From: Paenibacillus harenae DSM 16969
GTDB lineage: Bacteria; Bacillota; Bacilli; Paenibacillales; Paenibacillaceae
Length of the DNA stretch: 64,000 bases
Reading direction: 5' to 3'
Assembly: GCF_000422465.1 (NCBI RefSeq)
Contig: NZ_KE383845.1
Span: forward strand, 232,241 to 296,240
Numbering within the stretch: position 1 is the first letter of the stretch; each line of letters begins with the position of its first letter. Of the stretch, positions 1 through 64,000 are shown piece by piece. The notes beneath the pieces are model-generated. The model had not been told where the DNA came from, did not search any database, and saw only the letters and a list, made by a program, of their open reading frames with translations. The position numbers were made by a program, and so were the translations under genes.

Positions 1-462
1 CATGTATGCGAACGGATTGGATCCGCCGGGGAATAGGAGCCCCTGCTGCGTTTCGTCTAACGATGAATAGATGCCAAAGCAAATCCAATTAATAAGCAGC
101 GTGCTTAGGAACAGGGCAGCGGCTTGCAGAAGACCAAACAGCAGGATAGAAATATACTTGGACAGTAACACTTTGTTGCGGGACCAAGGACGTATAAGAA
201 GCAGCTTAATCGTTCCGCTCGTAAACTCTTCCGCCACGCTGGCCGCCGCAATGACAACGGAGAAGATCGTCAGCAGGACGAACAGAATCATGCTCTCCGT
301 CGATATGACCTCCCACATGGACGTATCTCTTCCGCCAAAGGAAAGCCACATAATCGAGATGAGCAGGGCTGACGCGATAAGAATGGCGAGCATAATCCAA
401 GAGCGTGAACGCTTGTAAATTTTCATGTTTTCGTTACGTACGAGCTGCAGGAAATCACCCAA
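1..462 (-). CDS. ABC-2 type transporter permease, partial
   Basis: Membrane subunit of an ABC exporter; only the first 154 residues lie in the window and the gene continues past the left edge. The start is a TTG at 462 that overlaps the stop of the upstream ATPase gene by 8 bases, with a GGAGGAGA ribosome binding site inside that gene. The visible protein opens with a short basic cytoplasmic stretch, then hydrophobic segments near residues 22-42, 60-80 and 108-132. Between them is the conserved EEFTSGTIKLLL region typical of the BcrB/NatB family of permeases. The overlap shows translational coupling with the ATPase. The exported substrate cannot be told from sequence; lantibiotics, bacitracin-type peptides or sodium are possibilities known for the family. 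Confidence 0.85.
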   Translation of the reverse strand, partial: MGDFLQLVRNENMKIYKRSRSWIMLAILIASALLISIMWLSFGGRDTSMWEVISTESMILFVLLTIFSVVIAAASVAEEFTSGTIKLLLIRPWSRNKVLLSKYISILLFGLLQAAALFLSTLLINWICFGIYSSLDETQQGLLFPGGSNPFAYM

Positions 463-1375
463 TTCTTTCTCCTCCTGTCACTTCCAAAAACTGATCTTCA
501 AGCGACTTCACATGCGTGCGTATGCCGTACACTTTAAAGCCCGCCGACACGAGCAAAGCATTGATTGCCGCCGTGCCATCCCGGTCCGTCTCCACGGCAA
601 TCGCTTGCCCGCCCTCCGGAACCGCCGAATGCCCCGCCGCAAGCAGAGCCTCGACCGCTCCCTGCGGCCGGTCAACCTCTATGATAACGCGCGACTGATC
701 CGTCATGGATCCCGTCCCGCGAATCGTTCTTACGTCGATGAGCTTGCCGTTTTGAATAATCGCCACGCGATCGCACATCAGCTCCATCTCGGCAAGCAGA
801 TGGCTGGATACGAATACGGCGATTCCTTCCTCCTTGGACAGTACGCGCAAGTAATCCCGAAGCTCGCGAATGCCGGCAGGGTCCAGGCCGTTCGTGGGCT
901 CGTCCAGGATAAGCAGCTGCGGCTTATGCAGAATCGCTTGTGCGACGCCGAGCCGCTGCCTCATGCCAAGAGAATAGGTCCTTACTTTATCCTGGATACG
1001 TCCTTCCAGACCGACGAGCTTGACAACCTCATGGACCCGATGTTCCGTAATGCCCGGAATCATTCGCGCGTAATGCTTGAGATTATCGTAGCCGCTCAAA
1101 TATTTATACATTTCCGGATTCTCTACGATAGCTCCGACATAACGGATCGCCTTTTCGTAATCTTTCGCAATACTGTGTCCGTTAATCAGAATTTCGCCTT
1201 CCGTGAGCGACATTAATCCGACCATCATTCGAATCGTCGTCGTTTTGCCTGATCCGTTCGGTCCAAGGAAGCCGAATACTTCTCCTAGCGGCAAATCAAG
1301 CGTAAGCTTATCAATAATCGTTCTTCCGCCAATTCGTTTTGATACATTCTGCAATCTAACGATGGGCTGTACCAT
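455..1375 (-). CDS. ABC transporter ATP-binding protein (BcrA/NatA type)
   Basis: ATPase subunit of an ABC-2 exporter, 306 residues, cytoplasmic and acting with the permease encoded just downstream. Walker A (GPNGSGKTT) lies at residues 38-46, the signature YSLGMRQ at about 134-140, Walker B (LLILDEP) at about 154-160, and the switch His in SSHLL follows. The C-terminal 80 residues form the accessory domain common in this family. I chose the ATG at 1375 because GGAGG sits 7-9 bases before it; an in-frame start 27 bases upstream has no such site. No sensor kinase or regulator is adjacent, so a resistance role is not shown. Confidence 0.92.
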   Translation of the reverse strand: MVQPIVRLQNVSKRIGGRTIIDKLTLDLPLGEVFGFLGPNGSGKTTTIRMMVGLMSLTEGEILINGHSIAKDYEKAIRYVGAIVENPEMYKYLSGYDNLKHYARMIPGITEHRVHEVVKLVGLEGRIQDKVRTYSLGMRQRLGVAQAILHKPQLLILDEPTNGLDPAGIRELRDYLRVLSKEEGIAVFVSSHLLAEMELMCDRVAIIQNGKLIDVRTIRGTGSMTDQSRVIIEVDRPQGAVEALLAAGHSAVPEGGQAIAVETDRDGTAAINALLVSAGFKVYGIRTHVKSLEDQFLEVTGGERIG

Positions 1376-1457
1376 ATCCAAAGCCCTCCTCCACGAGTCC
1401 AAATCCTTTTCATTATATACGATCTAGTAAATGATTGGTAGCAAGCCGAATTTTCAT

Positions 1458-1507
1458 AAAAAAATAAGCCTCTGCTCTACAGCTATTGCCGTAAAACAGA
1501 GACTTAT
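1458..1507 (-). terminator. Rho-independent terminator after the zinc-ribbon gene
   Basis: ATAAGcCTCTG pairs with CAGAGaCTTAT around a loop of roughly 20 bases, and on the minus strand a run of seven T follows. It lies just past the stop at 1520 and ends the operon coming from about 4.2 kb. Confidence 0.75.
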
Positions 1508-1519
1508 ACGGTTCTTCCG

Positions 1520-1771
1520 CTAATAGGATTGCATCGCTTGCTCGGCGGCTTTCGCTTCTGCGCGCAGGAACATTTTATAGTGATAGTTATTGGTCTTGCC
1601 CGATGAACCCGAAATCGAATCTTCCTTATCATGCTGTATACTGCACGTTAAGCAATAACCCATGGGGTGCACCACCTGGAAAAATCCTGTTCGAAATAAA
1701 ATGTCCGCATCAGGACTTGCAACCATCTCTCCACAACTGACACAATAAAAACGGTCCTTTAAACGCATCAT
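1520..1771 (-). CDS. Small zinc-ribbon-like protein of unknown function
   Basis: An 83-residue cytoplasmic protein that I do not recognise. Two CxxC pairs, at residues 10/13 and 40/43, suggest one structural zinc site. The C-terminal third is charged and contains SISGSSGKTNNYHYK followed by a lysine- and alanine-rich helix. A GGGAGCG ribosome binding site precedes the ATG at 1771. It is the last gene before a terminator and lies 69 bases after the signal-peptidase-like gene, so it probably belongs to that transcript. No enzymatic motif is visible; a small regulatory or protein-binding role would be a guess. Confidence 0.6.
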   Translation of the reverse strand: MMRLKDRFYCVSCGEMVASPDADILFRTGFFQVVHPMGYCLTCSIQHDKEDSISGSSGKTNNYHYKMFLRAEAKAAEQAMQSY

Positions 1772-1840
1772 CCGATAGATCGCTCCCTCTCTCTTTCGTA
1801 ATGATTGTTCAGGAATCTCATTCCCGTGCAGCTCTATGTA

Positions 1841-2305
1841 TTATGTTGTAGAGGTTCCATCCTTCCTGCGCAGGGCGGCCCACCTGGACAGCTTAGACCA
1901 GAATGGGACCTGCAGGACTGCCGTCTCCAATAACCTCGATTTCCAATGATTCGTATAGACGATCTTCCCTTCACGATGAATAGCGGCCAATTTCCCGATG
2001 ATGCGGGAGAACGTCACGGGCTGCTCCGGCTTATCGCATGCATCGCCCCGGAATATATATTGCGCCGGCTGCTGCCCATCAACTTCAATCTCAATAAGTC
2101 GGTAGAGCAGAAGGCACCCTTCATTGTTTGCAAATAAGCATACGTCGCCAATTTGCAGCTCCTCTTCCCGAACCCGGCCGAACGTTGACATATTTCCTTC
2201 GCGGATCAAGGGAAACATGTCATTGCCATAGCATGTTATATCGATTGTTCCTTGAAGCTTAATGACATTCGCAACAATGACGGCCAACTCATTCCGGTTG
2301 ATCAT
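1841..2305 (-). CDS. S24/S26 signal-peptidase-like protein lacking the catalytic serine
   Basis: A 154-residue protein with the fold signature of the S24/S26 (LexA/signal peptidase) family. The box normally reading GxSMxPxLxxGD is here GNDMFPLIREGN at residues 27-38, so the nucleophile Ser is Asp. The later box that carries His in SipW-type enzymes reads LYRL at 67-70 (Tyr instead of His), while the final GD of that family is kept in FRGDAC. I see no convincing N-terminal membrane anchor. It is therefore probably not a protease; a binding or scaffold role is inference. I chose the second ATG (2305), 8 bases after AGGAG; an ATG two codons earlier sits too close. The gene starts about a dozen bases after the ManC-like gene ends, so the two are co-transcribed. 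Confidence 0.7.
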   Translation of the reverse strand: MINRNELAVIVANVIKLQGTIDITCYGNDMFPLIREGNMSTFGRVREEELQIGDVCLFANNEGCLLLYRLIEIEVDGQQPAQYIFRGDACDKPEQPVTFSRIIGKLAAIHREGKIVYTNHWKSRLLETAVLQVPFWSKLSRWAALRRKDGTSTT

Positions 2306-2316
2306 CCTCATTTCTC

Positions 2317-3699
2317 CTACACCAGGTTTAATTGACTTATAATGTCATCCCAAGCGATGCCGAGACGGATAATATCATCCTCTTCCACTTCTTCGCCGAT
2401 TTGCACCTCGATAAGCTCGATATCCGTAACGGCGCGCAGGCTGTGTCTTGCCCGTTCCGGTATTTCTATAGACTCGCCTGCCGTTACGCGGCGACAAGTC
2501 TCATTCACCAGCGCTTCTCCTTCTCCCGACAACAGCGTCCATGCTTCCTTGCGTTTGAAATGCATCTGGTAGCTGATATTCTGGCCTGCGGATATGAACA
2601 ATCTTTTCGTTACCATTCGTAAGCCTGAAGATAGTACGGATGTTTCCATAACCCTCGAATGGCCCCAGCGCCGTTCCTTATACTTCGGTCTTTCATTCAT
2701 CGCATGAAGCTTGGCGTTCACGATCGACTCCGCGTCCTTGCTTGTCACGAGAATGCCGTCCGGACTCGCGGCTACGATGACATGGTTTAAACCGATGACG
2801 GTAATCGGAATGTCCAGCTCATTGAACAACTGGGATTGCACGCAATCTGCGGCGACCTCGCCTAGACCCTTTCGCTCGATGGATATTTCCTCGGATAAAG
2901 ATTTCCAGGAACCTAGGTCTTTCCATGCTCCCTCGTAACGAACGACGGACCGGGATCGCGCTGCTTCCGTAACCTCAGCCTCAAATCCAGATTTCGAAAG
3001 CTTGCCAAACTGCTTATACAGCTCTTCGTAATGAATGGACAGCCCGCGCTCCATAAGGATCGAAATCATATAATCCAGTTGAAAAGCATAAACGCCGGTG
3101 TTCCAGAGCGCTCCTTCATCGACTAACCGCTTCGCTTCCGACGTGTACGGCTTTTCTTTGAAATCCTTCACTTTGCGCTCATTCATGCCTGCATCGTCAA
3201 CATTCCGCTCAGGCTCGGGCAAAATATATCCGTACTGATCGGACGGGTATTCAGGCCTTGTCCCAACCATAAGCAGGTCCGACTTGCTCTCCCGCAGCAG
3301 CTTGGGCAAGCTTCTTATACAGGAATAAAACTCACTTTCAGCATATGCGTCGACCGGCATAATAATGACGGTTTCGCTTAGAGATACCCCGGCAATCGAA
3401 TACAAATAAGCAGCTGCAAGCGCCACTGCCGGAAAGGTGTCTCTTTGTTCGGGTTCCATTATGATAGGCGCATTGCTTCCCGCCTGCCTTTGCGCCAATT
3501 CCGCTTGCTGACGACATGTCGATATCCATGTATGCTGTCTAAGATCCGATTCCTCAAGCTGTCTCCACACCCGCTGCAGCATCGATTCCATTTCGCCGTG
3601 CGGTCCTTCCAGGACGGATAAATATTGCTTCGCGCGATAACAATTGGATAATGGCCATAATCTCTTCCCGGATCCGCCTGATAATAAAACAATTTTCAA
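2317..3699 (-). CDS. manC: Mannose-1-phosphate guanylyltransferase / mannose-6-phosphate isomerase-like (ManC type)
   Basis: Makes GDP-mannose from mannose-1-phosphate and GTP for surface polysaccharides. The 460 residues begin with the nucleotidyltransferase signature LLSGGSGKRLWP at 5-16, followed by the family's KQYL segment. A middle portion contains KEKP (sugar-phosphate binding) and WNTGVYAF. The last 110 residues form a cupin domain like that of type II phosphomannose isomerases (HFKRKEAWTLLSGEGE). Length matches bifunctional ManC/AlgA enzymes. The start is a TTG at 3699 placed 9 bases after GGAGGG; an ATG just before it runs into a stop after two codons. It follows the PilZ gene by 26 bases. 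Whether the isomerase half is active cannot be judged here. Confidence 0.85.
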   Translation of the reverse strand: MKIVLLSGGSGKRLWPLSNCYRAKQYLSVLEGPHGEMESMLQRVWRQLEESDLRQHTWISTCRQQAELAQRQAGSNAPIIMEPEQRDTFPAVALAAAYLYSIAGVSLSETVIIMPVDAYAESEFYSCIRSLPKLLRESKSDLLMVGTRPEYPSDQYGYILPEPERNVDDAGMNERKVKDFKEKPYTSEAKRLVDEGALWNTGVYAFQLDYMISILMERGLSIHYEELYKQFGKLSKSGFEAEVTEAARSRSVVRYEGAWKDLGSWKSLSEEISIERKGLGEVAADCVQSQLFNELDIPITVIGLNHVIVAASPDGILVTSKDAESIVNAKLHAMNERPKYKERRWGHSRVMETSVLSSGLRMVTKRLFISAGQNISYQMHFKRKEAWTLLSGEGEALVNETCRRVTAGESIEIPERARHSLRAVTDIELIEVQIGEEVEEDDIIRLGIAWDDIISQLNLV

Positions 3700-3725
3700 A
3701 TCATGCGTCCCTCCTTATAAATAGG

Positions 3726-4166
3726 CTAACCCCCGAATTTTTTTCGCTTAAGAGGCGACATTCTGTTGTAGACATAATGAATTCTTTGCTGCTCAGGCTG
3801 CCTGTCCAGCAGCAACTGATTCATGGCTCCTATTATGAATGAGCGAAGCGTATCCGAGCATTCGAATATAACGCCGTGCGCAAATTGTTTATCATGGCTT
3901 CTACGCCAGACAATTCTTCCCTGCACATGGATGTGGATATTCGATAGAACCATGCGAAGCTCAACCAAATAATTGCTCTGTACCGGCAGCTGCAGTTCAG
4001 ATACAAAGCATAAGCCGCTTGGGCTCATGTCCAGCAGTTGAACCGTCTTCGTTGCTTGCGTTAAGAGATGCCCGTTCACGCCTGCGAGTCTAAGTTCTGC
4101 TTTTGCGCCTTCCGTGAAGCCTAGCCTGATGTGAGCACGCGCGTCCTTATACAAATATGTCGACAT
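3726..4166 (-). CDS. PilZ domain protein (putative cyclic-di-GMP effector)
   Basis: A 146-residue cytoplasmic protein. The PilZ core is recognisable by LLDMSPSGLCF at 44-54, matching the family's (D/N)xSxxG motif, followed by beta strands ending in the IVWRR and HGVIFE segments typical of the barrel. The usual RxxxR half of the cyclic-di-GMP site is not clear in the N-terminal part, where only spaced arginines are found, so ligand binding is uncertain. GGAGG precedes the ATG. It is the first gene of the group with the ManC-like enzyme, which suggests a link between second-messenger signalling and polysaccharide synthesis; that link is inference. Confidence 0.75.
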   Translation of the reverse strand: MSTYLYKDARAHIRLGFTEGAKAELRLAGVNGHLLTQATKTVQLLDMSPSGLCFVSELQLPVQSNYLVELRMVLSNIHIHVQGRIVWRRSHDKQFAHGVIFECSDTLRSFIIGAMNQLLLDRQPEQQRIHYVYNRMSPLKRKKFGG

Positions 4167-4312
4167 ACGTCAGTCCTCCAACAAAGATTCATCAGCGAGC
4201 ATCTGAGTATCATCACCTTCAAAGAATAGTACTATTATTATACCCGAGCAGGCAGATAGATAATGTCGGTTAATAGGCGCGGCTTTGTTCTAATTTCGAG
4301 GGTTTTTGTCGA

Positions 4313-4365
4313 AAAATAAAAAGGACTGTCACCTGAGGCGGTTAATCTGCCTCAGGCAACAGTCC
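4313..4365 (-). terminator. Rho-independent terminator of gltB
   Basis: Two nested perfect arms, GGACTGT/ACAGTCC and CTGAGGC/GCCTCAG, form a long hairpin just past the gltB stop. On the minus strand it is followed by a T-rich run. Confidence 0.9.
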
Positions 4366-4402
4366 ATATTGAATAAAAACTCAACTTATTACATGTTTCG
4401 GA

Positions 4403-7400
4403 TTACTTCCCGCCTGCGCGGGCAAGCTCTCTCTTGTTCGCCTCGAAGGCTGCAAGCAATGCCGCTTCGCCTTTCAAGCCGGTATCCTCAGCTTTTCGGA
4501 TTTGCTCAAGCATCCGTTTGTAGTCCTTCGGAATAACCTTAACGAATTTAGAAATCGATGCTACCCAATCATTCAACACGCGAGCGCCTGCCGCGCTGTC
4601 CGTGTATTTGACATGATTTTCAATCAAGCTGCGAAGCTCCGCAATTTCCTCGGCATCCTCAGGCCGCTCCAGCAATACCATCTCTAAATTGCAATGGTTG
4701 TAGAAGTCGCCTCTCTCATCGAGAACATAGGCGACGCCGCCTGACATACCCGCGCCAAAGTTGCGTCCCGTACCGCCGAGGATGACAACGCGTCCGCCCG
4801 TCATATATTCACAGCCGTGGTCGCCCACGCCCTCTACGACTACTTGAGCGCCGCTGTTGCGCACCGCAAAACGTTCGCCTGCTACGCCGCGGATATAAGC
4901 CTGGCCGCTTGTAGCGCCGTAGAGTGCCGTATTGCCGATAATGACGTTCTCTTCCGCAACGAAAGTTGCTTTCGGCGATGGTGCAACAATGATTTTACCG
5001 CCCGACAGTCCCTTGCCGAAGTAGTCATTCGAGTCGCCTTCAATCGAAAGCGTAATGCCGTTCGGCACGAAAGCGCCAAAGCTTTGTCCGGCCGTTCCGA
5101 CGAAGTGGAACGAGATCGTATCCTCCGGCAAGCCTGCTGCGCCGTAACGGCGGGTCACTTCGCTGCCGAGAATCGTGCCGACAACGCGATTCGTGTTCAG
5201 AATCGGGAATGTGCCGCGTACGCGCTCCCCGCTCTCAAGGGCCGGCTGCGCGAATGGTACGAGCTTCTGTCTGTCAAGCGACAGCTCGAGACCGTGATTT
5301 TGCTCCTGGATGTTGTAACGCACCGCATCCTTCGGCAGATCCGCCTCATACAACATACCGGAAAGGTCGATGCCCTTCACCTTGTAATGCTCACGCAGCT
5401 GCTTGGTTTCAAGCATATCTACGCGGCCGACCATTTCCTGAATCGTACGGAAGCCAAGCTCAGCCATAATCTCGCGCAGCTCTTCCGCTATGAAGCGCAG
5501 GTAGTTGACGACATGGCTAGGGTCGCCCATAAACTTCTTGCGAAGCTCCGGATTCTGCGTCGCAACGCCCACCGGACAAGTATCCAGCTGACATACGCGC
5601 ATCATGATACAACCAAGCACGATGAGCGGAGCAGTCGAGAAGCCATATTCTTCGGCTCCCAGAAGGACTGCAATCGCCACGTCGCGGCCGTTCATCATTT
5701 TGCCGTCCGTCTCGAGCACGACGCGATCGCGCAGATTGTTCAGCATGAGCGTTTGGTGCGTCTCAGCAAGACCAAGCTCCCACGGCAATCCCGCGTGACG
5801 GATCGATCCCATAGGGGATGCGCCCGTACCGCCGTCATAGCCGCTGACCATAATGACGTCCGCGCGGCCTTTCGCCACACCTGTCGCAATCGTACCGACG
5901 CCGACGCCGGATACGAGCTTCACGTTAATGCGAGCGCGCGGGTTCGCGTTCTTCAGGTCATGAACAAGCTCCGCCAAGTCCTCGATCGAATAAATATCGT
6001 GATGCGGAGGAGGCGAGATGAGTCCTACGCCCGGCGTCGAGCCGCGAACCTCGGCAACCCATGGATATACTTTCAGGCCAGGCAGCTGTCCGCCTTCGCC
6101 AGGCTTCGCGCCCTGAGCCATCTTGATTTGAATTTCATCCGCATTGACAAGGTAGTTGCTCGTAACGCCGAATCGGCCGGAGGCAACCTGCTTGATCGCG
6201 CTGCGTCTGGAATCGCCGTTCGCATCCGGAACGAAACGAGCCGGATCTTCCCCGCCTTCGCCCGTATTCGATTTGCCGCCGAGACGGTTCATCGCGATCG
6301 CCAGGCTTTCGTGTGCTTCCTTGCTGATCGAGCCGAATGACATCGCCCCGGTTTTGAACCGTTTGACGATCGAATCGACCGATTCCACTTCTTCAAGCGG
6401 CACGGACTTGCGTCCCTCTTTGAATTGAAGCAGGGAACGAAGCGTCAGATGCTTCTTATTCTCGCCTTGAATGAGCGACGAAAATTTCTTGTAAAGCTTG
6501 TAATCGTTCGTCCGCGAAGCCATTTGCAGCGTATGGATCGTCTGCGGCGTGTACAGATGGTCTTCTCCGTCTTTGCGCCATTGGTATTCGCCGCCGGAAT
6601 CAAGCTCCTTCTCTCCGCCTTCTTGCTCTGCGAACGCCCGGTTATGATGCTTCAGCGTCTCTTCGGCGATAACATCCAGTCCAATGCCGCCGATCCGGGA
6701 AGGAGTCCAGGTGAAGTACTCGTTAATAACATCCTCTTTCAAGCCGAGCGCCTCGAAGATTTGCGCGCCACGGTAAGATTGAATCGTTGAAATACCCATT
6801 TTGGATAATATTTTGATAACGCCTTTGGTAGCGGCTTTAATAAAGTTCTTGACGGCCTTCTCATGCGAAATGCCGCGAAGCATTCCTTGACGGATCATAT
6901 CGTCAAGCGTCTCGAACGCAAGGTACGGGTTAACAGCGTTTACGCCGTAGCCGAGCAGCAGCGCAAAGTGGTGCACCTCGCGCGGTTCGCCCGATTCAAG
7001 CAGGATTGCAACCTTCGTCCTGGTGCCTTGGCGGATAAGATGGTGATGCAGCGCCGATACGGCCAGCAGTGCCGGGATAGCGGCATTATCCTTGTCAACT
7101 CCGCGGTCGGACAAGATCAGAAGGTTATGTCCCTTGCTAATTACACGGTCCGCCGCTTCGCACATTTGCGTAATTGCTGCGCGCAGTCCTACCTCGCCTT
7201 GGCCGGCCGGGAAAAAGATCGGAAGCGTAATCGAGCGGAATCCCGGGCGGCGCACATGGCGAAGCTTCGCGAATTGCTCGTTAGACAAGATCGGCGTATC
7301 CAATTTGATATGGCGGCAGCTCTCCGGCTCCGGATTAAGCAGATTGCGCTCAGGTCCGATCGTCGTGCCCGTTGCCGTAATAATCTCTTCGCGAATCGCG

Positions 7401-9007
7401 TCAATCGGCGGATTCGTTACTTGAGCGAACAATTGCTTGAAGTAGTTGTACAGCCGCTGAGGACGCTCAGACAATACGGCTAGCGGCGCGTCGTAGCCCA
7501 TCGAGCCGATCGGTTCCGCTCCGCTGCCGGCCATAGGCTCGAGCACTTTGCGGATATCCTCGAACGTGTAGCCGAACGCCTGCTGCCTCAATTGTACGGT
7601 CGCGTGATCGGGCTCCGGCAGCTCCGGCGCATCCGGCAGCTCCTCAAGATCGACGAGATGCTCGTTCAGCCATTCGCGGTAAGGATGCTCCGTCTCGATT
7701 TCCTTCTTCACTTCCTCATCGGAAATGATGCGGCCCTGCTCCGTATCGACGAGCAGAATGCGACCTGGACGCAGACGGTCCTTGTATAAAATATCCTCCG
7801 GAGGAAGCTCAACCGTACCCGCTTCGGAACCAAGGATGATATGATCGTCCTTCGTTACATAATAACGGGCCGGACGAAGTCCGTTCCGGTCAAGCACCGC
7901 GCCGATCTTCACGCCATCCGTGAAGCCGAGCGCCGCAGGTCCGTCCCATGGCTCCATCAACGTGCTGTGATATTCATAGAAAGCTTTGCGCTTGTCGCTC
8001 ATGCTCTCATGATTGGACCATGGCTCAGGCACCATCATCATGGCGGCATGCGCCATCGAACGGCCGGACAGGAACAGGAACTCAAGCGTGTTGTCAAACA
8101 TCGCCGTATCGGAGCCGTCCGGATTGATGATCGGTTTGATTTTCTCCAGGTCGTCGCCGAACAATTCGGTTGCGAACAGCGTCTGGCGGGCATGCATCCA
8201 GTTCACGTTGCCGCGCAGCGTATTGATCTCCCCGTTATGAATCATGTAATGGAACGGATGCGCGCGCTCCCAGCTCGGGAACGTATTCGTGCTGAAACGG
8301 GAGTGGACAAGCGCCATCGCCGATACGACCGACTCGTCGTTAAGCTCCGTGTAGAACGAACGGACCTGCTCCGTCGTCAGCATGCCTTTGTAAACGATCT
8401 TCCTCGAGGATAAGCTCGAGAAGTAGAACATATTGCCGCCTTCCTTGCCGGCATAACGAATCGCAAGCTCTGCGCGCTTACGGATAACATATAATTTACG
8501 CTCGAATGCCATATTATCCTTCAAGCTGTCGTTCTTGCCGATAAACAGCTGACGGACATAAGGCTTCACGGCTAAAGCGGACTCACCGAGCTTCTCGTCA
8601 TTCGTCGGGACAGTACGCCATCCGATCACCGATTGGTTCTCTTCCTGAACGATTGATTCCACTTCACGCTCGATTGCGCTGCGGGCATCTTCATCATGCG
8701 GCATAAAAATCATGCCTGCGGCATATTGTCCTTCTTGCGGGAGCTCAATTTCCTGTTTCTTCAACTCGGATGCAAAAAAGGCGTGAGGGATTTGCAGCAA
8801 AATACCTGCTCCGTCTCCCGTATTCGGTTCGCTGCCTTGACCGCCGCGATGCTCCATGTTCTCGAGCAGCATCAGCGCCTGGCGGATGACCTTATGCGAC
8901 TTGACTCCCTTGATGTTGGCCACAAAGCCCATGCCGCAAGCGTCTTTCTCGAATTGCGGATCATAAAGTCCTTGCTTCGGCGGCAATCCCAAAACATGTT
9001 CTTTCAT
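4403..9007 (-). CDS. gltB: Glutamate synthase large subunit (GltB/GltA)
   Basis: Makes two glutamates from glutamine and 2-oxoglutarate in ammonium assimilation. The 1,534 residues have the family's order: a class II glutamine amidotransferase domain with the nucleophile Cys in KDACGMGF at residue 24 (normally exposed by removal of a short propeptide), the central domain, the FMN-binding synthase domain with GEGGEDP, the 3Fe-4S cluster segment [12 protein letters not shown], and a C-terminal glycine-rich beta helix (GAGMSGG). I chose the ATG at 9007, giving the normal short propeptide; an upstream in-frame TTG at 9115 adds 36 unlikely residues. The small subunit gene gltD is not next to it on either side; a separate locus must supply electrons from NADPH. 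Confidence 0.97.
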
Positions 9008-9130
9008 TGTGTGCAACCTTTCTGTGAGGAGATTTTCATAACCTAAACGGATTGGCGGCACCGCTTCCGAGCGCTTCCGTCTAGTTAACCATATACCGGG
9101 CCTATACCGCGACAATGCGATTATTATATT

Positions 9131-9159
9131 ATTTTAACACCAGGCCAAAACGGAATCAA
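9131..9159 (-). promoter_or_regulatory. gltB: Probable sigma-A promoter of gltB
   Basis: On the minus strand TTGATT is separated by 17 bases from TAAAAT, about 125 bases before the gltB ATG. I looked for a GlnR/TnrA-type palindrome around it and found none that was convincing. Confidence 0.55.
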
Positions 9160-9325
9160 TTTAATATTTTCATAATTGTTTGCACTTTTTTACGACTTGC
9201 GCAACCGGCACAAGCCTGACTGGCTCGGCAATTTTGCGACCGCTTCCCCTGTGGATTAGCGAAGGGGCAAAGGTTATGTCCAGGTTGAATCGTAAGTTCA
9301 AGGAAACAATCGCTCTCCCGCTTCT

Positions 9326-9721
9326 TTATTTATACTCCTGCTGAAGCTGCCGCATTTGCTCCAGCCCCTTGGCCGCCCAGCGCTGCAAGCGGTCGAGCGC
9401 GGCGATCTCCGCCTCTGCGGCAGCCCTCAACGATTCCTTATAATCGGGGACGGTTCCGGTGAACCGGCTGATATCCCGCAGCGGCACCGTTGTTTTCTCC
9501 GTATAACTGAGCGCCCGCCGCTCATGAAACATAGGAACATCCGGATCGTACGGATGATGCAGATCGCCCTGCTCCGGATGCTTGAGAACGGCCAGCACCT
9601 TCACAATCGCCCTCGGCCCGATTAATTCGATCAGCTCTCCCGCATACTGGCCGGAGCGAACCTCCGCTCTGACCAAATCTCCAATCTGGATGTCTCGTAT
9701 ATTCTCATTTATCTTCTCCAT
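9326..9721 (-). CDS. kapB: Kinase-associated protein B (KapB)
   Basis: A 131-residue protein matching KapB of Bacillus, a factor needed for KinB signalling into the sporulation phosphorelay. The central block KVLAVLKHPEQGDLHHP and the following FHERRAL and VPDYKESL segments are the conserved core of that family. The protein has no lipobox at its N-terminus, so it looks cytoplasmic. It stands alone, transcribed away from the glycosyltransferase gene. A KinB-like kinase is encoded in the same window near 44 kb, a possible partner by analogy with Bacillus. The start ATG at 9721 is the only sensible one. Confidence 0.85.
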   Translation of the reverse strand: MEKINENIRDIQIGDLVRAEVRSGQYAGELIELIGPRAIVKVLAVLKHPEQGDLHHPYDPDVPMFHERRALSYTEKTTVPLRDISRFTGTVPDYKESLRAAAEAEIAALDRLQRWAAKGLEQMRQLQQEYK

Positions 9722-9941
9722 TACGCAATCCCTCGCTTTTTTAAAAGTATTTGCTTGTATTTGAAATTAGCCTTTTTGTGAAATATATGTAAATATAGTT
9801 AGCTCAAGGAAAACATATCTTACATATATCCCCGTGTTGAGATAGGATAAATGATCCACCGCGGTTTTCGCAAGCGGATAGGATTTGCTTGTGTTACTCG
9901 CTCCTGCATCGTAATATGGAAATAGAAAAGTGGGTGGAAAA

Positions 9942-11057
9942 ATGCGTAAAAAAAGAGTGCTCCTGCTCTCTGAAGGCTTTGGCTCCGGTCATACGCAGGC
10001 TGCTTATGCGCTCGCAGTCGGATTAAAGCAGCTATGTCCGGGTATACAGACCCGCGTCATTGAGCTTGGAAAATTCCTCAACCCGGTGATTGGCCCTTTA
10101 ATCATGTCCGCATACCGCAAAACCGTGAGCAGACAGCCGAAGATGGTAGGCCTTATGTACCGCAGCAACTATAAAAAATCGCTCAACCGTTTCACGCAGC
10201 TTGCGCTTCACCGTATGTTTTATACCCAAACCTCCCAGGTTATATCCCAGCTGAAGCCGGAAGTGATCGTCTGCACCCATCCCGTTCCGAATGCAGTCGT
10301 CGCTCGCCTGAAGCGTTTAGGATTGGACATGCCGCTTTATACGCTCATCACCGATTACGACGCGCACGGTTCCTGGGTCAATAAGGAGGTTGATAAATAT
10401 CTTGTCTCCACATCGCTCGTGAAGGAGCGGCTGCTGGAGAAGGGCGTCTCCGAAGACAGGGTTGAAGTTACGGGCATTCCCGTGCATCCGAACTTCTGGC
10501 ATACATACGATAAAGAAGAAGTACGCAAGCAGCTTCATTTAAAGCCGATGCCGACAGTACTTGTCATGGGCGGCGGCTGGGGAATTATGTACGAGGATAA
10601 CGCGCTGGAATATATGACCAAATGGCGCGAGAGCACTCAGCTTATCTATTGCGTCGGAACGAATGAGAAGATGCGCGAGAAGATGCTTGCCGATCCGCTC
10701 TTCCAGCATCCGAACATTCATGTGCTCGGCTTCACCCGCGAGGTCAATAAATGGATGGACGCATCCGATCTATTGGTAACGAAGCCGGGGGGCATGACCT
10801 GCACGGAGGGAATGAGCAAGGGAATACCGATGCTGTTCTACGAGCCGATTCCCGGACAAGAAGAACAGAATTGCGAATACTTCATTAATCACGGATTTGG
10901 CGAAATGCTCGATTCGAACGATACCGTTGACCGTTGGTTCTCGCTCATCCATGAGCCGTACGCCTCCGGCCAGTTCAGAGACAGCTTGTTGACAAAGCGA
11001 AATCAACAATACAACCCGAAGAATTGTCCGAACGCCGTCCTGCGACTCATGCAGTGA
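9942..11057 (+). CDS. MGDG-synthase/UgtP-type glycosyltransferase (GT28)
   Basis: Likely transfers a hexose from a UDP-sugar to diacylglycerol, making membrane glycolipids. The 371 residues begin with LLLSEGFGSGHTQAA (GSGH acceptor loop of the family), and continue with the MGDG synthase N-terminal domain (about residues 15-165). A GT28-type C-terminal domain carries VMGGGWG and the donor-site motif TKPGGMTCTEG. The protein is cytoplasmic and presumably membrane-associated. I chose the ATG at 9942, 4-5 bases after GGTGG; an in-frame GTG lies four codons upstream. Glycolipids of this type anchor lipoteichoic acid in relatives. Other GT28-type lipid glycosyltransferase activity is possible. Confidence 0.87.
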   Translation: MRKKRVLLLSEGFGSGHTQAAYALAVGLKQLCPGIQTRVIELGKFLNPVIGPLIMSAYRKTVSRQPKMVGLMYRSNYKKSLNRFTQLALHRMFYTQTSQVISQLKPEVIVCTHPVPNAVVARLKRLGLDMPLYTLITDYDAHGSWVNKEVDKYLVSTSLVKERLLEKGVSEDRVEVTGIPVHPNFWHTYDKEEVRKQLHLKPMPTVLVMGGGWGIMYEDNALEYMTKWRESTQLIYCVGTNEKMREKMLADPLFQHPNIHVLGFTREVNKWMDASDLLVTKPGGMTCTEGMSKGIPMLFYEPIPGQEEQNCEYFINHGFGEMLDSNDTVDRWFSLIHEPYASGQFRDSLLTKRNQQYNPKNCPNAVLRLMQ

Positions 11058-11137
11058 CGGCTGTCTTATTCATTCAGGTTAGCATAATTTGCATGCCCTT
11101 ATCCACATAGTATATATGATGAAGGGAGCTGTTTACG

Positions 11138-12556
11138 ATGAGTTCACGATTAGCCGACGGCAAAACCATTATTTTGAGGCTTGAGATCGATACGAACCGC
11201 GCCCAATTTGGCCGGGCAGCTACCGCCATAGAGCAGGCTAAAGGCGACATCATCGCGATCGATGTCATACATACGGATAAAAATAAAAGCATTCGCGACT
11301 TAACCGTCAAAATTACGGAGCAAGGCGCCGCAGAACGGCTAACCGCCGTCCTTCAAACGGTGCCCGGCATCCGGCTGCTCCATATTTCCGACCGGACGTT
11401 CCTGCTTCATCTCGGCGGTAAAATCTCCATCCAGCCCAAAACGCCGATTCAAAACCGCGACGACTTGTCGCGCGTATATACGCCTGAAGTTGCCAGAGTG
11501 TGCCAGGCGATTTATGAAGAGCCGTCTAAAGCCTATACGCTTACAATAAAGAGAAATACGGTCGCCGTCGTATCGGATGGAAGCGCCGTTCTCGGCCTTG
11601 GCAATATCGGCCCCTACGCCGCCATGCCCGTCATGGAGGGAAAGGCCATGCTGTTCAAGCAATTTGCCGATGTGGATGCTTTTCCGATCTGCCTGGATAC
11701 GCAGGATACCGAGGAAATCATTAAGGCTGTCAAAAACCTGGCCCCCGCCTTCGGCGGCATCAACCTGGAGGATATCTCCGCCCCTCGCTGCTTTGAGATC
11801 GAGGAAAGGCTGAGACAGGAGCTTGATATTCCCGTCTTCCACGACGACCAGCACGGAACGGCGGTCGTGCTCTATGCGGGATTGCTCAATGCGCTTAAGC
11901 TGACGGAGCGAAGCCTGAGCGAAGCGCGCATCGTCATTTGCGGGATCGGGGCGGCGGGAACCGCCTGCACGAAGATGCTGCTTGCCGGCGGGGCGCAGCA
12001 TATCATCGGAGTCGACCGCGATGGAATCCTGACCTCTGAGCGCAGCTACGATAATCCGGTCTGGCAATGGTACGCGAACCATACAAATCCGGAGCGCCGC
12101 AGCGGCGGTCTGGCCGACGCGCTCGTCGGCGCAGACGTATTCATCGGCGTTTCCGCCGGCGGCCTGTTAACAAGGGAGCATATCGAGACGATGGCGAAGG
12201 ATCCTATCGTATTTGCGATGGCAAATCCGGAACCGGAAATCCGGCCAGAGCTTGCGGAGGATATTGTAGCGGTATTTGCTACGGGAAGATCCGACTATCC
12301 GAATCAAATCAATAATGTACTTTGCTTCCCGGGTATTTTCCGCGGCGCCTTGGACAGCAGGGCTGCGACGATTAATGAAGAGATGAAGCTTGCGGCGGCG
12401 GAAGCGATCGCAGCGGTCATCAGCGATGATGAGCTCAATCGCTTGTACATCGTGCCAAGCGTCTTCAACACCCGAGTCGTCGAGGAGGTTCGCCGCCGCG
12501 TTATCCAAGCCGCCCAGCAAAGCGGCGTTTCCCGCCGGCAAATTCGAGGCGAATAG
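11138..12556 (+). CDS. NAD(P)-dependent malic enzyme with N-terminal ACT domain
   Basis: Oxidatively decarboxylates malate to pyruvate. The 472 residues start with an ACT domain (about 11-90), a small-molecule sensor, joined to the malic enzyme catalytic domain. The likely catalytic Tyr is at 114 (RVYTPEV), Lys at 169-174 (GKAMLFK), the metal-binding FHDDQHGTA at 235-242, and the dinucleotide fold GIGAAG at 269-274. A GAAGGGAG ribosome binding site precedes the ATG. The ACT-fused architecture is found in Gram-positive malic enzymes; the amino acid or other ligand sensed is unknown. It is a single-gene unit ending in a strong terminator. Confidence 0.93.
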   Translation: MSSRLADGKTIILRLEIDTNRAQFGRAATAIEQAKGDIIAIDVIHTDKNKSIRDLTVKITEQGAAERLTAVLQTVPGIRLLHISDRTFLLHLGGKISIQPKTPIQNRDDLSRVYTPEVARVCQAIYEEPSKAYTLTIKRNTVAVVSDGSAVLGLGNIGPYAAMPVMEGKAMLFKQFADVDAFPICLDTQDTEEIIKAVKNLAPAFGGINLEDISAPRCFEIEERLRQELDIPVFHDDQHGTAVVLYAGLLNALKLTERSLSEARIVICGIGAAGTACTKMLLAGGAQHIIGVDRDGILTSERSYDNPVWQWYANHTNPERRSGGLADALVGADVFIGVSAGGLLTREHIETMAKDPIVFAMANPEPEIRPELAEDIVAVFATGRSDYPNQINNVLCFPGIFRGALDSRAATINEEMKLAAAEAIAAVISDDELNRLYIVPSVFNTRVVEEVRRRVIQAAQQSGVSRRQIRGE

Positions 12557-12572
12557 CGCTGCCTGTCATAAA

Positions 12573-12620
12573 CCCGCCGCTTGCTTACGGATATTTCCGC
12601 AGGCCGGCGGCTTTTTTTTT
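12573..12620 (+). terminator. Rho-independent terminator of the malic enzyme gene
   Basis: A GC-rich hairpin (CCGCCGCTTGC with GCAGGCCGGCGG, one bulge) runs directly into a tract of nine T about 50 bases after the stop. Confidence 0.85.
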
Positions 12621-12836
12621 CATCTATAAGCAGAAACGGAATTTATAAATAGATTGAAACCATTAAGCGGCGCGTTTCGTATTCGTTCATATGAACTAGA
12701 TCACAAATAAAGCGATATCATATTTTGACAAAATCAGCCTCGACTGCTGCAGATCCGTATGTCAAACAACTTGCCTTGTCCCTGGCTCTTTACACAAAAG
12801 ACATGACACCTATCATATTTTTAAGCGAATTAATTA
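12621..12836. other. Intergenic stretch without a recognisable gene
   Basis: This AT-rich interval lies between the malic enzyme terminator and the promoter of the VTT gene. I see no reading frame with a ribosome binding site and no clear hairpin. Confidence 0.6.
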
Positions 12837-12845
12837 TGCTATAAT
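12837..12845 (+). promoter_or_regulatory. Extended -10 promoter of the VTT-domain gene
   Basis: TGcTATAAT is a full extended -10 element about 95 bases before the gene start. The -35 region is poor, as is usual for this promoter type. Confidence 0.5.
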
Positions 12846-12940
12846 TAACTTCAAAGCGCCGGCGGCGCTCAGCTAAATCATTCAACAAGCTCGTTAAGCA
12901 GGCTTATGTGCAGGCTAGTTGACGGAAAAGGAGCCTGGTA

Positions 12941-13567
12941 ATGTTTCAATCTGTCGTTGATTTTTTAAAGGACTTTGGGCCTTGGGGGCTAGTTATTCAT
13001 TCCTTTCTGGATGCCATCATATTCCCGATCCCTGCCTTTTTTCTCCAGGTATCATTAAGCATTCTCAATCCTTCAACAGCGCTTTGGCTTGCGACCGTCG
13101 GATATATCGCCTGCCTTCTTGGCACGCCCGTCGGATACTATCTTGGGAAAATCATGGGCAAATCCGTCCTGTATAAGTTTCTAAAGAAAGAATGGATCGA
13201 CGCCGCTACGGATCGATTTCAGAAGAATGGCGAAGCGGCCATCCTCATCGGCTCCTTCACGCCAATTCCGTTTAAAGTGTTTACGATTTTGTCCGGCTGC
13301 TTGAATTTCCCGTTATGGCGTTTGATCGGATATGCGGCTATAGGACGCGGCCTCAAGTTTTATATCGTAGGTTTATTGTTCTATCTCTACGGTCAGGCTG
13401 CCGAAAGCATGGTTAAGGATGTTTCCTTGTACATTTTCATTGGCGCGGTTCCCGTTATCGTAATCTTCCTGCTCCTGCGGAAGAGGTCCCGCAAGAAAAA
13501 AGAACTCGCATCGAAGGCAGATCAACAGCAGCAGCAACAAGAAGAATCGATCCGTATAGGCTCATAA
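12941..13567 (+). CDS. VTT-domain (DedA/SNARE-associated, YqaA-like) membrane protein
   Basis: Polytopic inner membrane protein of 208 residues. The VTT core is recognisable by a hydrophobic N-terminus, the G(T)PVGYYLGK segment near residue 65, the FTPIPFKVFTILSG re-entrant motif around 106-119, and two further membrane helices at about 140-155 and 165-182. Family members are linked to lipid scrambling and membrane homeostasis. The C-terminus ends in a basic stretch and a polar glutamine run (QQQQQ) that is probably disordered. AAAGGAG precedes the ATG. It is monocistronic between two terminators. Confidence 0.85.
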   Translation: MFQSVVDFLKDFGPWGLVIHSFLDAIIFPIPAFFLQVSLSILNPSTALWLATVGYIACLLGTPVGYYLGKIMGKSVLYKFLKKEWIDAATDRFQKNGEAAILIGSFTPIPFKVFTILSGCLNFPLWRLIGYAAIGRGLKFYIVGLLFYLYGQAAESMVKDVSLYIFIGAVPVIVIFLLLRKRSRKKKELASKADQQQQQQEESIRIGS

Positions 13568-13571
13568 CATC

Positions 13572-13610
13572 AGGAAGGCCGGGCAGCATAACAGCTGACC
13601 GGCCTTTCTT
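13572..13610 (+). terminator. Terminator of the VTT gene, possibly shared by both strands
   Basis: AGGAAGGCCGG pairs with CCGGCCTTTCTT around a 16-base loop, lying between two convergent genes. The T-rich ending favours the plus strand. Confidence 0.75.
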
Positions 13611-13628
13611 GCAGTTATGTGTTTCGGA

Positions 13629-14495
13629 TTACAATGCGCTGCCGCCGTACAGGAAGCGGAACTCCCAATGCGTGCCTTCGATGTCGCTTATCTTGACACC
13701 GCCGCTTTCTTTCGAATAAGTATGAAGAACCTTGCCGCCGCCCAAATAGATCCCGTCATGAGTAATCATCGCTTCCACTTTATTGATGCCGGCATAGGAT
13801 GAAGACTTCGAGCCTTTATAGGACATGAAGAAAATCAGATCGCCCCGCTGCAGCTGGCGCCAGTCTGCCTTGACTGTACCTTTGTTCTTCACATAGGCTC
13901 CCTGCTGACGGGAATCAGCCGGCAGCGTCAGACCTGCTCCGTCTTTAAAAGCTTGTCTGACAAAATCGGAGCAATCAAAGGTTGTTGTCGTGCTGCGGCT
14001 GGAGCCGTACTCATACGGGGTGCCCAAATACTTCAGGCCGGCAGCAATGACCTTCTCAACCGTTTGAACTGGTTCTGCCGCATCTCCCGCATTGCCGCCC
14101 GATCCGCTTCCCCCGCTTTCCGAGCCTCCGGTATTGCCGGACCCGCCGTCTGCCGCCGTTCCGCTAACCGCAATATATTTTGGGTTCGAGCTTACATAAC
14201 CGCGGACTCCGCTGCCATCCTGCACTTCATACCAGTAGCTGTTCGGTTTGGAAAGAACGAGCACTTTCTCGTCTTTTTTCAAATAACGCATAAAGGTTCC
14301 CGATGTTGAAGCCGACTTGCGGAATGAGACGGAAGCTTTAATTACAGCGTTCGTATTTTGGAGAATCGGCTTTGAAACGCCTGATTGTACTTCAGCAGCC
14401 TGAGCGGCTAATGCAGCGGGTACCGAAATCGAACTAAAGAGCAATGCGGCCGATAAAGTTGCTGTTGCGATCCTCTGCTTCACGGTATTACACAT
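13629..14495 (-). CDS. Secreted SH3-domain NlpC/P60 cell-wall hydrolase
   Basis: A 288-residue exported peptidoglycan endopeptidase. A signal peptide (about residues 1-32, ending AALAAQA) is followed by a bacterial SH3 domain (about 50-112), a glycine/serine-rich linker (about 115-140) and a C-terminal NlpC/P60 domain. Its catalytic Cys is in FDCSDF (Cys175) and His in ITHDGIY (His246), with a third polar residue at His258 (KVLH). I chose the ATG at 14495, which follows CAGGAGGCGG; 26 codons upstream in frame have no export signal. Family enzymes cut the D-glutamyl to diamino acid bond of peptides in the wall during growth or division. Confidence 0.92.
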   Translation of the reverse strand: MCNTVKQRIATATLSAALLFSSISVPAALAAQAAEVQSGVSKPILQNTNAVIKASVSFRKSASTSGTFMRYLKKDEKVLVLSKPNSYWYEVQDGSGVRGYVSSNPKYIAVSGTAADGGSGNTGGSESGGSGSGGNAGDAAEPVQTVEKVIAAGLKYLGTPYEYGSSRSTTTTFDCSDFVRQAFKDGAGLTLPADSRQQGAYVKNKGTVKADWRQLQRGDLIFFMSYKGSKSSSYAGINKVEAMITHDGIYLGGGKVLHTYSKESGGVKISDIEGTHWEFRFLYGGSAL

Positions 14496-14648
14496 TTCAT
14501 CCGCCTCCTGAGTTGGAAAGAGTGCTTGTCTTACAGTTCCTGATCTCATTGTAATTTCGACGGGAACAGACATGTATCGCCCATCGTACCTAATTGCTAT
14601 TTTGTCAAATCGGGAGCGGAGACGTATTCATCGGCTGTAAATAAATGC

Positions 14649-14680
14649 AAAAAAAGCATCCCCTCATAAAAGATGCCTTT
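14649..14680 (-). terminator. Terminator of the cation efflux gene
   Basis: AAAGGCATC pairs with GATGCTTT across a short loop and a run of seven T follows on the minus strand. It lies about 150 bases past the stop of the cation efflux gene, so an untranslated tail is implied. Confidence 0.65.
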
Positions 14681-14831
14681 CCGACTACTCCTATATATAA
14701 ACGGATCTTGAAATTTGCCATTGATAAGGCTCTGCACAGCCAATTAGGTCAAATAGCTCACTCAAGCATTCAAAACGAAAGTCCTATAATATTTCCGAAA
14801 GCGTTATATTTGGAAACAATTACCGCTTATT

Positions 14832-15767
14832 CTACTGTTCTTTACCGGCTGTTGTTTCATTATTTTCAACGATTTCGTGAGGCTCCACATGGACATGCAC
14901 GCTCATGATATTATGCTTGCGTCCCATACGAGTCTCAATCTCGTCGCTTATTCGATGGCTTTCGATTAATGTCAGCTCCGGATCGACCTGCACGATTACA
15001 TCTACGAGCACATGACTGCCGTGTACCCGGGCTTTAATGTCCTTGATCGATTTGACGCCCTTCGTCTTCTCAATGGTGGACCGCATCGTAGTCAGTTCAT
15101 TCTCGTCAAACCCGTCCGTCAAGGCATGTGTGGAACTATAGAAAATTTCCCAAGCCGTCTTGCAAATAATCGCGCCTACGGCAAGAGCGGCTACCGGATC
15201 CAGCCAAGGCAATCCGAATTGGGCGCCTATTATGCCAATCGCCGCGCCTGTACTGACGAGCGCATCGGAGAGATTATCTTTGGCCGCCGCGAGCAAGGCT
15301 TGATTATTAATGCGAATCGCGAGCCTACGATTATAGAAGTACACGCCGGCCATACATAATGCCGCGAACAGGGCGACCCACGCCGAAGTCAGATCCGGAA
15401 CCTGATGCTCGGGAGAAAATAACGATTTGACCGCGCTGATCAATACCTGGATGCCGACTGTCGCCATAATGAACGAGGCAATGAGAGCCGCAATCGTTTC
15501 CGCGCGAAAATGGCCGTACGGATGATCCTTGTCCGGCGGCTTCTGCGATATGCGCAGCCCGATTAATACGGCTGCGGATGCTACGATATCGGTCAGATTG
15601 TTGAATCCGTCCGCCACAAGAGCGCCCGACACAAACCAGTAACCGGCGATCAGTTTCAGCGCCGACAGCACCAAATATGCGCAGATACTAACCCAGGCGC
15701 CCTTCTCGCCTTGTTTAATTTCATCATACTGATTCAGTTTCAATACCCTCCCAAGCAATAAAAACAT
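14832..15767 (-). CDS. Cation diffusion facilitator (CDF) family transporter
   Basis: Proton-coupled efflux of divalent metals, 311 residues. About six membrane helices occupy residues 20-215, with the metal-site segment DGFNNLTD near 52-59 and HPYGHFRAE near 82-90, as in manganese/iron-type members. The cytoplasmic C-terminal domain (about 220-305) carries VHGSHVLVDV and MSVHVHVEPHE. The start is uncertain: the ATG at 15767 has no ribosome binding site, while GGGAGGG lies a few codons downstream before a non-ATG codon (CTG or TTG, giving a protein about 8-10 residues shorter). Substrate is inferred only from motif type; no metal-binding regulator is adjacent. Confidence 0.88.
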   Translation of the reverse strand: MFLLLGRVLKLNQYDEIKQGEKGAWVSICAYLVLSALKLIAGYWFVSGALVADGFNNLTDIVASAAVLIGLRISQKPPDKDHPYGHFRAETIAALIASFIMATVGIQVLISAVKSLFSPEHQVPDLTSAWVALFAALCMAGVYFYNRRLAIRINNQALLAAAKDNLSDALVSTGAAIGIIGAQFGLPWLDPVAALAVGAIICKTAWEIFYSSTHALTDGFDENELTTMRSTIEKTKGVKSIKDIKARVHGSHVLVDVIVQVDPELTLIESHRISDEIETRMGRKHNIMSVHVHVEPHEIVENNETTAGKEQ

Positions 15768-16012
15768 AGGTTTTCTAAAATTTCCATTTCCGAGTAACTT
15801 AACGGTATCATACCCGATCGCACCGATGTGGGTCTAGAGAAACAGTGTTGACCGGATGCGCACTTTTATGGACAAAGGCAACAATTCATTCGTTTTTTAG
15901 ATCGAAAGCCGGGAGTTCCTTAGCAAGTCATCTTATTAATTTCCCTGTTTTCATGCATTCCTATACATGCGGAAGGTAGGCTGCCGAAGCATGCTTTCGC
16001 CGGTCCCGACGG

Positions 16013-16054
16013 CAAAAAGCAGCGCGCACGCCCGGAAGAGCGTGCACACTGCTT
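16013..16054 (-). terminator. Terminator of the iron-siderophore binding protein gene
   Basis: AGCAGcgcGCACGC pairs with GCGTGCacaCTGCTT, followed on the minus strand by a short T run, 12 bases after the stop. Confidence 0.85.
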
Positions 16055-16065
16055 CATTCTCAAAG

Positions 16066-17064
16066 CTATTGGATTTCGTAAATGTCGTATAACTCGTCAA
16101 GCATCAGATTAGCCGCGATAACGCCGCCAGCCGTATTCCAGATGGCATCGTTCACACGTTTCGCTTTATTATTTTTCACGACCTCCAGACTCTGCCACAA
16201 CGGATCCTTCAGCATTTCCTGTTCCATAGCATTTCCCTTACCGTCGCCGGTATCATACGTGAAGTAGAACAGCAGATCCGCATCTACCTCAGGAAGGCGT
16301 TCTTTCGTAATTTCTTCAACAAAGGTATCTTTATATTTCTGATTTTCGGGACGGGTAATGCCGAGCTTATTGAATATCACGCCTGTAAAAGTATCTTGCA
16401 AATAAATACGCGTCTTGCCTGCCATGAAGCGAACGACCGATACCTTCTGGTTCAGCTTATCGCCTGCCTTCTCCTTGAAGTCTGCAGTGCGGCCGTCGAA
16501 GTCGGCAATCACCTTGTCGCCTTCAGCCGTTCTGCCGAGCGCTTCCGCATACAGCTTGAAGTTAGTTTGCCACTCGCCGCGCAGCGTCTCTGAGAATACG
16601 GTCGGCGCGATGGCATTAAGCTGATCGAATACCTTCTCCTGACGCATTTTGTTGCCGATAATAAGGTCCGGCTTCAGGCTCGCGATCAATTCCAGGTTCG
16701 GCTGGCTCTCATCGCCGACTACCGTGACGCCCTCCATGTCCGCTTTGATGTGCTCGTACCACGGGTCGCCCGTCCACGATCTGACTGCTCCTACCGGTTT
16801 TACGCCTAAGGCAAGCAATGCTTCCGTGCCTTCGTTCGTCAGGATGACGACACGCGATGGTGTTCCGGTTATATTAGCATCGCCCATTGCATGAGTAACC
16901 TTCCGTGCTTCGCTTGTCTCAGGAGCGGCGGATTCCGATGGGCTTCCCGTATTTGCGTTGTTGTTGACGTCGGCGCTCTGACCGCATCCGGTAACGAGGA
17001 CCGCGAGCGACAGCAGGGCAGCTGATGCCGTAAAGGTAAATTTTTGCTTCAAAGCTTGTAACAT
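16066..17064 (-). CDS. Iron-siderophore ABC transporter substrate-binding lipoprotein
   Basis: A 332-residue lipoprotein of the FhuD/FepB/YfiY class. The signal peptide ends in the lipobox LVTGC with the lipidated Cys at 27, then a serine/asparagine-rich linker precedes the periplasmic-binding fold (about 55-330). The usual opening VVILTNEGTEALLALGVKPVG of this class and the LIASLKPDLII segment are present. It is transcribed away from the permease and ATPase genes, with two Fur-type boxes between. The pattern matches the YfiY-YfiZ-YfhA-YusV hydroxamate siderophore importer of Bacillus, but the actual ligand cannot be read from sequence. Confidence 0.92.
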   Translation of the reverse strand: MLQALKQKFTFTASAALLSLAVLVTGCGQSADVNNNANTGSPSESAAPETSEARKVTHAMGDANITGTPSRVVILTNEGTEALLALGVKPVGAVRSWTGDPWYEHIKADMEGVTVVGDESQPNLELIASLKPDLIIGNKMRQEKVFDQLNAIAPTVFSETLRGEWQTNFKLYAEALGRTAEGDKVIADFDGRTADFKEKAGDKLNQKVSVVRFMAGKTRIYLQDTFTGVIFNKLGITRPENQKYKDTFVEEITKERLPEVDADLLFYFTYDTGDGKGNAMEQEMLKDPLWQSLEVVKNNKAKRVNDAIWNTAGGVIAANLMLDELYDIYEIQ

Positions 17065-17085
17065 TGTTGAACTCCCCTTCTCAGT

Positions 17086-17100
17086 TGAAAATCATTCTCA
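17086..17100. promoter_or_regulatory. Fur box upstream of the siderophore-binding protein gene
   Basis: TGAAAATCATTCTCA matches the 7-1-7 Fur consensus TGATAATNATTATCA with three mismatches. It lies between the minus-strand promoter and the ribosome binding site, where bound Fur would block transcription. Confidence 0.75.
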
Positions 17101-17116
17101 AACTATCTCAAACGAA

Positions 17117-17145
17117 ACTATAACAGGGGGCTGTTCCTATGTCAA
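17117..17145 (-). promoter_or_regulatory. Sigma-A promoter of the siderophore-binding protein gene
   Basis: On the minus strand TTGACA is followed after 17 bases by TATAGT, with a Fur box about 17 bases beyond the -10. Confidence 0.75.
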
Positions 17146-17153
17146 TCCTAAAG

Positions 17154-17168
17154 TGATAATGATTTTCA
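17154..17168. promoter_or_regulatory. Fur box in front of the permease operon
   Basis: TGATAATGATTTTCA fits the 7-1-7 Fur consensus with two mismatches and sits 6 bases before the -35 of the plus-strand promoter. Confidence 0.85.
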
Positions 17169-17174
17169 GATTCA

Positions 17175-17203
17175 TTGACACTGCCGGACTCATCCCATAC
17201 AAT
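17175..17203 (+). promoter_or_regulatory. Sigma-A promoter of the siderophore permease operon
   Basis: TTGACA and TACAAT separated by 17 bases, ending 45 bases before the first permease gene. It lies next to the upstream Fur box, so both arms of the divergent locus appear iron-repressed. Confidence 0.75.
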
Positions 17204-17248
17204 GTTCAGTAGTTATTAATTGTTTATTTACTTGGGAATGAGGAAGTC

Positions 17249-18259
17249 ATGGATACTACTTTACTAGCAACGCGGACTCAGAAAACCGCCGGACTGCTCG
17301 CCGGTATTCTATTAGCTGCCGCAGGCATCATATGCAGTATCGCTTTCGGGGTAACAAATATCAGCTGGCGCACGATTATTGCATCCTATACCGATTTCAA
17401 CGGCTCGCAGGAGCATCTGATCATACAAACGGCAAGAACGCCGCGCGCCCTTATTGCGGCTGCAGCGGGAGCAAGCCTGGCCGTCGCCGGTTCATTCATG
17501 CAGGGAATTACCCGCAATCCGCTGGCATCGCCCAGCATCTTCGGCATTAATGCCGGAGCCGCTTTCTTCATTGTAGTCGGCTCTGCCTTCTTCGGAGCCA
17601 GCGGTCTATCCACGTTCGCGACGCTTGCCTTCGTCGGGGCGGCATTCACCGCGGCGCTTGTCTATGTGCTTGGCTCGATTGGCAACGACGGGCTTACGCC
17701 TATCAAAATCACGCTTGCGGGAGCCGCATTAACCGCCTTCTTCTCCTCCCTCTCGCTCGGTCTTCTGCTGACGGGCGGCCAGACGTTCGATCAGGTGCTG
17801 TATTGGTTCGTCGGATCCGTAGCAGGGCGGGATATGGGCATTTTTACTGCCGCGGCGCCATATATGGGATTGGCTATGGCCGGCGCGCTTGTGCTTGCGA
17901 GGCATATGAATGTGCTCTCGCTCGGCGAGGATGTCGCCGTCGGTCTCGGACAGAAAACCGTCTATATCAAGCTTGCGGCGGGAATCGTCATTGTCCTGCT
18001 CGCCGGCGGTTCCGTCTCGATGGCGGGTCCGATCGCTTTTGTCGGCATCATTATTCCCCATTTGGTCCGTTACATGGTCGGCATCGACTATCGCTGGGTC
18101 GTTCCGTATTGCGCCGTATTCGGCGCCAACCTGCTGCTGGCCGCAGACATCGGCTCGAGATATATTTCGTTTCCGAAGGAAGTACCCGTCGGCGTCATGA
18201 CGGCTATCATCGGCGTTCCCTTCTTTGTCTACATCGCCAGAAGAGGAGGCCGTACCTAA
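17249..18259 (+). CDS. Iron-siderophore ABC transporter permease (FecCD family), first subunit
   Basis: A 336-residue polytopic permease with about nine to ten membrane helices. Family hallmarks are RTPRALIAAAAGASLAVAGS, the MQGITRNPLASPSIFG motif near residues 86-101, and the C-terminal GPIAFVGIIIPHLVRYMVG that contacts the ATPase. GAGGAAG precedes the ATG. It is the first of three co-transcribed genes; its stop is directly followed by the start of the second permease. It most resembles YfiZ-type subunits and forms a heterodimer with the next product. Confidence 0.93.
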   Translation: MDTTLLATRTQKTAGLLAGILLAAAGIICSIAFGVTNISWRTIIASYTDFNGSQEHLIIQTARTPRALIAAAAGASLAVAGSFMQGITRNPLASPSIFGINAGAAFFIVVGSAFFGASGLSTFATLAFVGAAFTAALVYVLGSIGNDGLTPIKITLAGAALTAFFSSLSLGLLLTGGQTFDQVLYWFVGSVAGRDMGIFTAAAPYMGLAMAGALVLARHMNVLSLGEDVAVGLGQKTVYIKLAAGIVIVLLAGGSVSMAGPIAFVGIIIPHLVRYMVGIDYRWVVPYCAVFGANLLLAADIGSRYISFPKEVPVGVMTAIIGVPFFVYIARRGGRT

Positions 18260-19309
18260 ATGAGCAAGCTCATTACGATCCGAGGGCGCAAGCATTCGTT
18301 TCAAATAAGCCGACGGACCGTTACCGTGATTGCTATGCTGGCAATTGCCAATATAGCCGCCGTTATGATTTGCGTCGGTCTCGGCAGTCAAACGATCAAC
18401 CCGATTGCGGTCATTCGCTCGTTATTCGGCGCAGGCGATCCTTCGGACAGCATGATCATCTGGTCGCTGCGCATGCCGAGAACCGTCATTGCCGTTATGG
18501 TCGGCTCAGCGCTAGCCGTATCCGGCGCCTTGCTGCAAGGGATCGTGCGCAATCCCCTTACTTCGCCGGACATTATCGGCATATCGGGCGGCGCGTCTCT
18601 CGGCACCGTCGTATTCATCCTGTATTTCTCGCATGTCAGCATACGCTTCATGCCGGTAAGCTCGATCGCGGGGGCGTTCGCCGCTGCGATTCTAATCTAC
18701 ATTTTCGCTTACCGTCGGGGCATCACGCCGCTTAGGCTCGTACTGATCGGAATCGGTATGGCAACCGCCTTAACGGCGTTTACTTATATGCTTATCCTTA
18801 CGGCCTCGTTCACGCCGACAGCGGTAGCCGTCAAGGCGTTCACCTTCATGACGGGAAGCATTTACGGCGCTTCCTGGGATAAGGACGTCCTTACGCTCCT
18901 GCCATGGTTCCTGATCCTGATGCCAATCGCGCTAATATTTGCGAGACATCTGAATGTTCAAGAGCTCGGCGATGACGTAGCCGCCAGCGTCGGCAGCTCC
19001 GTCCATGCGAAACGTACGATTTTGCTTCTCATCAGCGTTGCTCTTGCGGGAGCGGCAGTCGCTATTGGGGGAGCCATTAACTTTATCGGCCTAATGGCAC
19101 CCCATATTGCCCGCAAGCTCGTCGGGCCGGCGTACGGCGGCGTTATTCCGGTATCTGCCCTCATCGGATCGCTTGTATTACTGCTTTCCGATCTGATTGC
19201 CAGAGTTGCCTTCATCCCGCTCGATATCCCGGCCGGCGTATTTACGGCAGCGATCGGGGCGCCGTTCTTCATCTACCTGCTTTACCGCCATCGGAATGGA
19301 GCACAATAG
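18260..19309 (+). CDS. Iron-siderophore ABC transporter permease (FecCD family), second subunit
   Basis: A 349-residue partner permease. It begins at the base after the stop of the previous gene, with the AGAGGAGG ribosome binding site inside that gene, so translation is coupled. The family segments RMPRTVIAVMVGSALAVSGALLQ, VRNPLTSPDIIG and INFIGLMAPHIARKLVG are all present. Around ten membrane helices are predicted from hydrophobicity. Together with the preceding subunit it forms the channel through which iron-siderophore enters; it is YfhA-like. Confidence 0.93.
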   Translation: MSKLITIRGRKHSFQISRRTVTVIAMLAIANIAAVMICVGLGSQTINPIAVIRSLFGAGDPSDSMIIWSLRMPRTVIAVMVGSALAVSGALLQGIVRNPLTSPDIIGISGGASLGTVVFILYFSHVSIRFMPVSSIAGAFAAAILIYIFAYRRGITPLRLVLIGIGMATALTAFTYMLILTASFTPTAVAVKAFTFMTGSIYGASWDKDVLTLLPWFLILMPIALIFARHLNVQELGDDVAASVGSSVHAKRTILLLISVALAGAAVAIGGAINFIGLMAPHIARKLVGPAYGGVIPVSALIGSLVLLLSDLIARVAFIPLDIPAGVFTAAIGAPFFIYLLYRHRNGAQ

Positions 19310-19359
19310 CTAATACCGGAATATAACCCAGATTCGTTATCCAATAGGGAGTGAACCTC

Positions 19360-20169
19360 ATGTCCGTCATAGAAGCAAGAAGCCTGACGTTATCCTACGG
19401 TCATAAGCCGGTCTTCGCCGAGCTTGACTTACTGATCCCGCCCGGTAAAATCACCGTGCTTATCGGCAGCAACGGCTGCGGCAAATCAACGCTTCTGCGT
19501 TCGCTTGCACGCCTCCTAAAGCCTCAGGAAGGCTCCATATGGCTGGACGGCAGCGAAATGTCCAGGCTCTCGAGCAAGGAAATCGCGAGGCGCCTTGCCA
19601 TACTGCCTCAAGGTCCCGTCGCGCCGGAAGGATTGACCGTTCATCAGCTCGTCAAGCAGGGCCGCTACCCTTACCAAAGCTGGCTTCAGCAGTGGTCGAA
19701 AGAGGACGAGAAAATGGTGAAAAAGGCGCTTGAGGTGACGGATATGGAGGATCTATCGGACCGTTCAATCGATTCTCTCTCCGGGGGCCAGAGGCAGCGC
19801 GCCTGGATCGCGATGACGCTCGCCCAGAACACGCCGGCCATCTTACTCGACGAGCCGACGACTTACCTGGATATGACGCATCAAATCGAGGTGCTTGATC
19901 TGCTGTTCGACTTGAACGAGCAGGAAAGCCGCACGATCGTGATGGTCCTGCACGATATTAATCTGGCTTGCCGGTACGCGCATCGGATCGTAGCCGTCAA
20001 AGACGGTCTCATCTATGCGCAGGGCGCGCCGGAGACGATTATGAACGAGCGGCTCATCCGCGACGTATTCGATATGGAGTGCCAAGTGACCGCCGATCCG
20101 ATCTTCGGGACGCCGCTGTGCATCCCGTACGGCAGAGGCCGCAAGGTGCTCCAACCGGTCATGGCATAA
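19360..20169 (+). CDS. Iron-siderophore ABC transporter ATP-binding protein (YusV/FecE type)
   Basis: A 269-residue ATPase powering the importer. Walker A GSNGCGKST lies at residues 36-44, the signature LSGGQRQRAW near 137-146, Walker B ILLDEPTTYLDM near 158-169, and the switch His in VMVLHDIN near 190. I chose the ATG at 19360, which follows AGGGAGTG; a GTG three codons upstream lies inside that ribosome binding site. The presence of the ATPase in this locus completes the transporter, and the operon ends in a strong terminator just after. Confidence 0.94.
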   Translation: MSVIEARSLTLSYGHKPVFAELDLLIPPGKITVLIGSNGCGKSTLLRSLARLLKPQEGSIWLDGSEMSRLSSKEIARRLAILPQGPVAPEGLTVHQLVKQGRYPYQSWLQQWSKEDEKMVKKALEVTDMEDLSDRSIDSLSGGQRQRAWIAMTLAQNTPAILLDEPTTYLDMTHQIEVLDLLFDLNEQESRTIVMVLHDINLACRYAHRIVAVKDGLIYAQGAPETIMNERLIRDVFDMECQVTADPIFGTPLCIPYGRGRKVLQPVMA

Positions 20170-20175
20170 AAGCAA

Positions 20176-20213
20176 CAAGGGCCGTTCCCTCCACTCGGGA
20201 ACGGCCCTTTATT
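20176..20213 (+). terminator. Terminator between convergent operons
   Basis: AAGGGCCGTTCC pairs perfectly with GGAACGGCCCTT around an eight-base loop. T-rich ends on the plus side fit the siderophore operon, and the position between convergent stops allows bidirectional use. Confidence 0.85.
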
Positions 20214-20228
20214 CATTTCCCCGCATCT

Positions 20229-21320
20229 TCAGCCTTTAACCGAGCCTCCCAGCAAGCCTCTAACGAAATATTTCTGCAGGGCGAAGAATACGGCGAGCGG
20301 CATAAGCATCGAAACAAATGCAGCTGCGGTAAGCAAATGCCAGTCATTGCCTCTCGAGCCGACCAGGTTCGCGATATTCATGGAAAGCACCTGAACCTCC
20401 GGCTGACTGCCGAGGAAAATAAGCGCCACCAGATAGTCGTTCCACACCCACAAAAATTGAAAAATGCTGATCGAGGCCAGCGCCGGCACGGACAGCGGCA
20501 GGATCAGCCTGCTGAAAATCGTAAAGTTGGTCGCGCCGTCCATAAACGCCGACTCAAACAAATCCTTCGGCAGTTGGCTGATCGAGGTATACATGAAATA
20601 AGTAATGAGCGGCAAGCCAAATGCGGTATGCGCCAGCCAAATACCGAAATAGGTGCCGTTCAAGCCTAACGCCGTATAGTCGCGAAGAATCGGGATAAGC
20701 GCAACCTGAATCGGTACGACAAGCAGCGCGATGACAAGCACGAATAACGTCTTTCGGCCGGGAAACCGCAGCCACGCGAACGCATAGGCGGCAAAGGAAG
20801 CGATGAATATCGGGATGACGGTAGCCGGTATGGTCACCGCGACCGTATTCCAGAAGGAACGGGACATGCCGCTCCCCTTCTCCGTCTTCGTGCTGCCGTC
20901 AGGCATCGTGATGGAATAGGTTTTCCCGCCAAGCACCGTCTCATAGTTTTGTGTGGTGAAGCGCGAGATAACCGTCCATTCCTTCTCCTGCACATTAAGA
21001 ACCCGCGCACGGCGATTTTCCCAAATCAGCCTTTCTCCGCCCACGATAACCCCCGCGCGCAGCTGATCGTCCGTATACGTCGCTCCGTCGATCCCGATCG
21101 GCGCGCGCAGGTCCGTTTCCTTCGGGAGCTGCAGCTGCTCCGCCGTCTGCCAATCGCGATGCGGCAAAATGTTCCACCAGCCCGTTGCCAATATATCGGC
21201 CGCTGGGCGAAAGGATGAGACTAACAGGCCGAGGGTCGGGATCGTCCAAATGAGACAGATGACGGCAAGCACCGTATTCACGAGCCATTTCGATCTGCGG
21301 ATGCCTTTTTTTCTTCCCAT
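20229..21320 (-). CDS. Carbohydrate ABC transporter permease (MalG type)
   Basis: A 363-residue membrane subunit of a CUT1 sugar importer. The C-terminal two thirds hold the usual five helices and the EAA loop (DLFESAFMDGATNFTIFSRLILPLSVPA, in pieces), which docks on the ATPase. Between the first and second helix there is an unusually long external segment of about 100 residues (about 45-150). A comparable insert is known in alpha-glucoside permeases of the AglG group, so that substrate class is possible. It directly follows the MalF-type gene (adjacent bases) and is the last gene before the terminator. No dedicated ATPase is encoded here; a shared MsmX-type ATPase is likely. Confidence 0.88.
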   Translation of the reverse strand: MGRKKGIRRSKWLVNTVLAVICLIWTIPTLGLLVSSFRPAADILATGWWNILPHRDWQTAEQLQLPKETDLRAPIGIDGATYTDDQLRAGVIVGGERLIWENRRARVLNVQEKEWTVISRFTTQNYETVLGGKTYSITMPDGSTKTEKGSGMSRSFWNTVAVTIPATVIPIFIASFAAYAFAWLRFPGRKTLFVLVIALLVVPIQVALIPILRDYTALGLNGTYFGIWLAHTAFGLPLITYFMYTSISQLPKDLFESAFMDGATNFTIFSRLILPLSVPALASISIFQFLWVWNDYLVALIFLGSQPEVQVLSMNIANLVGSRGNDWHLLTAAAFVSMLMPLAVFFALQKYFVRGLLGGSVKG

Positions 21321-22403
21321 CTAGAAGCCCCCCTCTCTGCGGAATTGGCGTAAATTGATGATAATAACCGGTATGACCGCTACGAGCAATACGATCGCAA
21401 GAGTCGAGCCGTATCCGGCATTCTGATACATGAAGAGCTGCCGGTAGAACTGCGTCGCCACTACGTCGGTCTCATATTGTCCACCGGTCATAATCATGAC
21501 CACGTCGAAAATTTTGAGCGTAAACACGATAATCGTCGTCGTAACCGAGAGCAGCGTACCCGAGATATAAGGAATCATAATGCTGAAGAAAATCCGGATC
21601 TCGCCTGCACCGTCCATACGGGCCGCTTCCAGGATATCTTCCGGAATGCTCTTAATGGCCGCCGAGAATATGACCATCGCAAAGCCGGTCTGCATCCAGA
21701 TCAGAATCGCGATCAGAAACAGATTGTTCCAGGGCTGAATCATGCTTAGCCAAGCCTGCGGCTCGCCGCCGAAAGCAACGACAATGGCATTCAGAAGACC
21801 GATTTGCTCCTGGCCCGGCTGAAAATAATAAATAAACTTCCAAATGACGCCGGCCGCTACGAATGAGATGGCCATCGGCATAAAAATAAGTCCCTTTGCC
21901 AGCTTCTCGAAGCTGCTGCGGTCCGCCAGAATCGCAATCAGAAGGCCAAGGCTGACGCAAGCGAGCGTTCCGAAGAATACCCACAGCAAATTGTTCCGCA
22001 GCGCCATCACGAGCAGACGGTCCGTAAATACCGCCGCATAGTTAGCCAGTCCGACGAAGTTAACCGACCCGGCATCCAAGAAGCTTAAGTAAAGCGTCCT
22101 TAGCGTCGGAAACACAAGCAGCCAGCCCAGCAGAAGGACCGCAGGACCGACAAATACAAAAGGCAATATTCTCCGCTTCCATTTATCCGGATACTGCTCG
22201 ACCATCCAATTCAGCATGTAATAAATCGAGTATATGCCCAGTACTCCCCATGCTACAGCCACTATCGCTTTGATAACCGGGGGCAGATCGGCATCGCGGA
22301 AGAACAAAAAGATGCCCCAGTGAATGGCAATATTAATCCCCGGCACCAGCAACGAAATCAACAGCAGCCACAGAGCATTGCCTTTCCTCGCCTGCAGTTC
22401 CAT
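21321..22403 (-). CDS. Carbohydrate ABC transporter permease (MalF type)
   Basis: A 360-residue partner permease of the CUT1 importer. Two N-terminal helices (about 13-33 and 42-65) precede the usual six-helix core, and the EAA motif DILEAARMDGAGEIRIFFSIMIP is split across residues 255-280. AGGAGG precedes the ATG. It lies 116 bases after the binding protein gene, with a strong hairpin in between, and abuts the second permease gene. Together they import an oligosaccharide or alpha-glucoside; the specific sugar is not determined. Confidence 0.88.
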   Translation of the reverse strand: MELQARKGNALWLLLISLLVPGINIAIHWGIFLFFRDADLPPVIKAIVAVAWGVLGIYSIYYMLNWMVEQYPDKWKRRILPFVFVGPAVLLLGWLLVFPTLRTLYLSFLDAGSVNFVGLANYAAVFTDRLLVMALRNNLLWVFFGTLACVSLGLLIAILADRSSFEKLAKGLIFMPMAISFVAAGVIWKFIYYFQPGQEQIGLLNAIVVAFGGEPQAWLSMIQPWNNLFLIAILIWMQTGFAMVIFSAAIKSIPEDILEAARMDGAGEIRIFFSIMIPYISGTLLSVTTTIIVFTLKIFDVVMIMTGGQYETDVVATQFYRQLFMYQNAGYGSTLAIVLLVAVIPVIIINLRQFRREGGF

Positions 22404-22477
22404 AAGTATCCTCCTTAAAGATGCGCGTAAGCGAGTGCGCTATGTTCTTCGTTGCTAACCAGCGCCTCTTTCCATAG

Positions 22478-22507
22478 AGGGATCGCAGCCGTGCGGCTGA
22501 GATCCCT
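22478..22507 (-). other. Intercistronic hairpin between binding protein and permease genes
   Basis: AGGGATC and GATCCCT enclose a second arm pair CAGCC/GGCTG around a short loop. On the minus strand no T tract follows, so this is more likely an RNA-stabilising or attenuating hairpin than a full terminator. It would keep the binding protein more abundant than the permeases. Confidence 0.6.
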
Positions 22508-22519
22508 TCGTTATCAAAC

Positions 22520-23908
22520 TTACTTCCAGCCGGATTGAATTTCCTTCAAGGCGGCATCCAGATCTACCGTTCCGCTGATATAATCGGTCATTCCTTTCCA
22601 GAACGAACCCGCTCCGACCGCGCCGGGCATCAGGTCGGAGCCGTCAAACCGGATCGTGTCCGCGGACTGCACGAATTCGGCCATCCGCCGTTCTTGATCG
22701 TTCGGGTACCAGGATGGATCGGCGTCGTTCATCGGGGCTGTTACGCCTCCGGACTGAATCCATGACTTTAAGGACTCCCCGGTCGTAAAGAACTCCATGA
22801 CGGCCCGCACCTCCGGGCGATCATTGAACATGGCGTAGATATCGCCGGATATAAGCGCAGGCTGACCGTACTGCTCGTCGATAGGAGGCAGCGGGAACCA
22901 GTCGTAATCGTCAGCCGTCAACCCTTCCGGGAAGAAGGTTGTAATGAAACCGGCCTGGCGGTGCAGCCACGCTTTCGGCGGATTATCGAACAGCGGCTTA
23001 ACCGCGTCGCCGAACGACGTTGTCGCGATCGATTTGCGGCCTCCGTATACATAATCCTCGTTAAACCAAATGTCGGACATTTTTTGCGCCGCGTTTTTCA
23101 CGATAGGGTCCGTGAACGGCAGCTCGCCGGATACCCATTTGTCGTAATTCTCGGGCGAAGTCGTGCGGAGCATAATATCCTCCATCCAGTCGGTTGCCGG
23201 CCAGCCCGTCGCCGTTCCGCTCTCGATGCCGATGCTCCAGGCCGGATCGCCGTCCTTGGCAATCTGCTCCGTCAAATCCATTAATTCCGTCCAGGTAGCC
23301 GGGACGGCGTAACCCGCGTCCGCGAATGCTTTTTTGTTATACCATACAAGGCTCTTCACGCTGCTTCTAGCCCACACGCCGGCCATGACATCGCCGCCTG
23401 GACCGGCCATCGTACCCATGTCGAGCCAGCTTTTGTTATACTGCTTCTGCAAATATTCATCGGTCATGAACGTCTTCACGTCGATGACCTTCCCGTCCTT
23501 CACGAAGCCCTTCAATAATCCCGGCTGCGGGAAGTCGGCAATATCGGGCGCGTTGCCGCCGCCTACGCGTACGGAAATGGTAGCCTCGAATTCCTTGGAG
23601 CCCTCGTAGGAAATATCGATGCCCGTCGTTTCTTCGAAGGCTTTGATGCTTTCGTTGAACTTCACTTCGTCCGCATCCGTGAACGGACCGAACATCGTGA
23701 CCTTCTTCCCTTTATATTCGCCGTTCATTGCCTTCGCCAGAGCGGTATCGCCTGCCGCTCCCGCATTCGTTCCGCCCTCGTTCCCCTGACCTGCGGCCGG
23801 GGTCGGTTCATTCCCCGCGTTATTGTTTGTATTGCCTCCGCAAGCCGTCATAATCATGACGAAAGCGAGCAAGAAAATAAATGCAGTCATTAATTTTTTT
23901 GTATGCAC
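22520..23908 (-). CDS. Sugar ABC transporter substrate-binding lipoprotein
   Basis: A 462-residue extracellular lipoprotein of the CUT1 class. The signal peptide ends in IMTACGG with the lipidated Cys at 23, followed by an asparagine/glycine/alanine linker. The mature part has the two-lobe fold of family 1 binding proteins, with VRVGGGNAPDIADFPQPG near 115-130 and the late DGSDLMPGAVGAGSFWKG segment. I chose the GTG at 23908, which follows GGATGAGG; an ATG three codons earlier overlaps that site. A palindromic operator lies 159 bases upstream of the start, and the regulator gene is immediately beyond. Confidence 0.9.
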   Translation of the reverse strand: MHTKKLMTAFIFLLAFVMIMTACGGNTNNNAGNEPTPAAGQGNEGGTNAGAAGDTALAKAMNGEYKGKKVTMFGPFTDADEVKFNESIKAFEETTGIDISYEGSKEFEATISVRVGGGNAPDIADFPQPGLLKGFVKDGKVIDVKTFMTDEYLQKQYNKSWLDMGTMAGPGGDVMAGVWARSSVKSLVWYNKKAFADAGYAVPATWTELMDLTEQIAKDGDPAWSIGIESGTATGWPATDWMEDIMLRTTSPENYDKWVSGELPFTDPIVKNAAQKMSDIWFNEDYVYGGRKSIATTSFGDAVKPLFDNPPKAWLHRQAGFITTFFPEGLTADDYDWFPLPPIDEQYGQPALISGDIYAMFNDRPEVRAVMEFFTTGESLKSWIQSGGVTAPMNDADPSWYPNDQERRMAEFVQSADTIRFDGSDLMPGAVGAGSFWKGMTDYISGTVDLDAALKEIQSGWK

Positions 23909-24066
23909 AGACCTCATCCTTTCGATATTTTTGTCTGAAAGCAAGGAATAATGCGAATAACGCTTTGCAATCACCACCCCCTTTAAAATGCCATCATTGG
24001 CGATTTTTATGCCTTGGCGGCATGATTAACTTTCTTTTTTACAAAAATTGCGCTTACAATAAAATA

Positions 24067-24080
24067 TGAAAAGCTTTTCA
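24067..24080. promoter_or_regulatory. LacI-family operator upstream of the sugar transporter
   Basis: TGAAAAGCTTTTCA is a perfect 14-base palindrome with a central CG-like GC step, the form bound by LacI-type regulators. It lies between the regulator gene and the transporter operon, and a related longer palindrome lies before the regulator itself. Confidence 0.7.
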
Positions 24081-24121
24081 GACTTTAGAGGAGAGAGACA
24101 TCCGCGTGATATCATTTCCGG

Positions 24122-25126
24122 CTAAAAGGGCTGCGTCGATTCCCTAATGATCAATTGATGCGGTAATTTCTCGCGCAGCACCTCTACCGCGCCTGTCGTT
24201 ATCAGCTCATGGAGCTTAAGAATGGACCGGTAGCCGATGTCATAGGTGGGCTGCTCGATCGTTGTCAGCTTCGGGATAAACATGCCCGCCATTCGAATAT
24301 TATCGAAGCCGATAACGGATACATGCTCCGGCACGGCTCTTCCATGTTCGCGCAGATACGATATGGCGCCCATCGCAAATTCGTCAGACGCCGCGAATAG
24401 CGCAGTCAGATCAGGGCAGCGCGTGAACAGGAAATCCGCCGCCTCATAGGCATGCTCGAACCGGTGCTCTGCATATTCCACGCAAGCCCCGCAGCCATCC
24501 AGCCCTGCTTCGCGAAGCGCGCGCCGGAAGCCGTCGTAGCGTGGCCGGCCCGATATCGTATCGTCCAGCGGGAAGCAAATCATGCCGATGCGGCGGTGCC
24601 CGGATTCAATCAGGTGCGTGACGGCTTCGTAGGCCCCCCGCTCATCGTCAATGTCGACGGAAGGAATCTCATACTCGGGCGCATTGGTGGATGCCAGGAT
24701 AAACGGCAGCCGGTAGCGCTGAATCACCTCATAGTATTCTTTATGCAGGGAATCGCTTGCGAATACGATACCGTCCACCTGCTTCTCAAAAAAACTCTGA
24801 ACGTATGCAACCGTCCTCTCCTTGTCGCGATCGGTATTGCATATCATCAGGGTATGACCCAGTACGACGGCCGCATCCTGCATCCCCCGGATCAAGCCTG
24901 CGTAGTACGGGTTCTCAATATCCGGAATCATTACGCCAAGCGTGTCGGATTTCTTGTAAATCAGCCCTCTGGCGAATGCATTAGGCTGGTATTGCAGAGC
25001 TTCAATCGCTTCCTGAACCTTAGCGCGCTTCTCCCCAACAACCGTCTCCGGCGCATTCATTACGCGGGATACGGTGCTGATGGAAACGTTGGCGTATTTC
25101 GCCACATCGCGGATCGTCGATTTCAT
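24122..25126 (-). CDS. LacI-family transcriptional regulator
   Basis: A 334-residue sugar-responsive repressor. The N-terminal helix-turn-helix (about 4-23: IRDVAKYANVSISTVSRV) and hinge (QPNAFARGL) are canonical, followed by a two-lobe ligand domain with GVMIPDIENPYYAGLIRG and ending in the LTTIEQPTYDIG segment. I chose the ATG at 25126, giving the standard MKSTIRDVA opening; a GTG four codons upstream is an alternative. The gene lies directly upstream of a sugar ABC importer on the same strand. Palindromes before both units suggest that it controls the importer and itself. Confidence 0.9.
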   Translation of the reverse strand: MKSTIRDVAKYANVSISTVSRVMNAPETVVGEKRAKVQEAIEALQYQPNAFARGLIYKKSDTLGVMIPDIENPYYAGLIRGMQDAAVVLGHTLMICNTDRDKERTVAYVQSFFEKQVDGIVFASDSLHKEYYEVIQRYRLPFILASTNAPEYEIPSVDIDDERGAYEAVTHLIESGHRRIGMICFPLDDTISGRPRYDGFRRALREAGLDGCGACVEYAEHRFEHAYEAADFLFTRCPDLTALFAASDEFAMGAISYLREHGRAVPEHVSVIGFDNIRMAGMFIPKLTTIEQPTYDIGYRSILKLHELITTGAVEVLREKLPHQLIIRESTQPF

Positions 25127-25160
25127 GCCGGCAAGCACGCCTTTCTTAGTGATTACTGTC

Positions 25161-25187
25161 TGAAAAGGTTTTCAGAAAACCTTTTCA
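25161..25187. promoter_or_regulatory. Extended palindromic operator before the LacI-type gene
   Basis: A 27-base palindrome with a single central base: TGAAAAGGTTTTC on one side and its exact reverse complement on the other. It contains two overlapping TGAAAA-N2-TTTTCA-type sites like the one at 24067, which points to autoregulation by the adjacent repressor. Confidence 0.7.
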
Positions 25188-25268
25188 CGGCTTATTATAG
25201 CCGGATTCAATTGATTTCGCAACCTGAATTTTCCATTGGATTGAAGGCAGCCTATCCGCCTGCATAAA

Positions 25269-25312
25269 TAAAAAAAGCATCCGTTCGCAGGGCTTTTCCT
25301 GCAAACAGATGC
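25269..25312 (-). terminator. Terminator of the ABC-F gene
   Basis: GCATC/GATGC and GCAGG/CCTGC form a two-part hairpin followed on the minus strand by seven T. Confidence 0.8.
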
Positions 25313-25328
25313 ACTATGCTTAGTCAAT

Positions 25329-26948
25329 CTAATCGGCGTACATACGCTCGCGAAGCGCCTTAATCTCGTCGCTTTCAAGATATTCGTCGTACGTCATCAT
25401 CCGGTCGATAATGCCGTTCGGCGTAATCTCGATAATACGGTTCGCGATCGTCTGGACAAACTGATGGTCATGCGACGTGAACAGAACCGTGCAATCGGTA
25501 TCGATCAAGCCGTTGTTCAGAGCCGTGATGGACTCGAGATCCAAATGGTTCGTCGGCTCGTCAAGGATGAATACGTTTGCGCCTTCAAGCATCATCTTCG
25601 ATAGCATGCAGCGAACCTTCTCGCCGCCTGACAATACGCTTGCTTTCTTCATGCCGTCGTCACCGGAGAACAGCATGCGGCCCAGGAAGCCGCGGATGAA
25701 CGTCTCATCCGGATCCTTCGAGTATTGGCGGAGCCAATCCACGAGCGTCAGATCAACGCCTTCGAAATACGCGGAGTTGTCTTTCGGGAAGTAGGCGCGC
25801 GTCGTTGTGACGCCCCATGAGAAGCTGCCTGCATCCGGCTCCACTTCGCCGACCAGCAATTGGAACAACAGCGTCTTCGGCAGACTGTTCGGACCTACGA
25901 AAGCGACCTTGTCGCCTTTGTTGATCGCAATGGTCAAGTTGTCGATCAGCTTGTCGCCGTCCAGCGATTTGGTCAAGCCGTCTACCAGAAGCAGTTGTTT
26001 GCCCGCCTCGCGCTCGCCCTTGAACAGAATGAACGGATATTTACGGTTGGACGGACGAATGTCGTCAAGCGTAATTTTGTCCAATAGCTTCTGCCGGGAC
26101 GTCGCTTGCTTCGCCTTCGATTTGTTGGCGCTGAAGCGCTGGATGAACGCTTGCAGCTCCTTGATCTTGTCTTCCTTCTTCTTGTTCTCGCCGCGCTGCA
26201 GCTGCAAAGCCAGCTGGCTCGACTCGTACCAGAAGTCATAGTTGCCGACGTACATCCGGATTTTGCCAAAGTCAATATCCGCGATGTGCGTACATACCGT
26301 GTTCAGGAAGTGCCGGTCATGGCTGACCACGATAACCGTACCTTCATAACCCGCGAGGAAATCCTCCAGCCAGCGGATCGATTCAATATCCAAATGGTTG
26401 GTAGGCTCATCGAGCAGCAGGATGTTCGGAGATCCGAACAACGCTTGCGCCAGCAATACGCGGACCTTCTCGTTGCCGCCAAGCTCGGACATCTTCTTAT
26501 CGTGCAAGTCCGGGGTAATGCCGAGGCCGTTCAGCATCTCCGCCGCCTCCGACTCGGCTTCCCAGCCGTTCATGTCCGCGAATTCCGCTTCGAGCTCGCC
26601 TGCGCGCATGCCGTCCTCGTCCGTAAAGTCGGCTTTCGAATAAAGAACTTCCTTCTCCCTCATGACCTCGTAGAGCTTCTTATGGCCCATGATTACCGTC
26701 TCAAGAACGGCAAACTCATCGTATTCGTAATGGTTCTGCTTCAATACGGCCAGACGTTCGCCCGGTGTGATATGAACATCGCCGGATGACGGCTCGATTT
26801 CGCCGGATAATATTTTCAGAAATGTAGATTTGCCGGCGCCGTTCGCGCCGATCAAGCCATAGCAATTGCCAGGCGTAAATTTAATATTGACGTCTTCGAA
26901 AAGCGGCCGCTTTCCGTAACGCAGTGTTATGCCACTCGTACTAATCAT
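25329..26948 (-). CDS. ABC-F family ATPase (YkpA/YbiT type)
   Basis: A 539-residue soluble protein with two ATPase domains and no membrane part, acting on the ribosome. Domain one has Walker A GANGAGKST near residues 35-43 and LSELGGNEKVR-like signature; the linker (about 240-320) is rich in lysine and glutamine as in ribosome-binding ABC-F proteins; domain two has a degenerate Walker A (GPNSLPKT) and the signature LSGGEKVRC. NIKFTPGNCYGLIGANGAGK near the start is nearly the YkpA sequence. I chose the ATG at 26948 (MISTSG), matching family length. The second Walker A lacks the usual GKST residues, as commonly seen in this subfamily, so one site may hydrolyse poorly. Confidence 0.9.
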   Translation of the reverse strand: MISTSGITLRYGKRPLFEDVNIKFTPGNCYGLIGANGAGKSTFLKILSGEIEPSSGDVHITPGERLAVLKQNHYEYDEFAVLETVIMGHKKLYEVMREKEVLYSKADFTDEDGMRAGELEAEFADMNGWEAESEAAEMLNGLGITPDLHDKKMSELGGNEKVRVLLAQALFGSPNILLLDEPTNHLDIESIRWLEDFLAGYEGTVIVVSHDRHFLNTVCTHIADIDFGKIRMYVGNYDFWYESSQLALQLQRGENKKKEDKIKELQAFIQRFSANKSKAKQATSRQKLLDKITLDDIRPSNRKYPFILFKGEREAGKQLLLVDGLTKSLDGDKLIDNLTIAINKGDKVAFVGPNSLPKTLLFQLLVGEVEPDAGSFSWGVTTTRAYFPKDNSAYFEGVDLTLVDWLRQYSKDPDETFIRGFLGRMLFSGDDGMKKASVLSGGEKVRCMLSKMMLEGANVFILDEPTNHLDLESITALNNGLIDTDCTVLFTSHDHQFVQTIANRIIEITPNGIIDRMMTYDEYLESDEIKALRERMYAD

Positions 26949-26993
26949 TCGAATAATCCCGTCCTTCACTACAAAATCGCTTAATCTCGAACT

Positions 26994-27002
26994 ATTATAT
27001 CA
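26994..27002 (-). promoter_or_regulatory. Extended -10 promoter of the ABC-F gene
   Basis: On the minus strand TGaTATAAT is a perfect extended -10 element about 46 bases before the ATG; the -35 region is weak. Confidence 0.55.
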
Positions 27003-27231
27003 CAATATAACCGGAAACCGAACCATCTTTTGCCCCGGATGCCGTGTTCCCGTTCAATCGCCATACCGTTCAGGCGCTGATTCCGTATAGAAATGCGCTC
27101 AGGCAAAACGATAAATCGTTCGAAAGCCAGTCTATCAGCTCGCCTCCCAAATGACGGCAAATCCGGAAGCGCCGACGTCCGAAAATGATAGGAGCCGATA
27201 ATCCGCCCTCTCGTTTCCCCTATGCGATTTC
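27003..27231. other. Intergenic stretch without a recognisable gene
   Basis: Lies between the ABC-F promoter and the terminator of the dehydrogenase gene. I see no reading frame with a ribosome binding site and no strong hairpin. Confidence 0.55.
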
Positions 27232-27291
27232 AAAAATAAAAATCCTCCCCGCCTGCGATAATCATTTCTGTCGTCGCATCGGAGGAGGATT
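27232..27291 (-). terminator. Terminator of the Gfo/Idh/MocA gene
   Basis: AATCCTCC pairs with GGAGGATT; on the minus strand the hairpin runs into a T-rich stretch. It begins about 20 bases past the stop. Confidence 0.75.
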
Positions 27292-27310
27292 GACTTTGTT
27301 CGTTCACGCG

Positions 27311-28378
27311 CTAATCCCAGTTCAGCTTAACCTCGTTGCCGTTCCGCGAGGATTCGTAAATGGCGTCGAGAATCCGGTTGTTCGTATAGCCGGACAGCGC
27401 GGAGCTAATCGGCTGCTTGCCCTCCCGGATGCATTCCACGAAATGACGGCTCATCAAGATCCGGTCCTCCTCGCCCTCAAGCGGCGTGATGTCGCTCTCA
27501 ACGACCTCGTTATCCGAATGGGTCACGTATTTGCCGCTGCCGCCTATTAGCGCCGCGCCGCCTTGCGTGCCCATCAAGTGAATGAACGGCTCTTCGGGAA
27601 GAAACGCGGAATGCGCCGCCCAGCTTACTTCGAGCGACAATGTCGCGCCGTTATCCAGCTTGATCAATGCGGAGGCGAGATCCTCGACATCGTAGTACCC
27701 GTCCCAGTTCGGCGTGCCCCAGGTTCCGATGCCTTGACGGTGCGGGCCAAACTCCGCGTAAGTAGAACCGTATACCGATACCGGCTTCGGATTGCCCATC
27801 AAGTAAAGCGACAGGTCAAGCATGTGAACGCCGATATCGATCAGCGGACCGCCGCCCGCCTGATCCTTGCGCGTAAACCACGAGCCCCAGCCGGGAATGC
27901 CTTTTTTGCGGAACCAGCCTGCCTTCGCGTTATAAATGCGGCCGACATCTCCGTTATCGATACGCTGCTTAATCGCGCGGCTTAATCCGGTCCAGCGCAT
28001 TTGATGCGACATCATCAGAACCTTGCCCGACTTCTCCGCTTCCTCCACGATCGAACGCGCCGCTTCCGAGTCAATCGCCATCGGCTTCTCCAGCAGGACA
28101 TGTTTTCCCTGCTTCAAGGCTTCGATCGCGAGCGGTGCATGGAACTGATTCGGCACGCCGATGACGACCGCATCGATGGATGGATCCTCGAGCAGCGCTT
28201 GCGGACTGCCGTGAACGGTCTGAATGCCGTGCTCCTCCGCCCGCTGCTCCGCAAGGGGCATATAAACGTCCGCAACGGCAGCGACCTCAATGCCATCTAT
28301 GTTGTTGAACGTCTTCATATGCACGCTGCCGATCGCGCCCGCGCCGATTATGCCGAGACGTATATTCGTTTGAGTCAT
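27311..28378 (-). CDS. Gfo/Idh/MocA family oxidoreductase
   Basis: A 355-residue NAD(P)-dependent dehydrogenase acting on sugars, inositols or related polyols. The Rossmann fold opens with LGIIGAGAIGSVH (residues 8-20). The catalytic motif EKP sits in HVLLEKPMAID near residue 90, and the substrate domain carries GGPLIDIGVHMLDL, containing the Asp and His used in catalysis. GGAGGGTG precedes the ATG at 28378; an upstream in-frame ATG lacks a site. The gene stands alone with its own terminator, so the pathway is not shown by neighbours. Within the family the precise sugar substrate cannot be assigned by sequence alone. Confidence 0.88.
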   Translation of the reverse strand: MTQTNIRLGIIGAGAIGSVHMKTFNNIDGIEVAAVADVYMPLAEQRAEEHGIQTVHGSPQALLEDPSIDAVVIGVPNQFHAPLAIEALKQGKHVLLEKPMAIDSEAARSIVEEAEKSGKVLMMSHQMRWTGLSRAIKQRIDNGDVGRIYNAKAGWFRKKGIPGWGSWFTRKDQAGGGPLIDIGVHMLDLSLYLMGNPKPVSVYGSTYAEFGPHRQGIGTWGTPNWDGYYDVEDLASALIKLDNGATLSLEVSWAAHSAFLPEEPFIHLMGTQGGAALIGGSGKYVTHSDNEVVESDITPLEGEEDRILMSRHFVECIREGKQPISSALSGYTNNRILDAIYESSRNGNEVKLNWD

Positions 28379-28449
28379 TCGAACACCCTCCAATATATGG
28401 TTATTCAAGATGCCGGACTAGACCAGTATACCGCTTTCGGATACTGCCG

Positions 28450-29499
28450 TCACTTCCCCCACAATCGCCACGTATGCCCGAGTGGCGGGATAACGATTCG
28501 CTCAGCCGCCAAGCAGCGTCTGATCCGGTCGGCCTCCAGCCGGTCAAGCGCTTCGCGCGGCGTATCGTCGGCCAGCTTGAAAGTGCCGTAATGCATCGGT
28601 ACGAACCATTTGGCTCCGATATCCTCGAAGGCTTGCAGCGCTTGCTCCGGCGTCGTATGCTGCGGGCCCATGAACCATTCCGGTTCGTAGGCTCCAATCG
28701 GCAGCAGCGCGACATCAATAGCGAAGCGGCATCCGATTTCCTTAAAGCCTTGGAAATATCCGCTGTCGCCGGCAAAATAGATGGTCGGCTTCTCCGATAC
28801 GGCCGGATAGGGGGCATTATCGCCCGTTGCGGGGAAATCCGTCTCTTCGCCGCTTGGAGGCGTTACGAGGCGATCTCCCTCGCGGCTTACCGTCCTTCTG
28901 CTGCGGGAAGCCTTCTGCTCGATGACCCAGCCGCCCCAATGCGAGCTGTTCGTATCCCACGGGTTTCGTCTCGTCGAATGCTGGGAAGGGACAAAGGTAA
29001 AGGTAAGACCGCCGATCGAGACCGACTCCCACCAGTGCAGCTCCTTCACCCGGAGGAAGCCTTTTTTGCGAAGCTTCGACCTTAAGCCCGCCGGTACAAG
29101 CAGCTGACGCGGTCCAACAAGCCTGCGAAGCGATTGAATGCTTAAATGGTCATAATGGGAATGAGAAATAAGCACGACGTCAACGGCCGGAACCTCATCG
29201 ATCGGAATGCCGGGCAGTGTCAGCCTTCTCTGAAAGGCCATCTGCGACGACCATACCGGATCGGTAATGATATTCATGCCGCCAAGCTGTATGAGAAACG
29301 TCGAATGCCCAATCCATGTAAGCGAAGGGCATTTTCGATTATCCGTCAAATATTCGAGATCGGGCTGTACGCTTGGAACGGTAAAGGAATAATCCTTCAT
29401 CTTCAGCTTGCGAATGCGCTCCTGCCGCCATCTGTTAAACTGCTTCATCGAAGTATGCTGCTCAATCGGATCTATGTTCATGAAACGTTTTAACCTCAA
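28450..29499 (-). CDS. MBL-fold metallohydrolase (NAPE-PLD-like)
   Basis: A 349-residue metallo-beta-lactamase-fold hydrolase. The zinc motif HSHYDH lies at residues 113-118, with a further His in PSQHSTRR near 166 and Asp in YFAGDSGY near 245, and His in GPQHTTP and MHYGTF later. The whole layout (WIGHSTFLIQ, DPVWS, VPAG, WW) matches proteins related to N-acyl-phosphatidylethanolamine phospholipase D and UlaG. I used the TTG at 29499, which lies 9 bases after GGGAGG; an ATG six codons later is an alternative. A phosphodiesterase role on lipids or nucleic acids is possible but not shown. Confidence 0.85.
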   Translation of the reverse strand: MRLKRFMNIDPIEQHTSMKQFNRWRQERIRKLKMKDYSFTVPSVQPDLEYLTDNRKCPSLTWIGHSTFLIQLGGMNIITDPVWSSQMAFQRRLTLPGIPIDEVPAVDVVLISHSHYDHLSIQSLRRLVGPRQLLVPAGLRSKLRKKGFLRVKELHWWESVSIGGLTFTFVPSQHSTRRNPWDTNSSHWGGWVIEQKASRSRRTVSREGDRLVTPPSGEETDFPATGDNAPYPAVSEKPTIYFAGDSGYFQGFKEIGCRFAIDVALLPIGAYEPEWFMGPQHTTPEQALQAFEDIGAKWFVPMHYGTFKLADDTPREALDRLEADRIRRCLAAERIVIPPLGHTWRLWGK

Positions 29500-29753
29500 C
29501 CGCCTATTCCTCCCTCGCTGCCAGTATTATTTTATTAAGATACCAAGATGATGCCGTATTTTGCAAATCCATTCTTAACGGTTATCGCAAGCCTTACCGC
29601 ATGAAATTCTGTCTGTCATTCGCGTCCCCGCCTAAAATCAGGTACACTGAACTATAGATTCGTTCCATCTACAATTACGCTTTCGAAGCGGTTATTGTTC
29701 CTCGCGACGGGCAAAAAAATGCCCGCTCGCGCCTATTTTCTGGAGGTGATCCC

Positions 29754-30902
29754 ATGAAGCTGTTATCCGTCGAACCTACTCCGAGTCCGAATTCCATGAA
29801 GCTGAACGTGGATGAAATGCTGCCGCGCGGACGGAGATATACGTTTAAAGCGGGAGAGGCCGGAGAAGCGCCCGAATTGCTGCAGCGGCTCTTGCAGATT
29901 AACGGAGTAAAGAGCTTGTTCCGCACCGCTGATTTTATTGCGCTTGACCGGAAGCCCGGAGCGGATTGGGCGGCAATTCTGGCGGAAGCCGGGCAAATTC
30001 TGCAAAAGGAGCAGGACGCAGGAGGACAAGCTGCGGGAGGGCTTTCGGCTAGCTTCGGCGAGTCGCAGGTACTGGTTCAGATGTTCCGCGGCATTCCGAT
30101 GCAGGTGCGCGTGCGTACGGGAGACGGCGAGGTGCGGTCCGCGCTTCCGCAGCAGTTCGGCGATGCGGTCGCACGGGCAGCGGGCTCCAGCATGATCCGC
30201 GAGCGGAAGCTGGAGGAATTCGGCGTCCGTTACGGTGAACCCGAGGAAACTGCCGCTGAGATCGTCCGGGAGCTGGAAGCTTCTTACACGGCGGAACGGC
30301 TTGAAGCGCTCGTGCGAGCCGCGGTTGAACAGGGCGCCGCGGTAAACGATGACGGCGCTCAGCCGGCCGTGAGGCCCGCCCCGCTGTCGCTTGAGGAGAC
30401 ACGGGCGCTGTTCGCATCGCCTGATTGGCAGGTTCGTTACGCCGCATTGGAGCGTTATTCCGCAACGGTAGAAGGCATTCCGCTGCTGGCCGCAGCGGTG
30501 AAAGACGAGAATACGTCGATCCGCAGGCTGGCCGTCGTTTACTTGGGCGATCTGCGCTCGCCGGAGGCGCTGCCGTATTTGTTCGAGGCTTTGCGCGATT
30601 CCTCCACGTCCGTCAGAAGGACGGCAGGGGACACGCTGTCCGATCTCGGCGATCCCGCCGCAATCGGTCCAATGATCGAAGCGCTGCGCGACAAGAATAA
30701 GCTTGTCCGCTGGCGGGCGGCGCGTTTTCTCTATGAGGCCGGCGACGAGACGGCCGTTGAAGCGCTGCGCGCAGCAGCGGGCGACAGCGAATTCGAAATT
30801 CAGCTGCAGGCCAAAATGGCGCTTGAGCGGATCGAACGTGGCGAAGAGGCCGCCGGTTCCGTCTGGCAGCAGATGACCGCCGCGCGTAATCGCGAGTCTT
30901 AG
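29754..30902 (+). CDS. CvfC-like protein: NifU N-terminal domain plus HEAT repeats
   Basis: A 382-residue cytoplasmic protein of the conserved virulence factor C (YpgR) type. The first 80 residues form the NifU N-terminal (Nfu-like) domain with SVEPTPSPNSMKLN at 5-18. A middle region follows (about 95-200). The last 160 residues are HEAT/PBS-lyase repeats, recognisable by RRLAVVYLGDLRSPEALPYL-like units near 255-275 and two further copies. GGAGG precedes the ATG by 8 bases. The NifU domain here lacks a CxxC cluster motif, so direct iron-sulphur binding is doubtful. The homologue in Staphylococcus affects virulence gene expression; the molecular role is unknown. Confidence 0.8.
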   Translation: MKLLSVEPTPSPNSMKLNVDEMLPRGRRYTFKAGEAGEAPELLQRLLQINGVKSLFRTADFIALDRKPGADWAAILAEAGQILQKEQDAGGQAAGGLSASFGESQVLVQMFRGIPMQVRVRTGDGEVRSALPQQFGDAVARAAGSSMIRERKLEEFGVRYGEPEETAAEIVRELEASYTAERLEALVRAAVEQGAAVNDDGAQPAVRPAPLSLEETRALFASPDWQVRYAALERYSATVEGIPLLAAAVKDENTSIRRLAVVYLGDLRSPEALPYLFEALRDSSTSVRRTAGDTLSDLGDPAAIGPMIEALRDKNKLVRWRAARFLYEAGDETAVEALRAAAGDSEFEIQLQAKMALERIERGEEAAGSVWQQMTAARNRES

Positions 30903-30904
30903 AA

Positions 30905-30970
30905 CAAAAAAAGTGAGGAGAATCTTATTCCCCGCGAAGGTTGCTTCGCGGCGAGCGGGATTCTCCTCAC
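30905..30970 (-). terminator. Long hairpin terminator between convergent genes
   Basis: GTGAGGAGAATC and GATTCTCCTCAC flank an inner arm pair CCGCGAA/TTCGCGG. On the minus strand eight T follow, so it ends the transglutaminase-like gene, and its position also serves the convergent CvfC-like gene. Confidence 0.85.
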
Positions 30971-31046
30971 TATTCGTTATGCGAATTTTCAGCATACGGC
31001 ATACTCTGTTCCTTGGAGCTGCTCTTGGCCGCTTCACCGCGATTAG

Positions 31047-32231
31047 CTACTTCGTATACTCCAGCTGAATCCGCACAAGCAGGGAATTATCTCCCGCATA
31101 GGGCTCATAACTGGCCCGGTAGCCGACTGCGACGTTAACGTTCTTGAAGGCGGCTTTCAGCGCCTCGGGAAATTCCTGAGCCTGCTCGTATCTGAACTCC
31201 AGGCTGACCGTCCGGGATTCGAGCGCTGACTGAATAACGCCTCGCAGCTTCTCAGGCCCCGACACCGTATACTCCGGCTCTAGCCAGTGCAGGCCAAGCG
31301 CCAGCTTCAGCCTGCTGTACCGTGCGCGCTCCTCTTCCGTCCCTTGCAGTTCAAGCTCTCGGATCGTGTCCGCGTATTTGGCGTTCGCGGCCGGATACGT
31401 CCTCGTCCATTGGTGATCCGCCCGCAGCTCTTCGTCCGTTTTCAAATAGTAATTGTATCTGATCGCGCCTTCGTCCTTTTTGGCCGCAGCTGCCGCCCGT
31501 TCATTGCCGGGTACCGGCTTTATGACCGGATCGTCCCATGTTAAATCCAGATGGTACCATGCGCCGTCCAATTGAACCATATTCCACGCGTGCTCCCCTG
31601 TATTGACCGAACCTTCCGCTATGCGCACCGGAATGCCCGCTTCCTTGAGCATTTTAAACCCTAACAAGGCATAACCCTGACATACGGCCTCTCCTAACGT
31701 TACCGCATCATAGGCCGTGTAATGAGATAAAGATTGGTCATACTCTACGCGGGTGACAATCCAATCGTGAATCGCCTTTATTTTCTCATGACGATTCATC
31801 CCCGGCTCGAGGACTGCCGCCAGCGCCTCCGCGACCTTCGTATCGACAACGGCCGACTGTTCCTTCGTTTCGCGGTACCTGGCCTCGATGGATATCGTTG
31901 ATTTATTTCCCCAGCTTCGGATCGTATAAATATAGGAATCGAGGATGTAGGCGGAGTAGTCGTCATGCGTCAAAGCAGCTCGAATGACATCCGTCAGCTT
32001 CTCCGACAGTTGCTGCTTGTCCCCTGTATAGGAGACGGAGAACCTTTCGGAGCGGACCTGAAATTCCTTCGCGATGGCAAGCTCCAATTGCTCCAGCCGA
32101 TTAGTCTGCTCCATGGCTCCAGCCTCATCCGATTCCGCCGCGGCCGGAAATAAATCCAGCTTCAAATCAAGGATAAAAGCCGCAGCGATAATAACGGCCA
32201 CCATCAGCAATTTCGACGCTGCTTTTTGCAT
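31047..32231 (-). CDS. Exported transglutaminase-like (cysteine protease fold) protein
   Basis: A 394-residue protein with an N-terminal signal or anchor helix (about 7-30) and an extracytoplasmic transglutaminase-like domain (about 150-235). The catalytic triad is visible as Cys184 (GEAVCQGYAL), His214 (GEHAWNMV) and Asp229 (YHLDLTWDD). AGGAGG precedes the ATG at 32231; a GTG-led extension of seven codons contains that site and is discarded. Bacterial members act as wall or protein cross-linking enzymes or peptidases; the role here is unknown. Its terminator is shared with the convergent gene. Confidence 0.82.
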   Translation of the reverse strand: MQKAASKLLMVAVIIAAAFILDLKLDLFPAAAESDEAGAMEQTNRLEQLELAIAKEFQVRSERFSVSYTGDKQQLSEKLTDVIRAALTHDDYSAYILDSYIYTIRSWGNKSTISIEARYRETKEQSAVVDTKVAEALAAVLEPGMNRHEKIKAIHDWIVTRVEYDQSLSHYTAYDAVTLGEAVCQGYALLGFKMLKEAGIPVRIAEGSVNTGEHAWNMVQLDGAWYHLDLTWDDPVIKPVPGNERAAAAAKKDEGAIRYNYYLKTDEELRADHQWTRTYPAANAKYADTIRELELQGTEEERARYSRLKLALGLHWLEPEYTVSGPEKLRGVIQSALESRTVSLEFRYEQAQEFPEALKAAFKNVNVAVGYRASYEPYAGDNSLLVRIQLEYTK

Positions 32232-32254
32232 ACGAACCTCCTCGCCCCTCAACC

Positions 32255-32404
32255 TTGAACATAAATTGGTACATCCCTGTAATAAAACTGTAATATTTCT
32301 CTCATCTTGCTTTCATCTTATGCTTATATACTTAATTCATGACCCCCCTTTATTATATATTCTCTCTTGCAGCCTGCAGCCACGTGCTGCAGGCCTCTTT
32401 TTTT
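32255..32404 (+). ncRNA. Candidate small RNA between two minus-strand genes
   Basis: A promoter-like TTGAAC-N17-TGTAAT (32255-32283) is followed about 90 bases later by a strong hairpin, GCCTGCAGC with GCTGCAGGC (32372-32394), running into a T tract on the plus strand (32396-32404). No plus-strand gene lies upstream to need such a terminator, and both neighbours are on the minus strand. A transcript of about 115 bases from near 32290 is inferred. The hairpin could instead be a stray element. It would run antisense to the untranslated tail of the hydrolase transcript. Confidence 0.4.
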
Positions 32405-32408
32405 GAAT

Positions 32409-33389
32409 CTAAGAATCCGTGCCGCATGATGACGCGGCTAACGGTTCGAGCGAAGCGGCAGCTTGACCATCCTGCAGCGTCTCTTGAAGGAAAGGCAGTA
32501 CGCGTTCCCAGAAGGCCGGCTCCTGTTCGGACGAGCTATGGCCCTCCGTTGACACGAACAGCGTACCGATCGTTCCCTCCGGCAGCTGCTCCTCCAGCCT
32601 TCTCAAATCTTCGGCGCTTATAAAATCATCACCTTTCGAATGAATCATCAGCACCGGCGTCCTGTCTATGTAAAAGTTGCCCTTACCTGCACGTTTAGCT
32701 AGTACATCCGGGATACTGGCTGCCCGTAACTGCTCGTTGGATATGCCGGAGCGCAATAACCAGATCGTCGGGATCAGATAGACAAGCGGAAAAGCGGGGA
32801 TTTTCCTCCGCTTCAGCTCCGAACGCATCATCGTCTCGAATCGGACAGGCATCGAATCGGTAATGACCGAACGCACCTTCATGCCCTGATCCAGCGCCAG
32901 GATTGCGCCGAAGCCGCCGAGCGAATGACCGAGCACGGATACCCGTTCCGGATCGATGCCCGGCAGCAGGCGAGCCGCATCGACCGCAGCGGTCACATCT
33001 TCCCGGAACATAAGCGCAGACGGCGCTTTGATCGATTCGCTGTTCCCGTGACTTCTCGCGTCATACATAAATACGGCATAACCCGCCTTATAAAGCGGGT
33101 GGGCGTAGCGCAGCACCCTCGTACGATTAGAGCCCCATCCATGAGCTACCACAACAACCGGAAGAAGCCCTCCGGCCGCGCCAGCGCCTTCTATCGGCTG
33201 AAGAAGCCACCCTTCCAGCCTCGAGCCATTGCTCATAAAGGAAATGGATTGCCAAGCCGCAGCCGCTTCGGGAGCAGCCGCATTTGCTATTTTGCGAGGT
33301 CTCTGGCTGCGCGCCCCAATCTGCCATACAACCGCGGCAAGCAGCGCAATAGCGATTACGACGGCCGACAACGTGCCGATTACGCCCAC
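32409..33389 (-). CDS. Alpha/beta hydrolase with N-terminal membrane helix
   Basis: A 326-residue esterase/lipase-type hydrolase. A hydrophobic N-terminal segment (about 4-27) probably anchors it in the membrane with the catalytic domain outside. The nucleophile elbow GHSLGG places Ser156; AHGWGSNRTR at 82-91 supplies the oxyanion region; the acid and His are likely the Asp in HSKGDDFI and the His in TEGHSSSE near the end. The start is GTG at 33389, which follows GGGGGG. It starts 13 bases after the KDPG aldolase gene and probably shares its transcript. Natural substrate unknown. Confidence 0.83.
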   Translation of the reverse strand: MGVIGTLSAVVIAIALLAAVVWQIGARSQRPRKIANAAAPEAAAAWQSISFMSNGSRLEGWLLQPIEGAGAAGGLLPVVVVAHGWGSNRTRVLRYAHPLYKAGYAVFMYDARSHGNSESIKAPSALMFREDVTAAVDAARLLPGIDPERVSVLGHSLGGFGAILALDQGMKVRSVITDSMPVRFETMMRSELKRRKIPAFPLVYLIPTIWLLRSGISNEQLRAASIPDVLAKRAGKGNFYIDRTPVLMIHSKGDDFISAEDLRRLEEQLPEGTIGTLFVSTEGHSSSEQEPAFWERVLPFLQETLQDGQAAASLEPLAASSCGTDS

Positions 33390-33402
33390 ACCGATCCCCC
33401 CT

Positions 33403-34035
33403 TTACAAAGCTTGTACGGCAGTTGCGAACTGCCGGGCCCGCTCCGTCACCAGGTCGTATTTGCCTTCCCTGATCCATTCCAGATTAACCAGCTTGCCGC
33501 CCATGCCGACCGCGTTAGCCCCCGCCTTGAAATAATCGGATATATTATGCAGATCGACGCCGCCGGTCGCGATCATCGGAATGTCGTTCAACGGTCCGCG
33601 AATCTCTTTCAAATAACCCGTGCCAAGCGTTCCCATAGGAAAAATTTTCACCGCGTCGGCGCCTGCCTTCCACGCCTTTACAATCTCCGTCGGCGTCATG
33701 ACGCCCGGCCATACGGACAGCCCGCGTTCCCGGCCGTAAGCGATAACCTCTTCATCCAAATTAGGGGAGATGAGAAACTGCGCGCCTGCTGCAACCGCTT
33801 CCCGGGCTCGCGCCATATCCGTTACCGTCCCGGCTCCGACTGCCGCCTTGCCGCCAAACCTGCTGCGCCAGCGTTCGATCATAACCGCCGCTCCCTCCGT
33901 ATTCATCGTCACCTCCATCATATGAATGCCGCCGTCGATTAAAGCTTGCCCGGCCGCATCCGCGTGACGATCCTCAATCCCTCTTAAAATCGCCACAATT
34001 TTGTGCTGCATCAGCAGCTCCAGCATTCCGCTCAT
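33403..34035 (-). CDS. eda: KDPG/KHG aldolase
   Basis: A 210-residue class I aldolase that splits 2-keto-3-deoxy-6-phosphogluconate (and often 4-hydroxy-2-oxoglutarate) into pyruvate and a second product. The Schiff-base lysine is in DAVKIFP (Lys130), with Arg18 (AILRGI) and Glu41 (MMEVTMN) as the other active-site residues. GGAGGAG precedes the ATG. Genes for KDG kinase or gluconate breakdown are absent nearby; the gene lies instead between mutY and a hydrolase on one strand, so its pathway partners are elsewhere. Confidence 0.92.
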   Translation of the reverse strand: MSGMLELLMQHKIVAILRGIEDRHADAAGQALIDGGIHMMEVTMNTEGAAVMIERWRSRFGGKAAVGAGTVTDMARAREAVAAGAQFLISPNLDEEVIAYGRERGLSVWPGVMTPTEIVKAWKAGADAVKIFPMGTLGTGYLKEIRGPLNDIPMIATGGVDLHNISDYFKAGANAVGMGGKLVNLEWIREGKYDLVTERARQFATAVQAL

Positions 34036-34063
34036 TCCCGTTCTCCTCCGTCTCTACGTTCAT

Positions 34064-35311
34064 TTATTCCCAATATTGCTTGAATATGCGCAAAAATAAG
34101 TTCGGAAAAGGCAAAACGTCCATATCTTCTTTCGCAATCCACCGATAGCGGGAGGGAAGCTTCCCCAAAGCGGGCTGAGCAGAGGCGCTGACAGCGGAAC
34201 TCTCCGCTGCATATCCGGCAGACGCTTCCGCAGCTGCCAATCCATTCCCCGCCGTCTCAGCCGCGGAGGCTGATTCGAGCTCGCCGGGCGCTTCGCCCAG
34301 ATCGGCGAGGTAGAAGCGCATTTTCCAATGGATATGGCTGAAAATATGATCGGCGTCCATAAACCAGCTTCGGGGACGGATAAGCAGTCCCGTCTCCTCC
34401 TCTATCAAACGGCCGATGAGTACAGCGAGCTCCGCTTGCTCCTTAGGCGCCTGCTCATCCAGCAATCCGTGCTTATCCGCCGGCAGCAGCAAATGCGGCA
34501 GCTCCCACATTTGCGCAAGAAGTCCCGTGTCCGGCCTCTGCCTCACAAGTACCTTCCCCGCATGTTCGCCGGTTCCCGCGATAATGACCGCCGCTCTAAG
34601 CTCCGGCCGCGGCGGCTTCGCTTTCGTCTTAATCGGCAGCTCATGCTCGCGGCCATCGAGCCGCGCCGCACAATGCTCCATCACCGGGCAAGGCAGGCAG
34701 CTTGGCGACTTCGGCGTGCAGACGAGCGCGCCCAGCTCCATCAGCGCTTGGTTGAAATCGCCTGCTGCGCCTTCCGGAATAAGCGAAGCCGCAAGCTTCT
34801 CGATCCCTGCTCTCGCCGCCGGCTTCGCAATATCGTCCTCCAGGCAGAAATAACGCGACAGGACGCGCATAACGTTGCCGTCTACAGCAGGCTCCGGCCG
34901 GTTAAAGGCAATGCTCATGATGGCACCGGTCGTATAGGGGCCGACCCCTTTCAGTCCGGCAACGGATGCTTTATCATCCGGCACGATGCCGCCGTATTTC
35001 TCCACGACCTCCTTGGCGCCTGCCTGCAAATTACGCGCCCGCGAGTAATAGCCAAGCCCTTCCCAGCTTTTCAGCACCTCTGTCTCGGGAGCCTCGGCCA
35101 GCGCTTGCACGCTTGGAAATTTACTCATAAAGCTGTTGTAGTACGGGATAACCGTATCTACCCGCGTTTGCTGAAGCATAATTTCCGAAACCCATACCCG
35201 GTAAGGATCGCGGTTGATCCGCCAAGGGAGATCACGTTTGATGAGACGATACCAAGCCAACAGTTCCGTACTGAAAAATGTTTTAACCTTCTGCGTATCC
35301 TGATCTGTCAA
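34064..35311 (-). CDS. mutY: A/G-specific adenine glycosylase MutY
   Basis: A 415-residue base excision repair enzyme removing adenine mispaired with 8-oxoguanine. Catalytic Glu43 is in SEIMLQQTRV, the helix-hairpin-helix GVGPYT at 122-127 with catalytic Asp144 (VDGNVMRV), and the 4Fe-4S cluster cysteines at 198, 205, 208 and 214. The C-terminal NUDIX-like lesion-recognition domain begins near 235. An alanine/serine/glutamate-rich insert (about 350-380) interrupts that domain. The ATG overlaps the stop of the upstream AraC-type gene by four bases (ATGA), so the two are coupled. Confidence 0.95.
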   Translation of the reverse strand: MTDQDTQKVKTFFSTELLAWYRLIKRDLPWRINRDPYRVWVSEIMLQQTRVDTVIPYYNSFMSKFPSVQALAEAPETEVLKSWEGLGYYSRARNLQAGAKEVVEKYGGIVPDDKASVAGLKGVGPYTTGAIMSIAFNRPEPAVDGNVMRVLSRYFCLEDDIAKPAARAGIEKLAASLIPEGAAGDFNQALMELGALVCTPKSPSCLPCPVMEHCAARLDGREHELPIKTKAKPPRPELRAAVIIAGTGEHAGKVLVRQRPDTGLLAQMWELPHLLLPADKHGLLDEQAPKEQAELAVLIGRLIEEETGLLIRPRSWFMDADHIFSHIHWKMRFYLADLGEAPGELESASAAETAGNGLAAAEASAGYAAESSAVSASAQPALGKLPSRYRWIAKEDMDVLPFPNLFLRIFKQYWE

Positions 35312-36192
35312 TTGCCGTTGCCCTCCTCTCCCGCATGATGAGCAATATCCGCCGTCTCCACATGCCCCGTTCTTGCAAGCTTGCGGTAATGATTCGGAGT
35401 AATTCCCGTGATACGCCTGAACAAGCGGGATAAATAATGGTTTTGCATGCCTACCTGATTCGCGATGGCTGTGATCGGCAGCGTCGTTTCTTCAAGGAGC
35501 TGCTTCGCGATCGCGATTCGGCGGTTCGTCACATATTGGATCGGCGAGCAGCCCATCATGTTTTTGAATGAAGCAATAAAATAATTCGGATGCAGGAACG
35601 CGAATTTTGCAAGCTCCTCTACTTGAATGCACGTATGCAGATTAGCTTCAATATAATCGAGTACCTCGTTCCATTTCACGCTAATGTCCGGATCAGACAG
35701 CTGCTTTTGTTGAATATGGCTTGCATCCAGGTAATTAGTAATCAGTTCAAGCAAAACGGCCTTAAGCCGAAGCCCTCTTGTAACGGTGTCGTTTTGCTGC
35801 AAGGCGATTATTTTGGAGAACAGCTGCCTGATTTGATGCTCGTCCTCAACAAATACGAATAGCGGAAGCTTCAGAGATTGAATAAACTGGGCATCGCCAT
35901 GCTCCATGCGAAAGTGGCACCAGTAGCAGCCGAACGGCTCGTCTCCTGCGGTTCCGTACGATTGCACCGTGCCTGCAGGCAGAAAATACAGACCCCCCGG
36001 CATGATGTGATATCTCTTATTTTCAATCTCTAACCAGCCTTGTCCTTTATGAATGTAACAGAGACGGTTAAAATCAGGTTCCGCCCCATATCTGGACCAG
36101 CCCGGCGGGTATTCGGAATAAGCGGAAATAATCACTTCGGGATGAATGCGATTCAATTGATTTTGCAAAATTCTCTCTACGGTTGAATTCAT
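35308..36192 (-). CDS. AraC-family transcriptional regulator
   Basis: A 294-residue regulator with an N-terminal cupin-like sensing domain (about 20-160, with GGLYFLPAGTVQSYG) and two C-terminal helix-turn-helix motifs (about 185-290, with FLHPNYFIASFKNMMGCSP in part and ending GITPNHYR). The ATG at 36192 follows CAGGAG; a longer reading frame upstream is not supported by a ribosome binding site. Such regulators usually control sugar use. Its only close partner is mutY, with overlapping stop and start, so the target is probably elsewhere. Confidence 0.88.
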   Translation of the reverse strand: MNSTVERILQNQLNRIHPEVIISAYSEYPPGWSRYGAEPDFNRLCYIHKGQGWLEIENKRYHIMPGGLYFLPAGTVQSYGTAGDEPFGCYWCHFRMEHGDAQFIQSLKLPLFVFVEDEHQIRQLFSKIIALQQNDTVTRGLRLKAVLLELITNYLDASHIQQKQLSDPDISVKWNEVLDYIEANLHTCIQVEELAKFAFLHPNYFIASFKNMMGCSPIQYVTNRRIAIAKQLLEETTLPITAIANQVGMQNHYLSRLFRRITGITPNHYRKLARTGHVETADIAHHAGEEGNGN

Positions 36193-36367
36193 GATGTCTC
36201 CTGTTGTCGAAACTGCGTTATAATGTTGTTCATGTCCACTGTGATTTGTGCGCTGCATTCTCTTCTATTATACGAATTAACGGCTCAAATGAATATGGAT
36301 GTCCTATGAATCTTCTAATTGGTTTTAAATATTCCAATAACAAACAAATGCCAAGGAGAGTTGCGAT

Positions 36368-36709
36368 ATGTCCAACCAGCTATGGCTGCGTCCCGGAAAA
36401 TTAGTTGCTTTTACCTTATTGCTACTTGCTCTCGCAGGCTGCGGCGGAGGAAGCGGGAAAGGGAACGCGCTTGACGGGCCGGCCGGGGTCATCTCCGTCT
36501 ACAAAGCCAATTGCGTGAACTGCCACGGCTCCGAGCTGCAGGGGAGAATCGGCGCCGTTACGAATCTGCAGAAGGTTGGAGCAAGAATGAGCGCGGAGGA
36601 TATTACCGTGCAAATCGAGGATGGAGCGAGCACGATGCCCGGTTTTAAGGACAAGCTGTCCGCAGAGGAAATTGAAGGACTTGCCGAGTGGCTGGCCGGT
36701 AAAAAATAA
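36368..36709 (+). CDS. cccB: Lipoprotein cytochrome c (CccB-like)
   Basis: A 113-residue membrane-anchored c-type cytochrome. The signal peptide ends in the lipobox LALAGC (Cys25). A single haem motif CVNCH lies at 49-53, and the likely axial Met90 lies in STMPGFKDKL. The length and layout match cytochrome c-551 CccB of Bacillus, which carries electrons outside the membrane toward terminal oxidases. AAGGAGAG precedes the ATG. It is monocistronic and followed at once by a terminator shared with a convergent small gene. Confidence 0.88.
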   Translation: MSNQLWLRPGKLVAFTLLLLALAGCGGGSGKGNALDGPAGVISVYKANCVNCHGSELQGRIGAVTNLQKVGARMSAEDITVQIEDGASTMPGFKDKLSAEEIEGLAEWLAGKK

Positions 36710-36741
36710 GAAAAGACTTGAATCGCCGAATCGGATTTGCC

Positions 36742-36788
36742 AAAAAAAAAATGCCGGAGCGCGGATGAAGCCGCCTCTGGCATTCTTT
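36742..36788 (+). terminator. cccB: Terminator between cytochrome gene and convergent small gene
   Basis: AATGCC/GGCATT with an inner GAG/CTC pair, T-rich on the plus side; an A9 run on the opposite side gives a U tract for the minus strand as well, so both directions could be served. Confidence 0.8.
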
Positions 36789-36803
36789 GATTATCCGGAC
36801 GGC

Positions 36804-37028
36804 TTAATAGCCGATATGGTGACCGTTTGTTTTGGGAGACTTCGTATAATGGATGGCAGGATGGCCTTCGTACGTCCAATGCGTCTCGCCCATTTGAGGA
36901 TGAACCGGAAACAAATCGCCCTGCACGAGAACCAGGTCCCCGCCCCAATCATCGGAGTAGATGCCGTCATATTCGACCCACTGCCCCGTTTTAAATCGAC
37001 GCTTCCCCCTATGCTTCCGCTCCTTCAT
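36804..37028 (-). CDS. Small YjzC-like protein
   Basis: A 74-residue basic then acidic protein. The segment RFKTGQWVEYDGIYSDDWGGDLVLVQGDLFP (in pieces at residues 11-42) resembles the short YjzC family of Bacillales, whose members have the pattern FKxGx...NGVY...L..GDxFP. The remaining residues are rich in His and Thr. GAGGGG precedes the ATG. No function is known for the family. It lies between a terminator and the AcpS gene and is the last gene of its strand. Confidence 0.55.
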   Translation of the reverse strand: MKERKHRGKRRFKTGQWVEYDGIYSDDWGGDLVLVQGDLFPVHPQMGETHWTYEGHPAIHYTKSPKTNGHHIGY

Positions 37029-37088
37029 CGTTGTCGTCCCCTCTCGCCTATCCGCTTGGTCTATTACATTCCAAGTGTAGGCAAAAGG

Positions 37089-37487
37089 TTACAATCCTAT
37101 CCGCTCGGCAACGGCAAACGCGGAAGCGAGTTGGCGCTCATGGGTAATCGTGACGTGAATGCGGACCGATGCGCCTTTCAAGCCGAGACGTTCCCATGCC
37201 GCGTCGGATAAGCTGCATTCCGGCCTTCCGCAATCATCGCGCAGAATTTCAATATCCGCAAAACCGATCGTTTGACCGATACCACAGCCAAAAGCCTTCA
37301 CGACCGCTTCCTTCGCCGCGAATCGTCCCGCCGTGAATTGATACAGCCGCTCGCCTGCATATTGGGCTGCCAGCTCCCGTTCGCCGGCCGAGAGCACCCG
37401 CTCGAGAAATTTGCCGCTTGTACGGCTCTCCAGTATTTGAGCTATCCGGGATATGTCCGATAAATCATGCCCGATGCCGATGATCAC
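37089..37487 (-). CDS. acpS: Holo-[acyl-carrier-protein] synthase AcpS
   Basis: A 132-residue phosphopantetheinyl transferase that transfers 4'-phosphopantetheine from CoA to ACP in fatty acid synthesis. The N-terminal motif GIGHDLSDISRI supplies the metal-binding Asp8, and FAAKEAVVKAFG supplies the second acidic residue. Length fits the 120-130 typical. I chose the GTG at 37487, which follows GGCGGG; 24 upstream codons are in frame but not part of the family. It starts 76 bases after the end of the 543-residue protein gene on the same strand. Confidence 0.93.
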   Translation of the reverse strand: MIIGIGHDLSDISRIAQILESRTSGKFLERVLSAGERELAAQYAGERLYQFTAGRFAAKEAVVKAFGCGIGQTIGFADIEILRDDCGRPECSLSDAAWERLGLKGASVRIHVTITHERQLASAFAVAERIGL

Positions 37488-37562
37488 GCTAACACCCGCC
37501 TTTTCTATGATGGAGAGATTAGCAGAAGCCGCAGGCCAAGTCAAGCGCCCATTCGGCAAAGC

Positions 37563-39194
37563 CTAAACCGTATATCCGGAGAAATCGACCGGCCGTTCAT
37601 TGATGAACCGTTCGACAGCGCCTTGACCGTCTACGCTTAAGTAAAGGCTGCTTGAGTCCAAAGTATGGTAAAGGACCTGCAAGGTCGCAGCTGTTGTCCA
37701 GCTCGGACGGTTCTGTCTCGCAGCCGATGCGAACGCCTCAAAGCTGTTCAAGCCCCGCAGCTTGGCGGTTTCTTGCGTGACAGCCTCCATCACAATGCCG
37801 TTACGGGAGCCTTCGCTTGTTACGAAGCACCGGTCGGATAACGTCTCCAGCCGGAAGGGCTGCATCAAATGGATAGACCAGAATACATTCCCCGTCTGCC
37901 CGAGCAATAAACCATGCTCCTGCAGCCAGTCCGTTTTCGGCAATACGCCAAAGATCCGGTTTTCGATGCCTTCCGGGATCGGATAAAGCGCGAGAATCGT
38001 GTTTTTGTCATAAAGCACTTCGGTATGTCCGCTCTGATGCCTTGGATCTTGTATCGTCCCGGGATCTGACGGATGGTAGAAATAAGCCTGGTTCACGCCC
38101 TCTATCTTGCCCAGCGGAAGCGTGAAATCCCACCGATGCTGCTCATTATCGAATTCCTCGAACCTTTCCCACATGCCGCCTGCCGCAAAATCCTCCGTTA
38201 TGTACGCATAGCTGTGCAGCTTGCTTGCAGCATCATCCTGCTTGGTAACCAGCCTGGTCACTACCGACGGTTCGCTTCGGTGAAGCGCAAGCTGCCTGGC
38301 GGACTCCGGCGCTTCATAATACAGGAAGCCCGCATATTCGGTCCGAGGCATCTCATCCGGCAGAATGAAATCGCCAAACTGCACATAATCGTGCAGGACG
38401 CTGCCGTCCTTCGGAATGTCATGCTTCAAGCCGCGGGAATGCGCGCCGACCCAGGTCCCCTTTAAATAATACGCCGCTCTCTCCTCCCACAGAAAATCCA
38501 GCATTTCGCTAAGAGACTGCTTAATCGTGGCATCCGTCGTCAATTTCCAAGCGCAGGCGAAGGCTTGCACCCAATGCCAGAACCAAGGGAGACTGCCGTA
38601 TTCCGACATCCCTTGCTTTCGTACATGGGCCAGCGTCAGCAGAAGGCTTTGCTTCCCTTCCTCGAGCAATTCCGCATCCTTAAACCATTGGCCAAAAATA
38701 AGCTTGGCCGCCGTATATTTGGCGTCATGATGGCCGAAATGATTTTCCGGCCGGAGGTAGAAACCGCTTCGGTATACGTGATCCAACGCGGATTGAAAAG
38801 CGGAAAACAGCGTTTCGTCCATGCAGGCCTTGTAGGTCGCAAGGAAGTAAGCCATCAGGCTTCCCATTAATTCCACGGGAAGAACATGGTGCTTCGCTTC
38901 CCGCGGAATCGGCTCCAAATGGAGCGGCCAATGGCCGTACGTCACGCTCTCCGGATTCTGATCCTGCAGCTTAAGCACCTCCAATAGGACGGAAACCGCC
39001 TTCTCTTTGGCCGTCTCCGCATCGAAAGCGACGCGGTCCGGATATTCGGCCGCCGCGGCAAACAGATAGGTCGCATAGTAATAGTTATCCCGGATATCGT
39101 GATGGAACCACAGCCCGCTGTTTAATGCAGGCAGGCGATAGGCTCGCTCGGCCGCTTTGACCATAATCTCGATTTGTCTGTCCTTATCGTTCAT
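37563..39194 (-). CDS. Uncharacterised 543-residue protein, possible alpha/alpha-toroid fold
   Basis: I do not recognise this cytoplasmic protein. The first two thirds are helix-rich, with paired aromatic segments such as RDNYYYATYLF (about 35-45) and ENHFGHHDAKYTAAKL, a layout like (alpha/alpha) barrel glycosidases and polysaccharide lyases. The last third looks beta-rich (HSYAYITEDFAAGGMW, VFWSIHLMQPF), as in the beta-sandwich that follows such barrels. No signal peptide is present. GGAGGAG precedes the ATG. It lies just upstream of acpS and after a small DUF2809 gene. A role in breaking down or remodelling imported saccharides is a guess from fold-like features alone. Confidence 0.6.
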   Translation of the reverse strand: MNDKDRQIEIMVKAAERAYRLPALNSGLWFHHDIRDNYYYATYLFAAAAEYPDRVAFDAETAKEKAVSVLLEVLKLQDQNPESVTYGHWPLHLEPIPREAKHHVLPVELMGSLMAYFLATYKACMDETLFSAFQSALDHVYRSGFYLRPENHFGHHDAKYTAAKLIFGQWFKDAELLEEGKQSLLLTLAHVRKQGMSEYGSLPWFWHWVQAFACAWKLTTDATIKQSLSEMLDFLWEERAAYYLKGTWVGAHSRGLKHDIPKDGSVLHDYVQFGDFILPDEMPRTEYAGFLYYEAPESARQLALHRSEPSVVTRLVTKQDDAASKLHSYAYITEDFAAGGMWERFEEFDNEQHRWDFTLPLGKIEGVNQAYFYHPSDPGTIQDPRHQSGHTEVLYDKNTILALYPIPEGIENRIFGVLPKTDWLQEHGLLLGQTGNVFWSIHLMQPFRLETLSDRCFVTSEGSRNGIVMEAVTQETAKLRGLNSFEAFASAARQNRPSWTTAATLQVLYHTLDSSSLYLSVDGQGAVERFINERPVDFSGYTV

Positions 39195-39246
39195 TCGAAT
39201 AATCTCCTCCGCTTGCTTCTATTTCCTTCTATCATAGCGAATAGGA

Positions 39247-39639
39247 CTAGAGCTGGAAACCTTTGCGTTTGGTATAAAAATAATCGGCGAGTACGGATAA
39301 AACGATTCCCGCGCCGTACCTTGCCAAATCGACGGCCAGAAATCCTTTTCCTAAAATTAAAGAACCGGGAAGCGTGCTTCGTATGCCGTTTATCCATTCG
39401 GTCTGATAAAGCTGGCTGAACTCGATGCCGAAGCAAAATAACAGGCTGATCATAGCAGCCGTGAGCAAGCCCGCGCGTACGAATACGGCGCGAAAACCAA
39501 AATATATCATGCTCGCCCATAGCGTATCTCCAAGATGGTCCGCGGCGAATGCCGGCAGCGATTCCCCGAATACCCGTGAGCTGTAGCCCAGCGCCATGAC
39601 GGTTATCGCTGCGATAATATAAGGAATTCTGGCCTTCAA
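39247..39639 (-). CDS. DUF2809 family membrane protein
   Basis: A 130-residue protein with about four membrane helices (roughly 5-22, 38-55, 57-72 and 100-118). The family pattern is visible as HLGDTLWASMIYFGFR (about 34-49) and FSQLYQTEWINGIRSTLPG. The start is a TTG at 39639, which follows GGGAGGAG. Function of the family is unknown. The gene lies 53 bases before the 543-residue protein gene on the same strand. Confidence 0.75.
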   Translation of the reverse strand: MKARIPYIIAAITVMALGYSSRVFGESLPAFAADHLGDTLWASMIYFGFRAVFVRAGLLTAAMISLLFCFGIEFSQLYQTEWINGIRSTLPGSLILGKGFLAVDLARYGAGIVLSVLADYFYTKRKGFQL

Positions 39640-39655
39640 CTGCTTCTCCTCCCTC

Positions 39656-39712
39656 TTTCAAGAGTGAAACTTCTAAGCGCAAATATAAGTGTGAAACTTA
39701 CATCCTCTTGGA
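39656..39712. repeat. Possible degenerate copy of the dispersed multi-hairpin element
   Basis: TTCAAGAG and CTCTTGGAA flank an inner TAAGT/ACTTA hairpin. The stretch TTCTAAGCGcAaATATAAG aligns with TTCTAAGCGaATATAAG of the element at 53715-53858. It lies between the DUF2809 gene start and the nadE terminator. Confidence 0.4.
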
Positions 39713-39716
39713 ATTT

Positions 39717-39770
39717 AAAAAAGAGACTGCCCGCAGCCGGTTAATTGGCTGTAAGGACAGTCTCCTCTTT
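39717..39770 (-). terminator. nadE: Terminator of nadE
   Basis: GAGACTG/CAGTCTC with inner CAGCC/GGCTG arms, followed on the minus strand by a T run. It begins about 20 bases after the nadE stop. Confidence 0.8.
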
Positions 39771-39787
39771 CATATCCGGTAAGCGGA

Positions 39788-40597
39788 TCAGATCCCCGGA
39801 ATCGAGGTGCGCTTATGCTCGGTTTTCAAATATTGCTTTTCCAGCTTCTCGCGCGCTTCCGCGCTAATTTCTTTGCCCTCGAGGTAATCGCTGTTATCGC
39901 CGTACGTGATGCCAAGCTCGCCCTCGTCGGTTTGCCCGTCCCAAAGACCGGCGGACGGCGCTTTGTCGAGAACGCTTTGAGGCACGCCGAGATGCGAAGC
40001 CAGCTGCCTCACCTGACGTTTGTTCAGCGTGCTGAGCGGAGTAATATCTACCGCGCCGTCGCCCCATTTCGTAAAGAAACCGGTAATCGCTTCGGACGCA
40101 TGGTCCGTGCCGACTACAAGCAGGTTCAAATCAAATGCCAGCGCGTATTGCGTAACCATACGCGTTCTCGCCTTGATATTGCCCTTGCCGCCGCGGCTCA
40201 GATGGCGCGGAATGCCAAGGGCTTTGAAGCCGTGCTCGACCTCGAGCGTAATCTCGTCTACCGCTTCCTCGATATTCGTCTCGACCTTGTGCTTCAGCCG
40301 GAACGCCTCGGCAACCGCGTAGCTGTCCGCGATATCCGCTTGATCGCCATACGGCTGGAACACGCCGAGCGTCATGTACTCCCGGCCCGTCTCCTCGCTC
40401 AGCTCATCCGTGGCGCGCTTGCAAAGACCGGTCGCTACCGCGCTGTCAATGCCGCCGCTGATCGCGATCAGCAGCCCTGTCGTGCCCGACTTCTTCACGT
40501 ATTCCTTTAAGAAATCGACCCTCCTGCGAATCTCCGCCTCCGGATCGATGGACGGCTTCACGCCAAGACGCTCAATAATTTCGGATTGTAGGCTCAT
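39788..40597 (-). CDS. nadE: NAD+ synthetase, ammonia-dependent
   Basis: A 269-residue enzyme for the last step of NAD synthesis, amidation of nicotinic acid adenine dinucleotide with ATP. The PP-loop SGGIDSAVATG lies at 47-57, and the protein lacks a glutaminase domain, so it uses free ammonia. Other family segments are LVVGTDHASEAITGFFTKWGDG and the late PSAGLWDGQTDEGELG. GGGGCGG precedes the ATG. It follows the bacilliredoxin gene by 15 bases on the same strand. Confidence 0.95.
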   Translation of the reverse strand: MSLQSEIIERLGVKPSIDPEAEIRRRVDFLKEYVKKSGTTGLLIAISGGIDSAVATGLCKRATDELSEETGREYMTLGVFQPYGDQADIADSYAVAEAFRLKHKVETNIEEAVDEITLEVEHGFKALGIPRHLSRGGKGNIKARTRMVTQYALAFDLNLLVVGTDHASEAITGFFTKWGDGAVDITPLSTLNKRQVRQLASHLGVPQSVLDKAPSAGLWDGQTDEGELGITYGDNSDYLEGKEISAEAREKLEKQYLKTEHKRTSIPGI

Positions 40598-40612
40598 GAG
40601 ACACCGCCCCGC

Positions 40613-41047
40613 TTAACGGCAGAACCGATCGAATGCGTCTGTCAGATCAGCTGCGATGTCCGCTGCGGAACGGTTCTCGATTTGGTGCCGCTCGATAAAG
40701 TGTACCAGTTCTCCGTCCTTCATCAATGCGATCGAAGGAGAAGAAGGCGGGTACGGCGCAAAATATTCGCGCGCTTTCGCTGTCGCTTCTTTGTCCTGTC
40801 CCGCAAACACCGTGTACAAATGATCCGGCGTAATATCGTGCTTCAGCGCTTCCGCTACGCCCGGACGGCATTGGCCGGCCGCGCAGCCGCATACCGAGTT
40901 CACGACGACGAGCGCCGTTCCGCTTGCGTTAGGCAGTCTTACCTCCACCTCTTCCGCCGTGCGAAGCTCCTGAATACCGATGCGGGTAAGATCGTCGCGC
41001 ATCGGTTGAACCATATCTAACATGTATCTTTCGAATGACATAGACAC
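40613..41047 (-). CDS. brxA: Bacilliredoxin of the BrxA (YphP) type
   Basis: A 144-residue thioredoxin-fold protein that removes bacillithiol from oxidised proteins. The CGC active site lies at 53-55 in VVVNSVCGCAAGQCRP, which is the family's hallmark, and the N-terminus MSMSFERYM closely matches YphP. I chose the GTG at 41047, 10 bases after AAAGGAG; an ATG two codons later is an alternative but is too far from that site. The bacilliredoxin suggests the organism makes bacillithiol. It is co-transcribed with nadE. Confidence 0.9.
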   Translation of the reverse strand: MSMSFERYMLDMVQPMRDDLTRIGIQELRTAEEVEVRLPNASGTALVVVNSVCGCAAGQCRPGVAEALKHDITPDHLYTVFAGQDKEATAKAREYFAPYPPSSPSIALMKDGELVHFIERHQIENRSAADIAADLTDAFDRFCR

Positions 41048-41126
41048 AAGAAACACACTCCTTTAATTACTTTATTTTAGCTACTATTATACCGTCCGAA
41101 ATCAAAATAAAGCAACCGGAGCGCAT

Positions 41127-41528
41127 TTACTCCGGTTGCCCTTTTTTCGCCGAGTCCGATATGTCGTCCGGATCGCCGGCTCCGTAAGCCGTATTTTTGT
41201 CGGGATGCATAAATATCCCGCCTTGCGGCGGAAGCCCCTTCTCGAATATGCCGCGGTTTTCGGCCGTCTGAAATCCTACGTCCTTAAAAGGATGCACCCA
41301 CTCGTCGCCCGCCATAACCGCCGGATCCGTCTCCGTGCTCCACTGCGACAGCGGCGAATCCGGTGACTCGTAGAGGTGATCTCCGATCACAACGCCGTGC
41401 CGGTTAACAAAAGGGGCACGGCTGCCCCGCCCTTCCCGAAACTGCGGCAAAAACTCGATCTCATACGGATCGAGCGCCGGATCGCCGTTAATCGGGCCGT
41501 CCTTACTCTCAGGCTTGCGGTCAGTCAC
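41127..41528 (-). CDS. DUF3905-like protein
   Basis: A 133-residue hydrophilic protein rich in Asp, Pro and Gly. The conserved-looking core APFVNRHGVVIGDHLYESP, then SPLSQWSTETDPAVMAGDEWVHP, and IFMHPDKN match my memory of the DUF3905 family found in endospore formers, but I cannot run a search. The start is a GTG at 41528, which follows GGAGGGAG. It is the second gene of a pair with a 46-residue protein 15 bases upstream. Confidence 0.6.
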   Translation of the reverse strand: MTDRKPESKDGPINGDPALDPYEIEFLPQFREGRGSRAPFVNRHGVVIGDHLYESPDSPLSQWSTETDPAVMAGDEWVHPFKDVGFQTAENRGIFEKGLPPQGGIFMHPDKNTAYGAGDPDDISDSAKKGQPE

Positions 41529-41543
41529 AGCACTCCCTCCGTT

Positions 41544-41684
41544 CTATGTAGACGGACGGTTTGGACCATCCAGCTTTTTGTCAAAGCCTTCGGCCTCAGG
41601 CGCTTTACCGCCCCCGGCCGCATTTTGCGCCGCCTGCTTCGCCTGTTCGGCGGAGCGTCCTTTTTCTTCATTTTCTTGTGCCAT
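41544..41684 (-). CDS. Very small hydrophilic protein (46 residues)
   Basis: A short Gln/Glu/Ala/Lys-rich protein opening MAQENEEKGRSAEQAKQ and ending LDGPNRPST, with no hydrophobic segment. GAAGGAGGCG precedes the ATG at 41684 at good distance, which is the main evidence that it is real; a longer frame upstream lacks a site. Its composition resembles small spore or stress proteins, but no family signature is clear. It sits directly before the DUF3905-like gene and divergent from the attenuator promoter. Confidence 0.6.
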   Translation of the reverse strand: MAQENEEKGRSAEQAKQAAQNAAGGGKAPEAEGFDKKLDGPNRPST

Positions 41685-41786
41685 TGCTATCGCCTCCTTC
41701 TCGTATTTCGCAGCCGGCGGGTGAAGCCGGCAGTTGTTCGTCCCACCGGTAGTATGCGCCGAGGGCGGCATCCTTATTAGAAGCAT

Positions 41787-41815
41787 TTGACACATGCGGG
41801 GGAAATGCATATAAT
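41787..41815 (+). promoter_or_regulatory. Consensus sigma-A promoter of the RsgA-type gene
   Basis: TTGACA, a 17-base spacer and TATAAT, all six positions exact in both boxes. Transcription should start near 41822, leaving an untranslated leader of about 255 bases before the GTPase gene. Confidence 0.9.
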
Positions 41816-41833
41816 ACGGATATATTTTACAAC

Positions 41834-42038
41834 AAGGAGGCTGATGAAGTATGCGGTACAATCTTATGGTTCTTGTTACGTGTTCATCGGTCTCTCCGGA
41901 TCATTCAGCCGCCAATATTCAGACGTAACGCCCTGCAGGAGCGTTATTTATTGGGCTGTAATCCGCAGTGACCGCATAGGTTGCATGCGGATTTTTTTGT
42001 GTCTTTTTAGCCGCATGCCGACCGCCTGCGGTTTTTTT
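41834..42038 (+). promoter_or_regulatory. Leader region with short reading frame and two terminators (attenuator)
   Basis: Between promoter and gene lie a strong AAGGAGG (41834-41840), a 25-codon reading frame starting MRYNLMVLV, and two hairpins each followed by seven T: CCGCAT/ATGCGG (41972-41990) and CCGCA/TGCGG (42011-42031). An alternative pairing TAACGC/GCGTTA overlaps the end of the reading frame (about 41925-41947). ATGCGG of the first hairpin can also pair with CCGCAT of the second, giving mutually exclusive folds. This is the layout of ribosome-controlled transcription attenuation; the signal is not known. Confidence 0.6.
41851..41928 (+). CDS. Leader peptide of the RsgA-type gene (25 residues)
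   Basis: The reading frame runs from ATG at 41851 to TAA at 41928 and encodes MRYNLMVLVTCSSVSPDHS and six further residues. A strong AAGGAGG ends 10 bases before the ATG. An ATG at 41844 in another frame is too close to that site and would read through both terminators. No similarity to a known leader peptide is claimed. Its stop falls within the start of the first alternative hairpin, so stalled or terminating ribosomes could decide which fold forms. Confidence 0.5.
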   Translation: MRYNLMVLVTCSSVSPDHSAANIQT

Positions 42039-42076
42039 GCATTTCAAATTAATCAATACGAAGGGGTTTTCATTCA

Positions 42077-43195
42077 TTGGAAAAAAATAACTACCCGCAT
42101 TTGACGGTTTTTGGCTGGAACGACTCTTGGCAATCCGCTTGGGGCGAAAGCGCGCATTTTGGCAATAAAGGCTTTGAGCCTGCCCGTATCGTTGCGCAGT
42201 ATTCGAAGCAGTACCGGGTGGTCACCGAGGACGGCGAGAAGATCGCCGCAGTAAGCGGCAAGTACGAGTTCGAAGCAGGAGGACGAAGCGATTTCCCCGC
42301 GGTTGGGGATTGGGTGATCGCGCAGCCTCTCGAAGGTGAGCAGAGGGCCGTGATACACGCCCTGCTGCCGCGTTTCTCCGCCATGACGCGCAAGGAGGCG
42401 GGAAATGTCGTCGACGAGCAAGTGATCGCGGCCAACATCGATACGATTTTTATTACAAACGCGCTTAATCAGGACTTTAATCTCCGTAAAATCGAACGTT
42501 ATCTCATCGCGGTGTGGGAAAGCGGGGCACGGCCGGTCATTCTGTTGACGAAAGCCGATCTATGCGATGATCCGGACAGGAAAATCGCGTCTGTCCAAGA
42601 CAGCGCGCCGGGCGTGCCGGTTCATGCGGTCAGCGCCCACATGAACAAAGGAAAGGAAGAGCTCGCGCCTTACCTGCTGCCCGGTCATACGATCGCAGTG
42701 GCAGGCTCGTCCGGCGTCGGCAAGTCGACGCTTCTGAACTGGCTGGCCGATGATTCGCTGCAGCAGGTGCAAGGGATACGGGAAAGCGACGCAAGGGGCA
42801 GGCACACGACGACGCATCGCGAGCTGTTCGTACTGCCGACCGGCGCTGTCATGATCGATACGCCGGGCATGCGCGAGCTTCAATTATGGGATGCCGCAGA
42901 CGGCTGGGAGACGACATTTGCCGATATTGCCGAGCTGGCCTCGCAGTGCCGCTTCCATAATTGCTCGCATGAGTCGGAAGCCGGCTGCGCCGTCAAGGAG
43001 GCGCTCGATAGCGGAACGCTCGATTCTCGCCGTTACGCGAATTATAAGAAAACCGAGAAGGAGCTTGCTCATCTCGCCCGCAAGGAGCAGGCCAACAGCC
43101 GGAAAGCCGAGAAAAAAGCCGGGAAGCACTCGGGAGCGAAGTCCAAACGGGGCTCGCACGAGCGCAATCGCCACAGTCTTATCGATCTGGAATAA
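42077..43195 (+). CDS. rsgA: RsgA-type circularly permuted GTPase (ribosome small subunit)
   Basis: A 372-residue GTPase that in known cases assists late 30S assembly. The motif order is permuted as in RsgA/YjeQ: an N-terminal OB fold (about 35-110), then G4 TKAD (158-161), G1 GSSGVGKST (210-218), G3 DTPGM (261-265). A zinc knuckle follows with Cys291, Cys296, His298 and Cys304. The last 60 residues are Lys/Arg/Ser-rich and probably bind rRNA. The TTG start at 42077 follows AAGGGG by 10 bases. The attenuator-like leader suggests that it is induced under particular translation conditions. It may be an additional copy beside the housekeeping rsgA, which the window does not show. Confidence 0.9.
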   Translation: MEKNNYPHLTVFGWNDSWQSAWGESAHFGNKGFEPARIVAQYSKQYRVVTEDGEKIAAVSGKYEFEAGGRSDFPAVGDWVIAQPLEGEQRAVIHALLPRFSAMTRKEAGNVVDEQVIAANIDTIFITNALNQDFNLRKIERYLIAVWESGARPVILLTKADLCDDPDRKIASVQDSAPGVPVHAVSAHMNKGKEELAPYLLPGHTIAVAGSSGVGKSTLLNWLADDSLQQVQGIRESDARGRHTTTHRELFVLPTGAVMIDTPGMRELQLWDAADGWETTFADIAELASQCRFHNCSHESEAGCAVKEALDSGTLDSRRYANYKKTEKELAHLARKEQANSRKAEKKAGKHSGAKSKRGSHERNRHSLIDLE

Positions 43196-43214
43196 GCAAG
43201 GGAGGGATGCATTG

Positions 43215-43378
43215 GTGAATTCAAGTGCACATATGCACTTGATTCGCCGCCATATGGCGATAGGAGTGAATTCAAGTGCACATATGCACTTGATTCGCCG
43301 TCGTACGGCGATATGAGTGAATTCAAGTGCACATATGCACTTGATTCGCCGCCGTACGGCGATAGGAGTGAATTCAAG
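43215..43378. repeat. Tandem 51-bp repeat, three full copies and a partial fourth
   Basis: Units begin at 43215, 43266 and 43317, with an 11-base partial unit at 43368. Each unit starts GTGAATTCAAG and carries two inverted repeats: TCAAGTGCA/TGCACTTGA, identical in all copies, and a CGCC...GGCG palindrome whose inner bases change together (CCAT/ATGG in unit 1, CCGT/ACGG in unit 3). The array lies between the convergent RsgA-type and kinase genes. Because 51 is a multiple of three, several frames stay open but none has a ribosome binding site. Confidence 0.9.
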
Positions 43379-43391
43379 AGCTGTTATAGCA

Positions 43392-45068
43392 TCAGACGGC
43401 TTTGCCGGTCTCAACCTGCGGCAGGCCGAAGGATACGATGAACGTCGTGCCTTCCCCTTCCGTTGATTCCACTTCGATCCGCCCGTTATGGCGCTCGGCA
43501 ATGCTTAAGCACAGTGGGAGACCGAGTCCCGTCCCGCGCGCTTTCGTTGTAAAAAAAGGCTCGAACAGCTGCTTCATCTGCTCCGCCGGAATGCCAACGC
43601 CTTCATCGGCAATTCTCAGCTCGATTTTTCCGCCCCGGCATCTGGTGCTGATGCGCGTGACGCCCCTGTCTCCCATCGCTTCCATCCCGTTCCGGGCCAG
43701 ATTCAGCACCAGCTGCTTGATTTCCCGGTCGTTGAGCAAGATGAGGGGCAAATCATGGCAGAAATCCACCTCGATCGACTGTCCGCGCAGGTTTGCGTCG
43801 GCGTTGAGCAGTGGAATTAGCTCATTTATAATATCGTGCAGCGAAGCAAGCTGCATCTTCAGCGCCCTGTTCTGGGCTAACGACAGAAAGTCGCTGATAA
43901 TCATATTCGCACGATCCAGTTCATCGATGATAATTCGAAAATATTGCTGCTGGCTCTTGGGGCTGCGCTCCTGTATAAGCTGAACAAAGCCGCGTATGAC
44001 CGCCATCGGATTACGGATTTCATGCGTGATGCTTGCCGCCATCTGACCCACGAGGCTGAGACGCTCCATGCGGCCAAGCTCGTCCCGGAGCTGGCTGATT
44101 TCCGTTACGTCGTGCGCGATAAGCGCCGCGCCCGCAATTTGGCTTTTCATCAAGCTTCTAAGCGAGAAGGTCGTCAACAAAAGCGTCCGACCGCCATTCT
44201 CGAATGGAACCAATGAGGATTTCTCGCCTTTAAGCGCCTGGTTGAGGGTGTCGACGAACAGATTGCTTGGCCCGGGTTGGAACAGCATTCGAAATGGCAC
44301 GCCCTGCGCCTTGACGGCTGACATATATTCCGGCTTGATCGATAGAAGCTTCGTCACCATGTCGTTCATATGCGTAACCTTGCCTTCCCCGTCCGTAATA
44401 ATAACGGCGAAGGTCGTCTCGTCAATAAACTGCTGCAGCTTCTCGACCTCATCCCGATAACTGGCCGATATGCGCAGCACTTTCTCATGGAGCTGCGTCT
44501 TCTCCTTCACGCTCTCGATCATAAAAATCGACAGCCAGGTTGCCGTCAAAATCGCGGAAACAGCCAATACCAGCCCTATCACCAGGTAGAATGTCCATTC
44601 AGCGTTCCGGCTGTGAATGTACCCGGTTATCATGACGAAGATAAAAATCACCATAAACGACATGAGCTGCAGGCCACGGCGTTCTTTGTTGAGCGCGGAA
44701 GCGCGTGCAAAAGGGCGAATCGAGAGCCCTATTAACGGAATGAAGACGATCATATACAGGATAAAACTCACCGTTTCCCACATGCCGTCAAGCATCGGAA
44801 TCCGGATCGCAAAGTAAACGAACGACATGACAACCAGAACGGGCACTCCCCCATATAATGCGCCGATCATATAAGGAACCGCATGGAAGTCCAGGTCGTA
44901 GCCAAACGCGTTTGAAGCCGACATTATACAAAGCACCATCGACGTACCGCAAAAAATGCCCATAAAAACAGGCATCCTCATAAGGCCCTGTTCTTTATCC
45001 TGCCTTAACTGGAAGGCAAAAACAGGCAATAAGGACAAAATAAATTGTAACAGCAGTTCCTTTAACAC
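43392..45068 (-). CDS. KinB-like sporulation sensor histidine kinase
   Basis: A 558-residue membrane kinase. Around six hydrophobic helices fill the first 190 residues, in the 5TMR/LYT-like arrangement of KinB. Next is a PAS domain (about 215-325), the HisKA helix with the phosphorylated His in ASITHEIRNPMAVIRGF, and an ATPase domain with LARNGMEAM (N box), IADEGVGIP (G1) and TKARGTGLGLPLC (G2). I prefer the GTG at 45068, preceded by GGGGG at about 12 bases, which makes the N-terminal helix start properly; a GTG at 45110 is an alternative. No response regulator is adjacent, as expected for orphan kinases of the sporulation phosphorelay. The window also encodes KapB, a known KinB partner. Confidence 0.85.
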   Translation of the reverse strand: MLKELLLQFILSLLPVFAFQLRQDKEQGLMRMPVFMGIFCGTSMVLCIMSASNAFGYDLDFHAVPYMIGALYGGVPVLVVMSFVYFAIRIPMLDGMWETVSFILYMIVFIPLIGLSIRPFARASALNKERRGLQLMSFMVIFIFVMITGYIHSRNAEWTFYLVIGLVLAVSAILTATWLSIFMIESVKEKTQLHEKVLRISASYRDEVEKLQQFIDETTFAVIITDGEGKVTHMNDMVTKLLSIKPEYMSAVKAQGVPFRMLFQPGPSNLFVDTLNQALKGEKSSLVPFENGGRTLLLTTFSLRSLMKSQIAGAALIAHDVTEISQLRDELGRMERLSLVGQMAASITHEIRNPMAVIRGFVQLIQERSPKSQQQYFRIIIDELDRANMIISDFLSLAQNRALKMQLASLHDIINELIPLLNADANLRGQSIEVDFCHDLPLILLNDREIKQLVLNLARNGMEAMGDRGVTRISTRCRGGKIELRIADEGVGIPAEQMKQLFEPFFTTKARGTGLGLPLCLSIAERHNGRIEVESTEGEGTTFIVSFGLPQVETGKAV

Positions 45069-45189
45069 GGACGATCGGTTCCCCCTACTCGCGTTCCGAA
45101 TGCATGCCACATCTATTGTTATATTGTACTAGTACACCGATGCCGAATCTATGGATTGTTACTCCGATTAAAACATAAATGCCCTTATT

Positions 45190-46023
45190 TTACAATTGAA
45201 GTTCTATCCAATTTATGATGCCCGCTATCGTTTTTTCGCCGTCCGAATCATTGTGGAGCTCATGGTAGCCTCCCTCGGATACTGCAAAGCGGCATTGGCC
45301 GCCGAGGCTCTCCGCTAATTGCCTGCTTGCCTCAAACGAAGTAATTCGGTCGGATGTACCGTGCATAAGCAGCAGCGGCACATGAAGGAGATCGGAGTGG
45401 GACAGCGCCCATTCTCCTCCTGCGGCAATCTCGGTATAGGTGCGGAGCGTAATTTTCGTATGGCACAGCGGATCCGCGATAGGCGCGGCCGCCGGATAAC
45501 CGGGCCGGTATAAATCGGCAGGATTTAATCCGGTCGATTGCTGAAGGGCAGGCATGACGCGAGCCAACTTCCGGCCGATCCATTCCACGGCAGGGTTCGG
45601 CTTAAAAGCAAGACGCAGCCACGGGCTCGTAAGTATCAGTCCCCGGATTTGCGGCTTATAGCGCAGCGCGCAGCTCAGCGCCACATTCCCTCCCATGCTG
45701 TGGCCGTACAAAAATACGGGAACGCCGGGATGCCGGTCTTCCGCCGCTTCAATAATGAGAGCAGCGTCGCTTGCTGCCGCGCCAAGCGAGTGGATATGCC
45801 CTCTTTTGCCGGAAGATCGACCATGCCCGTGCAGATCCAGCGCAATGACTGCGAATCCCGCTTCCGTCATAGAGGAAGCGACATGCCCGTAGCGGTCGCC
45901 GTGCTCGCCTATTCCGTGGACGATGCAGACGACTGCCCGCGCCCGCTGTACGTCAGGCTGCCATTCCCTTACAAATAACTCCGTCGCTTTAGCCCCTATG
46001 ATTTTCCATTCCTCACGCCGCAT
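45190..46023 (-). CDS. Alpha/beta hydrolase of the lysophospholipase/monoacylglycerol lipase group
   Basis: A 277-residue serine hydrolase. VCIVHGIGEHGDRYGH opens the lid side, LDLHGHGRSSGKRGHI follows as in monoacylglycerol lipases, and the nucleophile elbow is GHSMGG (Ser about 113). The acid and His are likely the Asp in LMHGTSDRIT and the His in GGYHELHND. AAAGGCGG precedes the ATG at 46023. No signal peptide, so it acts in the cytoplasm or at the membrane face. It is divergent from the flavoprotein gene. Substrate unproven. Confidence 0.88.
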   Translation of the reverse strand: MRREEWKIIGAKATELFVREWQPDVQRARAVVCIVHGIGEHGDRYGHVASSMTEAGFAVIALDLHGHGRSSGKRGHIHSLGAAASDAALIIEAAEDRHPGVPVFLYGHSMGGNVALSCALRYKPQIRGLILTSPWLRLAFKPNPAVEWIGRKLARVMPALQQSTGLNPADLYRPGYPAAAPIADPLCHTKITLRTYTEIAAGGEWALSHSDLLHVPLLLMHGTSDRITSFEASRQLAESLGGQCRFAVSEGGYHELHNDSDGEKTIAGIINWIELQL

Positions 46024-46089
46024 CAGAACGCCGCCTTTCATTTGTGGTATGATGGATGATAAAACTAATCATATAACAGGTGGATAATA

Positions 46090-47349
46090 ATGCAATATGA
46101 TGCAATAATAATCGGCGGAGGCTCCGCCGGGCTAATGGCCGGAATAGCCGCCAGCAAGCATGGCGCAAGCGTTCTTTTGCTCGACAAGGGAGACAAGCTT
46201 GGGCGCAAGCTCGGAATATCCGGGGGCGGAAGATGTAACGTGACCAACAACAAAGAGCTGGATGATCTGATTAAGCATATTCCCGGTAACGGCCGCTTCC
46301 TGCACAGCTCCTTCTCTAACTTCAATAATAAAGACATTATATCCTTCTTTGAGAATTTGGGCATTGCCTTAAAGGAAGAGGATAACGGCCGGATGTTCCC
46401 TGTCTCTGACAAAGCGAAGACGGTCGTGGATACGCTCGTGAATCAGGTGCGCAAGCAAGGCGTGCAGATCAGGCTGAACGCTCCCGTTGATCAAATTATG
46501 TATAAGGATGGCAGCGTCTCCGGCGTTCGACTGAAATCAGGCGACGTTCTGCGGAGCAGAAGCGTCATCGTAGCCTCCGGGGGCAAATCCGTACCGCAAA
46601 CCGGCTCGACCGGCGACGGCTACGCCTGGGCGGAGAAGGCCGGACACACGATCACGGAGCTGTTCCCGACCGAAGTGCCGCTAACCTCGAACGAGCCTTT
46701 TATTACGAGCAAAGAGCTTCAAGGGCTATCGCTCCGGGACGTCTGCCTGTCCGTGTGGAATCCCAAAGGGAAGAAAATCATCGAACATAGGGGCGATATG
46801 ATATTTACGCATTTCGGCCTATCGGGACCGATCGCTTTGCGCTGCAGCCAATTTGTCGTCAAAGCGCTCAAGCAATTCGGCACCGGAAATATAGAGGTCG
46901 CCGTCGACTTGATGCCGGATAAGAGCAAGGACGAGGTCTATAAGGAATCGTTAAGCCTTGCCGAGCAGGAGGCCAAAAAAACGATTAAAAACGTGCTGAA
47001 AAGCTATTTGCCCGAAAAGATGATTCCGATCCTGCTTCAAAAATCAAAGCTGACGGACAGTCTGACTTATGACCATATTCCGAAGCAGGATTGGCTAACC
47101 TTATCCCGGCTGATTAAGCATTTTCCGATCCGGGTGTACGGCACTTTGTCCATCGAGGATGCTTTCGTCACCGGGGGAGGCGTTAATTTGAAGGAGATCG
47201 ATCCGAAGACGATGGAGTCGAAGCTGATGAAGGGGCTGTTCTTCTGCGGCGAGATTTTGGATATACACGGCTATACGGGAGGCTATAACATTACCGCAGC
47301 CTTCTCTACAGGCTATACGGCGGGGGAAAATGCCGTTCTGCTCCCCTAA
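46090..47349 (+). CDS. HI0933/YtfP-type FAD-dependent oxidoreductase
   Basis: A 419-residue flavoprotein. The FAD fold opens [13 protein letters not shown] (6-18) and the conserved block [18 protein letters not shown] follows. The family's end motifs [23 protein letters not shown] (in pieces) and [16 protein letters not shown] are also present. Members of this group (YtfP, BaiN-like) are of uncertain function, with suggested roles in ring reduction or rRNA-related chemistry. A GGTGGA site precedes the ATG. It has its own terminator. Confidence 0.88.
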
Positions 47350-47351
47350 TG

Positions 47352-47397
47352 AAAAAGGCTGATACCGGAGTCGCGAGAACCTGGTTCAGCCTCTTTC
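47352..47397 (+). terminator. Terminator of the flavoprotein gene
   Basis: AAAAGGCTGA pairs with TCAGCCTCTTT around a loop of about 25 bases, directly after the stop and before the convergent protease gene. Confidence 0.7.
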
Positions 47398-47411
47398 CGC
47401 ATGGGTCCTGA

Positions 47412-48524
47412 TCAGCGTCTCCGCCTTAGGCGAATCACGCGAATGCGCTGCTTCTGAATATTCGAAAGCGGCCTTGTAAAGCGGTAGTTATTGCTGCGTG
47501 CGGTTCCTTTGGTCACGCCAGCCTTAAATGCGCTTCCCGCCGCCGGCAGAGCAACCAACACGCCGAATGCTTGCATGACCGTGGCGATGGGCGTACTGAT
47601 GGAGCGATTGCCGCTCCCGGCGAAGTTCAGCGCGGCCGCATAATTGTCGGACCGCCTGAGCCACACGCCTCCCGAATCTCCCGGCAGCGAAATGGCGGAC
47701 TGTCCTGTAATGACCGTTTGATTGCGGAACAACAGGACGGCATCGTTCAGCTCCGGATACGGACCGACCTGGACGTCGACGTTAATCGATTCGACCGTTC
47801 CCGCTACAAAGCCGGTCGTTCTGCCGGATTTAACAAACTGCTCGCCCACGCCGTAGCTGTTCAAATGACCCGGAACCGTGATAAGCTGACCGGTTGCACT
47901 CACCAAATAACGCGGATTCAAGAAGCTTGGCGTAAGCGGAGCGGCTAATGCCGCGTCCATGAAATTGATTCCGCTCGGATTAAGCGGGATATACTCGAAC
48001 GCCTGCCCGATCCGGTCTACGCTCGTTTGTCCGCCGTCCGCCGGGCCCGGTTGAACGGTCTCGGAAAATACCGGACTATTCGCTTTGATCAACACATGGT
48101 TATTGCTAAGTACGTACAGGGCTCCGTTCTTCGTTACGATCAGTCCTGCGGTTCCAGTCATCGCGGGACCGAACGTTCCGATGCTCGTTCCGGCGGGAAC
48201 CGGACGAATCCTGCTTTGGAACAATGCCGGCTGAAATACCCGCCCCCGCTTCTGTTTCACAATCAAAGGCGCGGCAGCCTCATGTCGGCGAAACGGCTTG
48301 GTCCGGATGAGACGGATCGGAAAGCTTCCTCCGCTTATCGCTTTGACCGAGCTGTTTATCGCGGACGTTGGTATCGCGTGGTCCATATATACGGTAACAG
48401 CAGCTCCGCGCGACGGTTGATTGGGATTGGCGTATCCAATCCCGACACCCGATATGCCGGAACGCTTCATTAAAGCCGGAGCAATTTTTGTTTTGTGCCT
48501 CAATGCCTCCCGAAATGTCGCCAT
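47412..48524 (-). CDS. Trypsin-like serine protease without signal peptide
   Basis: A 370-residue protein with a chymotrypsin-type triad: His143 in VLSNNHVLI, Asp190 in FMDAALAAP and Ser284 in LPGDSGGVW. The first 110 residues contain SGVGIGY and a basic region; the last 20 residues are strongly basic (QRIRVIRLRRRR). No N-terminal export signal is visible, unusual for this fold. A ribosome binding site GGGAGAGG precedes the ATG. The gene stands alone after a terminator from the convergent flavoprotein gene. A role inside the cell or in spores is only a guess. Confidence 0.75.
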   Translation of the reverse strand: MATFREALRHKTKIAPALMKRSGISGVGIGYANPNQPSRGAAVTVYMDHAIPTSAINSSVKAISGGSFPIRLIRTKPFRRHEAAAPLIVKQKRGRVFQPALFQSRIRPVPAGTSIGTFGPAMTGTAGLIVTKNGALYVLSNNHVLIKANSPVFSETVQPGPADGGQTSVDRIGQAFEYIPLNPSGINFMDAALAAPLTPSFLNPRYLVSATGQLITVPGHLNSYGVGEQFVKSGRTTGFVAGTVESINVDVQVGPYPELNDAVLLFRNQTVITGQSAISLPGDSGGVWLRRSDNYAAALNFAGSGNRSISTPIATVMQAFGVLVALPAAGSAFKAGVTKGTARSNNYRFTRPLSNIQKQRIRVIRLRRRR

Positions 48525-48680
48525 GGCCTCTCCCTCTTTCTTCTCATCATGTCATTTCCACAAAAAACGGTATATCCGGATTTTGCGGAACTGTTCAACA
48601 TATGAGAGCGGCGGCGGATATGACGATTATATTGACCTAGTAAACGTCGATAGGTGACCGTACAATTTTCATTGGCAACG

Positions 48681-48782
48681 CAAGCAGAAACGCCTGTAGT
48701 CGTCCTTATCTGAGGACGCAACCGTTTCGCGGAGAAATATAAGCCCGCTAATATGTGCCACACTTATAATTTCTTATATTTC
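48681..48782. repeat. Dispersed multi-hairpin element, second copy
   Basis: GAAACG/CGTTTC encloses CGTCCT/AGGACG, followed by a second hairpin with outer arms GAAATATA/TATATTTC. The sequence CAAGCAGAAACGCCTGT is shared with the element at 53715. The second stem has different bases from that copy but keeps pairing. It lies upstream of the protease gene and directly next to a terminator. Confidence 0.7.
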
Positions 48783-48820
48783 AAAAAAAGACCCGCCTGA
48801 TTAGGAGGAAGCAGCGGGCG
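48783..48820 (-). terminator. Terminator of the small acidic protein gene
   Basis: CCCGC/GCGGG hairpin, with a seven-T tract on the minus strand, about 100 bases past the gene's stop. Confidence 0.7.
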
Positions 48821-48919
48821 CCTGCGAACAAGCCTTCCTCACTATAAGCCGCCCTAATAGAAACGAGTCAATTCCAGCACTCTATTCTCCTTTGAATGGG
48901 AATATCAAAGCTTTATTTG

Positions 48920-49330
48920 TTAGGCATGAACATCTCCGGAGAAATGATCATAGGTTCCGGAGTCGGGAAGAAACTCATCGCCATAATCGGCGTCGTCATC
49001 GCGGTTGCGCAAATCCTCCGCCTCTTCTGCTTCTCCCAGCTCCGACGCCCATTCCTCGTTTACAAAATGAGCCGGAATCGGTATCGTATCCAACGCGTAG
49101 GCGCTGTTGCTTAATGCGTTCGATTCGATCTGCGATTGCTCCACCAGCTGGCCGCCGTGAGCCTGCGCAATTTCGAGCGCCGAGGTAAGGTCGACACCGT
49201 CCAAATGAATATGCATGCGGCTTCCGTCATGCAGCACCGTCTCGTAACCGAGCTCCTGCAGCGTTTCGCAGGCGAGCTCCGCGCTCTGGGTATCGTTAAA
49301 ATCAAACAGCAACGCTGAATTTATTGTCAT
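48920..49330 (-). CDS. Small acidic protein of unknown function
   Basis: A 136-residue protein I do not recognise. The first 70 residues resemble a ferredoxin-like alpha/beta fold (LLFDFNDTQSAELACETLQELGYE) and the last 45 are very acidic (EEAEDLRNRDDDADYGDE), probably disordered. A GGAAG-type site precedes the ATG at 49330; six upstream in-frame codons are also possible. There is no signal or membrane segment. It is a single gene between terminators. Confidence 0.65.
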   Translation of the reverse strand: MTINSALLFDFNDTQSAELACETLQELGYETVLHDGSRMHIHLDGVDLTSALEIAQAHGGQLVEQSQIESNALSNSAYALDTIPIPAHFVNEEWASELGEAEEAEDLRNRDDDADYGDEFLPDSGTYDHFSGDVHA

Positions 49331-49397
49331 TGGTTTTCTTCCTTTCATATCCTTTTGCTATAGCATGCCGAATTTGCCGGGAAACATGTCAGCAAAT

Positions 49398-49440
49398 AAA
49401 AAAAAACCAGCTCTCCCGGCTGAAGCAGCCGGAGAGCTGG
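49398..49440 (-). terminator. xylB: Terminator of the xylAB operon
   Basis: CCAGCTCTCC/GGAGAGCTGG with inner GGCT/AGCC arms forms a strong hairpin; nine T follow on the minus strand. Confidence 0.9.
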
Positions 49441-49478
49441 AAATGATTTTATGCAATTGAAACGGCCTCTGAAATTTT

Positions 49479-50975
49479 CTAACCGCGATAAAGAGCAATC
49501 GCCTCGTTCAAACCGCGCGTTTGTTCATATACCTGCTGATAAACCTTGAAAATGCCTTCATATGCGGCGACCGCTTCAGGCTGCGGCTTATACGAATCCG
49601 CATGCTTCACGAATTTATCTGCGCAGGACTCAAGGCTGTCGAACCATCCGGCGCCGTAAGCAGCAAGCATAGCTGCGCCAAGGCCTGGACCTTGCTCGTT
49701 CTCGAGCGCAACGACCGTTGCGTTAAAGATATCGGCTTGCATTTGCAGCCACACCGGATTTTGCGCGCCGCCGCCGATCGAGATGATCGTATCGACCTTT
49801 TTGCCGGCACGGCGGAACATATCGACCGACTCGTTAAGCGAGTAGGTAATGCCTTCCATAACCGCGCGGGCAAAATGAATCCGTTCGTGCGAGCCGTCCA
49901 CGCCGATAAAGCTGGCGCGAATGACGGAATCGGCGTGAGGCGTTCGTTCTCCGACGAGATATGGCGTGAACAGCAAGCCGTTAGCGCCGGGCTTCACCGC
50001 GCCTACACCCTCCAACAACTGATCGAAGGACTCATTCGGAGCGAATGTTTTCTTGAACCAGCTTAAGCTGTAGCCGGCCGCAAGCGTAACGCCCATCACA
50101 TAGAAGGCATTCTCCTTGCCGTGATTGAAGAAATGCACCTTGCCAGCAAAATCCTTCGTCTTGTCATTCTCGTAAGATAAAATGACGCCGGATGTGCCGA
50201 TGCTGCAAAGCGTCAAGCCCTCGGACAGGATGCCCGAGCCGATCGCTCCGCACGCATTGTCCGCACCGCCTGCGAAAACCTTAACCGCAGTCGACAAGCC
50301 CGTATTTTCCGCAATCGATGGTAAAATGGCGCCTACCAAACCGTGCGATTCAACCAGCGGAGGACAGAAGCCTTCAGGCAATCCGAACGCTTCAAGCACT
50401 TCGCTGCTCCACGCTTTGCCGGCAACGTCAAGCATGAGCGTTCCCGCCGCGTCGGAGTAATCCATATGCAGCTCGCCGGTCAGGCGGTAACGCAGGTAAT
50501 CCTTCGGCAGGAGGAACAGCTTCGCCTTCGCGAACGCTTCCGGCTCGTATTGGCGTACCCAGAGAATCTTCGGAAGCGTGAAGCCCTCCAAAGCCGGATT
50601 ACGAGTCACGCTGAGCAGCTTATCGCCCAGCGTACGCTCGATTTCACGGCATTGCTCAGTCGTACGCGTATCATTCCATAGAATGGCGTTGCGGACCGGA
50701 TTGCCTTCGCCGTCCAGAAGCACAAGGCCGTGCATCTGACCGGAGAAGCTGATGCCCTCGATTGCGTCAGCTGCTATTCCGGCAGAAGAAGCGAGCTCGC
50801 GCAGCGCTTCGATCGTCGCATCAACCCAGTCGTCCGGCTTCTGCTCGCTCCAGCCGGAATGCTCGTGGAACAGCGGGTAGCTGCGGGATGCTTCCGCCGC
50901 TACCGTGCCGCTGCGGTCTACGAGCAGCGCTTTAACCGCGCTCGTTCCCAGATCTATACCGATAACATAGCTCAT
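49479..50975 (-). CDS. xylB: Xylulokinase
   Basis: A 498-residue FGGY-family kinase phosphorylating D-xylulose. The opening IGIDLGTSAVKALLVD (phosphate-binding loop), the catalytic region SGQMHGLVLLD with WNDTRT, the GGADNACGAIGSG block and the C-terminal GGGAQNPVWLQMQADI with the FGGY-type signature all match XylB. It follows xylA by 21 bases in the same transcript; xylose is first isomerised and then phosphorylated to enter the pentose phosphate pathway. The pair is presumably repressed by XylR through the operator upstream of xylA. Confidence 0.96.
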   Translation of the reverse strand: MSYVIGIDLGTSAVKALLVDRSGTVAAEASRSYPLFHEHSGWSEQKPDDWVDATIEALRELASSAGIAADAIEGISFSGQMHGLVLLDGEGNPVRNAILWNDTRTTEQCREIERTLGDKLLSVTRNPALEGFTLPKILWVRQYEPEAFAKAKLFLLPKDYLRYRLTGELHMDYSDAAGTLMLDVAGKAWSSEVLEAFGLPEGFCPPLVESHGLVGAILPSIAENTGLSTAVKVFAGGADNACGAIGSGILSEGLTLCSIGTSGVILSYENDKTKDFAGKVHFFNHGKENAFYVMGVTLAAGYSLSWFKKTFAPNESFDQLLEGVGAVKPGANGLLFTPYLVGERTPHADSVIRASFIGVDGSHERIHFARAVMEGITYSLNESVDMFRRAGKKVDTIISIGGGAQNPVWLQMQADIFNATVVALENEQGPGLGAAMLAAYGAGWFDSLESCADKFVKHADSYKPQPEAVAAYEGIFKVYQQVYEQTRGLNEAIALYRG

Positions 50976-50996
50976 TTGTCGCTTTATCCTCCCGAC

Positions 50997-52310
50997 TTAA
51001 ACGCTGAAAATAACTTCGCTAAGCATGAGGCGGATACGTTCTTGACGGCCGGACTCATTGATGATCGGGTTGTTTTGAAGCGCGTATTGCTCCAGCGACG
51101 CCAATGTGGCTTTGCCGGAAACGATTTCCGCGCCAATGCCTTCTTTGAAGCTGCGGTAACGGTTTTCTACGATGTTATCCAGAATTTTCTCGTCGATCAG
51201 CTTAGCTGCCGCTTTCAAGCCCCAAGCGAAGCTGTCCATGCCTGCGATATGCGCAAGGAACAGGTCTTCCGCTTCGAACGAGCCGCGGCGCACTTTCGCG
51301 TCGAAGTTAACGCCGCCGCGGCCGATACCGCCGGCTTTCAGCACTTCGAACATCGTCAATGTCGTCGAGTACAGGTCGGTCGGGAATTCATCCGTATCCC
51401 AGCCGAGAAGCAGGTCGCCTTGATTCGCGTCAAGGGAACCGAGCATGCCGTTGATAGCAGCCGTGCGAATTTCATGCTCGAATGTGTGGCCTGCCAGCGT
51501 TGCATGGTTGGCTTCAAGGTTAAGCTTGAAGTGATCCTTCAAGCCGTATTTTTGAAGAAATGCGATCGTAGTAGCCGCGTCGAAGTCGTATTGATGCTTC
51601 GTTGGCTCTTTTGGCTTAGGCTCGATCAGGAATTGTGCGTCAAAGCCGATTTCCTTCGCATAAGCGATCGCCATATGGTACAAGCGTGCCAGGTTATCCA
51701 GCTCGAAGCCCATATCCGTGTTAAGAAGCGTCTCGTAGCCTTCGCGGCCACCCCAGAATACATAGTTTTCCGCGCCAAGCTCTTTACCGACTTCAAGCCC
51801 TTTCTTCAGCTGCGCACCGGCATAGGCATATACGTCAGCGTTGCAAGTCGTGCCTGCGCCGTGAACAAAACGCGGGTTCGAGAACATGTTAACCGTGTTC
51901 CAAAGCAGCTTCTTGCCGGATTGCTTCATGTTGTCCTTCAGCAAAGCGACAATAACGTCCAGGTTCTTGTTCGTTTCTTGCAGCGTTTCGCCTTCCGGAG
52001 CGATATCGACATCGTGGAATGCGTAGAATGGAATATTCAATTTATTCATGAATTCAAAGTTGGCTTCCACGCGCGCTTTCGCACGGTCAAGGCCGCTATA
52101 TTGATCCCAGCCGCGAACCATAGTCGCAGCGCCGAACGGATCCGTACCATTTGCGTTGAATGTATGCCAATAAGCAACCGCGAAGCGAAGATGCTCTTCC
52201 ATCGTTTTGCCCAGTACAACTTGCTTTGGATCGTAGTGCTTGAATGCGAACGGATTGTCCGAGCCCTTGCCTTCGAATTGGATCGTGTTTACATTTTTGA
52301 AATAGCTCAT
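50997..52310 (-). CDS. xylA: Xylose isomerase
   Basis: A 437-residue class II xylose isomerase converting D-xylose to D-xylulose. Conserved segments include the catalytic His in YAFHDVD, the metal ligands in [16 protein letters not shown] and [18 protein letters not shown], and the final WDTDEFPTD region. Class II members have an extra N-terminal portion and this one begins [20 protein letters not shown], as is typical. The ATG has the site AGGAGG before it. First gene of the xylAB operon; a XylR box lies about 83 bases upstream of the start. Together with xylB it shows that the organism can use xylose. Confidence 0.97.
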
Positions 52311-52392
52311 AAAAAAAATAATCCTCCTTCACAGAATTCGGTATTTTCGAAAACCTATCGGTAACGCTATTCACAGAATAACACGGTCATAC

Positions 52393-52417
52393 TTAGTTTG
52401 TCTATTAAACAAACTAA
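52393..52417. promoter_or_regulatory. xylA: XylR operator
   Basis: TTAGTTTG and CAAACTAA, exact inverted repeats nine bases apart, match the XylR box of Bacillales. It lies in the spacer between divergent xylA and xylR, about 80 bases from xylA and 135 bases from xylR. Confidence 0.9.
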
Positions 52418-52549
52418 GATTTTTGTGTTAAACTAGCAGTAACCCATTTTTCGCTTATTCGCCGTATTCAGTATGCGGTGTGTGCCATCTCGCTATTCGG
52501 TTTTTCATGATACAATGAGTTATTGTTACTTGGACGGAGGCTTACTTTT

Positions 52550-53710
52550 TTGAAACAGAAACCAACGGGAGACTTAGCGCTCATCAAGAAAATAAACACG
52601 GCCATCGTACTTGAAGCGGTGCTGAAGCACGCGCCGCTCTCGAGGGCGCAAATCTCGGAGCTCACCGGCCTGAACAAAGCAACGGTCTCCAGTCTCGTGC
52701 AGGATCTCATAGACAGTCATCTCGTGCTGGAGATTGGTCCCGGCGAGTCTAGCGGCGGGCGCAAGCCGGTAATGCTGCTGTTCAACGGGACGGCGGGTTA
52801 TGCGGTCGGCATCGATCTTGGCGTTAATTATATTCGCGGCTTGCTCGTCGATCTGGAAGGGAACGTCGTCGCGGAGCATGAACGCGGATTGAAGCGCCCC
52901 AACGCCGATTTTGCGATCGGACAGCTTGCGGAGTGCATTGAATTGCTAATCAAAGAGGCGCCGGCTAGTCCTTACGGCGTTGTCGGCATCGGGGTCGGGG
53001 TACCTGGTATTGTGGATGATAACGGCTCGATCCTGTTTGCACCGAATTTGAAATGGCGCGACGTCCCGCTGCAGCAGCAGCTTGAGGAACGCTTCGGATT
53101 GCCGGTCACGATCGATAACGAAGCGAACGCCGGCGCGCAGGGCGAGCAGAAATACGGCGCAGGGCGCGGGATACCGAACCAGATCTATGTCAGCGTCGGA
53201 ATCGGGATCGGGACGGGCATTATCTTAAAGAAAGAGCTGTTCAAAGGCGCCTCCGGGTTCTCGGGCGAGCTCGGCCATCTGTCGATCGAATATGACGGAA
53301 AGCCTTGCAGCTGCGGCAATCGAGGCTGCTGGGAGCTGTATGCATCGGAGAATGCGCTCCTTGAACGGGCGGCTTTGCACGGTTATGACAGCTTAGAAGA
53401 ATTGCTCGCCGCTGCAGCGTCCGGCGATGAGAATGTACTGGAGCTGTTTCGGTCAATCGGCGACTATCTGGGCGCAGGCATTGCCAATATCGTCAACGTG
53501 TTCAATCCGAACGTCGTCATCATCGGCAACCGCATGAGTCTAGCGGCGGAGTGGCTGGAGCCTGCGATTCAAGCGGCAGTCGACCGCCGTTCTCTTCCGT
53601 ATCACCGCGAGCGGATGCGGATCCTGTTCGCCGAGCTGCGGGAGCAATCCGCCGTTCGAGGCGCCGCCTATTACGCCATCAGCACGTTTTTCTCGAAGAT
53701 TAAGAGTTAG
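52550..53710 (+). CDS. xylR: Xylose repressor XylR (ROK family)
   Basis: A 386-residue repressor that leaves its operator when xylose binds. An N-terminal winged helix (about 5-70: KINTAIVLEAVLKHAPLSRAQISELTGLNKATVSS in part) is followed by a ROK domain with the glucokinase-like loop GIDLGVNYIRG and the zinc motif CSCGNRGCWE. The start is a TTG at 52550, which follows GGAGG by 9 bases. The gene is divergent from xylA with the operator between them, so autoregulation is likely. Confidence 0.94.
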   Translation: MKQKPTGDLALIKKINTAIVLEAVLKHAPLSRAQISELTGLNKATVSSLVQDLIDSHLVLEIGPGESSGGRKPVMLLFNGTAGYAVGIDLGVNYIRGLLVDLEGNVVAEHERGLKRPNADFAIGQLAECIELLIKEAPASPYGVVGIGVGVPGIVDDNGSILFAPNLKWRDVPLQQQLEERFGLPVTIDNEANAGAQGEQKYGAGRGIPNQIYVSVGIGIGTGIILKKELFKGASGFSGELGHLSIEYDGKPCSCGNRGCWELYASENALLERAALHGYDSLEELLAAAASGDENVLELFRSIGDYLGAGIANIVNVFNPNVVIIGNRMSLAAEWLEPAIQAAVDRRSLPYHRERMRILFAELREQSAVRGAAYYAISTFFSKIKS

Positions 53711-53714
53711 ATGT

Positions 53715-53858
53715 GGAAACAGCCGGTCAAGCAGAAACGCCTGTCGGCGTCCTTGTTAGAGGACGCCGACCGTTTCGCGGTGAATTCTAAGCGAATATAA
53801 GCGTAAAGCTTATAAATTCCTAGAATTCAAGAGAAACGAATCTTGATCGGCTGTTTCC
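53715..53858. repeat. Dispersed multi-hairpin element with long terminal arms
   Basis: Terminal arms of 17 bases (GGAAACAGCCG..., with one mismatch) at 53715-53731 and 53842-53858 enclose two inner hairpins. The first has GAAACG/CGTTTC and CGGCGTCCT/AGGACGCCG arms. The second has GAATTCTA/TAGAATTC outside TATAAGC/GCTTATA. No T tract follows on either side. It lies between the convergent 3' ends of xylR and the giant protein gene, and a related element occurs at 48681. Confidence 0.75.
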
Positions 53859-53914
53859 TATTGTAAGGGGCTATGCCCGTACTGCCGTATCTGGGAATAG
53901 CCTCGCTCTTCATG

Positions 53915-56900
53915 TTATTGCACGCGGTGGACGCCTACAATTTCTAGCGTTTGGCCATCGATTGCAACCTCAACGTTGACAGTCTTAACGGTTCCATTGC
54001 TGTAATAGGCTGTAAACGTAAACACAAGCGCACCTTCCGGCAAATCCGAAAAGGCTGCGTTCCACATTGACCCCTTCCAGCTCGTTCCGATCGGATTGCT
54101 CTTTACAAGCTCGGTCGCATAACTGCCCATCTCCACCTCTACCCGCTCCGCTTCCGTGATCGTGCCCGTTAACGTCGTATCGGCCTCCAGCATAAACTTC
54201 TCGCCCGCCCAGAATACGGAGTAGCCGCGAGGAGAATCGTCATGGCCCGTTTGCTTCCTATTGAAGCTCCGGCGATGCTGATCCCACAGGTCCGTGTGCT
54301 TGACATAGCCATCCACCTGGAGCGGACGGACCTGAACGGTTTTGGTCACGACGATCGGATCGGCGATCCCGTCGCTGACCGTCATCCTCATGCTCCATGT
54401 TCCGAGCTCGGTCATCTTAAGCGATGGACCGTGGGTTGGATAAACCGGCCCCTCAATGGTGTACGAGTAATTCTTTGTCACGCCTGACGGGCTTGTCAGC
54501 GCATAAGATACAGCCAACGTATCACTATCGGGATCTTTGACAACGGATCGGAATGTAACCGAATCTCCTTCATACACCGGGTTTGGCGACCAATTGAAAT
54601 CCCCCGTCGGCGGACGATTCGTATAGAAGTAGATATATGCATAATGGCCTTCGTTGCCGGCTGTATCATAGTCCAATACCGTAAGACGGTACTCTTGGCC
54701 GGGTATTAGCCCCGTAACTTTATACGACTGCCGGGTCAGAGACAACGGTATGCTGTACTCCGTCGTACCATCCCCATTCAGATCAACGTTCGTTACGCTT
54801 CGGTCCGCATTCACCTTCTGCAGGTAAAATGTACGCGCGGCATGTCCCGAAGAAGGATCCTTATCGCGAAATGCGTTAAATCGTACCGTTACCGCCGTCG
54901 GTTCGATCTCAAGCTTCTCGTCTACGTCATCCGACTTAACCGTATCGACAAAGAAGAATCCATTATTCGAATAAGGTCCCCATACAAACCCGTCATTCGC
55001 ACGCGCTCTCCAATAGTGTAAGCCCTCCGCAAGCGCCGGCGTTATATAGTTTGGAGCCGCTGATGCCGCGTTCGAATCCGCGACACGGACGCCGTCCGTT
55101 GACCGTATTACTTCGTAGTCGATCGCTGTAATAGGTTGATTTTCCGGATCGACGGTAAACACTCGCAGTTGCGGCCGATTGACGTTCATATAAACGGGAT
55201 GATCGGCATTCGGCCCGGCCGGCCAAACAAGGAACGTCTCCGGCGGTAAGTTGAGCACGAAAAATCGGATGTTGCTTAGCTCGGACCAAACGCCTGCCGA
55301 ATATGCCCGCCCTTGCACTTTAACGATACGCCCAAGCTGGAACGTTCCTTCGAGCACCTTGTAGCTTTTTACGCTGCCTTCGTGCTGAATAGAGAGCGCA
55401 ACCTCATTTGTATCTGCATAAGTGAACGTAAGTTCATATTGCTCTTGCGGATCGTTGTCGGCATCGGTATATGTCCATGTTACCGTTGGCTCCTTGCCCA
55501 ACACGGTTGCTGTCGCTGCCGTCGTACCGCTTGGATACGTTATCGTCATGACCGGCCTATTTTGATTGACCGGCGGCAAGGCAGCCTTGTAAACGATGGA
55601 CTGCCCCCAAAACGACCATGCGCCGTGCATATCCCTGACCTGCTCTTGTACGATGAGCTCAACCCCTAGTCGACTGTAGAACTGCCGCTTCCCCGTCGTC
55701 CATGTCGATTCGTCCGCCCATCGCGTGCGGAACAGTCTGTCCGACAATTGGCTGCCCAGATCCGGATCATACGACGTATCAAAGGTTTCATAATTCAACA
55801 GCTCGCCCTCAGCGTATACTCCACCCGAAAAACGTACATCAGGCTGGGCCACCGGCCTTCTATGAACATACAACAGTTTGGTCACGGGCTCGGACCATTT
55901 CCGATAAGAATGCAAGCCCGGATCATCCTCCGCCCTGAACGTAATATCATATACGCCTGGCTTTTCCAATGCATTTATGGTGCTGCCGTAAGATTTTCCA
56001 TTATGAACGCTAAACCCTTCCGGATTGTTGAAATAGTTTGGATTATGGCTGTAGCTCCATTCCTCGGCCGCAATCAGATCCTTCTCAACATCGTCGAACA
56101 ATTTTTCGTAGCTGATCGGGTCATTTACGAGTACGGAGTCATAAGTCTGCATCGGATACGAGTTGCCGTAATTCGTCCGCTTAATCCGGCTGAATGCGGC
56201 CTGCTGCTGGCCGAGCGACATCATTCCGGCAGAGCCGTTTGCATAAGTCGCGTCCCTGGCCTCGAGCTTCTTTGCATTGTTTACGAAAACGCGCAGCTCA
56301 TCGTTTATCGCTTCGATTTTGAAGGAATAAGGAATACCGACGGAGCGCGGCAGCATGGTTTTAGCAAGTTCCGTTTTGGCGCCATTGGCGACTTTGTAAA
56401 GCGACATCGTATCGTTCGTCCATTCGACCGCATAGAAATTTTTCTCGTTTTGGATGCGAATGCCGGCCCCGATCACTTTATTATTGGTCAGGCTATTCAC
56501 GGCTACGTTAAACTCCAACACCTGATTTTTCATGATGCTGTGCGGATCGTAGAACAGCCCGCCCCATGTCTCGCTGTCTGCTTCGACGGTATTATCGTCG
56601 ATTAGACGGGGCAGATCGCCTGTAGACTCGCCTGTAAATACCGTAACAATCGGCGTTTGAATCCAATTATTCCAACCGTTAACGATATTTTCTTTCATGT
56701 CGGTACCTAGGAGGTAAATGGAACCGTCAGGGGCTGCCTTTGAGCTGCCTTGCGGCATGATCCCCTCCGTTTTAATCCAGCCTCCAATCGTAGTCATGCC
56801 GCTTTCCCAATACGTGGATTTATCACCGAACGATACGGGGGTTTCGTCTCCATCGACAAGCCCTATCCATGGTGTATAGGATGTTGGTCTATTATTACGA

Positions 56901-59900
56901 TCCGAGTACCATTTTTGCGCCCCCCAGGTCCAAGCGATCTCTCCATTAGGCTGATAGAACGGGTGAACCGAGTCAACGGCGCCTATAAACCCCCAAGTAT
57001 TAAATTGGCTCATATCTCCGCCATCAGCCCCGTACCGTTGATTTAATAATTGGGTTTTCCCAAAAGTAAACTGACGGTTGTCAGAAATAAGATTTCCTTC
57101 TTTGGTTATGAAACCGCCTGCGCGATGCGTGAATGATGATACATATACTGCACCTGTCGGGCTCACGGCTGGAGCCGCAATTGATGCATCTCTATCTACT
57201 TCATATTCATTCCAGGTCGTATGGCTGTAAAAAGAAGTAAATCTCATCGATTTGGTTTGACTATCGTAAATATAGACTCCTAGATGATGATCCAACCCGT
57301 ACCTTCCCGATTCAATTTTCAATCCCGACATGTAGGCATAACGACCATCAGTGGACTTAGAAACGCTCGAAAGCCTCCCTCTCCCAAAATACTGATGGTT
57401 TAATATATTTCCATTCTCCCCTATGTGAGCAAAGTTCTGTTGATAGATGTTCTCTTCATAAATATATGGTGAAAAAGAATATGGAACATATATGCTGCCA
57501 TCAGGACCTAAACTCATTTGCGGAGTTGTTTGGAATGTTTCGGGAACATCGTCATTCACTCTTATTGCGGTCGTCCATAATTTCGTTTTTTGCGCAAGAG
57601 AGTATTTAACAAGATGCAAGCTTCTTCTAGCCGAATAGTAATCCCCTTGATTCCTTGCTTTTGTAACTAAGAGATACAAGTATTTGCCGTCTTTTGAAAA
57701 CAAATACTGCGTGATGCCAGGCTCATTGGTCCCGTCAAATTCAGGCAGTACTCCCGGGTATTGATTTATGAAAACTCCCGCAGAATTATAGACATTTACC
57801 GTCGAGTTCTCACCGGGATAATTTTTAAGAAAATAATAATGATCTCCTGTATCATCCGTGAAAATGAAATTGCCGGCATCTTGAGGATATCTAAACGTTT
57901 CTTTAATCGTCCCCGTTTTCGCATCTACAGTATGAAAAATATAATCCTTTCCATACTGTTCCCGCGAGGGATGTCCAACAGGGTAATATGTACCTTGCTC
58001 TTTAAATAACATTCTATACCCTTTGAATACTTTCTTGCTTACAAGGCTCATATATTGCTTTTGATTATAGCCATAGCTATAGACATAAGGCATTTCCCAG
58101 GAGCTTGAATTCTGCAGGTTATTCGCTAAATTATAGTTTCCGTTAAAATCAGCCCAAACCGAATTGCGAGTCGTTAAAGCCGATCCATCAACCTTCCAAC
58201 CTGCCTTGCCCTCACTGCCTCCTACATAAGGCTTTTTCAAAGTCCAAGAACGAAGAATAGATTCAGCTGTGTAATTCGTCATGGGAGGACCGCTAGCTCC
58301 ACCCTGATCCGGCTGTTGAATCGTACCGAACGCATTGAAATTAACGGTTGGTGCAAGGTTGATGATATTCGTTTCATCTAGATTAGATTCTGACGATAGG
58401 CCATAATTTTCTGTGGCGCTTGCACGATACTGTCGCATTCCTACAGTTGTGTAAGTTACGGAATGAGTCGTTTTATTGGCTCCTTCATACAAGACCGCCC
58501 ATGGTTCTTCTTCGATATTCCCATCACCGTCTACGTCATAACGTTGTTCTAGCTTTACATTCGTTATTTCGTCGCCATCAGGGCTAAAAGCCTGGATGTA
58601 CAGCATGACCACATTGTTCCGAACGCCCTCAACCGGCGCAGTAATTTCAATGGTCGGCGGCTGGTCGGGCACAATTTCAAGTGTGTGGGAAGCCCATTCG
58701 CTGGCACGGCCTTGCGAATCATATACTTTGCCTTCCAGATTATAAAAGCCGAGCTCCATTGGAGCTTTGTCCGGCCAATAGTTATTAAAGTCAGAATTTT
58801 CAATCTTTTTGAACCGCATCTCCGACCTGCTGAAATCGATCGATACGCCTCTCGAGGCCAGCGGCGTGTAGGAGTTATTCAAATGATGCAGCTGAGGGAA
58901 CGGCCTGCCCTGAATCCAGCGATTGACGCCCGAGATTAGAGCAACGGGCTTCGGATCATTAACGTAGAGAATAGCTGTGTCCGTTCCAGTGTCTCCACCC
59001 TCTCCCGTTGCGTTCAAGGTTGCTTTATAAATCCCTGGTTCGCTAAAGGTCATTGGCCCATGCTGGAAATCTGCCGGATCCCGGATCAATGGCGATAAAT
59101 TGTCTGCAAAACTCCATGAATAGTCTACCCAATAGCGAGTATCGTTTAGGAGAGAGGCTGAATCTCCGGAAAAAATACTTTGCGGATCAAAATGAATAGC
59201 TACCTCAACCGGCTTGGGTTTACTTGGCTCCGGCGGCGGTGTTGGTTCCGGCGGCGCCAGTTGGCGTTTAACGATAAGCTCTGCCCATTCCGATGTTTTG
59301 TTCTTGTCATTCGTTACGCGCAGCTCAACCTTATACTTGCCGTCTTTATCGAAATCGAGCAGCGTAGGCTTTCGATTGATCAACGTTCCTCCTGGAGGCG
59401 TAAACCGCCAAACTCGGCTGATGATTTTCTCGCCTCCGGGCGAATAAGAAAGCTCATCGCCAAGCTCCGGGTCTTCGCCGGGGGCTATCGTAATTTCCGG
59501 ATCGGTCCGGTGATCGCCTGCTAGGTGACTAATGATTGCAACGGGAATGGTAGGTTCGTTTTTCTTGCTAAAAACGATTTGGAAAGGTTTCGTGTTGTTA
59601 TTTTCATTCGATTCGGTAACAGCTAGTCCAAAGTCCGTCTTAGCGGTATATTTCTTAATACCAGCTGTGGTCGATGTTACATTAACCGTAACGGTTTTAA
59701 TTTGTCCTGGAGGGACATTCGAGATAACTTCGGATTTTATGTTTGTTCCTTCGATGCCTACAGTAAACGGGCCGCTGCTTTCATCGCCTTCGTTTTTAGT
59801 CGTTATTTTTACTGGCACGGAGTCGCCAACCCAGGCATCCGTCTGAACGACTAGATCGCTGATAACAAGATCGGGTTCCTTTTTTAATATAAGTTCTTCA

Positions 59901-60595
59901 GTAGGAGGAATGATGAACATTTCATACCACCACGAACCGTCAGGTTGCCAGATGTTCCACATTTGGACGACTCCTGGACCAAACTTGGTAGGCATCTGCT
60001 GGATAATAACATAATCTTTTAGGGTATTTCCGTCCCAACTAGTTCCTTTACGTTTGTTATAGCTCTGAAGGAAAGTAGGAGATTCTTTGTAAGGATCTAC
60101 TATAGACTCTAACCATTTTTTTGCATCGGGATGAGAGGTTAACAAAGGTGTTTGTTTGATCCCTTTACTTTTCCCTACAGGTTCATCCCAAGAATTTTTA
60201 ACCCAGTACTTAGCAACATGTAAAGTCGCTCTGGAATCGCTTCGAAATAACCAGTTACGATAAACTTGACCATTAATATCATATCCGAGATAACGCCATT
60301 GACCTTGATCGAACTGATTACCTACTACGCTTGCTGGTGAACCATAAACAACAGCTCTTGTACCTAGTCCGCATTTATTGGATAAAAAATTTCCGTTTAA
60401 TATGTACCTTCCATTATTTATCGAAGTTGGTATGCCGTATTGCTTTATTAGTGCTTGTGAATCATTATCATATGTTCCGGGAAATGGGCAATCTTGAATA
60501 CCAGCCGATCGAATGGAGTTATGAAACGGAATTGAAGTAGCAATTAATAAAACGATTAATATTAGAAGAAGATTCTTTCTTAGCAAACGTCTCAC
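53915..60595 (-). CDS. Giant secreted protein with CARDB, PKD-like and propeller-like regions
   Basis: About 2,226 residues with an N-terminal signal or anchor helix (about 5-25). In order: a unique Cys-containing domain (about 30-210); a CARDB domain (about 245-345: PDLVISDLVVQTDAWVGDSV in part); several PKD/Ig-like domains (about 350-760), with a proline-rich linker near 445-465. A region with repeated DGKYLYLL, GPDGSIYVPYS and SPTGAVYVSS motifs (about 800-1360) resembles a beta-propeller. Then comes a LamG/DUF1080-like sandwich (about 1390-1540) and more Ig/fibronectin-like domains to the end. GTG at 60595 follows GGAGAG; a TTG at 60616 is less likely. No LPXTG motif or SLH domain is present; the SLH protein encoded just upstream may anchor it. 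Function unknown, possibly polysaccharide or surface binding. Confidence 0.85.
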   Translation of the reverse strand: MRRLLRKNLLLILIVLLIATSIPFHNSIRSAGIQDCPFPGTYDNDSQALIKQYGIPTSINNGRYILNGNFLSNKCGLGTRAVVYGSPASVVGNQFDQGQWRYLGYDINGQVYRNWLFRSDSRATLHVAKYWVKNSWDEPVGKSKGIKQTPLLTSHPDAKKWLESIVDPYKESPTFLQSYNKRKGTSWDGNTLKDYVIIQQMPTKFGPGVVQMWNIWQPDGSWWYEMFIIPPTEELILKKEPDLVISDLVVQTDAWVGDSVPVKITTKNEGDESSGPFTVGIEGTNIKSEVISNVPPGQIKTVTVNVTSTTAGIKKYTAKTDFGLAVTESNENNNTKPFQIVFSKKNEPTIPVAIISHLAGDHRTDPEITIAPGEDPELGDELSYSPGGEKIISRVWRFTPPGGTLINRKPTLLDFDKDGKYKVELRVTNDKNKTSEWAELIVKRQLAPPEPTPPPEPSKPKPVEVAIHFDPQSIFSGDSASLLNDTRYWVDYSWSFADNLSPLIRDPADFQHGPMTFSEPGIYKATLNATGEGGDTGTDTAILYVNDPKPVALISGVNRWIQGRPFPQLHHLNNSYTPLASRGVSIDFSRSEMRFKKIENSDFNNYWPDKAPMELGFYNLEGKVYDSQGRASEWASHTLEIVPDQPPTIEITAPVEGVRNNVVMLYIQAFSPDGDEITNVKLEQRYDVDGDGNIEEEPWAVLYEGANKTTHSVTYTTVGMRQYRASATENYGLSSESNLDETNIINLAPTVNFNAFGTIQQPDQGGASGPPMTNYTAESILRSWTLKKPYVGGSEGKAGWKVDGSALTTRNSVWADFNGNYNLANNLQNSSSWEMPYVYSYGYNQKQYMSLVSKKVFKGYRMLFKEQGTYYPVGHPSREQYGKDYIFHTVDAKTGTIKETFRYPQDAGNFIFTDDTGDHYYFLKNYPGENSTVNVYNSAGVFINQYPGVLPEFDGTNEPGITQYLFSKDGKYLYLLVTKARNQGDYYSARRSLHLVKYSLAQKTKLWTTAIRVNDDVPETFQTTPQMSLGPDGSIYVPYSFSPYIYEENIYQQNFAHIGENGNILNHQYFGRGRLSSVSKSTDGRYAYMSGLKIESGRYGLDHHLGVYIYDSQTKSMRFTSFYSHTTWNEYEVDRDASIAAPAVSPTGAVYVSSFTHRAGGFITKEGNLISDNRQFTFGKTQLLNQRYGADGGDMSQFNTWGFIGAVDSVHPFYQPNGEIAWTWGAQKWYSDRNNRPTSYTPWIGLVDGDETPVSFGDKSTYWESGMTTIGGWIKTEGIMPQGSSKAAPDGSIYLLGTDMKENIVNGWNNWIQTPIVTVFTGESTGDLPRLIDDNTVEADSETWGGLFYDPHSIMKNQVLEFNVAVNSLTNNKVIGAGIRIQNEKNFYAVEWTNDTMSLYKVANGAKTELAKTMLPRSVGIPYSFKIEAINDELRVFVNNAKKLEARDATYANGSAGMMSLGQQQAAFSRIKRTNYGNSYPMQTYDSVLVNDPISYEKLFDDVEKDLIAAEEWSYSHNPNYFNNPEGFSVHNGKSYGSTINALEKPGVYDITFRAEDDPGLHSYRKWSEPVTKLLYVHRRPVAQPDVRFSGGVYAEGELLNYETFDTSYDPDLGSQLSDRLFRTRWADESTWTTGKRQFYSRLGVELIVQEQVRDMHGAWSFWGQSIVYKAALPPVNQNRPVMTITYPSGTTAATATVLGKEPTVTWTYTDADNDPQEQYELTFTYADTNEVALSIQHEGSVKSYKVLEGTFQLGRIVKVQGRAYSAGVWSELSNIRFFVLNLPPETFLVWPAGPNADHPVYMNVNRPQLRVFTVDPENQPITAIDYEVIRSTDGVRVADSNAASAAPNYITPALAEGLHYWRARANDGFVWGPYSNNGFFFVDTVKSDDVDEKLEIEPTAVTVRFNAFRDKDPSSGHAARTFYLQKVNADRSVTNVDLNGDGTTEYSIPLSLTRQSYKVTGLIPGQEYRLTVLDYDTAGNEGHYAYIYFYTNRPPTGDFNWSPNPVYEGDSVTFRSVVKDPDSDTLAVSYALTSPSGVTKNYSYTIEGPVYPTHGPSLKMTELGTWSMRMTVSDGIADPIVVTKTVQVRPLQVDGYVKHTDLWDQHRRSFNRKQTGHDDSPRGYSVFWAGEKFMLEADTTLTGTITEAERVEVEMGSYATELVKSNPIGTSWKGSMWNAAFSDLPEGALVFTFTAYYSNGTVKTVNVEVAIDGQTLEIVGVHRVQ

Positions 60596-60600
60596 TACGT

Positions 60601-61572
60601 TCACTCTCCGATCCAAATAACAACACCCTTATTATCATTAGCCTTATATGCTTCAAATGTACGTCCATCATATTTAGTATTAATTGAGTTTTTACCTTCT
60701 ATAAACTTTAATCCATCTACCTTGATATAACTTGCATAGGCTTTATCAAATGAATTCTCATAATAATTTTTTAATAATTCCTTAATTAATGTTTTATTTT
60801 CTGCAGTTGGTTCAGAAACAATGATCTTTGTGACTTTTAAATCAATGCTATATTCAATAGCAATGGTATTATCAAAATAATTATCAGATCCTTTTGCATT
60901 TATTAATACTATCCCGTTATGCCCATAAGTCGTAGTCCCCTTAAAACTAGGCAGTGACTGCACTAGCTCATTCAACTGCTCCTTCGTCTTCGGATAAGCC
61001 ACCGGCTGAGGCGCTTCTTTTTCAACAAGCGAGTTGGTAATCATCACAACCGCTTCCGCACGCGTAGCGTTCCGTTCGCCGCCCATCGAGCCGTCTTCAT
61101 AGCCTTGCATAATGCCCACTTGTTTCGCGACCGCAAGATATCCCCATGCAGCTCCTTCTTTTTCTTTACCCATGGCCCGGACCGTCATACGCGCAATTTC
61201 TTCACGAGTGATCTTGGCGTTCGGATCAAACAAATTATCCTTGTACTCTCCGACTTTAATAACGGATTGCTTCAATCCGGTGGCGATGTATGTACGGAAC
61301 CAACCCTTGTCATCCGTAAACGGCGTGTCGGCATCCGTCAATGTATATTTCTTTGCCGCTACCAGCGATTTCAAAAACTCGGCGCGGGTTATTTCAGCGT
61401 TTGGTTTAAACGTTTTGGAATCGTAGCCGTTAATCCAGCCCTGATTGACGGCCGCTTCAATCGGAGCTTTCGCCCAATGCGTCGTCGTATCCGCGAAGGC
61501 TGCGGCAGCTAGCGCTTGCTGCGAGCCGATTAGTAATGCTGCCAATAAAAATGCTGTCCCTATTTTTTTCAT
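60601..61572 (-). CDS. S-layer homology (SLH) domain protein
   Basis: A 323-residue exported protein. A signal peptide (about 1-25, MKKIGTAFLLAALLIGSQQA) is followed by three SLH repeats (about 27-75, 85-140 and 145-190), each with the ITRAEF/ITREEI/ATRAEA motif, which bind pyruvylated wall polymer. The remaining 130 residues form a separate AT-rich-coded domain (with DLKVTKIIVSEPTAEN), not recognised. The ATG at 61572 follows GGGAGTG. Its stop codon lies 5 bases before the start codon chosen for the giant protein, so the two are translationally coupled and may act together at the cell surface. Confidence 0.9.
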   Translation of the reverse strand: MKKIGTAFLLAALLIGSQQALAAAAFADTTTHWAKAPIEAAVNQGWINGYDSKTFKPNAEITRAEFLKSLVAAKKYTLTDADTPFTDDKGWFRTYIATGLKQSVIKVGEYKDNLFDPNAKITREEIARMTVRAMGKEKEGAAWGYLAVAKQVGIMQGYEDGSMGGERNATRAEAVVMITNSLVEKEAPQPVAYPKTKEQLNELVQSLPSFKGTTTYGHNGIVLINAKGSDNYFDNTIAIEYSIDLKVTKIIVSEPTAENKTLIKELLKNYYENSFDKAYASYIKVDGLKFIEGKNSINTKYDGRTFEAYKANDNKGVVIWIGE

Positions 61573-61766
61573 ATCCAACACTCCCGTTATGATTTTGCGC
61601 ATTTATGCGCCGCAGTTCCTCTTGACCCCCTGGAATCCAGGAACTTTATACCATTTCTTGCCCTTACTGACTTTTTCCTCTTTTTCTCCGCATTTCCATC
61701 ATTCAAAATTCGTTTTTTCGACAAAAACCCCCATCCCTATCATTTCACCCTTAGTACCAGGGCAAC

Positions 61767-61810
61767 AAAAAAAGCACACCCATCCCTCTTCCAAGGGAAT
61801 AAGCGTGCTT
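61767..61810 (-). terminator. Terminator of the MFS transporter gene
   Basis: AAGCAC/GTGCTT with inner CCC/GGG arms; on the minus strand seven T follow, about 50 bases past the stop. It keeps this transcript from entering the SLH gene region. Confidence 0.75.
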
Positions 61811-61861
61811 CGCTTTTCTCATAATCAACTATATTGATGTTACTTCAAACCGGTTTATCTG

Positions 61862-63124
61862 TCAATCTCCTGCAACAAGCTGCTCCTTCACCTGTGCCGC
61901 GACCGGCTTATGCTTAAAGAGCGGGATAAGCAGAAGCATCCCGATAAACATGATCACACCGGCCGTGCAATAGATGCCCACAAGCGGAAATACCAGCTTT
62001 AGTTGACCGGCAACCAGCGTCATAATGACCATCATGCCCATAAACATCGGAGTAAGCACGCCGTTCACCCGTCCCACGTAAGCTTCCTGCGACCACTGCA
62101 AAATCATGGTGCTGATGCCGATCTGAATCATCGGGAAGCCAAGTCCGCTAATAAATTGCAGTACCAGCGTAATCGGGATGCTTGTGGACAACCCTACGCC
62201 GATCATGCAAAGGGAGCTGAGTAAAATGCCGAGAGCCAGCAGCTTCTGCGGCGATACTTTTTTGGCTAAAACCATGACGCCCCCGCCGCCGATCAGCATC
62301 GCTATACCGTTAACCATTAACATATACTGCAAAAATTCTTTCGGTTGATTAAGCCGCTCCAGCACAATGAACAACCCGAGCGTCTGCGCGATTCCGACGG
62401 CCGTGCCGGCAAGCGCGAACGTTCCGCCAAGCGATTTCAATACCGGACTGCGCCATACGTATGCAAAGCCGTCCTTCAGATCCTGCCAGAAGCGCCCTTT
62501 GTCAGCCGTTTCCGTCCGTTCCACCTCACGGTCCCGGGGAATACGGAATAAGACAACAGCGGAGAGAAGGAACGCTACCCCCATTACGCCGATGGAAACC
62601 TCGATGCCGAACTTTTGGTACGAAATGACGCCGAGCGACGGCCCAAGCACCATAAATATCGCGATTAGCGATTGGAACATCGCCATGGCGGACTGCAGCT
62701 GTTCAGCGGGAACATGCTGCTTGAACAGCTTCATCGCCGACGGCTGCGAGAATTGCGACAAAATCGCCGATATAAAAGTCGCGAAGTAGACCATATGCCA
62801 CGAACCGTAAATGAGTGTGATAAGTACTACGAATACAGACACCGCGGATAAAAAGTCGCACCATATCATCGTTAGACGCGGCTTCCACCGGTCGGCGAAC
62901 GTCCCGCCGATAAACGAGAACACGAATATCGGCAAAAATTCCACAAAGCCCATCAAGCTGATGGCGAACGGGTCCTCGTTCGTTTTATCCGTCACATACA
63001 TGAGGATCGCAAAGTTACGCACCCAGATCCCGATTTGCAGAAGGACGTTCGATAACAATATCGTTTGAAAAAATTTGTTGCGGAACAGGCTCTCGCCCGC
63101 TCCCTTTACTGCTTCAGCTGACAT
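61862..63124 (-). CDS. Major facilitator superfamily transporter
   Basis: A 420-residue membrane protein with twelve predicted helices. It belongs to the MFS_3/enterobactin-exporter-like group: NKFFQTILLSNVLLQIGIWVRN near the start, the loop motif GGTFADRWKPR (about 70-80) matching motif A, and a matching SFIGGxxADR layout. The C-terminal half carries ISGLGFPMIQIGISTM. GGGAGAG precedes the ATG at 63124; a nine-codon upstream extension is possible. Substrates of such proteins include macrolides and siderophores; the substrate cannot be assigned. It follows the DUF2087/GIY-YIG gene by 80 bases on the same strand. Confidence 0.87.
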   Translation of the reverse strand: MSAEAVKGAGESLFRNKFFQTILLSNVLLQIGIWVRNFAILMYVTDKTNEDPFAISLMGFVEFLPIFVFSFIGGTFADRWKPRLTMIWCDFLSAVSVFVVLITLIYGSWHMVYFATFISAILSQFSQPSAMKLFKQHVPAEQLQSAMAMFQSLIAIFMVLGPSLGVISYQKFGIEVSIGVMGVAFLLSAVVLFRIPRDREVERTETADKGRFWQDLKDGFAYVWRSPVLKSLGGTFALAGTAVGIAQTLGLFIVLERLNQPKEFLQYMLMVNGIAMLIGGGGVMVLAKKVSPQKLLALGILLSSLCMIGVGLSTSIPITLVLQFISGLGFPMIQIGISTMILQWSQEAYVGRVNGVLTPMFMGMMVIMTLVAGQLKLVFPLVGIYCTAGVIMFIGMLLLIPLFKHKPVAAQVKEQLVAGD

Positions 63125-63204
63125 ATAAATTGACACTCTCCCTGTATGCATACGGCTTGCGCTTGCATGATGCGGCGGCGCAAAATCCGAATGCCGTTGA
63201 ATAT

Positions 63205-64000
63205 TTACTGCTTGCCTTCGCCGCCGGGGCGGTTGTAGCCCTTATCGCCGTAGGGCTGGAGCTTCTCGATCCATTTCTCCGTTAACTCGGCCACTTCCCG
63301 GTTATATTGGCGAACCATATCGGCAGGCTGACGTCCTTCTACGGCCGACACGTCTTTATAATCATAAAGGACCTGATGATCGAATTTAACGGTCTCTAGA
63401 ATGAGAAAAGAAAAATTTTCGCCCCCGTATTGTTTCCATTCCTTCTGGAGCTCTCTATTCCTATGACCGTCCATGTTAAGCTGGAATTGCTCCTTCCCCC
63501 ACAGCGGTTCCAAATTGGTCGAGCCTCCGATATAGATTTTGCCGTTAATGTCATTTTTAATCCGGTATACCCCCATCTTCCGTTCGCGTTCCTGATATTC
63601 AGACGTCAGCTGCTTGCGTTTTGTTTTATCCATTTTCTGTGCATCCCTTCGTTCTTGTTCAACTACTTTCTTCGGTTCTTGCTTCAGCTTCCGCTTCCCC
63701 TTCTTCGTCTGCTCCTTCACGGTCAAAGCCGTCGGTGCAGCCTGAATCGATTCTGCCGAACGTTCCGGCTCATATGCCCCTGCCGTATCCTTCACCCAAT
63801 ATTCGCTGCCGTCATCCTTGCGGTCTAAATATCCATACTCGATCAAATAACGGCGCAGCAGCACATAGTCCTCCTCCCAAAACCGGCTGAGAAGCTCATT
63901 CACTTCTTTCTCCGTATACCGGACTCCCTTCTGAAAATTGGAGGAAATATGGCGCAGCACGGCAATTTTTCGTTTCGCTTTACGCGGGAAAGAGGCAAGA
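63205..64000 (-). CDS. DUF2087 plus GIY-YIG-like protein, 5' end cut by the window
   Basis: The reading frame stays open to the window edge, so at least 264 residues are visible. The first part (FPRKAKRKIAVLRHISSNF then YTEKEVNELLSRF and DYVLLRRYLIEYGYLDR) is the DUF2087 domain. A lysine-rich linker follows, then a GIY-YIG-like domain (MGVYRIKNDINGKIYIGGSTNL, shown in part) of about 110 residues. The catalytic Arg usually found in the first helix of GIY-YIG nucleases is not evident here, so nuclease activity is doubtful. An upstream winged-helix regulator domain is common with DUF2087 but would lie outside the window. It precedes the MFS gene on the same strand. Confidence 0.8.
   Translation of the reverse strand, partial: LASFPRKAKRKIAVLRHISSNFQKGVRYTEKEVNELLSRFWEEDYVLLRRYLIEYGYLDRKDDGSEYWVKDTAGAYEPERSAESIQAAPTALTVKEQTKKGKRKLKQEPKKVVEQERRDAQKMDKTKRKQLTSEYQERERKMGVYRIKNDINGKIYIGGSTNLEPLWGKEQFQLNMDGHRNRELQKEWKQYGGENFSFLILETVKFDHQVLYDYKDVSAVEGRQPADMVRQYNREVAELTEKWIEKLQPYGDKGYNRPGGEGKQ

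Follow-up and report, generated by a model that had tools for sequence, protein, structure and literature searches.

The window, a 64,000-nucleotide stretch of the Paenibacillus harenae DSM 16969 genome, carries on its plus strand (42077..43195) the gene for an RsgA-type GTPase of 372 amino acids, with circularly permuted G motifs and a zinc-binding cluster recognized by eye. By score the protein belongs to the RsgA family (165.2 bits against TIGR00157, cutoff 100; 174.9 bits against PF03193, cutoff 30), and its best relative of solved structure is 6h4d (E 8.7e-37). It shares family models and G motifs with RsgA / YjeQ / CpgA but is a paralog: its own genome has a single further match, and the two proteins are 32% identical. 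RsgA is described in the relevant part of PMC6912228 as a 30S assembly factor that contacts the small subunit at its A-site region and at helix 44. The neighboring genes (39788-45110) lie on the minus strand and encode an NAD synthase, a disulphide-isomerase family protein, a DUF3905 protein and a sensor histidine kinase, and the GTPase gene is probably a single-gene unit. Just 3' of it, at 43215-43378, is a 51-bp tandem repeat of 3.2 copies with the palindrome AAGTGCACATATGCACTT in each. Among 72,556 plasmid records, 177 matched the GTPase, all at less than 60% identity and many of them probably ordinary RsgA, and these matches are therefore uninformative on plasmid-borne copies. One RsgA-type GTPase, 53.7% identical, is located on the 101-kb Brevibacillus marinus plasmid NZ_CP034542.1 (16341-17336).

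The gene is preceded by a leader, also on the plus strand, that begins with the promoter TTGACA-17-TATAAT (41787..41815), which matches the consensus at 12 of 12 positions and was the sole perfect one among the four promoter-like sites in a 4-kb scan (2.4 expected from shuffles). Transcription would be expected to start near 41822. The ribosome binding site AAGGAGG (41834-41840) stands before a putative leader reading frame, MRYNLMVLVTCSSVSPDHSAANIQT, recognized from the sequence at 41851..41928 and consisting of 25 codons plus TAA. Two hairpins follow: terminator 1 (hairpin 1), AATCCGCAGTGACCGCATAGGTTGCATGCGGATT, at 41960..41993 with a folding energy of -19.0 kcal/mol and seven T at 41992-41998, and terminator 2 (hairpin 2) at 42010..42032 with -10.8 kcal/mol and seven T at 42032-42038. 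Nine terminator-like sites were found in the 4-kb scan, with 4.5 expected. The original prediction had listed an exact consensus promoter, a strong ribosome binding site with a 25-codon frame, two GC hairpins each followed by seven T and a ribosome-assembly GTPase starting with TTG. All of these are present, the GTPase frame beginning with TTG at 42077, but hairpin 1 is larger than it was described to be.

Six RNA segments were defined in the leader. Segment 1, GAGGCTGAT (41837..41845), is part of the extended ribosome binding site of the leader; segment 2 is ATCGGTCTCTCCGGAT (41886..41901), late in the leader frame; segments 3 and 4 are the 5' and 3' arms of terminator 1 (3:4); and segment 5 (42011-42023) forms terminator 2 together with segment 6 (5:6). 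Segment 2 can pair either with segment 1, through 41886-41894, as an anti-antiterminator (-18.8 kcal/mol in the window leader) or with segment 3, through 41888-41901 and 41961-41974, as the main antiterminator, and segment 4 can pair, through 41979-41990, with segment 5. Two alternative pairings had been proposed originally. The one between the hairpins, ATGCGG with CCGCAT, belongs to the conserved 4:5 pairing and is supported, whereas the main antiterminator 2:3 had been overlooked. The other, TAACGC with GCGTTA over the end of the frame, does exist as a stop-codon hairpin (41925..41947, -9.3 kcal/mol), but a T-tailed hairpin of similar sequence and place was found in only one other leader, L003, when 58 leaders were scanned, and it was rejected as a general antiterminator on this ground; L149 and L154 have hairpins near the stop codon that are unlike that of the window. 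The stop-codon hairpin could be a pause site.

A match to the GTPase protein was found in 59 of 60 genomes, its own included, and at E<=1e-100 in 302 of the 392 genomes of the order. At least 80 named loci from genome contigs and two further sets of fetched stretches gave 168 upstream regions, L048 and L051 having been left out beforehand for their short upstream sequence, and removal of 15 duplicates left 153 distinct regions. The pattern GGAGG[CT][TC]G[AT] followed by a frame and T-tailed hairpins was present in 58 of these, and L043, with a variant site, brought this first type to 59. Another 29 loci, from other Paenibacillaceae, Bacillaceae and other families, had the same order of parts in other letters, some with no second terminator assigned, giving a total of 88 of 153. 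The 65 regions outside the 88 include those of cyanobacteria, Clostridia, Sporolactobacillus, Brevibacillus and several Paenibacillus; L059 and L083 were kept there since they have the binding-site pattern but no frame, and L174, L179, L180 and L186 were left there as well, although the layout is visible in them. After the removal of 38 near-duplicates from the 88, 50 non-redundant leaders were available for comparison. A promoter matching at least 9 of 12 positions was found between 90 and 20 nt before the leader start codon in 46 of the 50 (5.8 expected from shuffles), the frame was 17 to 32 codons long in all 50, a frame having been required for assignment, and in 48 the frame extended past the end of segment 2. 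Terminator 2 could be assigned in 43, and the remaining 7 were omitted from the counts for 4:5 (n=43). The absence of the reading frame or hairpins from relatives had been named in advance as an outcome that would count against the leader; both are kept.

The leader appears to be dedicated to this one gene. A strict form of the leader pattern had one site in the window's own genome and at most one per genome across the scans, with matches in 8 of 51 genomes of the genus (one match for the reversed-pattern control) and in 16 of 392 genomes of the order (none for the control). All 25 fetched matches to the strict pattern, from 19 distinct genomes, have the GTPase gene directly downstream, and a wider regulon was rejected for this reason, with the reservation that strict patterns miss variants and other genes may carry diverged leaders. 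Upstream of the second RsgA match in the window's own genome no such leader was seen, the sole pattern match being, as judged by eye, that gene's own binding site.

Support for the three alternative pairings comes from a swap test, in which the pairing of segments from the same leader was compared with pairing to the segment of another leader. For the first type (38 non-redundant leaders, 37 of them used for 4:5), swapped pairs were at least as strong as the native ones in 8, 1 and 5 of 5000 swaps for 1:2, 2:3 and 4:5, compared with 4921, 2783 and 2611 of 5000 for the unpredicted pairings 1:3, 2:5 and 2:4. With all types included (50 leaders, 43 for 4:5), the numbers were 0 of 10000 for each of the predicted pairings and 9587, 2960 and 6103 of 10000 for the unpredicted ones, where swaps between lineages could mirror composition, although the unpredicted pairings carry an equal bias and yet stay flat. 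The later types alone (18 leaders, 12 for 4:5) also gave 0 of 10000 for each of 1:2, 2:3 and 4:5, and for all these counts it should be considered that terminators were placed by hand in 17 of the 59 first-type and in all 29 later-type loci, which could favor native pairs. The mean energies of native 1:2, 2:3 and 4:5 were -15.8, -18.7 and -12.2 kcal/mol, compared to -10.6, -11.8 and -6.8 kcal/mol with shuffled partners, and single leaders exceeded all 30 of their shuffles in 25 of 50, 24 of 50 and 21 of 43 cases, respectively. Individual pairs can be followed by eye, such as ACACAACCC with GGGTTGTGT in L018, GTACAGCC with GGCTGTAC in L094 and TCACAGCC with GGCTGTGA in L092, while L046 carries an altered terminator 1, CCGGGAGA...TCTCCCGG, and an altered terminator 2 loop, CCGGGAGACC. 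The comparison thus supports that the mutually exclusive pairings 1:2, 2:3 and 4:5 covary across leaders.

Computed folding of RNA cut at set points, with a stalled ribosome represented by a mask from the binding site to segment 2 and 2:3 called at four or more expected pairs, is consistent with a switch between these pairings. When the RNA ended after segment 3, 2:3 formed in 49 of 50 leaders under the stall mask and in none of 50 when segment 2 was masked, while the free RNA was mixed, with 1:2 in 27 of 50 and 2:3 in 27 of 50. Once terminator 1 was complete, free RNA at equilibrium had 1:2 in 49 of 50 and terminator 1 in 50 of 50, and under the stall mask 2:3 was retained in 13 of 50, with terminator 1 still formed in 37 of 50, the window leader included. 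Addition of segment 5 (43 leaders) gave 2:3 in 20, 4:5 in 20 and terminator 1 in 26 under the stall mask, compared with 3, 5 and 38 in the free RNA. In the window leader with segments 4 and 5 included, the expected pairs of 2:3, 4:5 and terminator 1 were 11.7, 11.9 and 0.0 under the stall mask and 0.2, 0.5 and 11.4 in the free RNA, so that, with both hand-overs taken into account, folding energy would suffice for this leader to switch. Since terminator 1 persists in many of the stall-masked leaders, many would need folding during transcription to decide the outcome.

From these results we propose a relay of antitermination. With no ribosome on the leader, or with the ribosome already past, segment 2 would pair with the leader binding site (1:2), terminator 1 would form and transcription would stop, and any RNA polymerase escaping terminator 1 would meet terminator 2. 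If a ribosome stalled in the early part of the leader frame, it would block 1:2 and leave segment 2 free to capture segment 3, so that terminator 1 would fail; its released 3' arm (segment 4) would then capture the 5' arm of terminator 2 (segment 5), terminator 2 would fail in turn, and the GTPase gene would be transcribed. We consider it highly probable that the leader is a ribosome-mediated transcription attenuator of this kind, dedicated to the second RsgA-type GTPase and conserved in Bacillales. What the comparison supports is the anatomy, the presence of mutually exclusive pairings that covary, and the dedication to this GTPase. Ribosome-controlled attenuation of an RsgA-type gene, which had been suggested from the window sequence, is thereby strongly supported, with at most one pattern site per genome, the GTPase downstream and covarying pairings, although the pairings named at that time differ from the main antiterminator.

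The leader frame overlaps elements that seem to be kept for different reasons. The segment-2 motif CGGTCTCTACGGA and its variants are read as SVST, as RSLR or RPIR, or as IGLFG, and a frame tally, which mixes anchors, is taken only to show that more than one frame occurs; as the motif is found in different frames, it is kept as RNA. Ile-Val codons, on the other hand, fall in frames 0, 1 and 2 in 34, 4 and 3 cases in the 50 leaders, and the peptides contain IV in 26 of 50 (9.3 expected) and [S/T/L]IV in 19 of 50 (2.7 expected), which indicates that many leaders preserve a feature of the peptide. The IV pair starts within the first 13 codons in 30 of 34 cases. In the 28 of 50 leaders with [IV]V upstream of segment 2, the nearest Val codon lies at least 10 nt before the start of the pairing in 22 and nearer in 6, and the spacing in those 22 would let a ribosome stall without covering segment 2. 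The window peptide itself has VLV and no Ile-Val. A macrolide leader of the +X+ type was rejected, as the motif [RK]x[RK] (RLR, RYR) was found in 8 of 50 peptides with 8.8 expected and is absent from the window peptide.

Other explanations of the locus have to be weighed against the attenuator. Terminators of similar CCGC/GCGG sequence resemble each other and their arms can pair by chance, so the hairpins might do no more than end a small RNA or transcript from upstream, in which case the small frame would be incidental and nothing would be regulated. This is very unlikely given that promoter, binding site, frame and both pairings are kept together across families despite changed letters and that the 4:5 swap test had terminators of the same set as controls. 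That alternative RNA structures are present would also suit a riboswitch or a protein-binding antiterminator with an untranslated small frame, an explanation we regard as extremely improbable, as the Ile-Val codons keep frame and Rfam has no match. Release 15 gave no matches at gathering score in the window and only chance-level ones (E 5.6 and 8.9) for the leader, and in 18 related loci there was none in the leaders; a known RNA family for the leader was ruled out by these scans. The sole match in the related loci is a purine riboswitch outside the leader, downstream of the GTPase gene in Brevibacillus porteri (L057, 2713-2814).

The composition of the peptides raises the question of what would slow the ribosome. 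With IV in 26 of 50 peptides and 9.0% Ile, 12.7% Val and 8.0% Leu in the first 14 residues, the leader could be a sensor of branched-chain amino acid starvation, in which a shortage of Ile and Val would slow the ribosome at their codons, as in ilv-type attenuators. We find this unlikely: the order of the residues matters, as VI is not enriched (7 of 50, with 9.3 expected) and a preceding S, T or L is, which points to a peptide signal; moreover, long Ile/Val runs are absent and the GTPase gene is not biosynthetic. A doubtful but more serious possibility is a general sensor of the translation rate or of 30S shortage, where any slow early elongation turns the gene on without a specific arrest peptide and more assembly GTPase is made when ribosomes work badly. 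The diversity of the peptides, 24 of 50 of which lack Ile-Val, the lack of enrichment of the drug-specific +X+ motif (8 of 50 against 8.8) and the role of RsgA as a 30S assembly factor, as described in part of PMC6912228, all agree with such a sensor. However, the ordered, in-frame enrichment of Ile-Val suggests a peptide signal in many leaders, and pure initiation failure should permit 1:2 and keep the gene off. For the attenuator we infer that the switch is triggered by stalling, which in turn would depend on the nascent peptide, the Ile-Val motif being present in about half of the leaders. The natural inducer would probably be a ribosome-targeting antibiotic and the GTPase would have a protective role in relieving the ribosome defect. 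As the binding place of RsgA on the 30S subunit takes in the A-site region and helix 44, the GTPase could plausibly clear or rebuild drug-hit small subunits.

The same GTPase gene looks as if it is controlled by translation attenuation in some lineages. Eight loci with no assigned terminators were folded free and with the early frame masked. In the free RNA of L017 and L188, which have no T-tailed terminators, 1:2 was formed and the ribosome binding site of the GTPase gene itself was sequestered by segment 3; with the early frame masked, 2:3 was formed instead. In L026, L028 and L057, which also have the 1:2 and 2:3 alternatives and lack T-tailed terminators, the 2:3 helix was the best fold in both states, and in the cyanobacterial loci L060, L064 and L065 (Calothrix, Dulcicalothrix) the free RNA paired the leader binding-site region and the masked RNA formed another helix. 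These cyanobacterial loci have a short frame too, and in L060 its binding site GGAGACTGAAC can pair with GTTCAGTC, which lies further along the frame. When the 65 regions outside the 88 were searched automatically for this logic, the signal was weak, with a median z of -1.15 versus 0.00, z < -3 in 5 of 56 versus 2 of 56 controls, and z < -4 in none versus 1 control, and translation attenuation in these lineages is therefore a lead.

In a broader interpretation, to which we give somewhat less than an even chance, the second RsgA would be a drug-inducible ribosome protection or rescue factor, a 30S-side counterpart of HflXr, under an ancient stall control in which the same 1:2 versus 2:3 logic employs terminators in series in many Bacillales and elsewhere (L017, L188 and perhaps cyanobacteria) occludes the ribosome binding site of the GTPase gene itself, with [S/T/L]-Ile-Val as a so far undescribed nascent-peptide arrest motif that serves as sensor in many leaders. 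An RsgA paralog under a putative stall-responsive attenuator, kept by compensatory change across Bacillales, would imply a role in coping with blocked ribosomes. The leader could serve as a ready assay, as compounds that switch it on would be expected to stall ribosomes in a defined way. The leaders also provide a natural series in which one terminator is predicted to hand control to the next, and they offer [S/T/L]-Ile-Val as a candidate arrest motif that differs from the +X+ motif of macrolide leaders.

The original prediction stated that no attenuator had been described for RsgA-type genes, and a search of the open-licence full-text literature for RsgA/YjeQ with attenuation, a leader peptide or induction agrees, as no description of such a leader was found among the papers listed; two papers, PMC10117726 and PMC7157823, mention both RsgA and transcription attenuation, and their parts on RsgA concern other matters. 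Among known systems, the following come closest. According to the relevant sections of PMC6310831, the attenuator rli80 of Listeria hflXr (lmo0762) likewise acts by transcription attenuation on a gene whose product is a paralog of a housekeeping GTPase of the ribosome, and it has a small frame overlapping the anti-antiterminator, an antiterminator and a terminator. One terminator and a 14-codon frame with an RLR motif are described there, whereas the RsgA-type leader has two serial terminators, no RLR enrichment and a GTPase of another family. Bacillus subtilis vmlR, in the account given in part of PMC9226507, shares the anti-antiterminator, antiterminator and terminator, with a stall in the leader frame preventing the anti-antiterminator, but it differs in having a three-codon frame that senses stalled initiation, an ABC-F gene as target and sequestration of the gene's own binding site as well. 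Leader peptide translation that controls termination before a resistance gene is also common to B. subtilis bmrB-bmrCD, for which the passages of PMC4191407 propose the scheme of anti-antiterminator, antiterminator and terminator, and tlrB (yxjB), as treated in part of PMC6851288. In the former the terminator is inside the bmrB frame and the target genes are others, and in the latter an RYR stall and binding-site sequestration are used and the target gene is another. More than one attenuation element per leader is also seen in the tandem attenuators of Salmonella mgtCBR, which, according to the abstract of PMC3641672, differ in having two short frames and in preceding an operon for virulence and Mg transport. 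The layout found here is that of the scheme described for vmlR and hflXr and proposed for bmrB, extended by a predicted hand-over from terminator 1 to terminator 2.
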